From Halobacteriales archaeon QS_9_67_17 (GTDB lineage Archaea; Halobacteriota; Halobacteria; Halobacteriales; Haloarculaceae): 46,426 bases of DNA. Both the position numbers and the translations under genes were made by a program. The stretch spans positions 1 through 46,426 of the forward strand of contig PXSB01000079.1 of NCBI GenBank assembly GCA_003023185.1. Reading direction: 5' to 3'. A model generated the notes under the pieces. That model saw only the letters and a program-made list of their open reading frames with translations, was not told where the DNA came from and searched no databases. This document shows positions 1 through 46,426 of the stretch, in pieces (within the stretch, counting starts at the first letter, position 1; each line of letters starts with the position of its first letter).

Positions 1-1700
1 GTGCACCCGACCGCGTGCTCCGGGTCGACCTCTCCGACCGGACGGTGGCGAGCGAGCCGGTCCCGGAGGCGTGGCGTCGCCGCTACCTCGGCGGGAAGGG
101 GCTCGGTGCTCGCTACCTCTACGACGAACTCGACCCCGGGGCCGACCCGCTCGACCCGGAGAACCTGCTCTGCTTCGCGCTCGGGCCGGTGTCCGGACTG
201 CTGCCCGGCGAGACGCGCTACGCCGCGGTGACGAAGTCGCCGCTCACCGGTGCGTTCCTCGATTCGTATGCCGGCGGCGCGTTCCCCGAAGCGCTCGTCG
301 GCGCGCTCGACGACCATCTCGCGCTGCTGGTGACCGGCACGGCCGACGAGCCGGTCCGGATCGTCGTCGAGGACGGCGACGCGACGGTGGAACCGGCGAC
401 GACGTGGGGCCGAGACGCCGCCGAGACCTGTCACGCACACGACGGCGCGGTGGCGTGTATCGGCCCGGCCGGCGAGGCGGGCGTCTCCTACGCCACTATC
501 GCCTCCGGGCCGAACGCGGACCACCACGCGGGCCGCGGCGGCGCGGGCACCGTGATGGGCGCGAAACGGCTGAAGGCCGTCGTCGCGCACGGGTCGCCGC
601 CGGCCGGGTTGACCGACCTCCGCGAGAAGTACGAGCGCCGCTACGCCGAGGACGCCACCGGCCGGTGGCTGGCGGTCAGCGACACGCTGGAGACGGTCGA
701 CTTCGCCGACGAGGCGGGCGTGCTGTCGAGTCGCGGCTGGTCGGAGCGCGGCTTCGACGGCACGGACGAGGTGGGTATCGAGGCGGCCCGCGCCGCCGCG
801 CACGGTCGCGAGCGTGCAGACGAGGCGGTCGCCGGCGGGTTCCGCGTCGAGACGGACGCCGGCGAGACGGTCCCCCGTGGCGCGACGGCGATGACGCTCG
901 GGGCCGGACTGGCTATCGACGATTTCGACGCCGTCGCCGAGCTGGGCGAACTGTGCAACCGACTCGGGATCGACCTCATCTCGGCGGGCAACGCCGTCGC
1001 GTGGGCCGTCCGCGCGAGCGAGGAGGGGCTGGTCGACGACGACTACACGTTCGGCGACCCCGTGGGTGCCCGCGCGCTGCTCGACGACATCGCGGCCCGC
1101 GACGGAACGCTCGGCGACGCGCTCGCGGACGGCGTCGCCGAGGCGGCCGAGGAACTCGGCGGCGACGGCTTGGTTCCGACGGTGAAGGGGATGGAGTTGC
1201 CCGCCTACGACCCGCGAGGGGCCGCGAGCATGGCGCTCGCGTACGCCACCTCCGACCGCGGCGGCTGTCACCGGCGCGCCCGCCCGGTGGAGCGAGAGCC
1301 GTTCGACGGACCGTTCACGCCCGCCGAGGCCGCGACGGCCGTCATCGACGCACAAGATACCCGCTCCGTCCGGTGGAGTCTGGTCTCCGACGACTTCGCC
1401 GGCGAGACACTCCGCGACGACGGCGCGGAGTGGCTCGAAGCCGTCGGCGCGCCACACGGCGACCTCGCGGCGACCGGCGAGCGCGTCTGGAACCTCGTCC
1501 GGCTGTTCAACGTCCGGGAGGGGTTCACGCGCGCCGACGACCGGCTCCCCGACCCCATCGACCCGGCGAGCCTCGACGCGTCGTTCGAGGCACTGCTGGA
1601 CGCCTACTACGACGCTCGCGGCTGGGACGGCGACGGCGTGCCGACGGACGCGACGCTCGCGCGACTCGATCTGGACCACCTTGCCGACGACATCGCATGA
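1..1700 (+). CDS. Aldehyde ferredoxin oxidoreductase (AOR) family, 5' end outside window
   Basis: Open from the window edge (frame 3). ...RVLRVDLSDRTV...YLGGKGLGARYLYDEL...GPVSGLLPGETRYAAVTKSPLTGAFLDSYAGG...SDRGGCHRRARP is AOR-like. Confidence 0.87.
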   Translation, partial: APDRVLRVDLSDRTVASEPVPEAWRRRYLGGKGLGARYLYDELDPGADPLDPENLLCFALGPVSGLLPGETRYAAVTKSPLTGAFLDSYAGGAFPEALVGALDDHLALLVTGTADEPVRIVVEDGDATVEPATTWGRDAAETCHAHDGAVACIGPAGEAGVSYATIASGPNADHHAGRGGAGTVMGAKRLKAVVAHGSPPAGLTDLREKYERRYAEDATGRWLAVSDTLETVDFADEAGVLSSRGWSERGFDGTDEVGIEAARAAAHGRERADEAVAGGFRVETDAGETVPRGATAMTLGAGLAIDDFDAVAELGELCNRLGIDLISAGNAVAWAVRASEEGLVDDDYTFGDPVGARALLDDIAARDGTLGDALADGVAEAAEELGGDGLVPTVKGMELPAYDPRGAASMALAYATSDRGGCHRRARPVEREPFDGPFTPAEAATAVIDAQDTRSVRWSLVSDDFAGETLRDDGAEWLEAVGAPHGDLAATGERVWNLVRLFNVREGFTRADDRLPDPIDPASLDASFEALLDAYYDARGWDGDGVPTDATLARLDLDHLADDIA

Positions 1701-2488
1701 CAGACAGCATCGACCTCGACGACCTGACGGAACGGGACGACGACGAGCCGGCGGCGAACCCCGGCGACTGGCTCTGGAAGGGCGACGGCGACCCCGACGA
1801 GGAGCCGACCGACGACGCGGACGCGCTCACCGGCGAGGATCTGGGCGAGCGCACGCCCCGCGTGCCGAGCGAAACCGACGGGAAACCGGTCGGTATCCCG
1901 ACCGAACAGGGCGGGGCCGGCTCCGGTATCGAAACTGAAGTGCCCGCGGGCGGCGGCATGCCGAGCGACGACACTGAGGACGCGGGCAACGCGACGCCCG
2001 GTGTCCCGAGCAGCGACGGCAGTCCAGACATGGATGCGGGAACACCCGGTGTTCCGGGAGGCGAGGAATCCGTCTCCGGGCCGGTCGGCTCCGGTGCTGC
2101 CGGCAGCGGCCCGCACGGCGGCGACGCGGACGACATGACGCTCGCGTTCACCTACCGGGCGGCACGCGCCCTCGACGACCCGCAGGCGGCGTGTCGGGAC
2201 GCCACGCGGTGGACCGACTGGCTCGGCATCGTGGGCGACGTGCCCTCCCACGCGCTCAACAAGTTCCAGCGCCGCCACACCATCGACCTCGATTTCTTCA
2301 ACGGGTCGGGGACGCGACCGACAGAACGACTCGCGGAGGTCGGCCCGTCCTCGATGTTCTACGCCGACCGGCAGGTGCTCGTCGGCCTCCCGGACGAGGC
2401 CGGGATGGAACCCGACGGCTGGGAGTTCAGACCGCTCCCCGAGGCTGCCGAGAAGGCCGATTGGAGCTACGAGATCGACCCCGAGTAA
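1697..2488 (+). CDS. Haloarchaeal hypothetical protein: acidic N-terminus, Gly/Pro-rich linker, conserved C-terminal domain
   Basis: ATG overlaps the AOR stop. Linker repeats TPGVP; C-terminus LAFTYRAARALDDPQAACRDATRWTDWLGIVG. Confidence 0.75.
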   Translation: MTDSIDLDDLTERDDDEPAANPGDWLWKGDGDPDEEPTDDADALTGEDLGERTPRVPSETDGKPVGIPTEQGGAGSGIETEVPAGGGMPSDDTEDAGNATPGVPSSDGSPDMDAGTPGVPGGEESVSGPVGSGAAGSGPHGGDADDMTLAFTYRAARALDDPQAACRDATRWTDWLGIVGDVPSHALNKFQRRHTIDLDFFNGSGTRPTERLAEVGPSSMFYADRQVLVGLPDEAGMEPDGWEFRPLPEAAEKADWSYEIDPE

Positions 2489-2531
2489 CGGGAACTTTTA
2501 TACTCCGAGCCGCGACTACCTCCGATCACAC

Positions 2532-2708
2532 ATGGCGGGCGTCCTCAACAGCGTTTATCTGGTCGTCGTCGCACTGGTGGCCGGGGCGGGGTCGGTGTTC
2601 GCAATGGTCAGCTTCTCGACGGAGACGAGTCCACGGTGGCTCGAACTATCCGCACTCGGAGTCGTGCTGGCGTTCCTGCTTGGTCTGACCGCGCAGTTGC
2701 TCGCCTGA
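2532..2708 (+). CDS. Small membrane protein (58 aa)
   Basis: MAGVLNSVYLVVVALVAGAGSVFAMVSFSTETSPRWLELSALGVVLAFLLGLTAQLLA; two hydrophobic segments. Confidence 0.6.
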   Translation: MAGVLNSVYLVVVALVAGAGSVFAMVSFSTETSPRWLELSALGVVLAFLLGLTAQLLA

Positions 2709-2774
2709 ACGGCGGGTCGTTCGGACGGTACAGTTTTAACGGCGGACATCTAGCGGGGAAGCAAGGGAAATACA

Positions 2775-3041
2775 ATGGGTCTTCGAACAGCACTCGAGAA
2801 CTCGCGGATACTCACGTTCGCCGTCACGGGAGCGTTCATCTGGCTGCTGTTGACGACGCTCAACGTCGCCGGATCGTTCGACTGGCTCTCGGCGGGTGCG
2901 GGCGACTTCATCGGCCGGAACGCGCTGGGCGGTATCGCCGGACTGGTCGTCCTGCTCGTCGTCCTCGGCGCGCTGTTGACGCTGTACAGCGAGCTCAGCG
3001 AGTCCGACCCGGCACCCGAGTCGTGGCCGCCGTCGGAATGA
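2775..3041 (+). CDS. Small membrane protein (88 aa)
   Basis: Two predicted TM segments; overlaps the next ORF by 4 nt. Confidence 0.65.
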   Translation: MGLRTALENSRILTFAVTGAFIWLLLTTLNVAGSFDWLSAGAGDFIGRNALGGIAGLVVLLVVLGALLTLYSELSESDPAPESWPPSE

Positions 3042-3184
3042 CCTACTACAGCTGTGAGGAGTGCGGCCAGATGATAGACCTCAACGCGTTCGAGGGCGGG
3101 ATGCGCCGCGAACACTGTCCGGTGTGTGAGGAGACGACCGTCTGGACGCCGGAGTTCGAAGCCGACGAGGGGGTGTCGCTGTGA
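3038..3184 (+). CDS. Zinc-ribbon microprotein (48 aa)
   Basis: MTYYSCEECGQMIDLNAFEGGMRREHCPVCEETTVW: two CxxC pairs; overlaps both neighbours by 4 nt. Confidence 0.65.
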   Translation: MTYYSCEECGQMIDLNAFEGGMRREHCPVCEETTVWTPEFEADEGVSL

Positions 3185-3528
3185 GCTACCGATTCGAAGT
3201 GAGTGACCGACTGTACGAAGCCGCGGAAGAGTGGGCAGCGGCACGCTTCGAGGAGATCGACGACGCGCTCGCCACGAAGGTGGAGCAGTCGCTCCTCGAG
3301 ATCGAGCATCTCGTCGCGGGCGCACACGAGACGGAGTTCGAAGTCGAGGGCCGCGAGATCGTCTACGAACCCACCGAGGCGACCGAGGCGTTCCTCGAAC
3401 GACAGGCCGAGCGGGCCGGCATCGATGAGACGACGGTGCTGAAGCTCCACGTCGACCTGTACTCGAACGCCTTCTTGGACGAGGCAGAAGACGAAGAGCG
3501 CCCGCCGGGAACCCCGGGGCCGGAGTGA
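3181..3528 (+). CDS. Hypothetical acidic protein (115 aa)
   Basis: GTG start overlapping the upstream stop; haloarchaeal acidic composition. Confidence 0.7.
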   Translation: MSYRFEVSDRLYEAAEEWAAARFEEIDDALATKVEQSLLEIEHLVAGAHETEFEVEGREIVYEPTEATEAFLERQAERAGIDETTVLKLHVDLYSNAFLDEAEDEERPPGTPGPE

Positions 3529-3582
3529 ATCGGTTCCGTACGTGCGGAAAAAGTTAAGACGGGTCGGAGCAAAGCTCGGATA

Positions 3583-3726
3583 ATGTCCCACCAAGATAGC
3601 GGATGGCGTCCGAAGGGTGTCACGAACACGTTCGATGGGTCTGAGGTATGGGACCACGGTGTCCACGCCAACGAAGTGAACGAGGCCGAGGTCGACGGCG
3701 ACCTCGATGTCGTTCAGGACGAGTAG
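3583..3726 (+). CDS. Small acidic protein (47 aa)
   Basis: MSHQDSGWRPKGVTNTFDGSEVWDHGVHANEVNEAEVDGDLDVVQDE; ends 1 nt before the convergent gene. Confidence 0.5.
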   Translation: MSHQDSGWRPKGVTNTFDGSEVWDHGVHANEVNEAEVDGDLDVVQDE

Positions 3727-3727
3727 T

Positions 3728-4951
3728 TCAGGCGCTCGGGAACGCCCGCCTGTCTCGCGGCGGGACGTAGAAGTTCGCCCGCGAGAGGACGGTGATGAAC
3801 TCCAGTATTCCGTTGTTCTTTCGGTCGGTGATTTCTGAACTCTCGTTGCGGAGCCACCAGCCGTTCATCGCGTCGCGGACCCGCTCGAAATCCTCGAGTT
3901 CGCGCTGTAAAGAGAGGAAGTGGACGCCGGCCTGTCCACCGTCCACCGTGTCGAAGTCACGGCGAAGCAGTCGGGGCTGACCGTCCTCGTCACGTGCCCG
4001 AGCCGCCTTCTCCCAGTGGCCGACGACGCCGTCCTCGGCCGCGTGTTCCTCGACGGCGTCGGCGAACGGCAGCGACGGATCCATGTCGATGTCCTCGGGC
4101 GAGAACTCTGGCGAGAACAGCTGTTCGATCTGCTCGGAATCAGCCATCTCCCACCACGAGTTGAGCGACTGACGGAGATGTGAGAGATGCATTGTCGTGC
4201 CGCCCGCGAACGGGCCGTCGTCTATCGTGACTCGCTCGACGGTCGCCTGCGTCCCCTTTCGCCCGGTCCCGAAGCCGGAGAAGTTCGGCGCGTCGTCCGG
4301 GATGTCCGCCGGAACCCCCTCGGCGTCGGCGTGTTTCGCGGGCAGCCCCTCGCCGAGGAAGCCGGTCCGGCGCTCGGCGAGGCTGAACACGTCGCCGAGA
4401 CGGTCCTCGACTGCCGCGCCGCCGAGCGTTCCTCTGTCTCCGAACATCGCCTGTTCGGTCGCGACCAGTTGCGAGGGGACGTGACTCGCGAGCACGAGCG
4501 CGGCGTCGAACGCCAGCAGGTCCGGGTCGTCGGTGCGGGAGAGCACCTTCGGGTGGCGAATCGGTGAGCCACTCAGCGCGCCGAGTCGCTCGAAGTACCC
4601 GCTCCCCCACCCGAGCATGTGGAGCAGGCCGTCGGCGCTGAACTCGTAGGCTTGCTCTAGCGTGCGCATCGCCCGCTCGACGGTCGCCGCGCTCTCCTCG
4701 GACGGCTCCCTGTCGAGGTTCAACAGTAGAATGCGGTAGTGACGCGGGAGGAGCGTGTTCCCCTTCGCGTCCGTTCGGAGTTCCGTTTCCCACGCGTGCT
4801 GTTCGACGGGGAGTTCGGCGGCGAGCGGGTTCGCCGGCAGGTCGGCGGTGGGTGCCTCCGCCCGCTGTGCGAGCAGTCGAGAGCAGCCACTCAGCCCGGC
4901 CGCCCCCGACAGTGCGGCGAGCCGGCGCAAGAGCCCGCGGCGAGATGTCAT
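3728..4951 (-). CDS. DyP-like (DyP/Cld superfamily) Tat lipoprotein
   Basis: MTSRRGLLRRLAALSGAAGLSGCSRLL: twin Arg plus lipobox. NFSGFGTGRKGTQATVERVTIDDGPFAGGTTMHL and HFLSLQRELEDFERVRDAMNG resemble the DyP core. Confidence 0.7.
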   Translation of the reverse strand: MTSRRGLLRRLAALSGAAGLSGCSRLLAQRAEAPTADLPANPLAAELPVEQHAWETELRTDAKGNTLLPRHYRILLLNLDREPSEESAATVERAMRTLEQAYEFSADGLLHMLGWGSGYFERLGALSGSPIRHPKVLSRTDDPDLLAFDAALVLASHVPSQLVATEQAMFGDRGTLGGAAVEDRLGDVFSLAERRTGFLGEGLPAKHADAEGVPADIPDDAPNFSGFGTGRKGTQATVERVTIDDGPFAGGTTMHLSHLRQSLNSWWEMADSEQIEQLFSPEFSPEDIDMDPSLPFADAVEEHAAEDGVVGHWEKAARARDEDGQPRLLRRDFDTVDGGQAGVHFLSLQRELEDFERVRDAMNGWWLRNESSEITDRKNNGILEFITVLSRANFYVPPRDRRAFPSA

Positions 4952-5034
4952 TACCAAGAGGTGGAGGCCGGCAGACAAAAGCGTTGTTCGCGCCGGGCAC
5001 AAGCGTTTTGAAGCCGCTGGTCGTTCGGTGAGTC

Positions 5035-5181
5035 GTGAGTGGACCCGGGCATGCCGGCTCGGCACCGGCGCTACCGTTCCCACCTGACGTAGGGCTCGCC
5101 GTCCTCGCGGTCGGCCTCGTCGTACTGGTGCTCGTGGGCTACGACCTCTACCGACGCCGGTCGTTCGGGGTGAACAGCTGA
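5035..5181 (+). CDS. Putative single-TM small protein (48 aa)
   Basis: GTG start; SGPGHAGSAPALPFPPDVGLAVLAVGLVVLVLVGYDLYRRRSFGVNS; stop overlaps the next ATG. Confidence 0.45.
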   Translation: MSGPGHAGSAPALPFPPDVGLAVLAVGLVVLVLVGYDLYRRRSFGVNS

Positions 5182-5477
5182 TGGCGACGGAACACGGCCG
5201 CGATCCCGGTTTCGACGCGGCGACCGCCCTCCGATACGCGGAGACGCTGGTGTACGCGCTCGCCGGGCTGCTGGCGCTGTCGCTGCTCGTCGTCGGGACG
5301 GTGGCCGTCATCGCGGCGCTGAAACACTCGATGCAGCCGGGGCAGAACTGGCACTGGGCGATCCACCTCGAATCGACCGTGAGCTACATGGGGCTGTTCG
5401 TGAGCCGACTCCTCGCCGTACTGGTTCCGCTGTTCGCCGTCACGCTCGTCGGCCGCCGGGTGGTCGACGATGCGTGA
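5181..5477 (+). CDS. Small two-TM membrane protein (98 aa)
   Basis: Two hydrophobic helices around KHSMQPGQNWHWAIHLEST; overlaps both neighbours. Confidence 0.65.
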   Translation: MATEHGRDPGFDAATALRYAETLVYALAGLLALSLLVVGTVAVIAALKHSMQPGQNWHWAIHLESTVSYMGLFVSRLLAVLVPLFAVTLVGRRVVDDA

Positions 5478-5700
5478 CATCAGCGTGCGCCCGCTCGACG
5501 CGCTCGTCGCGCTGTCCGTGGGTGGGCTCTGTCTGCTCCTTGCCGTCGTCGGCGGGCTCGGACTGGCCGCGGAGTACGTCGGCACGTGGCGGTCGCTGTT
5601 CCTGTTCGAACAGGCGCTCGCGACCGCGGCCCCGGCGACGCTCGCCGTCGCGGCCGGCCTCCTCGTCGTCGGAGCCGTCGTCGTCGCGACGGCCGATTAA
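5470..5700 (+). CDS. Small two-TM membrane protein (76 aa)
   Basis: MRDISVRPLDALVALSVGGLCLLLAVVGGLGLAAEYV...; translationally overlapping. Confidence 0.6.
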   Translation: MRDISVRPLDALVALSVGGLCLLLAVVGGLGLAAEYVGTWRSLFLFEQALATAAPATLAVAAGLLVVGAVVVATAD

Positions 5701-6323
5701 ACCATCTGCGCGACGATTTCGTCCTCGAACTGGACGATGCCACGAGAGATGAGTGCCGCGGCGAGGAACAGACCGTCGTCGGTCTCCTCTCGCGTCTCCG
5801 CAACGAAGTCGTCGACCCACCGCGAGAGATGCTCGTCGATGAACACCCGCTCGAAGCCGAACGCCTCCTCGTGGCCGTTTCGCTGCTGGTCGATGAGATA
5901 CCGGAGGAACGTCATCTCGATGGCGATGAAGTCGTCCTCCTCTGGGTAGTCATCGGGGGCGGCCCAGCCGGCCGCGCCGTAGCTCGCCTCGACCTCGGCC
6001 AGCCCTTCGCCGATGAACTCCGTATCGTCGCGGTAATGCGTCTCGTGGGGCAACACCTGCGGTCGCGGCCCGACGAACAGCTCCGTGTACTCCTGTCGCA
6101 GATCCTCGTGGACCGCCACGACGTTCCGGTCGCGGTTCTCGTCGAGCCACGCCCGCAGCAGGTCGAACCCCTCGTCCATCGACTCGTTCACCGAGTCGTC
6201 GGGGAACTGGAGTTCGTCGCCCAGCAGTCGCTCGACGAACGCCTCTTCCGGCGTGTCCCAGAACGTCTCGATGACGAAGTCGACCAGTTCGAGTCGCGCC
6301 TCGTAGAGGGCCTCGTCGTTCAT
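5697..6323 (-). CDS. TorD/DmsD-family molybdoenzyme chaperone
   Basis: QEYTELFVGPRPQVLPHETHYRDD..FIGEGLAEVEASYGAAG...HLSRWVDDFVAET matches the TorD architecture. Confidence 0.85.
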   Translation of the reverse strand: MNDEALYEARLELVDFVIETFWDTPEEAFVERLLGDELQFPDDSVNESMDEGFDLLRAWLDENRDRNVVAVHEDLRQEYTELFVGPRPQVLPHETHYRDDTEFIGEGLAEVEASYGAAGWAAPDDYPEEDDFIAIEMTFLRYLIDQQRNGHEEAFGFERVFIDEHLSRWVDDFVAETREETDDGLFLAAALISRGIVQFEDEIVAQMV

Positions 6324-8382
6324 CGCGCGTCACCCTGATCGAAGAGGAGGCGTCCACGACAGTCGCCACAGTACTCGAAGACGCTGTGGTCGCTGTCCGG
6401 CGCGAGCCCGGCGACGCGGTCGCCGACCTCCGCCTCGACCTTCTCCGCGGAGGCCGCGCTGGTGAACGGCGTTCCACAGCGGATACATTCGAGCATCTCG
6501 TCTTCGTGGACGGTAGTCCACGGGTCGTCGTCGTTGTGCTCCGGCAGCAGCGAGAGATCCAGTCCCGTCTCCATCGTGATGGCGGATTCGGGACACCCCT
6601 CCTCGCAGAGCTCGCAGTTCACACACCGCTCGTGGTTGAACTGGAGCTGTCCGTCGTCCGTGCGCCTGATGGCGTCCGTCGGACAGAGGCTCGTACAGGT
6701 GGGCGTGAGCGTACACGAGTCGTTCACCGACAGCAGACCGAAGTCCTTCAGCCCCCTGATCGTCTCGCGCTCCGGCTCGACGTGTTCGAGCAGTGCGCGG
6801 ACGCTTTCGAGCGTCCAGCCGTGACTGTCGAAGTCGGGGTTGGGCCGGTCGTCGTCGATGCGGCCCGTGGCCTCGTGGTCGCCCGCCGGCACCGGCGTCT
6901 CGTCGAGCGTCTCCTCGACGAACGCCGAGAGTTCTGCGGCGAAGGCCGACGGGTCGCCCGCCTCGGGGGCGAAGAAGCCGACGCGCTCGCCGAGTCCCAG
7001 ATCGCTGGTCGCCGTGTTGAGCCGCTCGACCAATTTCGTCTTCGGGTCCGGACCGGAGTGGAGACAGGAGCCGCCACAGCCGACGATGGCGACGCCGTCG
7101 GCTCCTGCCGCGACTCCACGTCGCCGTGGCGCGCGGCGCGGCGGCCGTACGCGCGCAGTCGTTCGCTCGCCCGCTCGGAGCAGACGAACGCGACGACCTG
7201 CGTCTCGATGCCGGCGTCGTCACGCGCACCGAGTAGACTCTCGTCCCCGTCGCCGTCGGCTTCGAGCAGGGCCTCCACCTCGCGGGCGATCCGTTCGTTG
7301 GACGGCTCGCGGAGTTTCGTCGCCCCCGTCGGACAGGCGCTCGTACACGCCCCGCAGTTCTGACAGGCCGTCTCGTCGAACGCCACCTCGTCGACCGCCG
7401 GCCGGTCGACCGCCTCGTGCGGACAGGCGTCGACGCAGGCGGTACAGCCCTGCTGGCTCGACTCGCCGGCCGCACACACGTCCATCTCCAGATCGAGGAA
7501 CTTCGGCTTCTCGATGCCGCCGAGGTGTGATTCGACGGCGGCGACGGTGCCCGCGTCGACCGGCCCGGTGTAGAACCCGACGCGGCCGCCCCGCGCTCGC
7601 GACGTGCCGCCCGGGTGGATCACCTGATCGAACTCTAATCGTCGAGTCGTACCGTCGAGTTCGATGGCGTCGGTCGGACACACGTCGACCCAGTCGCCGT
7701 CGGGTGCCTCGGGGTGGATGTCGACCGGGAACTCGGTCACCATCCCATCTGGACCCTCGCGGACACACTCCATGCAGTCGATGCAGTCGTCGGTGACCTG
7801 CGCGCGAACCACCAGCTCGAACTCGCCGAACGAGCCCTCGACGGCGGCGACGTGACCCCGTTCGACGCTCACGTCGTCCAGCCCCTCCGCGTCGGCGAAC
7901 TCGCGGCCGTCCGCGATGAGCGTCACGTCCGCCTCGTCCGACAGCGACCGGGCAGCGTCGGCGTCACCGACGACGGCGACCCGGTTGCCGGCCTCTGTCG
8001 AGACGGTTCGCGAGATGGCCTCCTCGGCGAGACCGGCCCGCTTCGCGTTGATCAGGCGCGCAGTCTTGTCGGTCGCTTCGGCCTCGTCGTGGACCCACGC
8101 GGTCGTCTCCCGGTGGTCGACGAACGCCGTCGCCTCCGGGTGTAGCCCGTGGTCGTCCGCGAGCGAGCGGATGCGTTCCTGACACGACGGCTCTGGCGTC
8201 GTCGCGATGAGCTGGTCGAGGTCGTACTCGTCGATCACCTGCGACATCGCCGGACGACCGTCCTGACACAACAGCTCCGAGCTGGCGACGACGTCGACCT
8301 CCTCAACGCCCTCTCGGACCTCCTCTAAGTCGATGTCACACGTGCCCCCGCACGAGCACACGAACGCACCTACGTTCATCAT
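6320..8382 (-). pseudogene. HdrA-like polyferredoxin fused to an MvhD-like domain, disrupted by a frameshifting deletion
   Basis: N-terminal frame (MMNVGAFVCSCGGTCDID...) runs to ~7118. The rest continues in another frame: AAGADGVAIVGCGGSCLHSGPDPKTKLVERLNTATSDLGLG...CVNCELCEEGCPESAI. Confidence 0.8.
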
Positions 8383-8562
8383 CCGAGCGAATTCCTGCGC
8401 GGTTTTATGTGTTGCGGGAGCGGACGGGGCGCGACCCGCTTCGTCGCCTCACGAGCCCGAACTCGCAGCCGGTGCTCCGTCGAATGCTCTGCCCCTCAGA
8501 TGCCTCCGCGTTCTACCGACGACGGACCAACGCTTTTGTTCGCCGTTCGGATACCGCCACGC

Positions 8563-9258
8563 ATGGGGATAGACGTTCGGACGGAGTTCGACGCCTACAT
8601 CGGGAGCGGCGACGTGACCGTCGACGCCCGAGACGTGACGCTGTTGCGTGCAATCGACAGTGAGGGGTCGCTGAACGCGGCGACTGACTCCTTGGGCCGC
8701 TCGTACGGCCACGCGCAACAGCGCATCGTCGAACTCGAAGCCGCGTTCGGCTCGCTCGTCGACCGGCAGCGGGGTGGTGCCGACGGTGGCGGGAGCGAAC
8801 TGACCGAGACCGCCGACGAGTTGCTCGCGGCGTTCGACCGCGTGCAGACGAGCTTCGAGGGCGTCGCCGAAGTCGCCGAAACCGTCCTCCCGGGCGCGCT
8901 CGTCGAGCGCGACGGAGAGCTCGCGACCGTCGAAACGCCGGCCGGGCGGCTCCGTGCTCTCGTCCCGTCCGCCGGCGACGGCACGGTCCAGTTGACGATA
9001 CCGGCCGACGCCGTGACGCTCCACGAGGCGACGACCGCGCCGGTACCGGACACCACGAGCGCGCGAAACCAGTTCGCCGGAACGGTGCGGGACATCGAAG
9101 GCGGCGAGCGCATCGCCCGCGTTGCCGTCGACATCGGTGCCGACGACCCGGTGTTGGCGCTGGTGACCGAAGACAGCCGAGAGCGCCTCGCTCTTGAAGT
9201 CGGACGCGAGGTCACCGTCTCGTTCAAAGCAACGGCGACGCGCGGCGTCTTCGACTGA
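8563..9258 (+). CDS. ModE-like transcriptional regulator (HTH plus TOBE-like C-terminus)
   Basis: TLLRAIDSEGSLNAATDSLGRSYGHAQQRIVELEAAFGSLVDRQRGG is the ModE/LysR HTH; C-terminus ARNQFAGTVRDIEGGERIARVAVDIG is TOBE-like. Confidence 0.85.
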   Translation: MGIDVRTEFDAYIGSGDVTVDARDVTLLRAIDSEGSLNAATDSLGRSYGHAQQRIVELEAAFGSLVDRQRGGADGGGSELTETADELLAAFDRVQTSFEGVAEVAETVLPGALVERDGELATVETPAGRLRALVPSAGDGTVQLTIPADAVTLHEATTAPVPDTTSARNQFAGTVRDIEGGERIARVAVDIGADDPVLALVTEDSRERLALEVGREVTVSFKATATRGVFD

Positions 9259-9429
9259 GGGGGCTCGCGCTCGCGTGCAGCCACGGGGAGACGAACTGAC
9301 AGATGCCACCGAGCACGCTGACGACAGCCGACTGTCGATACTGCGGAAATGCGCCGTGAGAAGGTTCGGTGTGCGAGATTCGGTTCGGCGACGCCAACCC
9401 TTATTCCAGCGAGAGCAGTATAAAAAGGT

Positions 9430-10311
9430 ATGTCACAGTTCGATGGCAGACGCGCGGACACGCCGAGCGAGGAGGCGCAGGCGCTGCTCACCGCACTCGA
9501 CGAGGCGGGAGCCCCCGACCTCGCGACGCTGTCCGTCGAGCAGGCCAGAGCGCTGCTGGGCGACCTGTTCACGCCCGACGTGGAGCCGGAACCGGTCGCG
9601 TCGGTCGACGAACGGAAGATCCGCGCGTACGGCCGCGACATCCGGATTCGCATCTACGACCCCGACCCCGACGAGGTCGTCGTCAGCGTCGACTACCGGA
9701 AGGCGCCCGAACACAAGTTCCCGGCGGCGGTTGAGGACGCCTACGAAGCGACGAAGTGGGTCGCCGAGAACGGCGCAGAGATCGGTGCAGGCGACGGCCT
9801 CGCAGTCGCCGGTGAGTCCGCCGGCGGGAATCTCGCGGCCGTCGTCGCACAGTTGGCGAACGACGCCGACATCGGCGGGCCGGCCATCGACCACCAGTTG
9901 CTGTTTTACCCCGTCACCGACCACTCGTTCGACACCCAGTCGTACGAGACGAACCGCGAGGGGTACTTCCTCACGCGGCGAGCGATGGTCTGGTTCTGGA
10001 ACCACTACCTCCGGGACGACGCGCTCGCGGCAGACGGACACAGCCCGCTCGCCTCCCCGCTCCGTGGCGACCTCGAAGGGCTCCCGTCGACGACCCTGTT
10101 CACCAGCGGCTTCGACCCGCTTCGAGACGAGGGGTTCCGCTACGCCGAGAAGCTCGCGGACGCCGGCGTCGAGGTTGAGCACACGAACTACGAGGACGCG
10201 ATCCACGACTTCGCGAACATGGTCGAGCTGGACGGTGCACCCTCGCTCGGGGCGTTCAGCGACCGAGTCCTCGACGACGGTGCTGATGCGCTCCGGGACG
10301 CACTTGACTGA
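9430..10311 (+). CDS. Alpha/beta hydrolase (HSL/lipase-like) with an apparent in-frame loss of the HGGG segment
   Basis: VVVSVDYRKAPEHKFPAAVEDAY, GESAGGN and FDPLRDEG are hallmarks. IYDPDPDE joins VVVSVDYR directly. Confidence 0.8.
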   Translation: MSQFDGRRADTPSEEAQALLTALDEAGAPDLATLSVEQARALLGDLFTPDVEPEPVASVDERKIRAYGRDIRIRIYDPDPDEVVVSVDYRKAPEHKFPAAVEDAYEATKWVAENGAEIGAGDGLAVAGESAGGNLAAVVAQLANDADIGGPAIDHQLLFYPVTDHSFDTQSYETNREGYFLTRRAMVWFWNHYLRDDALAADGHSPLASPLRGDLEGLPSTTLFTSGFDPLRDEGFRYAEKLADAGVEVEHTNYEDAIHDFANMVELDGAPSLGAFSDRVLDDGADALRDALD

Positions 10312-10411
10312 GTTCGGCGAGCCACGACGTCCGCCCACTCGCTCGCGCGCCACAGACTGCATCCGGGTCTGATCGTTATCGTCCAAGTTTAGGACTTAAG
10401 ACAGCGTATCT

Positions 10412-10454
10412 GTGGAACTACATATCCCCCAGAATACGGGGTATGAGGTGCCAC
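10412..10454. promoter_or_regulatory. 43-bp imperfect dyad upstream of the fdh operon (candidate operator)
   Basis: GTGGAACTACATATCCCCCAGAATACGGGGTATGAGGTGCCAC: 14 of 21 mirrored positions complementary. Confidence 0.5.
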
Positions 10455-10455
10455 G

Positions 10456-10463
10456 TTTTATTA
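10456..10463 (+). promoter_or_regulatory. Candidate TATA element for the fdh operon
   Basis: TTTTATTA directly after the dyad, ~95 bp upstream of the ATG. Confidence 0.4.
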
Positions 10464-10558
10464 TGCACCAATATTTAGCGACCGTAGGCATAGCCATGGA
10501 TGGACAGGACAGGGACGAAACCGGGCAACCGCTACCCCGGACACGACAGGAATAAACA

Positions 10559-13500
10559 ATGAGCACGCAACAACTGGATCCGGAACCGGTGTCGCTCGAC
10601 CTCGACAGGCGCTCGTTCATGAAGGCGAGCGCGCTCGCGGGCGCAGTCGCGCTCGGGGCCGCAGGGACGGGCCAAGCGCTCCAAGAGGGAAGCGAAGAGG
10701 TCGATGGCACCGACACGGACACGGAGCTGTCGAAGACGATCTGTAACTACTGTTCGGTCGGCTGTGGCTTCCGCGGCGAGCGCGACGGTGACTCGTTCGT
10801 CGGTATGGAGCCGTGGCAGGAACACCCGATCAACCACGGGTCGCTCTGCTCGAAGGGCGCAGGCATCTACGAGACCGAACACTCCGAGAAACGGCTGAAA
10901 CACCCGATGATCCGCGAGGGTGGCGCGGACGGCAGCTGGGAGAAGCGGACGTGGGATCAGGCCTACGATCTGCTCTCGGGCGAGATCGAACGGGTGTGGG
11001 AGGAACACAGCCGCGAGAGCGTAATGTTACTCGGGAGCGCGCACCACTCCAACGAGGAGGCGTACGCGATCCGGAAGCTCGCGGCGTTCATGGGGACGAA
11101 CAACATCGACCATCAGGCGCGGATCTGCCACTCCACCACGGTCGCCGGCTTGGCGAACACGTGGGGGTACGGTGCGATGACCAACACGGTCACCGACTAC
11201 CGGAACTTCGATCTCAACATCATCGTCGGGCAAAACCCCGCCGAGGCACACCCCATCGCGATGCAGCACATCCTCGAGGGGCAGAAGCGGGGCGGCAAGA
11301 TACTCAATCTCGACCCGCGCTTCACGAAGACCTCGGCGCACGCCGACGAGTTCATGCGGTTCCGACCGGGCACCGACGTGGCGCTGATGATGGGCGTCAT
11401 CAAGGTGCTCCGCGACAAACACGGCCTCGCGACGGACACCGACGCTGACGCGAGCGGGCAGAACATGCTCGTCGACCGCGTCCAAGGCTGGGAGGACATC
11501 GACGCCGAACTCGACCAGTACGACAAGGAGACCGTCTCGGAGATCACGTGGGTCTCCGAAGAGGACATCGAGCGCATCGCGGACATGATCGACGAGGCCC
11601 GCCCGAACGTCCAGATCGAGTGGGCGATGGGCGGCACCCAGCACAACAACGGCACCCAGAACATCCGGTCGTACGCGGCGGCGAGTCTGGCGTCCGGTAG
11701 CGCGGCTCGCTCGGGCGGCGGCCTGCAGGTCATGCGCGGCCACGCGAACGTGCAGGGCGCGACCGACCTCGCGGTCGCGAGCCACATCCTCCCCGGCTAC
11801 TACGGCCTGACTGCCGGCGGCTGGAAGTGGTGGTCGGAGATCTGGGACAAGAACCCGTACACGAGCGGCTCGGTCTCGTTCGATGACCTGTACGACAGGT
11901 TCGAGCTGATGCCGCCGGACAAGTACGTCGAGCAGTCGAGCGAGGCCATCTCGGCGGACGACCTCCCGTCGAGTGCCGACGAGACGAGCGCCGAGAACCC
12001 GGCGACCAACTCGATGATGTTCCAGAACGGGCTGACGGTGGCTCGCTGGTTCGAGGCGGCACTCGATCAGGAAGACCGGATGCAAGAGACGCCCATCTAC
12101 CAGCCGGATCAGGTGAAGATCGCCGTCTTCTGGGGTCACTCCGCGAACTCCATCAGCGAGATGGAGCAGATGAAGGAAGGGATGGAGAACCTCGACCTGC
12201 TGGTCGTGGTCGACGTGTTCCCGTCCGTGGCGAGCGTCCTCCCGGACTTCGAGGAGGGACCGCCGGTCCTCCTGTTGCCCGCGTCGAGTCAGTACGAGCA
12301 CTACCGCTCGCTGACGAACACCCACCGCGCGACCCAGTGGTCGGAGCCGGTGCGACCGCCCGCCCACAACTCCAAGCCCGACCTGCAGATCATGCAGGAA
12401 CTCGCGGGTGCGCTGGGCTTCGGCGAGCACTTCGACTGGGGTGCCGGCTCGGAGCTGTACAACGGTAAGTCGACCTACGAGAACGTCATCCGAGAGTTCA
12501 ATCTCGGGACGAACACCATCGGCTACCGGCAGACGCCCGAACGCATCCAGCAGCACATGGAGTACGACTACGCGTTCTCCTCGGAGGATCTCCAGGGTGC
12601 CGAGGGGACGCCCGTCGAAGGAGAGTACTGGATGCTCCCGTGGCCCTGCTGGGGCGAGGACCACCCCGGTACGCCCATCATCTGGAACGACGACATGGAC
12701 CCCAACAACGGGGGCCAAGACTTCCGGACCCGGTGGGGTGTGCAGGCACCCAGTCGCGACGACTGGGCGTCGATGAACACCGACAAGCCGTATCCGTTCG
12801 AGGCGACGATGGACGCTGTCGGCGACAGATACGACAGCGAGGAAGACGCGCTCGACCTGACACGGGCCCCGTACGTGCCCGACTGGGCGAGCGAGGACGA
12901 CTTGGCGTCGGACGGCCAGATTCACGGGATTCCGGAGTATCCGGGCTGGAAGACGACGCCGCCGGAGAGTCTCATCGACCCGAACCAGTCCCTACAGTCA
13001 GACGAACTCACGATTCCACAGCAGCACGCGCTGGACAACGACAGCTCGGTGTACACGGCGGCGCAGGCGCTCGATGACCCCGACACGGGGAGTGCTGCCT
13101 TCGATAGCTACATCGAGGAGAAGATCGCGCCCGGCATCGACCCCTCCTTCTACGAGCAGTACGACTACAAGCAGCCCGACGCTCCGACCGGTCGCGGGCG
13201 GGCGCGAGCAGTTGCGTGGAGCTTCCTCGACACGGTACCCGTCCACCGGGAACCCATCGAGAGCCCCAGCCCGGAACTGGTGGAAGAGTGGCCCGCCAAC
13301 GGCCAGCAGAAGAACTTCTACCGGCTCGACCAGAACAACGGGGTCGAGCAGCAGCGGGCGATGGACATCATCCACAACACCGACGAGGGGCCGGATCTGG
13401 ACACCATCATGACCACCGGTCGGCAGGTCGAACACCAAGGCGGTGGCGCAGAGACGCGGAACAACATCCACACCGCCGACCTGCAGCCGCACATGTACGC

Positions 13501-13924
13501 CGAGATCACGCCCAAACGGGCGGAGGACCTCGGCGTCGACGGCGGCGACCTCATCATCATCTCCTCGACCGACCGCGGCTCGGTGCTGGTGAAGGCACGC
13601 GTGACGGACCGGCCGAACGACCGGGAGATATTCCTCCCCTACCACTGGGGTGGGGTGTTCAAGGGCCAGAGCTTGGAGGACAAGTACCCCGACGGCCACG
13701 TGCCGTACGCCATCGGCGACTCGGTGAACGCCATCACGTCCACCGGCTACGATGTCGAGACCCAGATGCAGGAGACGAAGGTGTCGATGGTCGCCGTCGA
13801 GAAAGCGACGGAAGAACGGATGGACGAACTGAACATGGACACGGACATCGAGTTCCCGCAGGACCGCAACAACATCGGCGGCCAGAAGGACTTCGATGTC
13901 CGCGACAACTCGACGGTGCAATGA
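10559..13924 (+). CDS. Formate dehydrogenase catalytic subunit (FdnG-type), Tat-exported, Cys-ligated
   Basis: Tat signal DRRSFMKASALAGAVALG; CNYCSVGCGFRG Fe-S motif; HQARICHSTTVAGLANTWGYGAMTNT with Cys where E. coli FdnG has Sec; C-terminal MopB domain. Confidence 0.92.
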   Translation: MSTQQLDPEPVSLDLDRRSFMKASALAGAVALGAAGTGQALQEGSEEVDGTDTDTELSKTICNYCSVGCGFRGERDGDSFVGMEPWQEHPINHGSLCSKGAGIYETEHSEKRLKHPMIREGGADGSWEKRTWDQAYDLLSGEIERVWEEHSRESVMLLGSAHHSNEEAYAIRKLAAFMGTNNIDHQARICHSTTVAGLANTWGYGAMTNTVTDYRNFDLNIIVGQNPAEAHPIAMQHILEGQKRGGKILNLDPRFTKTSAHADEFMRFRPGTDVALMMGVIKVLRDKHGLATDTDADASGQNMLVDRVQGWEDIDAELDQYDKETVSEITWVSEEDIERIADMIDEARPNVQIEWAMGGTQHNNGTQNIRSYAAASLASGSAARSGGGLQVMRGHANVQGATDLAVASHILPGYYGLTAGGWKWWSEIWDKNPYTSGSVSFDDLYDRFELMPPDKYVEQSSEAISADDLPSSADETSAENPATNSMMFQNGLTVARWFEAALDQEDRMQETPIYQPDQVKIAVFWGHSANSISEMEQMKEGMENLDLLVVVDVFPSVASVLPDFEEGPPVLLLPASSQYEHYRSLTNTHRATQWSEPVRPPAHNSKPDLQIMQELAGALGFGEHFDWGAGSELYNGKSTYENVIREFNLGTNTIGYRQTPERIQQHMEYDYAFSSEDLQGAEGTPVEGEYWMLPWPCWGEDHPGTPIIWNDDMDPNNGGQDFRTRWGVQAPSRDDWASMNTDKPYPFEATMDAVGDRYDSEEDALDLTRAPYVPDWASEDDLASDGQIHGIPEYPGWKTTPPESLIDPNQSLQSDELTIPQQHALDNDSSVYTAAQALDDPDTGSAAFDSYIEEKIAPGIDPSFYEQYDYKQPDAPTGRGRARAVAWSFLDTVPVHREPIESPSPELVEEWPANGQQKNFYRLDQNNGVEQQRAMDIIHNTDEGPDLDTIMTTGRQVEHQGGGAETRNNIHTADLQPHMYAEITPKRAEDLGVDGGDLIIISSTDRGSVLVKARVTDRPNDREIFLPYHWGGVFKGQSLEDKYPDGHVPYAIGDSVNAITSTGYDVETQMQETKVSMVAVEKATEERMDELNMDTDIEFPQDRNNIGGQKDFDVRDNSTVQ

Positions 13925-13935
13925 GGTGATATAAT

Positions 13936-14604
13936 ATGTCAACTGGAAAAGAACAAATGCACGACGGCGTGATGAGCGTCGGTGAAGGCACTCGCATCTT
14001 CCCGGACGTGGAGGCCTGCATCGACTGCGGCGGTTGCGTCGTCTCGTGCAAGCGGACGTGGGAGGTGCCGCACGACGAACAGCGCATCAGCATCTCGACG
14101 ATGCTCGAAGGCCAAGAGGCCGCCTCGGGCTTCAACACGCAGAGCGGCGAGGCGATGAGTCAGGGCGAGTCGCCCGGCGAGACGGCGGTGCCGATGCAGT
14201 GTTACCACTGCGAGAACGCGCCCTGTGTGTCGGTGTGCCCGACGGACTCGCTGATCAAGGCCGACGAGAGCGGCTTCGTCGACGTGCGCGACGACCTGTG
14301 TATCGGGTGTCAGTACTGTCTGTCCGCCTGCCCGTTCGGGGCCCCGCAGTTCCCCGACTCCGACGAGGGGATGGCGAGTCTCGTCGGCAACGGCGGCAAG
14401 ATGGACAAGTGTACGATGTGTACCGAACGTCAGGAGGTCGGCAAGGGGCCAGCGTGTGCGGAGGAGTGTGCGACGGACGCCATCCTCGTCGGGACGCCCG
14501 GCGAAATTGCCGACGAGCTGGACCACCGCGGCAGCGGGACGTTCTTCAACGACGAAGCGATGAACATCATCTTCGGCGAGGAGAACGCCGGTGAGTTCGA
14601 ATGA
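13936..14604 (+). CDS. Formate dehydrogenase Fe-S subunit
   Basis: Four ferredoxin-type Cys clusters: CIDCGGCVVSCKRTW, CYHCENAPCVSVCP, CIGCQYCLSACPFGAPQFP, CTMCTERQEVGKGPACAEEC. Confidence 0.9.
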   Translation: MSTGKEQMHDGVMSVGEGTRIFPDVEACIDCGGCVVSCKRTWEVPHDEQRISISTMLEGQEAASGFNTQSGEAMSQGESPGETAVPMQCYHCENAPCVSVCPTDSLIKADESGFVDVRDDLCIGCQYCLSACPFGAPQFPDSDEGMASLVGNGGKMDKCTMCTERQEVGKGPACAEECATDAILVGTPGEIADELDHRGSGTFFNDEAMNIIFGEENAGEFE

Positions 14605-15023
14605 GCGAGCAGGAACTCCCCGACACGGCCGGCTACGAGCGATGGCACGTCGCCGTCAGTGCCGTCGTTGGCATCGTCGTCGCCCTGCTGTCCGTCTGGT
14701 GGGCACAGGGGTTCAACGTGTTCTACGAGTCGATCTACCGGGTCGACCCCGGCGCGGGTGCTGGTAACGGCATCGGTGCCGACTGGGCCGCAGGTAACTC
14801 GATTCCCGCGCTCGACTTCCTCATCGCGCTCATCCACGCGGCGGACGTCATCATGGGAATATTCATCCTCGTGATGGTGTTCCTCCACTGGGCGGCGTTT
14901 CGCCGACTGGCCGGCCAGATGCAGCAGCCGGGCGAGGACGTGACCGACGCCGTCGCGGCTGACGGCGGTGAACCCGCCGCGCGAAAGATAACCGGCCGCG
15001 ACGGAGGTGGCGACGATGAGTAA
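14601..15023 (+). CDS. Small membrane protein in the fdh operon (140 aa, two TM)
   Basis: Overlaps the Fe-S subunit stop and the gamma-subunit start; two TM helices. Confidence 0.8.
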   Translation: MSEQELPDTAGYERWHVAVSAVVGIVVALLSVWWAQGFNVFYESIYRVDPGAGAGNGIGADWAAGNSIPALDFLIALIHAADVIMGIFILVMVFLHWAAFRRLAGQMQQPGEDVTDAVAADGGEPAARKITGRDGGGDDE

Positions 15024-16014
15024 TCTCGACCACGGCAAGTTCACGCGGGTCACGACCCTGTTCCACTCCCTGCTGGGGCTGGACGTGTTCCTGCTGTTCT
15101 TCAGCGGCTACGCCATCATGTTCAACGACGAACTGTGGTGGCTGATGGAGCTGATGGGCGGTCCAAACGGCGTCTCGGCGGTTCACCGGATCACCGGCGT
15201 CGGGCTGATCGCGCTCATCGTCTTCTGGATCGTGCTGCAGGTCATCTCGCCGACCGGCCGGAGCAACTTCGGCGAGATAATCCCCGGTAAGGACGACATC
15301 GACGCGTTCGTGCAGGACGTCCAGTTCATGCTCGGGCGCGCCGACGAGCGACACCCGAACGCGCGGCAGTTCGGCGGCTACAAGGCCGACGAGGTGCCAC
15401 TGTTATCGTACATCGGCAAAGGCGTCGTGTTCATCTTCTCGGCAGAGCTGACGCTGCTCGCCGTCTCCGGGCTGCTCATCTGGAGCAAGACCGGAGTCGC
15501 GGCGCTCTTCCAGACGAAGGCGGCCGCGGCGGCGTTCGTCACCTTCCACGGCCTGCTGGGCGTCATCATGCTGATGGGAATCATGTTCCACATCTTCGAG
15601 CACGGCTTCCATCCTGCCTTCTACCCGGTGGAGACGAAGGCGTACATCCCACGGAAGCTGGTGCCCGAGTACCACGCCGACGGCGAGCCGGAGACGACCG
15701 GTATCGAGCGGCTGACGCTCTCCCCGTCGTGGGGCTGGGCGTCGACGCTGTTCGGTGCCGCGACCGTCGTCGGCATCGCGTCGGTGCTAATGGCCAGCAT
15801 CCTCGACGAGGGGTATCCGGTGCCCCGCGAGTTGACTATCAGCGGCGGGCCGACGAACCTGCTGATGACCATCGGCATCAACGTCGGCATCCTCGTGCTC
15901 GGCGTCGGTCTCGTGTTGTCGATGTACGGTAACGTGCTCCGCATCCGCTGGGAGCGCCAACTCGAACAGGAGGGCGGTAGCGAGAGCGGCGAGGTCGGCG
16001 CCGCGGACGACTAA
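15016..16014 (+). CDS. Formate dehydrogenase gamma subunit, cytochrome b
   Basis: TRVTTLFHSLLGLDVFLLFFSGYA, VHRITGVG, FHGLLGVIMLMGIMFHIFEHGF: multi-TM with heme-ligand type His residues. Confidence 0.87.
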   Translation: MSNLDHGKFTRVTTLFHSLLGLDVFLLFFSGYAIMFNDELWWLMELMGGPNGVSAVHRITGVGLIALIVFWIVLQVISPTGRSNFGEIIPGKDDIDAFVQDVQFMLGRADERHPNARQFGGYKADEVPLLSYIGKGVVFIFSAELTLLAVSGLLIWSKTGVAALFQTKAAAAAFVTFHGLLGVIMLMGIMFHIFEHGFHPAFYPVETKAYIPRKLVPEYHADGEPETTGIERLTLSPSWGWASTLFGAATVVGIASVLMASILDEGYPVPRELTISGGPTNLLMTIGINVGILVLGVGLVLSMYGNVLRIRWERQLEQEGGSESGEVGAADD

Positions 16015-16409
16015 CCGACCAGTTCCGCTCCGTCCGAGGAGAGTTCGACCGTCACGTCCTGTCGCGTCTGCTCCTGTATCTGGTCGAGGTTTCGCGTGAG
16101 CACCTTGAGGATGTCCTCCGGCTCCGGATACACCAGCATGTTGCCGTCGTCGTCCTCCATCACGAGTTGCGTGTCCGATAGCGTCACCTGCTTCCCCTCG
16201 ATGCCGGCGACGATGACCGGAAGCGCCTCCGCGCCGCCCGGGTCGCCCTCCTCGACGCGCGTGATGTAGATACCGTCGAGCCCGATGAGGTCCTTGTACT
16301 CCCGGACCGTCCGGGCGCAGTTGACCATGTCCTGCGTCACCGCGGTTTTCTGTGGATTCCCGTGCGTTCCCTCGTAGCAGTGTTTACACACTCGGAGTTC
16401 GATTCGCAT
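16011..16409 (-). CDS. Hypothetical haloarchaeal protein (132 aa)
   Basis: MRIELRVCKHCYEGTHGNPQKTAVTQDMVNCARTVREYKDLIGLDGIYIT; convergent, 4-nt overlap with the gamma-subunit gene. Confidence 0.7.
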   Translation of the reverse strand: MRIELRVCKHCYEGTHGNPQKTAVTQDMVNCARTVREYKDLIGLDGIYITRVEEGDPGGAEALPVIVAGIEGKQVTLSDTQLVMEDDDGNMLVYPEPEDILKVLTRNLDQIQEQTRQDVTVELSSDGAELVG

Positions 16410-16569
16410 GGTCGGGCTTGCCACTGTGGCGACTTGACTCGTTGGGTATGGGACGCACGCAGGCGACTGTCGGCTGTGGTTTCATGCCGGCATACGAGAG
16501 TCGCCCGGCTCGCGGGTCGCTCCGCTCCCCGCTCGCTCGTTCGGCGGCCTCCCGTTGGTCGGCCGCCCG

Positions 16570-17646
16570 TCAGTCGTCGGCCGTCGCAGCAGTCCCCGCG
16601 AAGCCCACGTCGACCTCACCGGCGTCGAGTTCCGCCTCGACCTCGCGGGCGGCCTGCACCATGTTCTCCATCTTCCCGTACGCGACCTCGCGGGGGAGGA
16701 GCTTCAGCCCGCAGTCCGGGCTGACAGTGAGTTGTTCCGGTGGGACGACCTCGAACCCTCTCTTGATGTTCTCCTTGATCGCCTCGACGGACTCCACCTC
16801 GGCGGTGTGCGCGTCGACGACGCCGAGCGCGAGGTCCGGATCGAACGCCTCGTCGGCAAACACTTCGAGCTGCTCGTACTCGCCGTTGCACAGCTCCACG
16901 TCGAACTCGTCGATGGGGAACTCGTTGATCTCGGGGTAGACGCGCGAGTAGTCGCCGTAACAGACGTGGAGACCGATGCGAACGTCCTCGGGGATGTCGG
17001 CGACGATGCGGTCGAGACACTCGCCGACGATGGCGTAGTCGTCCGGCGTCGTCGCGAGCGCCGGCTCGTCGATCTGGATGTAACGTGCGCCGGCCGCGAC
17101 CAGCTTCCCGATCTCCTCGTTGACGAGGTCGGCGAGCTCGTACGCCAGCGTCTCCTCGTCGTCGTACGCCTCGTTGAACGACCAGTTGGCGAGCGTGTAT
17201 GGGCCGGTAATGGGCACCTTCACAGGGCGGCTCGCCGCCTCCGCGGTGAACTCGAACTCGTCGACGAGCCACGGCTCGTCGTACTCCACCTCGCTCGACA
17301 CGCTGGGCTTGTCGAAGTAGTTGTGGCCCCACACCTTCACCGGGCCGTTGAACTCGTAGCCGTCGATGCGCTCGGCGAAGAACTCCACCATCTCGTTGCG
17401 GCGCATCTCGCCGTCGACGACGGCGTCCACGCCGGCCCGCTCGTGTTCGTGCGTGATGAGACGGGCGGCGTCGTCGTGGGCCTCCCGTAGCTGTTCGTCG
17501 TCGAAGCCGTGGTCGTGGTCCTCGTGGAGTTCGTCGGCGCGGTTGAGCCACTTTGGCTTGGGATACGAGCCGACGACCGTCGTGAGCAGGAAATGCTCGT
17601 TCGGGTGGTCGTCGGGGCGGAGCTGTTCGCGGGTCACGCGAACCAC
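16570..17646 (-). CDS. metE: Archaeal methionine synthase (MetE C-terminal type)
   Basis: TTVVGSYPKPKWL...VDGEMRR...GPYTLANWS...IQIDEPAL...LHVCYGDYS...SPDCGLKLLPREVAYGKMENM. Confidence 0.9.
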   Translation of the reverse strand: MVRVTREQLRPDDHPNEHFLLTTVVGSYPKPKWLNRADELHEDHDHGFDDEQLREAHDDAARLITHEHERAGVDAVVDGEMRRNEMVEFFAERIDGYEFNGPVKVWGHNYFDKPSVSSEVEYDEPWLVDEFEFTAEAASRPVKVPITGPYTLANWSFNEAYDDEETLAYELADLVNEEIGKLVAAGARYIQIDEPALATTPDDYAIVGECLDRIVADIPEDVRIGLHVCYGDYSRVYPEINEFPIDEFDVELCNGEYEQLEVFADEAFDPDLALGVVDAHTAEVESVEAIKENIKRGFEVVPPEQLTVSPDCGLKLLPREVAYGKMENMVQAAREVEAELDAGEVDVGFAGTAATADD

Positions 17647-17704
17647 CTCGTGGTGAGCGTGACGTCATCAGTCGCAGCCGGCGAACCGGAACGTCTGATG
17701 GAAG

Positions 17705-18700
17705 TCATGCTTCCACCTCCTCGAGGTCCGCGGCGGTCGCAAGCGTCTCCATCTTCGCGACGGCCTTGTTGACAGGCAGATAGAACAGCTCCGTGTTGCT
17801 CGTCAGATACGCCGTCTCGAACGCCTCGGAGGGTACCTGTCCGTCGAACCAGTCGAACCGCTCGCGGACCGTCGTCGGGTCCTCGACGAGCGTGTTCTGG
17901 CCGTCGACGACGCCGAGCGCCACGCCCGACTTCGTCCCGTACTCCTGTGCGTTGTAGACGTTGGCGTCGTGGTCGCTCACGAGGTCGAAGCCGATTGCAT
18001 CCACGTCCGCGTCCATCAGGTGCGCGTACACTTTCTCGTCGAGCGCGCCGTAGAACGGGTAGACGACGACCTCACTGTCCACCGCGTCTGCGACCGTGTC
18101 GATAGCCTCGCTGGCCTGTGCGTCGCGGCCGTCGCCGGGCGCGTCGGTCACAAGCGAGGGTTCGAGCAGGAACAGCGTCTCGTGGTCGGGGAACGCGGCG
18201 GCCTCGCCTGCGAGGAACTCCGCAGTCGCGTCGAGGAACGCGGCCTCGTCGCCATACTGCTCGTCGGTTGCCAACGCTGCCAGCGTGTACGGACCCGGCA
18301 AGACGACCTGTAGCCCGTCCGTCTGCGTTGCGGCCGCGTCGAGTTCGTCGGCAACGTCACCACTCTCGGTCAGCGGGCCGGTCACGACCGGATCGCGATA
18401 GAAGTTGTTGTTGTCGTAGTAGCGAACGATGCCGCGCGTCTCCACGTTGTCGTGGACGGCGAGCGGATGCGCGAGGTTGTCGTCCCAGCGTCCCTGCCCC
18501 TCGACGATGCGGTCGAGGCCGGCATCCTGCTGTGTCTCGATCAACTCCGCGCGCACATCGTCGTAGGCTGCGGTGATCGCCTCGCTCTCGTCGCCCGAGA
18601 CGAGATCGGATTTCTGGTGGCCCTTCAGGTCCGATAGCTCGTCTTTCGCCCAGTCGGGTAACGGGAATATTCCGGGTGTCGTCGCAACTAGTTCCGTCAT
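17705..18700 (-). CDS. Companion MetE-like protein
   Basis: IFPLPDWAKDELSDLKGHQKSDL...VLPGPYTLAALA...LFLLEPSLV; adjacent MetE-like half. Confidence 0.85.
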   Translation of the reverse strand: MTELVATTPGIFPLPDWAKDELSDLKGHQKSDLVSGDESEAITAAYDDVRAELIETQQDAGLDRIVEGQGRWDDNLAHPLAVHDNVETRGIVRYYDNNNFYRDPVVTGPLTESGDVADELDAAATQTDGLQVVLPGPYTLAALATDEQYGDEAAFLDATAEFLAGEAAAFPDHETLFLLEPSLVTDAPGDGRDAQASEAIDTVADAVDSEVVVYPFYGALDEKVYAHLMDADVDAIGFDLVSDHDANVYNAQEYGTKSGVALGVVDGQNTLVEDPTTVRERFDWFDGQVPSEAFETAYLTSNTELFYLPVNKAVAKMETLATAADLEEVEA

Positions 18701-18744
18701 TACCCTCTATTCGTCATACCGTGGCTTAATATTTCCGAAGGAGA

Positions 18745-19341
18745 CTAATGCTCTGGAGTTATCGATAAAGCCGCGAGTCGCTCGAACGGGAACGACTCCT
18801 CGCGGGCTGTGCTCGCGGCGAGCCCCCGGTCGGCCGCGTAGGCGGCCACCCTCTCGATGTCGGTCAGCGTCGAGACGAGGAGGAGGACGTGGCCCTCGGG
18901 CGCGAGTACCCGGCCCACGTCGTCCAGAAACGCCTCGATCACCTCTCGACCCGTTTCGCCGCCCGTCAGCGCCCGCTCCATCCAGTCGTCCCGTGCCGCG
19001 TCCGGGTCGTAGGGGAGATACGGCGGGTTGAACAGAACGCGGTCGAACGCTCCCGCTCGGAACGGGTGGGTGAGATTTCCCCGAGCGACGGGGAGAGCGA
19101 CCCCCTCTGACCGTGCCGTCTCCCGCACCGTGCGACAGGCGTGCGGGTTCAGGTCGCTCGCGACGACGGTCGCGTCCGTCTCCGCCGCGACCCGCCCGGC
19201 GACGTAGCCGGAGCCGGTACCGACTTCGAGCACGCGCTCGTCATCTCCCACCCGTTCGACTGCCGCCTCGGCGAGCAGGCGCGAATCCTCTGCGGGTTGG
19301 TACACCGTCGTCCCGTCGCCTCGGTCGGTAGAGTCACTCAT
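18745..19341 (-). CDS. HemK/Mtq2-like class I SAM methyltransferase
   Basis: VYQPAEDSRLLAEAAVE...VLEVGTGSGYVAG...FNPPYLPYDPD (NPPY motif). Confidence 0.88.
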   Translation of the reverse strand: MSDSTDRGDGTTVYQPAEDSRLLAEAAVERVGDDERVLEVGTGSGYVAGRVAAETDATVVASDLNPHACRTVRETARSEGVALPVARGNLTHPFRAGAFDRVLFNPPYLPYDPDAARDDWMERALTGGETGREVIEAFLDDVGRVLAPEGHVLLLVSTLTDIERVAAYAADRGLAASTAREESFPFERLAALSITPEH

Positions 19342-20473
19342 CCTCGTCACCGCCATCGGTGGTCATCTGCTCGGTCGTTCGCTCTGGGTCGTTGCTCCCC
19401 GCTTCGACATCACGCACCGCGAGTCCGCCGGCCCGCTCGCGACCGGAGAGCACCCGCTGTGGGAACGGGATGGTGATTCCCTCCCGCTCGAAGGCCGTCT
19501 TGACACGCTCCATGACGGCGTTCTGTGCGTCCCACTTCCGCCGGATGCTCGGGTTGGTGATGTAGAATCGGATCGTTAACACGACCGCGCTGTCACCGAA
19601 CGACTCCACCACCACGTCCGGGTTCGGCTGTGACTCGACGACATCCACCTCGGCCATCGCCTCGGCCGCCACACTCATCGCGTTTTCCACGTCGGTCCCG
19701 TAGTCGACGCCCACGTCGACCTGCACCCGGAGCCGGTCGCTCTTCGTCCGGTTTATGACGGCGCGCTGGGTTATCTCGTCGTTCGGCAACAACACCAGTT
19801 CGTCGTCGAACGTCCGGACCTCCGTGTTGACGATGGTGATGTCCGTGACGACGCCCTCGTGGTCGGCTATCTCGACCCAGTCGCCCAGCTCGAAGGGCCG
19901 CGAGAAGAGGAGGACGAACCCCGCGAGGACTGCCCCGAGTGTCTGTCTCGCCGCGAAGCCGAAGACGACACCGAGCACGCTCGCCGACAGAAGCACGTTA
20001 CCCGCTCCGACCTTGAACAGCCCGAGGACGAACAGGAATGCGGGGACGAACAGAGCGATCTGCACGACGTGGTGGAGTATCTCGCGCTGGTGGCGGGAGA
20101 TGGCGTCTCGGTCCTCGCTCACCTGAACGAACCGCTTCGTGATGCGCGTCAGCGTGTAGGTGACACCGACCGCGAGCAGCGCGATGAGCCCACGGACGAG
20201 CGCGTCGACGCTGGGTCTGATATTCTCCAACGCCATCACGACCGCGTCGGTCTGGTTCCACACGTCGACGAGTGCCGCCCCGGCGACGATAGCGGCGACC
20301 ATCCCCGCGAGCGTCTGTAACGCCTCCGTGGACTCGTCGGCGAGTCGCCGTTTTATCAGCTCGCCGACGGCGTAGATAGCGCCGGATACGAGCAGATATC
20401 CGAGCAGAATGAGCAGCGAGGCGACCGCCTGCTCGGAGGGAGCGTCGAGCAGCCCGGTCTGTCCGAGTATCAC
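19334..20473 (-). CDS. MscS-family mechanosensitive channel
   Basis: SVLGVVFGFAARQTLGAVLAGFVLLFSRPFELGDWVEI..GVVTDITIVNTEVRTFD. Confidence 0.88.
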   Translation of the reverse strand: MILGQTGLLDAPSEQAVASLLILLGYLLVSGAIYAVGELIKRRLADESTEALQTLAGMVAAIVAGAALVDVWNQTDAVVMALENIRPSVDALVRGLIALLAVGVTYTLTRITKRFVQVSEDRDAISRHQREILHHVVQIALFVPAFLFVLGLFKVGAGNVLLSASVLGVVFGFAARQTLGAVLAGFVLLFSRPFELGDWVEIADHEGVVTDITIVNTEVRTFDDELVLLPNDEITQRAVINRTKSDRLRVQVDVGVDYGTDVENAMSVAAEAMAEVDVVESQPNPDVVVESFGDSAVVLTIRFYITNPSIRRKWDAQNAVMERVKTAFEREGITIPFPQRVLSGRERAGGLAVRDVEAGSNDPERTTEQMTTDGGDEDE

Positions 20474-21309
20474 GGCTCGCCCACCTCCCACGCGAGCGCG
20501 GCCAGTTCAGCGAACTCGGCAGGCGTGACGTTACCGGCCCGCTTCGACATGAGTTCCTCGTCGGCGGCATCGACGACCGCATCGGGGTCGTCCAGCCCGG
20601 AGATGTGAGCGGTGTTGCGGACGGCGTTTCGCATCGTCTTGCGCCGCTGGGTGAAACACGCCGTAACGAAGTCGAGGAAGAATGACTCGTCCGGAACGGT
20701 GTACGCTGGCTCTCGGGGCGTACACCGGACGAGCGCGCTCTCGACGCGCGGCCGCGGGTCGAACGCCTCCTTCGGCACCGTCTCGACGAGGTCGACGCCG
20801 GCGTAGTGGCCCGCCGTGACGGAGAGCCGACCGTACTCGTCGTCGCTGGCGTCGGCGGCCATCCGCTCGGCGAACTCCCGCTGAAACATCAACACCAGCG
20901 GCCGGCTGGTCGGCAACAGCCGGAAGGCTATCTCCGAGGAGACGCCGTACGGGAGATTCGAGACGCAGACGGTGAACTCTGGGAACTCGACCTCCAAGCC
21001 GTCGCCTGTCACGACGGTCAGCCGGTCGGCGGTGACGGCCTCGGCGAACTCCTCGCGGAGAAACGCCGCAAGGTCGGGGTCGCGCTCAACGACGGTGACG
21101 CGGTCGCCGGCCGCGAGCAGGCGGTCGGTGAGCGCGCCCGCACCGCCGCCGATCTCCAGCACGTGGCTCCGGTCGGCGTCGGCGGGTAGATACGTCGGTA
21201 TCCGGTCGAGCACGCGGTCGTCCACGAGGAAATGCTGGTCTGCGTCCGGGCTCCCTCGCTTCGCACGCCCGATGAGCGCGTCCGGATCACGACGCTTGCG
21301 TTCGGTCAC
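20470..21309 (-). CDS. ksgA: 16S rRNA (adenine) dimethyltransferase KsgA/RsmA
   Basis: DQHFLVDDRVLDRI...VLEIGGGAGALTDRLL...VSNLPYGVSSEI...RRKTMRNAVRN. Confidence 0.93.
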   Translation of the reverse strand: MTERKRRDPDALIGRAKRGSPDADQHFLVDDRVLDRIPTYLPADADRSHVLEIGGGAGALTDRLLAAGDRVTVVERDPDLAAFLREEFAEAVTADRLTVVTGDGLEVEFPEFTVCVSNLPYGVSSEIAFRLLPTSRPLVLMFQREFAERMAADASDDEYGRLSVTAGHYAGVDLVETVPKEAFDPRPRVESALVRCTPREPAYTVPDESFFLDFVTACFTQRRKTMRNAVRNTAHISGLDDPDAVVDAADEELMSKRAGNVTPAEFAELAALAWEVGEP

Positions 21310-21360
21310 TATCCGTCGTTTGCCGTCGCTACTAAAAAGGCTTCACGAGTCCGTCGGCTG

Positions 21361-21945
21361 TCACGCCTCGCTCTCGGCGCGAGCGAAGATGCGGTACTTC
21401 AGGTCGTCTTCGCGGAGTTCCTCGGTAATTCGCTCCACGAGCACGTCCTTCGGGTGGTGGAGGCCGGAGACGCGCTCCGCGATGTCCTCGAAGGCGTCGA
21501 ACGGCTCCCGCTTCCGCTCGTCGAGGATGTCGTTGCGGAGTTTCTTCCCGATACCCGGCAGGAGATTCAGCTGGTGGAGCCGGAGGGTGATCGGCTGCGC
21601 CTCGTTGTAGAAGTCGACGAACCGTCGTTCGTCCGCCTCGATTAGTTCCTCGATAGCGTACTTTAGCTCCGACTGTGCCGCGCCGGAGACCTCGGTGTAC
21701 GACGCATCTTGGACGGTGACGATCTGTTCGTCGCGGTCGTCGCGTGGCTCGACGACGAGCCGCCGGCCGACCAAGACGTGTGCGTCGTCCGACAGTGTCA
21801 GTTCGTAGAGACCGAACTCCTCGACACCGAGGGCGTACGCGAGCGGGTCCTTCTGCGACGGCGGCCGGTCGTCGCCGGGACGGCCGTTCGGCAGCACGTC
21901 CAGCACGACCGTCTCGACGCGCTCGTCGCTCTCGGTGGTACTCAT
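21361..21945 (-). CDS. DUF655 family protein
   Basis: ETVVLDVLPNGRP...ITLRLHQLNLLPGIGKKLRNDILDERKREPF. Confidence 0.9.
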   Translation of the reverse strand: MSTTESDERVETVVLDVLPNGRPGDDRPPSQKDPLAYALGVEEFGLYELTLSDDAHVLVGRRLVVEPRDDRDEQIVTVQDASYTEVSGAAQSELKYAIEELIEADERRFVDFYNEAQPITLRLHQLNLLPGIGKKLRNDILDERKREPFDAFEDIAERVSGLHHPKDVLVERITEELREDDLKYRIFARAESEA

Positions 21946-21967
21946 ACGCACTGATAGGTGGAGGGCG

Positions 21968-21976
21968 TATTTAAAA
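21968..21976 (-). promoter_or_regulatory. Candidate TATA box for the DUF655 gene
   Basis: TTTTAAATA on the minus strand ~25 bp upstream of the ATG. Confidence 0.5.
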
Positions 21977-22001
21977 TTCCGCCGCGCTCAGGCGGTGGTA
22001 T

Positions 22002-22538
22002 TCAGCCAACACCGGAGAATCTGCCACAGACAGTGTGACGAGTTTGGAAGCCCCCCCCGGCTCGACTCCCGGGCCTCGTTGCGCTCCTCACTTCGTTGCG
22101 GTGTCTTCGCGCGGTTACACCGCGCGAGCGGCCCGAGGCGACTTCGTCGCCTCGCTGCTTACGTCGGCCGGGTTCGTCGAGCCGTCCGTACTGCGCGACG
22201 ACGTTGAGGATGTCGTCGAGTTCGTCGCCCGACAGCGAGTACCGCTCTTGGGCGTAGATGGCGCGCAGCTCGTCGCGGTCCGCCGGCAGCAGATTCGCGA
22301 TCTTGTAGGCGGTCGGCTCGTCGACCTTCTCGAACTCGTGGAGTTCTTCGACCAGCTCCGCCGCCTCCTCGGCGTCGAGGTCGGCGAACCGGTTGGCGTG
22401 GTCGACGGCGCGGGCCAGCTCGTACGGCATCTCGCGGTCCTCGGCGAGGGCACGCTCTTCCTCGATCTCCGCGAGCGCCTCCTTCACCTCGCCCGTCGTC
22501 AGATACTCCTCGTCAACGATCTCCTTGAAGATCGTCAT
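22002..22538 (-). CDS. rpo4: RNA polymerase subunit Rpo4 with ~60-aa read-through C-terminal extension
   Basis: Canonical [14 protein letters not shown]...YSLSGDELDDILNVVAQY, followed by an Arg-rich tail encoded by hairpin-rich sequence. Confidence 0.88.
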   Translation of the reverse strand: MTIFKEIVDEEYLTTGEVKEALAEIEEERALAEDREMPYELARAVDHANRFADLDAEEAAELVEELHEFEKVDEPTAYKIANLLPADRDELRAIYAQERYSLSGDELDDILNVVAQYGRLDEPGRRKQRGDEVASGRSRGVTARRHRNEVRSATRPGSRAGGGFQTRHTVCGRFSGVG

Positions 22539-22834
22539 TACTCGTTCGACTGCCGGTGGAGGTGGGCGGGGTTCACGATGAGCGTCTTCGGCTTCCCGCC
22601 GTCGGTGATCTCGACCTTGTACGCTCGGCCCTGCTCACCCTCGACCTCTCCGGTGTGGCCGTTGAAGCGAGCGTGGAAGCGGCCGTCGGGGACGGACGGG
22701 TCGATCCGGAGGTGGACCTTGTCGCCCGTCTCGAACGACTCGACGGTCTGCTGGGGCGGCGAGGTGCCGCGGTCCCGCGGCTTGTTCTGTAGCTTGTCTC
22801 GGGTGCCTTCGAGTGGACCGTTTGAGCTCGGCAT
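22538..22834 (-). CDS. rpl21e: 50S ribosomal protein L21e
   Basis: [64 protein letters not shown]. Confidence 0.95.
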
Positions 22835-22863
22835 AATCGTGGATTTACCTAACTTGGTCATCG

Positions 22864-22871
22864 TTATAAAA
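22864..22871 (-). promoter_or_regulatory. TATA box of the L21e-rpo4 transcription unit
   Basis: TTTTATAA on the minus strand ~30 bp upstream of the L21e ATG. Confidence 0.55.
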
Positions 22872-22963
22872 CGTGCGTTACGGTGCCGCGACCAGCCCGT
22901 GACCGGTCTACCGACTACCGAGTGAGCGTTGCGACGGAAAGAAGCGTCCCACCGCGAGCGACG

Positions 22964-23230
22964 TTACAGGCGACCCTGCGATTCGACGGCGATGGACTCG
23001 ACGCCCTCGACGCCGCCGAACGCCTCTTCGACGGCTTCGCTGCCGCCGGCGTCGTCGGGGACGATAACCGTTGGGAGGAGCGCGACGAGACCGAACGCCA
23101 CGTCGTCGCGCTCGAAGCCCTGAATCTTCGCGCCCTCGGGAAGCGATCCTTCGAGACGCTCCTGCAGGGCGTCGAGATCGACCTCCGGGCTCTCCGGCAT
23201 GATCTTGAGCTTGACGGCGACTTTCCCCAT
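22964..23230 (-). CDS. ef1b: Elongation factor 1-beta (aEF1B)
   Basis: [59 protein letters not shown]. Confidence 0.93.
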
Positions 23231-23231
23231 T

Positions 23232-23411
23232 TTATGGCCCCGTGAACCCGCAGTCCGGGCACTCGTAGAGGTTGCTCTGCTTGCGGCACTTCGCACAGCG
23301 GTAGATCTCCTGTCCGCAGACCGGACAGGCGAATCGGGCGGCGGCTGTCCCCGAGATGTTGATCCCGCAGGAGACGCACTTGCGTGCGCGCTTCTGCTCA
23401 GTATCGCTCAT
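23232..23411 (-). CDS. Zinc-finger microprotein (59 aa, HVO_2753-like)
   Basis: [42 protein letters not shown]; next to aEF1B. Confidence 0.88.
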
Positions 23412-23670
23412 GCACGTCGGTGAGTGACCGCGCCGTTTAACGCTTTTCAATGGCTCTCAGGTGCCCGACGAGATGGCACCCAGTGCGGCACCGATAGCTG
23501 TCGGCAGGACTGCGACGCTCACCAAGCGGCCGCAACCACCGGCTCCGACAGTCGACGCGCCAAGCACACCGACCTGTCGGGCGGTCCTGCGTGGCCGTAT
23601 AGCCCTTTCGTCGTCGGGCTAAAGCCGACGTTAGCAAGGGTATTTCAGTCCCCCCGCCCTTCGTGTGTGT

Positions 23671-24306
23671 ATGGATGGATTCACTTCAGGTAAGGGTGCC
23701 ACGGACGGCGCACCCGAGGAGTTGAAGACGGGGACGACCACCGTCGGCATCGTGGCCGACGACGGCGTCGTGCTCGCCACCGACCGTCGGGCGAGCCTCG
23801 GCGGCCGGTTCGTCTCGAACAAGTCGGCCGACAAGATAATCGAGGTCCACCCGGAGGCCGCCATCACCATCTCGGGTGGCGTCGGGGACGGGCAGACGTT
23901 CGCCGACCAGTTGCGTGCGCAGTCGTCGCTGTACGAGACGCGCCGCGGCGAGGACATGAGCATGGAGGCGCTGGCGTCGGCCGCCGCGAACGCGATCCGC
24001 GGCATGCGGGTCGTCCCGCTGCTGGGCGGCGTCGACAGCGAGGGACCGCGGCTGTTCGAACTCGACCCGCTCGGCGGGAAGATGGAGGACACCTACGGCT
24101 CGACCGGTTCCGGGATGCAGATGGCCTACGGCGTGCTTGAAGGCGGCTACGAGGATGACCTCACGATGGACGAGGCGGAGGAGGTCGCGCTCGACGCCAT
24201 CGAGGCAGCGAGCGCCCGCGACACCGCCTCCGGCAACGGCGCGATGGTCGCACGGATCACCGAGGAGGGCATCGACACCGAGGAAATCGACGCGGAGGAG
24301 ATCTAA
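23671..24306 (+). CDS. psmB: Proteasome beta subunit
   Basis: Propeptide then G|TTTVGIVADDGVVLATDRRASLGGRFVSNKSADKI: Thr1, Asp17 and Lys33 positions retained. Confidence 0.93.
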   Translation: MDGFTSGKGATDGAPEELKTGTTTVGIVADDGVVLATDRRASLGGRFVSNKSADKIIEVHPEAAITISGGVGDGQTFADQLRAQSSLYETRRGEDMSMEALASAAANAIRGMRVVPLLGGVDSEGPRLFELDPLGGKMEDTYGSTGSGMQMAYGVLEGGYEDDLTMDEAEEVALDAIEAASARDTASGNGAMVARITEEGIDTEEIDAEEI

Positions 24307-24307
24307 C

Positions 24308-25051
24308 ATGCAGGGTAACTCACAACAGCAGGCGTACGACCGCGGAACGAACATCTTCAGCCCCGACGGGCGGTTGTATCAGGTCGAGTACGCGCGCGAG
24401 GCGGTGAAGCGTGGCTCGCCGACCGTCGGCGTCCGATTCGAGGACGGCGTCGTCTTCGTGGCTGGCGGGCGACTCCGCTCGTCGCTCCAAGTCGCGGAGA
24501 GCATCGAAAAGATCCACAAGGCCGACGACCACGTCGGCGTCGCCAGCGCGGGCCACGTCGCCGACGCCCGCCAGCTCGTCGACGTCGCACGCCGGCAGGC
24601 GCAGGTAGAGCGGCTTCGCTACAGCGAACCTGCCGACATCGAGTCGCTGACGAAGGAAGTCACCGGCTACATTCAGGAGTTCACGCAGGCGGGCGGCGCA
24701 CGGCCGTTCGGCGCGGCGCTACTCGTCGGCGGCGTCGACGACGGCGGCACGCCCCGGCTGTTCGAGACGGACCCCTCGGGCACCCCGTATGAGTGGGAGG
24801 CCGTCGCCATCGGCGGCAACGCGGACCAGATACAGGGCCACCTCGAAGCCGAGTACGAGGCCGGCATCGACGCCGAGGCGGCGCTCGAACTCGCGCTCCG
24901 CGCGCTCGAAGACGCGAACGAGGGCGGCGGCCTCAACGCCGAGGGGATGAGTGCGGCCGTCGTTGACGATGACGGCTTCCGCGAACTCTCGCCCGACGAA
25001 CTCTCCGACACCATCGCCGGCCACAGTCTCGACGACGAGCCGGAGGAGTAG
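24308..25051 (+). CDS. psmA: Proteasome alpha subunit
   Basis: YDRGTNIFSPDGRLYQVEYAREAVKRGSPTVGV...HKADDHVGVASAGHVADARQLVD; starts 1 nt after the psmB stop. Confidence 0.93.
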   Translation: MQGNSQQQAYDRGTNIFSPDGRLYQVEYAREAVKRGSPTVGVRFEDGVVFVAGGRLRSSLQVAESIEKIHKADDHVGVASAGHVADARQLVDVARRQAQVERLRYSEPADIESLTKEVTGYIQEFTQAGGARPFGAALLVGGVDDGGTPRLFETDPSGTPYEWEAVAIGGNADQIQGHLEAEYEAGIDAEAALELALRALEDANEGGGLNAEGMSAAVVDDDGFRELSPDELSDTIAGHSLDDEPEE

Positions 25052-25061
25052 TCCCCGAGAC

Positions 25062-25982
25062 TCAGGCCGCCGCCGACCCCGTCAGTTCGTCCCGTTCGCT
25101 CGACGTTTGCAATTCTATTCGCTCGACGTGCCCGACCGAACAGTCCGCACCGACGAGCACTGCCAACTCCTCGTCACCGAGCCGCCAACCCACGCGGACA
25201 CAGACGGGATCGGCCGACAGCACCGTCTCGGAGAAGGCCTTACCGACGTTCCACACCGGGTGTTCGTCGGGCGCAACGCCGTGATCGTATCCGAACGCAA
25301 CTAGCGCTGGGTGGTCGAGCAGGGCAACGGTCACCGGACAGCGGACGCGCTCGCCGCAGGCAGTACAGTACAGTGTGGCGTGGGCCGGCCCCGGTTCGTC
25401 CTCTTTCCTGACGGTGTCGACCGTCGCCGTCGTCTCGCCGCCGCAGTCGGGACACGTGCCCTCGCGCAGCAGTCGGACGCGGTCGCGGTGGAGCCGGTCG
25501 ACTGCGGTCAGTAGCTCCTCGGGAGTGTCGTGGCTCGCGAACCCGCCCGGCGGGAAGGAGAGCCGGCAGACGTTCTGATCGCAGTCCGCACAGCCGACGG
25601 TGACGACGTTGTCGGCGGTCGCTGCCCGGAGGTCTCCGTCGCACAAGGGGCACGGCTCGGGGATGGCCACCGGCTCGCGGTCCACCCGCTCGGTGTAGAC
25701 CCCGGCCGCGAGCGCGCGGACGACCCTGCGGCCGGCGTCGGTGAGTCGGTAGCCTGCCTCCCCATCGTCACGTTCGACCTTTTCGAGGTAGTGGTCTCGC
25801 AGTTGGCGGAGGTGGTAGGCGAAGCCGGCAGTGGTCGCCTCGTCGGTGGCCTTGAACAGCTCCGTGAACGTCAGCGTCACCGGGCGCTCCCGCTCGCGGG
25901 CCGCGTCGGCGAACGCCGAGAGCGTCGCCATCCGGGTCGGCGCGCCCAACAGCGCGAAGGCGTCGGCAGGGTCGGAGTCCAT
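25062..25982 (-). CDS. ArsR-like HTH protein with Cys-rich zinc-ribbon C-terminal domains
   Basis: FALLGAPTRMATLSAFADAARERERPVTLTFTELFKATDEATTAGFAYHLRQLRDHYLEK, then several CxxC pairs. Confidence 0.78.
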   Translation of the reverse strand: MDSDPADAFALLGAPTRMATLSAFADAARERERPVTLTFTELFKATDEATTAGFAYHLRQLRDHYLEKVERDDGEAGYRLTDAGRRVVRALAAGVYTERVDREPVAIPEPCPLCDGDLRAATADNVVTVGCADCDQNVCRLSFPPGGFASHDTPEELLTAVDRLHRDRVRLLREGTCPDCGGETTATVDTVRKEDEPGPAHATLYCTACGERVRCPVTVALLDHPALVAFGYDHGVAPDEHPVWNVGKAFSETVLSADPVCVRVGWRLGDEELAVLVGADCSVGHVERIELQTSSERDELTGSAAA

Positions 25983-26131
25983 ACTCCCGGCTATCGTCGG
26001 GAGGAAATAAGACCGACGGCGAATCTGGAACCGATAGCGACGACCCCTCCCGGCAGGACGTAACCGCTCGTAGTTTCAAGCGCTCCCGGAGGCGCGGCGG
26101 AGTTAAGTAGAGCCAGTGACCACGGGGTAGT

Positions 26132-27115
26132 ATGCTTGCAGACGACTTCGGTCGCGAGATATCTGGGGTGCGGGTCTCGCTGACCGACCGCTGTAACTTC
26201 GACTGCGTCTACTGTCACAACGAGGGGTTGGGCGACACGCGGGGACCAATGGAGCCGGCCGACGACGAGATGACCGCCGACGACGTGGTTCGCTTCCTCG
26301 AAGTGGCCCGCGAGTTCGGCGTCGAGTCAGTGAAGTTCACCGGCGGCGAGCCGATGTTGCGACAGGATCTCGAAGAGATCGTCCGGCGGACGCCGGACGG
26401 GATGGAGACCTCGCTGACGACGAACGGGACGTATCTGCCGGGCCGCGCCGAGGCGCTACGAGAGGCGGGGCTCTCGCGGGTGAACGTCTCGCAGGACGCG
26501 ATGGACCCGGACGCGTTCGCGGAGCTGACGAAGTCGAACGGCTACGAGGACGTGCTCCGGGGCGTCGAGGCGGCGCTCGACGCCGGCCTCGCGCCGGTGA
26601 AGCTCAACATGGTCGTCTTCGAGCAGACCGCCGGCTACGTCCCCCAGATGGTCGAGCACGCGGCGGAAAACGACGGTCTCCAGCTCCAACTCATCGAGTA
26701 CATGCCGGAACTGGCTGGCCGGCCGGAGGGGGCCGTCGACATCGACCGCGTCCACGGCTGGCTGGCGGAGCAGGCCGACCGGATCGAACACCGGGCGATG
26801 CACGACCGCCGGCGCTACTACGTCGAGGGCGAGGACGGCGGCGAGGGGATGGTCGAGATCGTCGACCCGGTCGAGAATCCGAACTTCTGTGCCAACTGTG
26901 GCCGGGTGCGGGTTACCCACGAGGGCTACCTGAAGGGGTGTCTCAACCGCAACGACGACCTCAAGAGCATGGGCGAGATGACGAAACCCGAGATCCGGAC
27001 GGCGTTCCGGGAGACGGTCGCCGAGCGCGTCCCGTACTACGGCGAGTATCTCGTCGAGGAGGACGGCGAGTGGGTGCTCAACGAGAAGTATCTGGAGCCA
27101 CAGCCCGCCGATTAG
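26132..27115 (+). CDS. moaA: GTP 3',8-cyclase MoaA (radical SAM)
   Basis: [17 protein letters not shown]...[11 protein letters not shown]...[21 protein letters not shown]. Confidence 0.92.
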
Positions 27116-27156
27116 TCGCTACAGTTTTTATCTCGCGCCGTGTTTCGTTTGCTGAC

Positions 27157-28364
27157 GTGGAGTCACGGGGTCTAGACAGCGTTGTCTACGTCGGAAGGAC
27201 GCCGGCGCGGTCGATAGCGACCGCCTTCGCCGACGCCGGCGTCGAACTGACGCCCGCCCCGGATCTCGCCGCTGCGCTCGACGCCACGGAGCGCGCGCCG
27301 GTCGACTGTCTCCTGTTCGCGGACGCACACGGCGGGATCGCACGGGTTCGTCGCCGCGGCTACTCGGGACCCGCGGTCGCGGTCGTCGACCCCGACGGCC
27401 CGATTCCGGACGACACCGGCTTCGACGCCGTCGTGCCGGCGGACGCGCCGAATCGCCTTCTCGCTCGGACGCGCGATGTCGTCGAGGAGCACCGACTCGA
27501 CGCCGAGCGTCGGGCGGGGCGTCGCCGCGTCGCCGCGTTAGAGCGCGTCCGCGAGGCGGCCGACGGTTCCGAGCTGGTCGAGACCCTGCCGTCTATCGTC
27601 GCCGACGCCTACCGGTCCGCGTGGCTCGGCCGCCACGACCCCGAGGCGGACACACTGGAGCCGGTGGCCGCGACCGGCGTGGCGGCGTCCGTCGGCGCCC
27701 CGGATCATCGAAGTGTCGGCTCCGACGGCGATCATCTGCGCCATCGGGGGCGTCGCATAAACCATCAGCGAGAGGAGGTCGATCCCGGTTCTGTTCGTTC
27801 CGAGCGGTGCCGAAAGCTCGGGAAGCAAGGGGAGACTCAGTCCGAACAGACGTACTGGATCAAGTGAGATCCATCCTTCGTGAAACGGTCTACCGCACGG
27901 CGCTCGCGGCGGCGCTGGACCGTGCCGGCACGCTCGCCGACGACGCCCGCGCGCTCGCCGCCGGCCAACTCGACGAGGAGATGATCTGCGTCGGCGACGC
28001 CGCAGCCGAGGCGTGGGAGCGTGTCGACGCTCCCGACGCCACCATGCGACTCGACGACGACGTGCACGTCGAGGCCGACCCGGACCTGTGTCGGCTCATG
28101 CTGGAAAACCTGTTCCGCAACGCCGTCGACCACGGCGGCTCGTCGGTCACGGTCCGTCTCGCCGCGACGGACGGCGGATTCGCCGTTGCCGACGACGGCT
28201 CCGGCATTCGGTCGGAGGCGCGCGACGAGGTGTTCGAGTGGGGCTACTCGACGGACGGAAGCGGCGTCGGCCTCGCGCTGGTGAATCTCGTCGCCGAGCG
28301 CCACGGCTGGTCGGTGTCGGTCGAGGAGTCGGAGGAAGGGGGCGCGCGGTTCGTGTTCGATTAG
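27157..28364 (+). pseudogene. Histidine kinase remnant: sensor N-terminus and HATPase_c, H-box absent, interrupted by ~155 bp
   Basis: N-terminal frame VESRGLDSVVYVGRTPARS...VAASVGAP; C-terminal frame DLCRLMLENLFRNAVDHGGSSVTV...VADDGSGI...GSGVGLALVNLVAERHGW. Confidence 0.75.
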
Positions 28365-28933
28365 CTGCGCGACCGCGTGTCGGCCGCGACGGCGTAGCTG
28401 TCGCGAGTCGACAGCTGTGAGAGCGAGGCGTCGACTTCGTCGCGCAGCCGTGACAGCTTCTCTCGGAGCTCCACGTACGTCTCCTTGCGCGCGAGCTCCT
28501 CGTGATCGTGTTCGGCCTTCAGCGCCGCGACCTTCGAGGAGAGCGAGAAGTACCGCTGGAGCCGCGCGTCGTACCGGGAGCGCTGACACAGCGCCTCGAC
28601 CGTCTCGCGGAGTTCGTCGCCCGACACGGGCTTCTTCAGGTACTCGTCGAACCCCATGTCGATGATGTCCAGCTCCGGCTCGACGCCGGTGAGCATCGCC
28701 ACCTGACAGTCGTACTCCTGCTCGCGAATCTGTTCGAGCACCTCCTTGCCGTTCAGCCCCGGCATCCGACGGTCGAGCAACACCACGTCGACCGTCTCGT
28801 CCATCGCGGACAGCGCCGCGGTGCCGTCGAACGCGGTTTCGGTGTCGTAGTTTTCGAGCCGTTCCGCGTGACTCTCGGCGATCCGGCGGTCGTCGTCGAC
28901 AACGAGTACCGTTGCCCGCGTGTCCCCCTCCAT
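28361..28933 (-). CDS. Response regulator with HalX-like C-terminal domain
   Basis: VLVVDDDRRIAESHAERL...DVVLLDRRMPGLNGKEVLEQIRE...YLKKPVSGDEL. Confidence 0.9.
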   Translation of the reverse strand: MEGDTRATVLVVDDDRRIAESHAERLENYDTETAFDGTAALSAMDETVDVVLLDRRMPGLNGKEVLEQIREQEYDCQVAMLTGVEPELDIIDMGFDEYLKKPVSGDELRETVEALCQRSRYDARLQRYFSLSSKVAALKAEHDHEELARKETYVELREKLSRLRDEVDASLSQLSTRDSYAVAADTRSRS

Positions 28934-29057
28934 CGTTCGCTCAGTGTGTAGACGCATGTGAGAGCAAGGGTGAATAACTCTTGTGTCAGTAATCGCTGAT
29001 GCGTCTGCGAAATCTATACCGTTGTGGCCCTTAACGACCGATTACGGATCGGTGCAG

Positions 29058-29507
29058 TCACGGCTCGGCGGTCGCGAGCCCGAGTTCGTCGAGCGCGTCG
29101 AGCACGATCCACCCCTCGACGTAGTCGCGCTCGCTGACGTGCGGGTCGTCGCCGTAGCTCTCGACGTGGGTCTCGGCCTGCTCGCGCAGCCGTCGCTCTA
29201 ACGGTGTCTGGTCGGGTTCGTCGCGCACGTCGTTCAACAGCGCCTCGAAGTCCTCGCGGAACACCATCGACGCCCGGGCCGCGTTACACCGACCGAGCGG
29301 GCTCATCCCCATCTCCTCGACCAGCTCGCGGACGAGGTCCCAGTCGTCGGCACAGAAGTGGAGCGACACCTCGCCCTCGATGTCGCGCCACGCGATGGGG
29401 TCGCTGTGCTTCAGCAGCTGGACGGCGCGGGGGAAGATGTCGATCCGCACGTTCGTCTCCGGGTCGTCGCAGAGACAACAGGGCTGTTCCGTCTGCCCGG
29501 TGTACAT
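29058..29507 (-). CDS. Hypothetical protein, N-terminal CCLC motif
   Basis: MYTGQTEQPCCLCDDPETNVRIDIFPRAVQLLKHSDPIAWRDIEGEVSLHFCADDW; haloarchaeal codon use. Confidence 0.65.
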   Translation of the reverse strand: MYTGQTEQPCCLCDDPETNVRIDIFPRAVQLLKHSDPIAWRDIEGEVSLHFCADDWDLVRELVEEMGMSPLGRCNAARASMVFREDFEALLNDVRDEPDQTPLERRLREQAETHVESYGDDPHVSERDYVEGWIVLDALDELGLATAEP

Positions 29508-29571
29508 ACGCGAACTCGGGGTCGCGGACGGTTAACTCGTGGGTCACGAGCACGCGCGGCCGGCTCGACGG

Positions 29572-30186
29572 CTACGGCTCCGGCAGCGCGTCGACGGCGG
29601 CCTCCAGATGGTCGCGGACGGCCGCGAGCGCCTCGCGGCTCTCCTCTGACGCGCCCTCGGCCGGCACCTGTTCCAGATAGCCGTGTGCGAGCGTCGCGTA
29701 GGCGGCCGCCTCGTCCATGTACGTGAGTCCGAGCTGGTTCGCCCAGACGTGGCCGGGGCGGTTCTGTCGGCGATGCCACGCGTACGACTCCCCGAGCCGG
29801 TTCTCGATGGCCGCGACCGCGAGCGTCGAGAGCCGAGCGCGCGCCGCGAGCCATGCGTCCAACTCGTCGCCCCAGAAGTCGCGGAACCGGGTCAGGTCGG
29901 CGGGGACGGCCACGCGGTACTCCGTCCCCTCCTCGAACTCGTCGAAGGCCTCGCGGACCCGCGCGGCGGCCGTCTCGGGGTCGTCGGTTGCGGCGACGAC
30001 GCGAACCACGTTTGTCCCGAGTTCGTCCTCGCCCCAGAAACTGTGCGACCAGTGGTGGACGTGGCCGGCTTCGCGGAGCGCGTCGAACGCCGGCGCGATG
30101 TGGTCGACGACCGCCTCACGCTTCGCTTCCCGGAGCGGGGCGTCGACGAACCGGGGCCACGCGAGCGCGAAGCCGAGATACGTCAT
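29572..30186 (-). CDS. Hypothetical protein
   Basis: MTYLGFALAWPRFVDAPLREAKREAVVDHIAPAFDALREAGHVHHWSHSFWG; long acidic ORF. Confidence 0.7.
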   Translation of the reverse strand: MTYLGFALAWPRFVDAPLREAKREAVVDHIAPAFDALREAGHVHHWSHSFWGEDELGTNVVRVVAATDDPETAAARVREAFDEFEEGTEYRVAVPADLTRFRDFWGDELDAWLAARARLSTLAVAAIENRLGESYAWHRRQNRPGHVWANQLGLTYMDEAAAYATLAHGYLEQVPAEGASEESREALAAVRDHLEAAVDALPEP

Positions 30187-30235
30187 GCCGACGATTGTGG
30201 GTCCGGCGGCAAAGGGTCGCCGGTCCCGAACTGAC

Positions 30236-30453
30236 GGTACTGTTCAGCTAAGAGTGACTCTGGAGACGAGGAGGACGACGAAGTGTAGAAAGCCCCCGGG
30301 CGCTCGCCCGTCCGCGGCTCGCTGCGCTCCTCGCGGGCCTTCGGCCCGCTGCGGTGCTTGCGTCGCCGGGGCCGGATCGAGCGCCCGGCCCCTTTCAGTC
30401 CCGCCCGATGTGGTTTTTCGCCCCGGCGACGACCCGCGTAGCTGAACACTGCC
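30236..30453. repeat. Element A: TIR-bounded structured repeat
   Basis: Ends GGTACTGTTCAGCTA / TAGCTGAACACTGCC; internal GAAAGCCCCCGGGCGCTCG...CGAGCGCCCGGCCCCTTTC; same length and anchor positions as 37179-37396. Confidence 0.8.
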
Positions 30454-30499
30454 GTGCCGACAGCGACAGCGTTTACCTCGCCGCGCCGCAGGCACCACC

Positions 30500-33232
30500 G
30501 TGAAGCTCCGCGGCCCCGTGCTCGCCGTTGACGACGCCCGAACCGTAGACACCAGCAACGGGACCACGGACCTCGCCGAGGTAGAGATGAAGCCGAACCG
30601 GGGACGCGGCGACCCCGTCACGGTGACGCTGTGGGGCAAGTGGACCGAGACGGCCGCCGTGCTGGAACCCGGGATGGAACTGCTCGTCGTCGACCCCGAG
30701 ACCGACGAGTACCGGGGCGAGACGCAGTACGCCACGGGTCGCGAGACGTTCGTCGTCGTTGAGCCGGAGTTCCTCGTCGACGTGACCGACGTGCGCTCGT
30801 GGGTGCAGTGTCCCCGGATGTACTATCTGAACAAGCTCTCGGCGACACCGCTTGCATACCCCGTCGTCCGCGGGACCATCGTCCACGAGGTGTTCGGCGA
30901 CCTGCTGCGCGGCCGCGATCTGGAGGACGCCATCGACGCGCGGGTCACCGAAGCGGGACTGGACGTGGGCCTGCTCGGCGAGGACGTCGAGAGCGTCAGA
31001 GAGGAGGTGCGACAGAACGCCGGCGCGGTCGAAGGGTGGCTCGCGCAGGGTGCGCTGACGGCGAGCGACGGCGGCGGAACTGCCAGCGCGGACGGCGACA
31101 GATTCGACCCCGCAGAAAGCGAGTGGCGTTCCGAACAGACGCTCGTCTCGGAGACGTTCGGCATCAAGGGGCGAGCCGACGCGGTGCGGCGCGGCGCGCC
31201 CGTCGAACTCAAAACCGGCAAGAACCTCGACCGCGAGCCCCGGTTCCACGACAAGGTACAGGCGGCCTGCTACGCGCTCGTGTTGGGCGAACACGAGGCC
31301 CACCGTGAGGCGACGAGCATCGTTGAGGCGGCTCCCGACACGGGGACGCTGCTGTACACCAAGAACAACGCGCTCGACCGCGTGGAGGAGAGCGGCGACC
31401 TCTCGCCGGCGAAGGATTTCTCGCTCGGCGCGGGCCTACTGAAGTACGTCGTTCGCCAGCGCAACGAAATCGCCGCGATGGAACACGCAGTCGACGTACC
31501 GACCGGCAACGAGGCGGACGCTATCTGCGAGTACTGCTTCGAGCAGGACACCTGTATGGTCGTCTCCGGCCGACTGAATCAGGAGTCGAAGGCCGGACAG
31601 ATCGGCACGCCGGTCCCCGACGAGGAGCAGGCGTACTTCGAGCGATTCTACCGCGCTATCGAGGCGGAACGGCGCGCCGTCCACGCCGAGTATCGGAAGC
31701 TGTGGGAGCAGTCCGCGACGGAGCGGGCCGATGACGACCGCGCACTCGTGGACATTGAGCCCGCCGGTCGCCGGCAGTTGCCGGATGGCTCGTGGGAGTT
31801 GCGCGGCGAGCGTACTGGCGACGCGGTGTCGAAACTCCGCGAAGGGGACGTTGCGCTCGCCAGCGACGGCCATCCGACGCGGGGCACTGCCGAGCTGGCC
31901 CGCATCCAGCGACTGGACGAGGAGGTGGTCGTCACGGCCGACGAGCCGCTCCAGCTCCGACGGCTCGACGTGTACCCCTCGGAACTCACCGTGGACCGAC
32001 AGCTCGCCGCGCTCCACGACGCCATCCTGAAGGGCGACCCGGAGCGGAAGGACGTGCTGTTCGGCCGCCAAGATCCGACGTTCTCCGGCCCAGAGCGGAC
32101 GTACATCGACAACAACGACGCGCAGGACGCGGCGGTCAACCGCGCCGTCCACGCCGACGACTTCGCGCTCGTCCACGGGCCGCCGGGGACGGGGAAGACG
32201 TACACCCTCGCGGCGACGGTGCGCGCGCTCGTCGACCGGGGCGAGCGCGTCCTCCTGAGCGCGTTCACGAACCGCGCGGTCGACAACGCGCTGGCGGCGC
32301 TCCGCGAGCAGGGGTTCGAGGACTTCGTGCGCGTCGGCACCCAGAGCGGCGTGCGCGAGGACATGCAGGACGCCCGGCTCGAAACCGCCGGCGACCCGGA
32401 AGCGGTGACCGGCCGACTTGGCGACACGCAGGTGGTGGCCGCGACGACCGCCTCCTGTGGCGGGCGTGCGCTCCGGTCACAGGAGTTCGACGTCGCCGTC
32501 GTCGACGAGGCCGGACAGCTCACCGAGCCGGGGACGCTCGCGGCAGTCAACCGGGCCGACCGGTTCGTCCTCGTCGGCGACCACCAGCAGCTGCCGCCCG
32601 TGGTGCGTTCCGACACCGACCTCTCCACGTCGCTGTTCGAGCGGCTCATCGAGGACTACCCGGAGGCAGGCGTCCTGCTCGACCGCCAGTACCGGATGTG
32701 CCAGCGCGTCCAGTACTTCTCCTCGCGGGAGTTCTACGACGGCGCGCTCCGGCCCGCTACCCCGGCGGTCGCGAGCCAGTCGCTCGCGGATCTGGGCGTC
32801 GACACCGCCGACCTCCCGGCCGATCTCCGCGATCCGGTGAGCTTCGTCGACCCGGACGGCGAGCAGGACGGGAACACGAACCCGGTCGAGGCGGACCGCG
32901 TCGCCGAGGTGGTCGAGGCGTACGTCGACGCGGGCGTCGACCGCGACGAGGTCGGCGTCATCGCGCCGTTTCGCGCGCAGGTCGCCGAGATCAGTAAACG
33001 TCTCCCCGATACGACTGTCGACACCGTCGACCGATTTCAAGGCTCCGCGAAGGAGGTGATCGTCGTCTCATTCGTCGCGACCGGCGACCTCGACGGCCCG
33101 ATCTTCGAGGACCACCGCCGGATGAACGTCGCGCTCACGCGGGCGAAGAAGGCGCTCGCGCTCGTCGGCGACGACGATGCGCTCGGCTCCGACGACTTTT
33201 ACGCGCGACTGCTGATGTGGGCACAGGCCTGA
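30500..33232 (+). CDS. dna2: Dna2-like protein: Cas4-type Fe-S nuclease fused to SF1 helicase
   Basis: Nuclease region VTDVRSWVQCPRMYYLNKL...CEYCFEQDTCMV; Walker A GPPGTGKT; VVDEAGQ; GDHQQLPPV; DRQYRM; VDTVDRFQGSAKEVI...NVALTRAKK. Confidence 0.92.
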   Translation: MKLRGPVLAVDDARTVDTSNGTTDLAEVEMKPNRGRGDPVTVTLWGKWTETAAVLEPGMELLVVDPETDEYRGETQYATGRETFVVVEPEFLVDVTDVRSWVQCPRMYYLNKLSATPLAYPVVRGTIVHEVFGDLLRGRDLEDAIDARVTEAGLDVGLLGEDVESVREEVRQNAGAVEGWLAQGALTASDGGGTASADGDRFDPAESEWRSEQTLVSETFGIKGRADAVRRGAPVELKTGKNLDREPRFHDKVQAACYALVLGEHEAHREATSIVEAAPDTGTLLYTKNNALDRVEESGDLSPAKDFSLGAGLLKYVVRQRNEIAAMEHAVDVPTGNEADAICEYCFEQDTCMVVSGRLNQESKAGQIGTPVPDEEQAYFERFYRAIEAERRAVHAEYRKLWEQSATERADDDRALVDIEPAGRRQLPDGSWELRGERTGDAVSKLREGDVALASDGHPTRGTAELARIQRLDEEVVVTADEPLQLRRLDVYPSELTVDRQLAALHDAILKGDPERKDVLFGRQDPTFSGPERTYIDNNDAQDAAVNRAVHADDFALVHGPPGTGKTYTLAATVRALVDRGERVLLSAFTNRAVDNALAALREQGFEDFVRVGTQSGVREDMQDARLETAGDPEAVTGRLGDTQVVAATTASCGGRALRSQEFDVAVVDEAGQLTEPGTLAAVNRADRFVLVGDHQQLPPVVRSDTDLSTSLFERLIEDYPEAGVLLDRQYRMCQRVQYFSSREFYDGALRPATPAVASQSLADLGVDTADLPADLRDPVSFVDPDGEQDGNTNPVEADRVAEVVEAYVDAGVDRDEVGVIAPFRAQVAEISKRLPDTTVDTVDRFQGSAKEVIVVSFVATGDLDGPIFEDHRRMNVALTRAKKALALVGDDDALGSDDFYARLLMWAQA

Positions 33233-33295
33233 GCGCAGACTGAGATACGAAGCTCTCACGGCAAACTACACGTCGCTCCGCCACACAGCCGAGGC

Positions 33296-34516
33296 ATGGT
33301 CACGCTCCCGTACGGCGACGATACGCTCGCGGTCGAGTTTCCGGACTGTGACGTGACCGTCGCGACACCGCCCGGCGGGGAGGGCGTCGACCCGCGAGTC
33401 GCCGCCGAGCGCGCGGTCGCAGACCCGCACGGTCCCCGTCTGCGCGACCTCGCCGACCCGGACGACGAGGTGGCGCTGGTCGTCACCGACGTGACCCGCG
33501 CGACCCCGGACGACGTGCTCGCGGCCGTGCTGTTGGACGAACTGCGCGCCGCCGGCGTCGACCGCGAACAGGTCACGATCCTGCTCGGCCTCGGTCTTCA
33601 CCGGCCGATGACCGACGCGGAGATCGAAGCGGGCCTCGGTGGCTCTGCTGACCTCGCGGTCAATCACGACCCCGACCAGACCGTCGCGGTCGGCGAGGTC
33701 GACGGCGTCACCGTGGCGGTGAACGAGCGCGTTGCCGACGCTGACTTGGTCGTCTCTACGGGGATGGTCGAACCCCACCAGTACGCCGGCTTCTCCGGCG
33801 GCGCAAAGACGGTCGTCATCGGCGCGGGGTCGGAGTCGTTCATCCGCTACACGCACGGTCCCGAGATGCTATCGCGACCGGGCATCCGGCTCGGGGTCGT
33901 CGAGGACAACCCGTTCCGGGCCGCAATCGACCGTGCCGGCGATGTCGTCGGCTGTGACTTCTGTCTGAACGTCACCCACGAGAGGGGCGAGATCCTCGCC
34001 GCCGCGGCCGGCGAACCGCGACCCGTTGTCCGCGATCTCGCCGCCACGGCCCGAGAGGCGCTGGCCGTCGAGGTGTCGGGCACGTACGACGCGGTGGTCG
34101 CGGGCGTCGGCGCGCCTAAGGACGCGAACCTGTACCAGACGACCCGCGCGTTCACCTATCTCGTGTTCGGCGCGCACGATCCGGTCCGTGACGGCGGTCG
34201 GGTCGTCATTCCGGCACGTCTCCACGAGGGTGCGGGCGACGGGACAGGCGAACAGCGGTTCTACTGGTATCTGTCCGGTGCGTCGGACCCGGCGACGCTG
34301 TGCGAGCAGATGCGCGACGGCTACGAGGCCGGCGCACAGCGCGCGTTCGTCGTCGCGCGTGCGCTCCGCGAGACCGACTGCTACGTCACGAACAGCGAGG
34401 CTCCCGACGTGGTGGGAGAGTGTCTCCTCGACCCCCGCGAGACGGTCGCCGACGCGGTCCAACCGGGCAGTGACGTGCTCGTCGTCCCGGACGCCATCGA
34501 CACGCTCGTGATGTAG
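33296..34516 (+). CDS. larA: LarA-like (lactate racemase / DUF2088 family)
   Basis: VTDVTRATPDD...LGLGLHRPMTDAEIEAGLG...TGMVEPHQYAGFSGGAKTVVIG. Confidence 0.9.
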   Translation: MVTLPYGDDTLAVEFPDCDVTVATPPGGEGVDPRVAAERAVADPHGPRLRDLADPDDEVALVVTDVTRATPDDVLAAVLLDELRAAGVDREQVTILLGLGLHRPMTDAEIEAGLGGSADLAVNHDPDQTVAVGEVDGVTVAVNERVADADLVVSTGMVEPHQYAGFSGGAKTVVIGAGSESFIRYTHGPEMLSRPGIRLGVVEDNPFRAAIDRAGDVVGCDFCLNVTHERGEILAAAAGEPRPVVRDLAATAREALAVEVSGTYDAVVAGVGAPKDANLYQTTRAFTYLVFGAHDPVRDGGRVVIPARLHEGAGDGTGEQRFYWYLSGASDPATLCEQMRDGYEAGAQRAFVVARALRETDCYVTNSEAPDVVGECLLDPRETVADAVQPGSDVLVVPDAIDTLVM

Positions 34517-34522
34517 CGAGCG

Positions 34523-37131
34523 TCAGTCGGTCGCGACCGACTCGCCGCCCTCCCCGTCGCGCTCGATTTCGTCCATCACGCGGGCGTGGAACTCCTGTAA
34601 CACCGCGGATTCGTCTTCGGCGAGCACCACGTCGCTGGCCATGAGCGTCGCCAGTCCGAACGCGCGGGGCGACGGTGACTCGACCGCCTGTGCCTCCACC
34701 CGGGTTTCGCCCGTCACGATGTCGCGGAGCACGCGCTCGATTGCCGCGACGTTCAGTTTGTCCTGCAGTATCTCCCGGTACGTCTCCTCCATCACCGCGA
34801 ACTCGTCGAGATCCTGTGCGAACGACAGCAGCATCTCGGAGGAGACCTGCTGCTGTGCGGCGGTCTTCTCGTACCCCTTGTATCGCTTCAGGATCATCAG
34901 CGACCGGGTTGCGTTGATGCGGAAGTAACGCTTCAGGAGATCCGACCCGTCGAGGCTGGCCCGCAAGTCCGCCCGCACCTCGTCGGGGTCGATCTCTCTC
35001 ACGACGGCCTCGATGTCCACCTTCCGGTTGAGCGGGAGCGAGAGCGTGAAGCCGTTGTCGGCGACGGCGACCTGCACGTTCGCATTCGTTTGCTGGGCGA
35101 CGTGGTAGGCGAGCAGTCGCGAGAAGCCGTCGTTGAACCGACGGCCGTAGCCGGAGTGGACGTAGTAGTGGCGGCGATACTCGTCGTGGTCGAGCGCCAC
35201 CTCGATGGCGAGTCGGTCCGGCGTCGAGACGGAGCGCGCGCTGGCGTACCGGAGCTGCTCGTCGTACATCCGGGTCACCGCGCGGACGGTGTTCTCGTCC
35301 AGCGGGAACGTCCGGAGCCACTCGCGAACGGCCGGTGGCCCACCGTCCTGTAGCGTCGTGACGATCTCCTGCTGGAAGGCGAGTATCTCGCGGCCCAGAT
35401 CGTACGACAGGGGCAACCGCTCGGAGAACCACGAGGGGACGGTCGCCTGCTTGCTCGTCGGGTCGACGTACGCCTTGGTCCCGCGACGGTACTTGTACTC
35501 GTAGTTCGCGCCCCCGAGGACGAACACGTCGCCCTTCTCCAGCGTGTCGAGATACTCCTCGTCGAGCTGGCCGACCCACTCGTCGCCGCTCCGAGTGAAC
35601 ACGTCGATTGCGAAGCTGTCCGGGATGGTGCCGATGTTCGTCATGTAGATGACGCGGGCCATCCGCCCCCGCTTGCCGATCAACTCCTGACCGACATCGT
35701 ACTCTTCGTAGTGGTGCTCCCCGCTGGGCGGGTCGTTCGTGTCCCGCCACACCTTCGCGTAGACGTTCTTCTCCTCCAGCCCGTCGTAGTCGGCCGTCAG
35801 ATACGCGAACAGCGTCTCGAAACCCGGTCGACGAATCCCTCCTCTGCCTTCCGGAGCATGACCGCACACTCGATGAGTTCGTCGCGGTCGAGCGCGAAGA
35901 CGCGTCCTCTCACCGTCTCGCCGAGCTGGTGGCCCGCCCGACCCACGCGCTGGAGCAGTGCCGCGACCGACTTCGGCGAGCCGACCTGCACCACCAGATC
36001 GATGTGCGGCATGTCGATCCCGAGTTCGAGAGAGGTGGAGGTGGTCACCACGTCGATGCTCCCCTCCTTCAGCCGGCTTTCGATCTCCTGTCTGCGGTCC
36101 TTCGACAGCGAGCCGTGGTGACAGCCGGAATCGGACTCGTCGAAGCCGTGCTTCTCGCGCAGGTTCGAGAGCACGCGCTCGGCTCCCGACCGGGTGTTCG
36201 TGAACACGAGCGTGTTCTCGTGGTCGCGGACGAGGCTCGCCAGCTCGTCGTAGAACCGCTCGCTCACCACGCCCGGCGGCGTGTTGATGAGGTCGTCGGT
36301 GGGACAGGAAAGCTCCATGTCGAACTCGCGGACGAACCGCGCGTCGACGATCTCGTACTCGCGGGGCCGTCGCTCGCCGTCGCTCGTCTCGTAGCCGACG
36401 AGAAACTCCGCGACGGTCTCCAAGGGTTCGACGGTTGCCGAACAGCCGATGCGGGTCGGCGAGCCATCACACATCCGTTCGAGCCGCTCAAGCGAGACGG
36501 CGAGATGCGTTCCGCGTTTGTTCTCCGCCAGCGAGTGAATCTCGTCCACGACGACGTACTCGACGGATTCGAGCTTCTGCTTGAACTTCGGCGAGTTGAG
36601 CAAGATCGCCAGCGTCTCCGGCGTCGTGTTGAGGATGTGTGGCGTCTCGTCGAGCATCGCCTGTCGCTCCGCGTCGGAGGTGTCGCCGTGGCGGATCGCG
36701 TGGCGAATCTCCACGTCCTCGTCGGCGCGTTCGGTGATGCCGTCCAGCGGCTCCGCCAGATTCCGGTGGATGTCGTTGGCGAGTGACTTCAGCGGCGAGA
36801 CGTACAGACAGTAGACGGCGTTGTCGAGCCCGTCGGCCTTCTCGCGGGCGAGCAGGTCGTTGTAGATGGCACAGAAGCTCGCCTGCGTCTTCCCCGACCC
36901 GGTGGGCGCACAGACGAGACTGTTCGTGCCGTCGTCGATGAGGGGGATGGCTTCCTTCTGTGGCGGCGTGAAGAAGCCGCCGTTTCCGGGGACGAACTCG
37001 CCGAACTCGTCGACCCACCACTCGCGCACCTCGGGTTCCAACCGGGCGAACGCGTCCGCGTCGTCGATGGCGACGGTCGCAGGGTCGAAGTCGATGTCGT
37101 CGCGGGCCGCGAGTAGCTCCCGGCCATTCAT
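34523..37131 (-). pseudogene. lhr: Lhr-type SF2 helicase split by a frameshifting internal deletion
   Basis: N-terminal ORF 35797-37131: APTGSGKT, VVDEIHSL, SATVEPLETV, QRVGRAGHQLG. C-terminal ORF: YLTADYDGLEEKNVYAKVWRD...ARVIYMTNIGTIPDSF. Frames change at ~35819-35831. Confidence 0.85.
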
Positions 37132-37178
37132 ATTCGTGTCACGGGTCGGCGACGGAAGGCCGTTGCGACCGCGGAATA

Positions 37179-37396
37179 GGTAGTGTTCAAGTAAGAGTGA
37201 TTTCGGGGATTCATCTGCCAACGAGGTGGAGAAAGCCCCCGGTCGCTGCGGTCGCGCGCCTCGCTGCGCTCCGTAGCCTCCCTTCGGTCGGCTTCCGGTG
37301 CTTGCGTCGTCGGGCTTCCCGCAGCGCCCGGCCCCTTTCAGTCCCACCCACTTCCGTTTCTTGGCCGGGCGACGACCCGCGTAGCTGAACACCGCC
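37179..37396. repeat. Element B: second copy of the TIR-bounded structured repeat
   Basis: Ends GGTAGTGTTCAAGTA / TAGCTGAACACCGCC; internal GAAAGCCCCCGGTCGCTGC...GCAGCGCCCGGCCCCTTTC; 218 bp like element A. Confidence 0.8.
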
Positions 37397-37436
37397 GCGG
37401 AACAGGACACAAGTGACCGGGCCTCCGACCGCGTGT

Positions 37437-38183
37437 ATGCGCGTCACCTTTCTCGGCACCGGGAGCGCGATGCCAGCCGGTGACCGGAACCAAACCGGCC
37501 TCCTCCTCGAAGCGGGTGAGACCACCCTGCTCGTCGACTGCGGTAGCGGCGTCCTCCGCGCGCTCGCGGACACCGACGCCGGCTACGAGGCCGTCGATGC
37601 CGTTCTCCTCACCCACCACCATCTCGACCACGTCTCGGACCTGTTCCCACTGATCAAGGCACGGTGGCTCGCCGGCGCGGAACAGCTCACCGTCGTCGGT
37701 CCCGAAGGTACGGACGCGCTCGTCGAGGGACTGTTCGACGTACACGACTACCTCCGGGACCGCGTCGACCTGACGCTGCGCGAGGTGACGCCCGGCGAGT
37801 TCGAACTTGCCGGCTTCGACGTTGAGGCGGTCAAGACCGTTCACTCGATGTACTGTCTCGCCTACCGGTTCACACACCCAGACGCCGACGGCGACTTCTG
37901 TTTCTCCGGGGACAGCGAGGCGACGGGCGCTGTCGCTGACCTCGCCGACGGCGCGCGGGTGCTGGCGCACGACTGCTCGTTTCCGGACGAGATCGACGTG
38001 TCGAACCACCCGACGCCGAGCGCACTCGGCGAGACGCTCGCCGGACGAGACATCGAGCAGCTGTATCTCACCCATCTCTATCCCCACACGGACGGGAAAC
38101 ACCGCGAGATGGTCGAGAGCGTCCGCGAGGCGTTCGACGGCGAGATACGAGTCGCCCGCGACGGAGCCGAGGTCGAGATTTAA
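37437..38183 (+). CDS. Metallo-beta-lactamase fold protein (RNase Z-like)
   Basis: VTFLGTGSAMPAGDRNQTGLLLE...LLTHHHLDHVSDLFPL...FSGDSEAT. Confidence 0.88.
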   Translation: MRVTFLGTGSAMPAGDRNQTGLLLEAGETTLLVDCGSGVLRALADTDAGYEAVDAVLLTHHHLDHVSDLFPLIKARWLAGAEQLTVVGPEGTDALVEGLFDVHDYLRDRVDLTLREVTPGEFELAGFDVEAVKTVHSMYCLAYRFTHPDADGDFCFSGDSEATGAVADLADGARVLAHDCSFPDEIDVSNHPTPSALGETLAGRDIEQLYLTHLYPHTDGKHREMVESVREAFDGEIRVARDGAEVEI

Positions 38184-38236
38184 ATACGAGGACGGGACCA
38201 CCCCCTGCGTGACCTGAGTCGTTGCCGCCGGGGGTC

Positions 38237-38259
38237 GAGACGGGTGTGCGGGCCGTCTC
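38237..38259. terminator. Hairpin between convergent genes, possible bidirectional terminator
   Basis: GAGACGG-GTGTGCGGG-CCGTCTC, 7-bp perfect stem. Confidence 0.35.
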
Positions 38260-38288
38260 CGGTGGACACTGCGTGGCCCGCCTGTTCG

Positions 38289-39356
38289 CTATTCCAGTCG
38301 GTAGCGCAGCAGCGCGGCCACGCCGCCGAGGTTCTTCAACTGCTGTCCGGGGGCGAACTCGCCGGAAAACACTGTCACGTCGCCACCCTTCTGCTCGACG
38401 GTCTGGATGAGTTCGTTGGCGTCCACGTCCCAGTCACCCTCGTCGGCACGCTCCGCGCGCAGTCGCTCGTCGAGGATGAGCAGTTCCTCAACCGCGCCGA
38501 ACTCGGCGGCCTCCATCGTCTGATCGACGCCGTACGTCGCCTTCGCGCCCTCGGCGATGCGCTCGGTGAGTTCGTCGATGCGGTCGGCTTCCTCCGCGAT
38601 GCGCGTCTCCGTCTGTACCTGCTCGACAGCGCCTCGCTTGAGCACCTCGTGGACGCCGCGGCCACCTGCGGCGGAGGTGTCGACGGTCGTTACCTGCTCG
38701 GCCACGGACGGATACTCGTCTTGGACGTAGTCGAGCGCGTCCTGCTTGGTGAAGCCGGGGCCGGCGAGGATGACGGCCTCGGCGTCGGTCCGTTCCAGCA
38801 CCGCGCCCAGTTCGTCGAACAACTCCTCGCGGGGGCGGGCGTACTCACCCTTCCCCGTCGGCTTCGTGATCGACGCCCGCTCCTCGACGCCGTACTGGGC
38901 GACGGTGTGGACGTACGCCTCCCCCTCCTCGATGGTCGCGACCGCCACGTCGGGATTCTCGGCCGCCTCGACGGCCTCTTGAAGCCGTTCGAGCTGGTCG
39001 GTCTGCCACACCTTCTCGATTTCCAGCTCGGTGTGTTCCTCCACATTGAGTGTGTGGTGGAAGCCGAGCTGGTCCTCGCGTGAGCAGTCGGCGATCTCGC
39101 CGCCGACGCGGAGCCGATTGGCGAACTTCGCGAACTCGACATCGTCAACGATGAGTTCCACCCACATGTGTTCGCGCTCGCCGCCGGTGTCGCGCGTCTT
39201 GTCGTCGTTCCGCTGGATACGTCGGGTTGTGTCGCCGCCCACCCGGTCGCCCGGTTCGAGCACGTACGTGAGGTGCCAGAGGTCGTCGAGGCTCTCGGGG
39301 ACGACGGTGATGCGCTCGCGGCCCCCGTCGCGCTGTTGCCGGTCGGCGATACGCAT
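38289..39356 (-). CDS. pelA: Pelota-like mRNA surveillance protein
   Basis: [24 protein letters not shown]...TTRRIQ...[13 protein letters not shown]...[11 protein letters not shown]...[21 protein letters not shown]. Confidence 0.93.
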
Positions 39357-39390
39357 ACCCCGACTCCGTGACCGGGGGTGTTAGGCCCTG

Positions 39391-40092
39391 TTATTCGACC
39401 GTCGGCGCGGGAGCAATATCGAGGGCCTTCCCGTAGCCGCGGCCAAATAGATAGAAGAACGCCACCTGCACGTAGAACTGGACGAACACGCCGAGCAGAG
39501 CGAACAGTCCGAAGGTGACGGCCGTCAGCACGAAGATCAAGATGCCGGCGACGAGCGACAGGATGATCGCGAGCAGGCCGGCGACGAAGTAGTCGGCGCT
39601 GAACGCGGCGCCGAACACGCGGCTCGTATCGAACGCCGCGGCGATGTCGCCGTCGCGGGCGAGAGCGACGAGGCCCGCGGGGAACACGTAGGTCGCGACG
39701 AGCGACAGGACCACCGCGAGCAGCAACAGGATCCCCCCGACGACGCCGACACCGGTCATCGCTGTCGTCGGCGGTCCCCCGCCCTGTCCAACGGCGAACG
39801 CGCTGACACCGACGGCGACCGTCGTGGCGACGAACACCGCCAGCGGGATCAGGAAGTAGGCGACACCGACGACGAGTACTTTCAGTCCGTCGACGAGCAG
39901 TTCGTCCCAGTCGTCGAACGGGGGTGCCATCTCGGAGTCTGTCGCGCCCGCCTCCGCGGCCCTGAGGTAATAGCCCAACACCGGGAATATGGGGATAATC
40001 AGAAAGCTGAGGAACGAGAGGATTCCGCCGATGATGATGCTTCGCACGCCGTCGTCACCTGCCAATGGGAATCGCAGGGCGTCTCCGAACAT
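39391..40092 (-). CDS. DUF4013-type membrane protein
   Basis: ALRFPLAGDDGVRSIIIGGILSFLSFLIIPIFPVLGYYLRAAEAG...PPFDDWDELLVDGLKVL. Confidence 0.85.
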   Translation of the reverse strand: MFGDALRFPLAGDDGVRSIIIGGILSFLSFLIIPIFPVLGYYLRAAEAGATDSEMAPPFDDWDELLVDGLKVLVVGVAYFLIPLAVFVATTVAVGVSAFAVGQGGGPPTTAMTGVGVVGGILLLLAVVLSLVATYVFPAGLVALARDGDIAAAFDTSRVFGAAFSADYFVAGLLAIILSLVAGILIFVLTAVTFGLFALLGVFVQFYVQVAFFYLFGRGYGKALDIAPAPTVE

Positions 40093-40129
40093 GCGTCCGT
40101 GGGTGACAGCCCGTTGGTAAGAATCTTCC

Positions 40130-40975
40130 CTACCGCGGTCGATCCGGGGAGTCGGCCTCGCGAGAGTCGGCGTACACGTCGGCGTTCAACACCATCTCCT
40201 GCAGTTCTGCCTCTGAACGCGCCCGGTTCGACGGCGTGATGCCGACCGTCGGAACCCCGTCGGACCCGACGGCCGCCCGGAACGACGCGCCGAAGACGTA
40301 GCGCGTCGCGACGGCGGTGAGAAAGTATAACACGACGCCGACGCCGACCGACGACAGAAGCGCGCCGATTGGAGCCAGCGTCCACTGGAGTGCGGTCGCG
40401 AGCACCCAGCCGACGACGTAATCCTCTGTCGCCGCGCCGTCGGTTATCGTTCGGACTCGGAACGCGCGCCTGACATCGCTACTTCGCGCGACCGTCGCCA
40501 GCGCGGCCGGCGTGAGATACAGCGCGGCGACCAGCGAGACGATGCCGAGCAGGGCGGCAACGGCCCCGAGCGCCTGTGCGAGCAGTTCTACCGTCGCTCC
40601 CGTACGCCCGGCCAGACGCGTCATCCCGGCTGCAGCCGCGAAGAGGAGGACAGACGGCAGCGCGTACGCGACGGCGATGCCAGTAGCGACGAACGCCTCA
40701 CGGAAGAGTCGCCGCCCGTCACCAAACGATGGTGCCACCGGATCGGCACGCGTTGCGGCCGCGGCCAAGGCTCGGTAGTAGTAGCCTCGGACCGCAAGCA
40801 GCGGGACGAGAGCCGCCACACTGCCCACAACGGCGAGCGGCCGTCGTCCGTCGTCGAGCGCGTAGCCGGCGCCGGTGGCCGCACCGCCGGCGAGGAGCAA
40901 CAGCAACGACCCGACGAGCAGCGTCCGAGAGCCGCCGTCACCGGACGTGGGAAAGTCGAGCGCCTCCCGGATCAT
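40130..40975 (-). CDS. Divergent DUF4013-like paralog
   Basis: REALDFPTSGDGGSRTLLVGSLLLLLAGG...VRGYYYRALAAAATRADPVAPSFGDGRRLFREAF; same layout as the neighbour. Confidence 0.75.
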   Translation of the reverse strand: MIREALDFPTSGDGGSRTLLVGSLLLLLAGGAATGAGYALDDGRRPLAVVGSVAALVPLLAVRGYYYRALAAAATRADPVAPSFGDGRRLFREAFVATGIAVAYALPSVLLFAAAAGMTRLAGRTGATVELLAQALGAVAALLGIVSLVAALYLTPAALATVARSSDVRRAFRVRTITDGAATEDYVVGWVLATALQWTLAPIGALLSSVGVGVVLYFLTAVATRYVFGASFRAAVGSDGVPTVGITPSNRARSEAELQEMVLNADVYADSREADSPDRPR

Positions 40976-41018
40976 ATCCCGGTGTTGGCGTCGGAGGCGA
41001 ATAAGTACAGTCGTCGCG

Positions 41019-43130
41019 TCACTCGACTAACCGAGAGCCGCCGGGCGGACAGAACTCCTGTATGAGATCGGGCGAGGCGACCTTCCGGAGGAACGACTCG
41101 TCGGCGAACCGGCTCTTCAGTTCCCGGTAGATCAGCTTCGCGATGTCGTTTTGCGCGTACTGACCGGGTTCGAGCGTCACGTACGTCTCCACCTGTTCGG
41201 CGATGGCCTGCTCTGGGCCTCCGAGCACGCGCGTTTCCGGTTCACACTGGACGCCGACGGCACAGCCGACGGTCGCGTTCTCGTAGTACGTCCGGTCGCC
41301 GCGGATGGTGAACCCACCCTTCTCGAGATACTCGCCGGATTCCGGCGTCTTCGACACCTGATCCGGCGTCACCTCGTACACGTCGCCCTCGAACTTCCCG
41401 TCCTTCCAGACCGACGAGTGCGGGACAGCAAATCGGGCCGCCTCCGCTCGCGACTGCTCCGGAATGTCGACATCCTTCGAGGGCTCTGAGGGGCCAGTCG
41501 CCTTCAGCACAGTGACCGGGCCGCCGTGGGCCTGTGCGTGGAAGAACAGGTCGCCTTTCTCCATGTACTTCTTGACGATTTCCTCGTTCTGGTCGGCGTT
41601 GCGGCCGCCGATGACCAGAAAGCCGTCGGAGGTGTGGAACCACCGGAACCGCTCGTACCACTGCTCGTCGTAGCGGACGGGGATGTTCTGCGTCGCGAGC
41701 CAGTCTGTCTCTCCGTCCTCGTCCTGCTCGTCGGGTTCTGGTTCCGTGTCCTCTGCTTCCCACTCCTCGCGGCGACGCTTCACGTCGGCGAGATCCTCGC
41801 GAGTATCTTCGATGGCCGCGAGCGCGCCCTCCTTCTTCTCCTCGACGCGCTTCGCCTCCTGATACAGCCGGTCGGCGTTCTTCTCGACGCCCTCCTCGGG
41901 CACGAGGTCGATCCGGTTGCCGTCGATGTCGACCGTCACCTCACCCGACTCGGGCTTCACGCCGATGACGTGTGAGGCCCGCTCGTTCCCGGCGTCGGCG
42001 GCCTCCTCGAACCGTGCCTCCACGTCGCCCCACGAGAAGTCGTTCGCTCGCGCCTCGCGGACCGTCCCCAGTATCTCGTCGACGAGGTCGTAGTTGCCGT
42101 ACAGCGACTCGGCCATCTCGCGGTACTCCTCGGCCTCCTGCTCGAACCCTTCGATTGCGCCCTCCTGCTGGTCGATGATGCGCTCGTACTTCGCTACCTC
42201 CGATTCGAAGTCCGGGCGCGTCGACCCCGGCTCCGGCTCCTCGCGGTCCAACTCGTAGAAGTAGTCGTCGAGCGCGCCCGTGAACCGGTCGTAGGCGTCA
42301 CAGTCGACGCCCTCGTACTCTGCCAGCGGCATGGGCGTCGCGTCGACTGGCCGCGTGCGTTCGTGGTCGTCCTCGTTTTCCGTCTCCCAGTAGAGGCGTG
42401 GGTCGGAGTTCCCGTCGCAGATGTCCTCGCGGAGTCGTTCGAGGGTGTCGAACAGCGCGTCGTACTCGTCGTCGGTCGCGTCGGCGATGTCGCGGGTCTT
42501 CTCGACGCCGGCACGACTACACAGCTCCTCGGCCCACAGGCCGCCGAGATTGTGCTGGGTGGCGAGCGTCCGCACGATGTCGCTGTCGGACTCTCGCATC
42601 TTCGCGTCGAACGCTTCCCGTGAACAGGAGAGCGGGTCGAACCGCGAGGCGGGGAAGCCGTACACCGATCCGGGCGCGACGGTCCGGGACTTGAGCCGGA
42701 CGGTGTCGAGACAGTCGATCACTTCCCGGTCCCGGTTGGCGACGACGAGGTTGCCGTCACCGAACAGCTCCGCGATGAGGAGCGTGTCGGCGTCCTCGCG
42801 CTCGAACTCGAACACGAGGATGCGGTCGAACTCGTGTTGGCGAACGTCGACGAGGTCAGCGCCCGACAGTCGATTGCGAAGCATCATCGCGAAATCCGGC
42901 GGTCGGCCCGGTGCGTCCGGCACGTGGTCGGGGTCGGCGACGTGGGCGCGCTTCGGGTCGCCCGTCTCGATCAGCAGCTCGACGCGGCCGCGGTCGAAGT
43001 CGCGGAGCTTCAGACGGACGAGGTCGTCGTCGTAGAGATACGCCTTGTCGAGCTTCGCCCCCTCGTAGTCGCGAAGCTCGGTCGCGAGCGCGCGGATATC
43101 CACGCTCGTCATCGTCCGCTTCTGGTCCAT
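41019..43130 (-). CDS. rqcH: RqcH/NFACT family ribosome quality-control protein
   Basis: TSVDIRALATELRDYEGAKLDKAYLYDDDLVRLKLRDFDRGRVELLIETGDPKRAH...WFHTSDGFLVIGGRNADQNEEIVKKYMEKGDLFFHAQAHGGPVTVLK. Confidence 0.9.
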   Translation of the reverse strand: MDQKRTMTSVDIRALATELRDYEGAKLDKAYLYDDDLVRLKLRDFDRGRVELLIETGDPKRAHVADPDHVPDAPGRPPDFAMMLRNRLSGADLVDVRQHEFDRILVFEFEREDADTLLIAELFGDGNLVVANRDREVIDCLDTVRLKSRTVAPGSVYGFPASRFDPLSCSREAFDAKMRESDSDIVRTLATQHNLGGLWAEELCSRAGVEKTRDIADATDDEYDALFDTLERLREDICDGNSDPRLYWETENEDDHERTRPVDATPMPLAEYEGVDCDAYDRFTGALDDYFYELDREEPEPGSTRPDFESEVAKYERIIDQQEGAIEGFEQEAEEYREMAESLYGNYDLVDEILGTVREARANDFSWGDVEARFEEAADAGNERASHVIGVKPESGEVTVDIDGNRIDLVPEEGVEKNADRLYQEAKRVEEKKEGALAAIEDTREDLADVKRRREEWEAEDTEPEPDEQDEDGETDWLATQNIPVRYDEQWYERFRWFHTSDGFLVIGGRNADQNEEIVKKYMEKGDLFFHAQAHGGPVTVLKATGPSEPSKDVDIPEQSRAEAARFAVPHSSVWKDGKFEGDVYEVTPDQVSKTPESGEYLEKGGFTIRGDRTYYENATVGCAVGVQCEPETRVLGGPEQAIAEQVETYVTLEPGQYAQNDIAKLIYRELKSRFADESFLRKVASPDLIQEFCPPGGSRLVE

Positions 43131-43209
43131 ACCACGCTTTCCCGGGTCGGCCGGAAACCGTTATCGGGTCTGCCCCGGGGTTTTCGTGCCCGCCCCGCGA
43201 AGCGACCCC

Positions 43210-43824
43210 ATGGTCACACAGCCAGTCGACGGCGTGTACGACATCACCTGCATAGAGACGGGCGCGGACCCCGGGCGAGTCCGGGCATATCTCACCGACG
43301 ACGGAACGCTCGTGGACACGGGCCTGCCGGACTCGACGGACACCCTGCTCGCCGGCATCGCGGAGACGGGCGTCGGCGTGGAGCGCATCGTCATCACGCA
43401 CACCGACCCGGATCACGTCGGCGGCATCGACGCCGTGGTTGAGGCGCACGGTCCCGACGTGTATCTGCCGGTCGGCGCGGACCCGGAACACGCCCCGGAA
43501 GTGGCCGGTTTCTACGACGACGGCGACGAGATCGGCCCGTTCGAGGCCGTCCACATGCCGGGCCACCGCGACCACCAGCACGCCTTGGTCGCCGAAGACG
43601 AGGGCTACGCCATCCTCGCCGACGCGCTCTCTGGTGCCGACCAGCGTGGCCTCTCCGGCGGGTTCCACCTTCCGCCGGCGAAGTTCACCGACGACCTGAA
43701 CGAAGCCGAGGCGTCGCTGGAGAACCTGCTCGACTACGAGTTCGAGGTCGGCCTCGTCTACCACGGCTCGAACGTGCTGGAGGCCGCCGACGAGAAGCTC
43801 AGCGAGTACGTCCTCCCACCGTAG
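43210..43824 (+). CDS. Metallo-beta-lactamase fold hydrolase
   Basis: GTLVDTGLPDSTDTLLAGI...IVITHTDPDHVGGIDAVV...VHMPGHRDHQHALVAEDEGYAILADAL. Confidence 0.88.
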   Translation: MVTQPVDGVYDITCIETGADPGRVRAYLTDDGTLVDTGLPDSTDTLLAGIAETGVGVERIVITHTDPDHVGGIDAVVEAHGPDVYLPVGADPEHAPEVAGFYDDGDEIGPFEAVHMPGHRDHQHALVAEDEGYAILADALSGADQRGLSGGFHLPPAKFTDDLNEAEASLENLLDYEFEVGLVYHGSNVLEAADEKLSEYVLPP

Positions 43825-43881
43825 TCAGACCAGCGCGTTCGCAATTGCGGGACCACACAGGACACGCAATCGCCGGCAGGT

Positions 43882-44367
43882 TCAGTCGAGCGCGTCGGCG
43901 TACGCGCGGTCCCAGCGGTCCGCCGCCGGCGTGTCACCGTCGAGTTCGATCCGCCAGCCGTCGAGGGTAGCGGGGTCGTCGAGTGCTGTCGAGAGCGTCG
44001 TCCGCACGTCCGCGAGGTCGACGCCGTAGAAGTCGTCCGGGAGGCCGGCCACGTAATCGAGTGCGGTGCGGAACAGCGACCGCATGCCGTCGTCGTCGCC
44101 GAAGTCGTAGTGTTTGTACGCGCCGGCGGCCACCTGCACCATCCCGTGTGCGAACCGCGACTCCGCCGAGCCGCGACCGTAGTTGTACCACTCGTCCTCG
44201 AAGCAGTCGTGCGCCTCGTGATACTCGCTGGCGTTGTAGAGGCGCACGCCGTGGACGGTCGCGCGCCGGAGCGTGTCGTGTTCCCACCGACCCTCACGCG
44301 GGAGCCAGCCCGTCGGCTCACCGGTGAGCGGCGGCGGCACCTCGTGGTCGGTGGTGTGGTCGTCCAC
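43882..44367 (-). CDS. DUF309 family protein
   Basis: [48 protein letters not shown]. Confidence 0.85.
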
Positions 44368-44407
44368 GCTCGGAGATACGCCTTAGAGCGGGTAAGTCCG
44401 TCGCCGG

Positions 44408-44734
44408 CTACGACTGCGATCCGAACAGGAACCCGGCGACGACGATGCCCGACGCGAGGACGCCCAGCAGGAGTTCTTGCGCGACGAACAGACTGTACGC
44501 GAGGATGGCGAGGACGATAGCCGCGAGTGTCGCGGTCCGCCCGAGATTCGTCGGTCGCCAGTCGCTGTCCCCGTCGCCGAGCGCACCCCAATCGTCGTCG
44601 TCGCCGCTCGTCCTACGGCGTTCGGCACAGTCGTCGTACTCGTCGAGGTGCGCGTCGAACCCCGTCCTCGGGAGATGCATCCCGCAGAACGGGCAGTAGT
44701 CGAACGCCGCGGGAGATACGTCACCGGAGGGCAT
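44408..44734 (-). CDS. Small zinc-finger membrane protein
   Basis: FDYCPFCGMHLPRTGFDAHLDEYDDCAERR, then two TM helices. Confidence 0.7.
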   Translation of the reverse strand: MPSGDVSPAAFDYCPFCGMHLPRTGFDAHLDEYDDCAERRRTSGDDDDWGALGDGDSDWRPTNLGRTATLAAIVLAILAYSLFVAQELLLGVLASGIVVAGFLFGSQS

Positions 44735-44819
44735 ACGAACATGATTGGCCAGCGACGACTTCAACCCTCGGGCGGTGTCGCAACCGTTTTGACGCGGCGT
44801 TGCCGATATTTGGATGCGT

Positions 44820-44903
44820 GCGGGGGTAGCCAAGCCGGGAAACGGCGGCGGACTCAAGATCCGCTCCTGTAGAGGTCCATGGGTTCAAATCCCATCCCCC
44901 GCA
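44820..44903 (+). tRNA. tRNA-Leu (anticodon CAA)
   Basis: GCGGGGG/CCCCCGC acceptor; anticodon arm GCGGA-CTCAAGA-TCCGC; class II variable arm CCTGTAGAGG; TPsiC arm ATGGGTTCAAATCCCAT. Confidence 0.95.
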
Positions 44904-44987
44904 CTGGCAACAGTGCCGGAAGGTCGCTCTTGGGGCGGTCTTCCCCCGCATCACTTTCTGAACGACGTTCGAACAGTGACGACCGTT

Positions 44988-45118
44988 GGCGGACTCAAGA
45001 TCCGCTCCTGTAGAGTCCTCGTGAGCGAAGCGAACGAGGGCACGCGAGTCGCAGCGTGCGAACGGAGTGAGCACGACCGTCTCGCGGTGGTCCATGGGTT
45101 CAAATCCCATCCCCCGCA
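44988..45118 (+). pseudogene. 5'-truncated tRNA-Leu copy with a 74-bp insertion in the variable arm
   Basis: GGCGGACTCAAGATCCGCTCCTGTAGAG + 74 bp (45016-45089) + GTCCATGGGTTCAAATCCCATCCCCCGCA, otherwise identical to the intact tRNA; no 5' acceptor strand or D-arm. Confidence 0.9.
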
Positions 45119-45202
45119 CTGGTAACAGTGCCGGAAGGTCGCTCTCGGAGCGGTCTTCCCCCGCATCATCCTACACAGACCACCGCCGAGCGGCGCGACC
45201 TC

Positions 45203-45646
45203 TCACAGGTCCCGCGCGATGTCCGAGAGGCTGCTCACGCGGTCGGCGGTCGAACTGATCTCGTCGGCGGTGAGATACCGCGACAGCCCGGTATCGGCCA
45301 CGTGTTCGCGCAGGGTCTCGACGGCGTTCGCCTCCACCTCAGCCGAACGCAGATACTCGGCGGTCCGGTAGCAGTCCTCGGCAGTAGGATCGCGCCCGCC
45401 GTCGGCCCCCGAGAGTCCCCACGCAGCCTCGCGGGGGTCGTTTCCCTCAGGGAGCGTCGCGCCGCCGCCGAGCACGAGCGCCTTCATGACGACGAACGGA
45501 ACGAGGTCGGCGTTGCCGTAATCGAGGTCGTTGACCAGCAGGGCCTCCGCGCGGTCCGAGAGCGCGAGTTCACGACGAGTGCCGTCGACGGCGGCGTCGA
45601 GATAGGGTTCGTCGCCGTCCGCGACGAGATGCGGTGGGCGGGCCAT
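45203..45646 (-). CDS. Hypothetical haloarchaeal protein
   Basis: MARPPHLVADGDEPYLDAAVDGTRRELALSDRAEALLVNDLDYGNADLVPFVVMKALVLGGGATLPEGNDPREAAWGLSG. Confidence 0.75.
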   Translation of the reverse strand: MARPPHLVADGDEPYLDAAVDGTRRELALSDRAEALLVNDLDYGNADLVPFVVMKALVLGGGATLPEGNDPREAAWGLSGADGGRDPTAEDCYRTAEYLRSAEVEANAVETLREHVADTGLSRYLTADEISSTADRVSSLSDIARDL

Positions 45647-45743
45647 ACGGCAGGTAGCCGGCGCGGACGGGAGTGGTTTACTCCTCGGCGGCGTCCGCCC
45701 GCGAAACCAACGGCCCTTTGCCCGGTCGCTGTCGTGTTGTGGC

Positions 45744-46426
45744 ATGACCGACACGGACGCGAGTGAGCGGGCGGATTTAGCGGAGCGAGCGGCACGGGCG
45801 GGCGGTGCCGTCGCGGCAGGGTTCTTCCGCGACGGAGTCCCCGTCGAGACGAAGGAGGGGAAAACAGACGTGGTGACGCGCGCCGACCGAGACGCACAGC
45901 GACAGGTGATCGCGGCCATCCGCACGGCGTATCCCGAGGACGCCGTCGTCGGCGAGGAGGGAGACGAGCTGAAATCGGTCCCCGACGCCGGCCCGGCGTG
46001 GATCATCGACCCGATAGACGGGACGAACAACTTCGTGCGCGACGTGCCCGTCTGGGCGACGAGCGTGGCGGCCGTCCACGACGGCGAGGCGGTCGCCGCG
46101 GCGAACGCACTGCCTGTGCTCGGCGACGTGTACACGGCCGACGACGAGGCGGCCTTCCTGAACGGCGAGCCGATTGCGGTCAGCGAGGAGACGGACCCGG
46201 AGGTGATGACGGTCGCGCCGACCATCTGGTGGGACCGTGACCGTCGCGAGGAGTACGCCGTTGCGTGCCGGGAGACGGTCGAGCGGTTCGGTGACCTCCG
46301 CCGGGTCGGGAGCGCACAGGCCACGCTCTCGATGGTGGCGGCCGGCGGACTCGACGGCGCGTTCACGAACGTGACGGCCCACCCGTGGGACGTGGTCGCG
46401 GGCGCGCTCATGATCGAGCGGGCGGG
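45744..46426 (+). CDS. Inositol monophosphatase family protein (3' end outside window)
   Basis: VVGEEGDE...PAWIIDPIDGTNNFVRDVPVWATSVA...AHPWDVVAGALMI. Confidence 0.9.
   Translation, partial: MTDTDASERADLAERAARAGGAVAAGFFRDGVPVETKEGKTDVVTRADRDAQRQVIAAIRTAYPEDAVVGEEGDELKSVPDAGPAWIIDPIDGTNNFVRDVPVWATSVAAVHDGEAVAAANALPVLGDVYTADDEAAFLNGEPIAVSEETDPEVMTVAPTIWWDRDRREEYAVACRETVERFGDLRRVGSAQATLSMVAAGGLDGAFTNVTAHPWDVVAGALMIERA

Follow-up and report, generated by a model that had tools for sequence, protein, structure and literature searches.

A 5'-truncated tRNA-Leu(CAA) copy with a covarying double hairpin recurs beside its parent gene in haloarchaea

The tRNA-Leu(CAA) locus and its truncated second copy

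The window, i.e., the whole stretch of 46,426 nt analysed here (contig PXSB01000079.1 of Halobacteriales archaeon QS_9_67_17), contains a single tRNA-Leu(CAA) match according to both ARAGORN and Rfam (Table 1). A promoter-like sequence upstream of this gene recurs in relatives, as judged by eye. The trailer on its other side begins with a hairpin, GCACTG..CAGTGC, which overlaps the 3' end of the tRNA and is followed by a second hairpin, GGAAG..CTTCC, and by a second acceptor 3' end, CCCCCGCA. By BLAST, both hairpins and the second acceptor 3' end were found after the tRNA in 73 of 75 haloarchaeal loci, and the base separating the two acceptor types (CTCGCA or CCCGCA) matched the trailer copy in all 73 (59 T, 14 C).

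Downstream of the intact gene, a split and 5'-truncated copy of the same tRNA spans positions 44988-45168, in agreement with a preliminary description of this DNA. It consists of two direct repeats, both far above chance: one of 28/28 nt (44847-44874 and 44988-45015), the other of 77/80 nt (96%; 44874-44953 vs 45089-45168), the latter extending past the tRNA 3' end over about 50 nt of the trailer, an extension absent from the preliminary description. The 5' acceptor strand and the D-arm are missing from this second copy; searched for as a tRNA gene, it yielded no complete cloverleaf, and ARAGORN and Rfam called the first copy only. Using the gathering score or E<1 as criterion, Rfam reported a tRNA for copy 1, and all other matches were at chance level. 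Between the repeats, the variable arm of the second copy is interrupted by an insert, correctly located in the preliminary description but 73 nt long (45016-45088) rather than 74.

Table 1. Features of the tRNA-Leu(CAA) locus and the downstream unit in the window
Feature	Position	Strand	Basis
Intact tRNA-Leu(CAA)	44820..44904	+	ARAGORN; Rfam RF00005, 54.8 bits
Trailer	44902..44951	+	sequence; kept in 73/75 haloarchaeal tRNA-Leu(CAA) loci
Spacer, unconserved	44951..44987	+	73% identity to G005 vs 100% for insert
Anticodon arm and variable arm copy (GGCGGACTCAAGATCCGCTCCTGTAGAG)	44988..45015	+	28/28 repeat
P1, 8-bp stem GTCCTCGT/ACGAGGGC	45015..45041	+	covariation; fold
P2, stem CGCGAG(T)CG..CG(T)CTCGCG	45043..45086	+	covariation; fold
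T-arm and acceptor 3' strand, second copy	45089..45118	+	repeat; identical to own tRNA in 33/39 genomes
Trailer, second copy	45119..45168	+	96% repeat with 44874-44953

The spacer in front of the unit is probably a remnant of the 5' half of the duplicate, because relatives retain a D-arm and 5' remains there. Copies in five loci (L005, L012, L057, L162, L163) still possess the D-arm or nearly complete 5' halves, which makes a full tandem duplicate the likely starting point.

Recurrence, inheritance and covariation

A search of 99 relatives with a 400-nt region detected the full arrangement in several genera. We then built a covariance model from 12 units (R1) and ran it on the window's family and on 394 genomes of the order. 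Scores above 84 bits were reached in 36 of the 394 sampled genomes, and strong units also occurred within the window's family. Altogether, the unit adjoins tRNA-Leu(CAA) in more than 40 genomes from six haloarchaeal families (f1, f4, f5, f6, f7, f12), among them the MAG QH_7_66_36, Halorubrum lipolyticum DSM 21995, H. laminariae R60 and Halorhabdus salina; the comparison with relatives proposed in the preliminary description thus found the same unit at the same gene. A misassembly, which had been named there as a possible cause, is excluded by the presence of the unit in an independent MAG (contig PXQV01000011.1) and in isolates. All strong R1 hits examined had tRNA-Leu(CAA) as their neighbour except L077, where the unit lies at a contig edge and the fetched stretch contains no tRNA. 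At tRNA-Leu(CAA), the insert always occupies the same variable-arm nucleotide in the same orientation.

The distance between tRNA and unit is 84 nt in the window and about 70-110 nt in most of 43 measured loci from the six families. Three loci are arranged differently. The unit of L035 lies 1.4 kb from the tRNA, with an AT-rich, foreign-looking ORF (DUF2971-like by eye; relative positions 200-1390 after the tRNA) between them; a unit remnant was found 2.3 kb from the tRNA in L034; and in L032 a RHH/RelE-like gene pair (relative positions 690-1245) separates the unit from a further left half-unit. Integron-like gene cassettes were considered for these three loci and rejected; nearly all units contain no gene.

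The insert is better conserved than the spacer in 15 of 15 species pairs, which share lineages and are not all independent, with identities of 100 vs 73% in the closest pair (window and G005) and of 96 vs 71, 93 vs 55 and 91 vs 52% in others. The nearest neighbour of an insert came from the same genus in 22 of 28 cases and from the same family in 33 of 43 (shuffled mean 14.9). These comparisons show vertical inheritance of the unit through six families, with insert sequences that track taxonomy. Phage and viral collections contained no match, and haloarchaeal plasmids contained dispersed P1-P2 matches only, covering 34-43% of the query.

From the T-arm to the 3' end, the second copy is identical to the tRNA of its own genome in 33 of 39 genomes representing 12 tRNA variants; the distance of its T-arm is 0.21 nt to the own tRNA vs 3.70 nt to the tRNAs of other genomes. 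This part of the unit evolves in concert with the parent tRNA, most likely through gene conversion. P1-P2 persists in G037 and four other genomes whose second copy has a degraded T-arm or acceptor block; the acceptor part has been lost in four genomes, so the likeness to a tRNA is itself not essential. A two-halved tRNA copy lacking P1-P2 was not seen among the examined loci.

The insert alone folds into two hairpins (z = -3.03), with P1 starting at 45015; for the complete unit, the fold has z = -3.75. The first hairpin reported previously (CCTCG..CGAGG) is present and extends to 8 bp. The second (GCACGC..GCGTGC) appears in the minimum-energy fold of the whole unit, whereas the insert-alone fold gives the CGCGAG(T)CG stem, and it is CGCGAG(T)CG..CG(T)CTCGCG that relatives keep. 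P1 carries a conserved U-G wobble and a GAGC-GAA-GCGA apex, and P2 in relatives usually reads CGGAAGnCG..CGnCTTCCG. Base pairing between the 3' strands of P1 and of the acceptor was inconsistent from genome to genome, as judged by eye, and was dismissed.

Pairing across 47 units amounts to 95.7% in P1 and 96.8% in P2, and double-changed cells number 115 vs 29.6 after shuffling. A set of 69 distinct P1-P2 sequences, taken from sites at tRNAs and elsewhere (including Tyr, Phe, Ala and dispersed ones), is 97.7% paired, with 124 double-compensated cells vs 27.8. Alignments made with R1 are fitted to that model, and these covariation counts therefore lean towards it. MAFFT alignments of 12 and 20 sequences gave the same picture. 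The copied anticodon arm decays in relatives, without a single compensatory (double) change in the 47 units. P1-P2 thus exhibits, at the level of aligned sequences, the compensatory covariation that is taken as the criterion for a functional structured RNA.

Sister units and dispersed modules

P1-P2 also resides in 5'-truncated copies located 3' of tRNA-Tyr(GTA) (L079-L082, L084, L085, L088, L092, L097, L183, L185, L188) and in such downstream copies of tRNA-Phe(GAA) (L093, L099); at tRNA-Ala(CGC) in L144, it lies beside a displaced 3' end. In copies of tRNA-Tyr and tRNA-Phe it sits in the T-loop region, in the tRNA-Leu copy in the variable loop. A run of T4-T7 lies between tRNA-Tyr and its unit, which in L188 is tandemly repeated. 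In two further loci, L139 and L187, a P1-P2 unit accompanies the displaced 3' half of a tRNA-Tyr, and the fetched stretch has no intact tRNA-Tyr; these halves were probably split from their tRNA by an integrated element.

With a module-only model (R2), we detected 1-16 copies of P1-P2 per haloarchaeal genome, mostly intergenic. The insert is one copy of this module, which bears out its earlier likening to a small hairpin repeat. Some copies are embedded in other composite repeats. In L182, L184, L186, L191, L192 and L195, a conserved composite, GGGGAAGGGCAGGC..CCGACGACCGA..GGAGGAGT, carries P1-P2 and, directly after it, TTGCTTTTAATCGAATTTTTGC; this is possibly another haloarchaeal noncoding RNA with its terminator. 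A repeat with the ends GGACTGAAAGGGCGAGG..GAGCGGCCGAGGGCTTTC holds P1-P2 in L090, L095, L096, L098, L133 and L156.

A candidate tRNA satellite and its alternatives

Truncated tRNA copies are usually interpreted as integration scars. Here, the truncated copy appears as an order-wide, structurally selected element, found at several tRNA genes and evolving in concert with the parent tRNA, and the conserved arrangement makes a functional RNA element more likely than either a misassembly or a scar. We take five features of the unit as shown: its anatomy, its recurrence, the covariation of its stems, its vertical inheritance and its concerted evolution. The best explanation, to which we give an even chance, is that tRNA-Leu(CAA) was duplicated in tandem long ago and that the duplicate became a vertically inherited structured satellite element. 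The 5' acceptor strand and D-arm of the duplicate would have decayed, the P1-P2 double hairpin in the variable arm would be maintained by selection on base pairing, and the block from T-arm to trailer would be prevented from diverging from the functional tRNA, gene conversion being the most likely means. The hairpins would act as RNA, probably transcribed in the orientation of the tRNA by read-through from its promoter, and might serve as a noncoding RNA or as a processing or regulatory domain of the tRNA-Leu precursor; no conserved promoter is present in the spacer. Two things chiefly speak against a read-through RNA. The distribution is patchy, only 36 of 394 genomes exceeding 84 bits, so the unit is dispensable; and the T-run that precedes the Tyr unit would limit read-through. 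Recombination between the two T-arm blocks, which would cleanly delete the unit and restore a single tRNA, would explain the patchy presence.

The strongest alternative, although we rate it as clearly the less probable one, treats P1-P2 as a small mobile hairpin repeat, similar to SMRs, that inserts into hairpin loops and landed in dead tandem tRNA copies, insertion into the essential copy being lethal. Its dispersed, mostly intergenic copies and its occurrence inside other composite repeats mean that it could be mobile, and its sites in the T-loop region (Tyr, Phe) and variable loop (Leu) fit such targeting. The Haloquadratum walsbyi SMR-A/B and PATEs are likewise short, noncoding, hairpin-rich haloarchaeal repeats; SMRs were described with strong targeting of palindromes, and some repeats of this species insert into palindromes without target duplication (PMC3119063). 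However, P1-P2 has no terminal inverted repeat, the prominent feature of SMRs, but consists of two successive hairpins; unlike SMRs and PATEs, the unit is fixed in nucleotide and orientation at tRNA-Leu(CAA), its inserts follow taxonomy, its stems covary, and its uninserted two-halved form was never seen. It is also absent from TnpB elements: as a TnpB omega RNA, an IS200/IS605 right end or a PATE end it was rejected, R1 reaching at best 14.3 bits over 30 TnpB loci.

It is unlikely that the second copy is the attR of a lost integrative element, whose anticodon-loop integrase would have displaced the block from the anticodon arm to the 3' end. The second copy does directly repeat the 3' portion of the tRNA, as an attachment scar requires; starting in the anticodon stem and continuing past the 3' end, it has the extent of a typical att block and, like the 3' tRNA fragments left by integrases, it is a 5'-truncated copy ending at the tRNA 3' end. 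In three genomes of one genus, moreover, genes separate the tRNA from the unit or from remnants of it. Yet the gap is short in most measured loci of the six families, no element body or integrase lies between the presumed att sites, and the contig has no PF00589 match, which confirms for this contig the earlier remark that no integrase is nearby. Some copies retain remnants of the D-arm and 5' part, which show a longer duplicate, and the ordered internal hairpins, covarying and conserved order-wide, set the unit apart from integrase-left fragments. Inheritance across six families, selection on P1-P2 and an insert better conserved than its surroundings are not expected of a scar, so the reading as a trace of an integrative element, put forward earlier, is unsupported. 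Still less probable is a function of the hairpins as DNA, either as a cruciform or as a single-strand site of recombination or replication. DNA hairpins, too, would fit the compensatory changes, and the Tyr unit stands behind a T-run and is tandemly amplified in L188; but the U-G pair at P1 position 2, retained in 59 of 69 P1-P2 sequences, would be an A-C mismatch on the opposite DNA strand, which points to the RNA strand, and the orientation relative to the tRNA is fixed.

An archaeal bulge-helix-bulge tRNA intron, raised earlier as an explanation, resembles the insert in lying within tRNA sequence. It does not apply here: removal of the insert yields no tRNA, as copy 2 begins at the anticodon arm and lacks the 5' acceptor strand and D-arm, and an intact tRNA adjoins. 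With tRNA-derived and tRNA-like noncoding RNAs, the unit shares a retained T-arm and 3' end and the addition of new domains; it differs in its missing 5' acceptor strand, its new double-hairpin domain in the variable arm and its persistence beside the parent tRNA through concerted evolution. In the literature searched on tRNA fragments, integration, tRNA-like repeats and Haloferax small RNAs, we did not find the arrangement described. We tentatively propose, as a possibility with the balance still against it, an undescribed class of haloarchaeal tRNA satellite RNAs, comprising truncated tRNA-Leu(CAA), tRNA-Tyr(GTA) and tRNA-Phe(GAA) copies with a shared double hairpin, cotranscribed with the parent and acting in tRNA maturation or regulation. 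If transcribed, the unit would represent a new type of archaeal RNA linked to a tRNA; for a test, carriers are at hand, Halorubrum lipolyticum among them.

Additionally, we observed a second type of unit, in which an inverted T-arm copy (GGATTTGAATCAGGGAG..CGACCGTGG) is followed by a tRNA T-arm and 3' end. It occurs in L016, L027, L031, L038, L049, L083, L091, L093, L099 and L163 and is tandemly repeated at tRNA-Leu(TAA).
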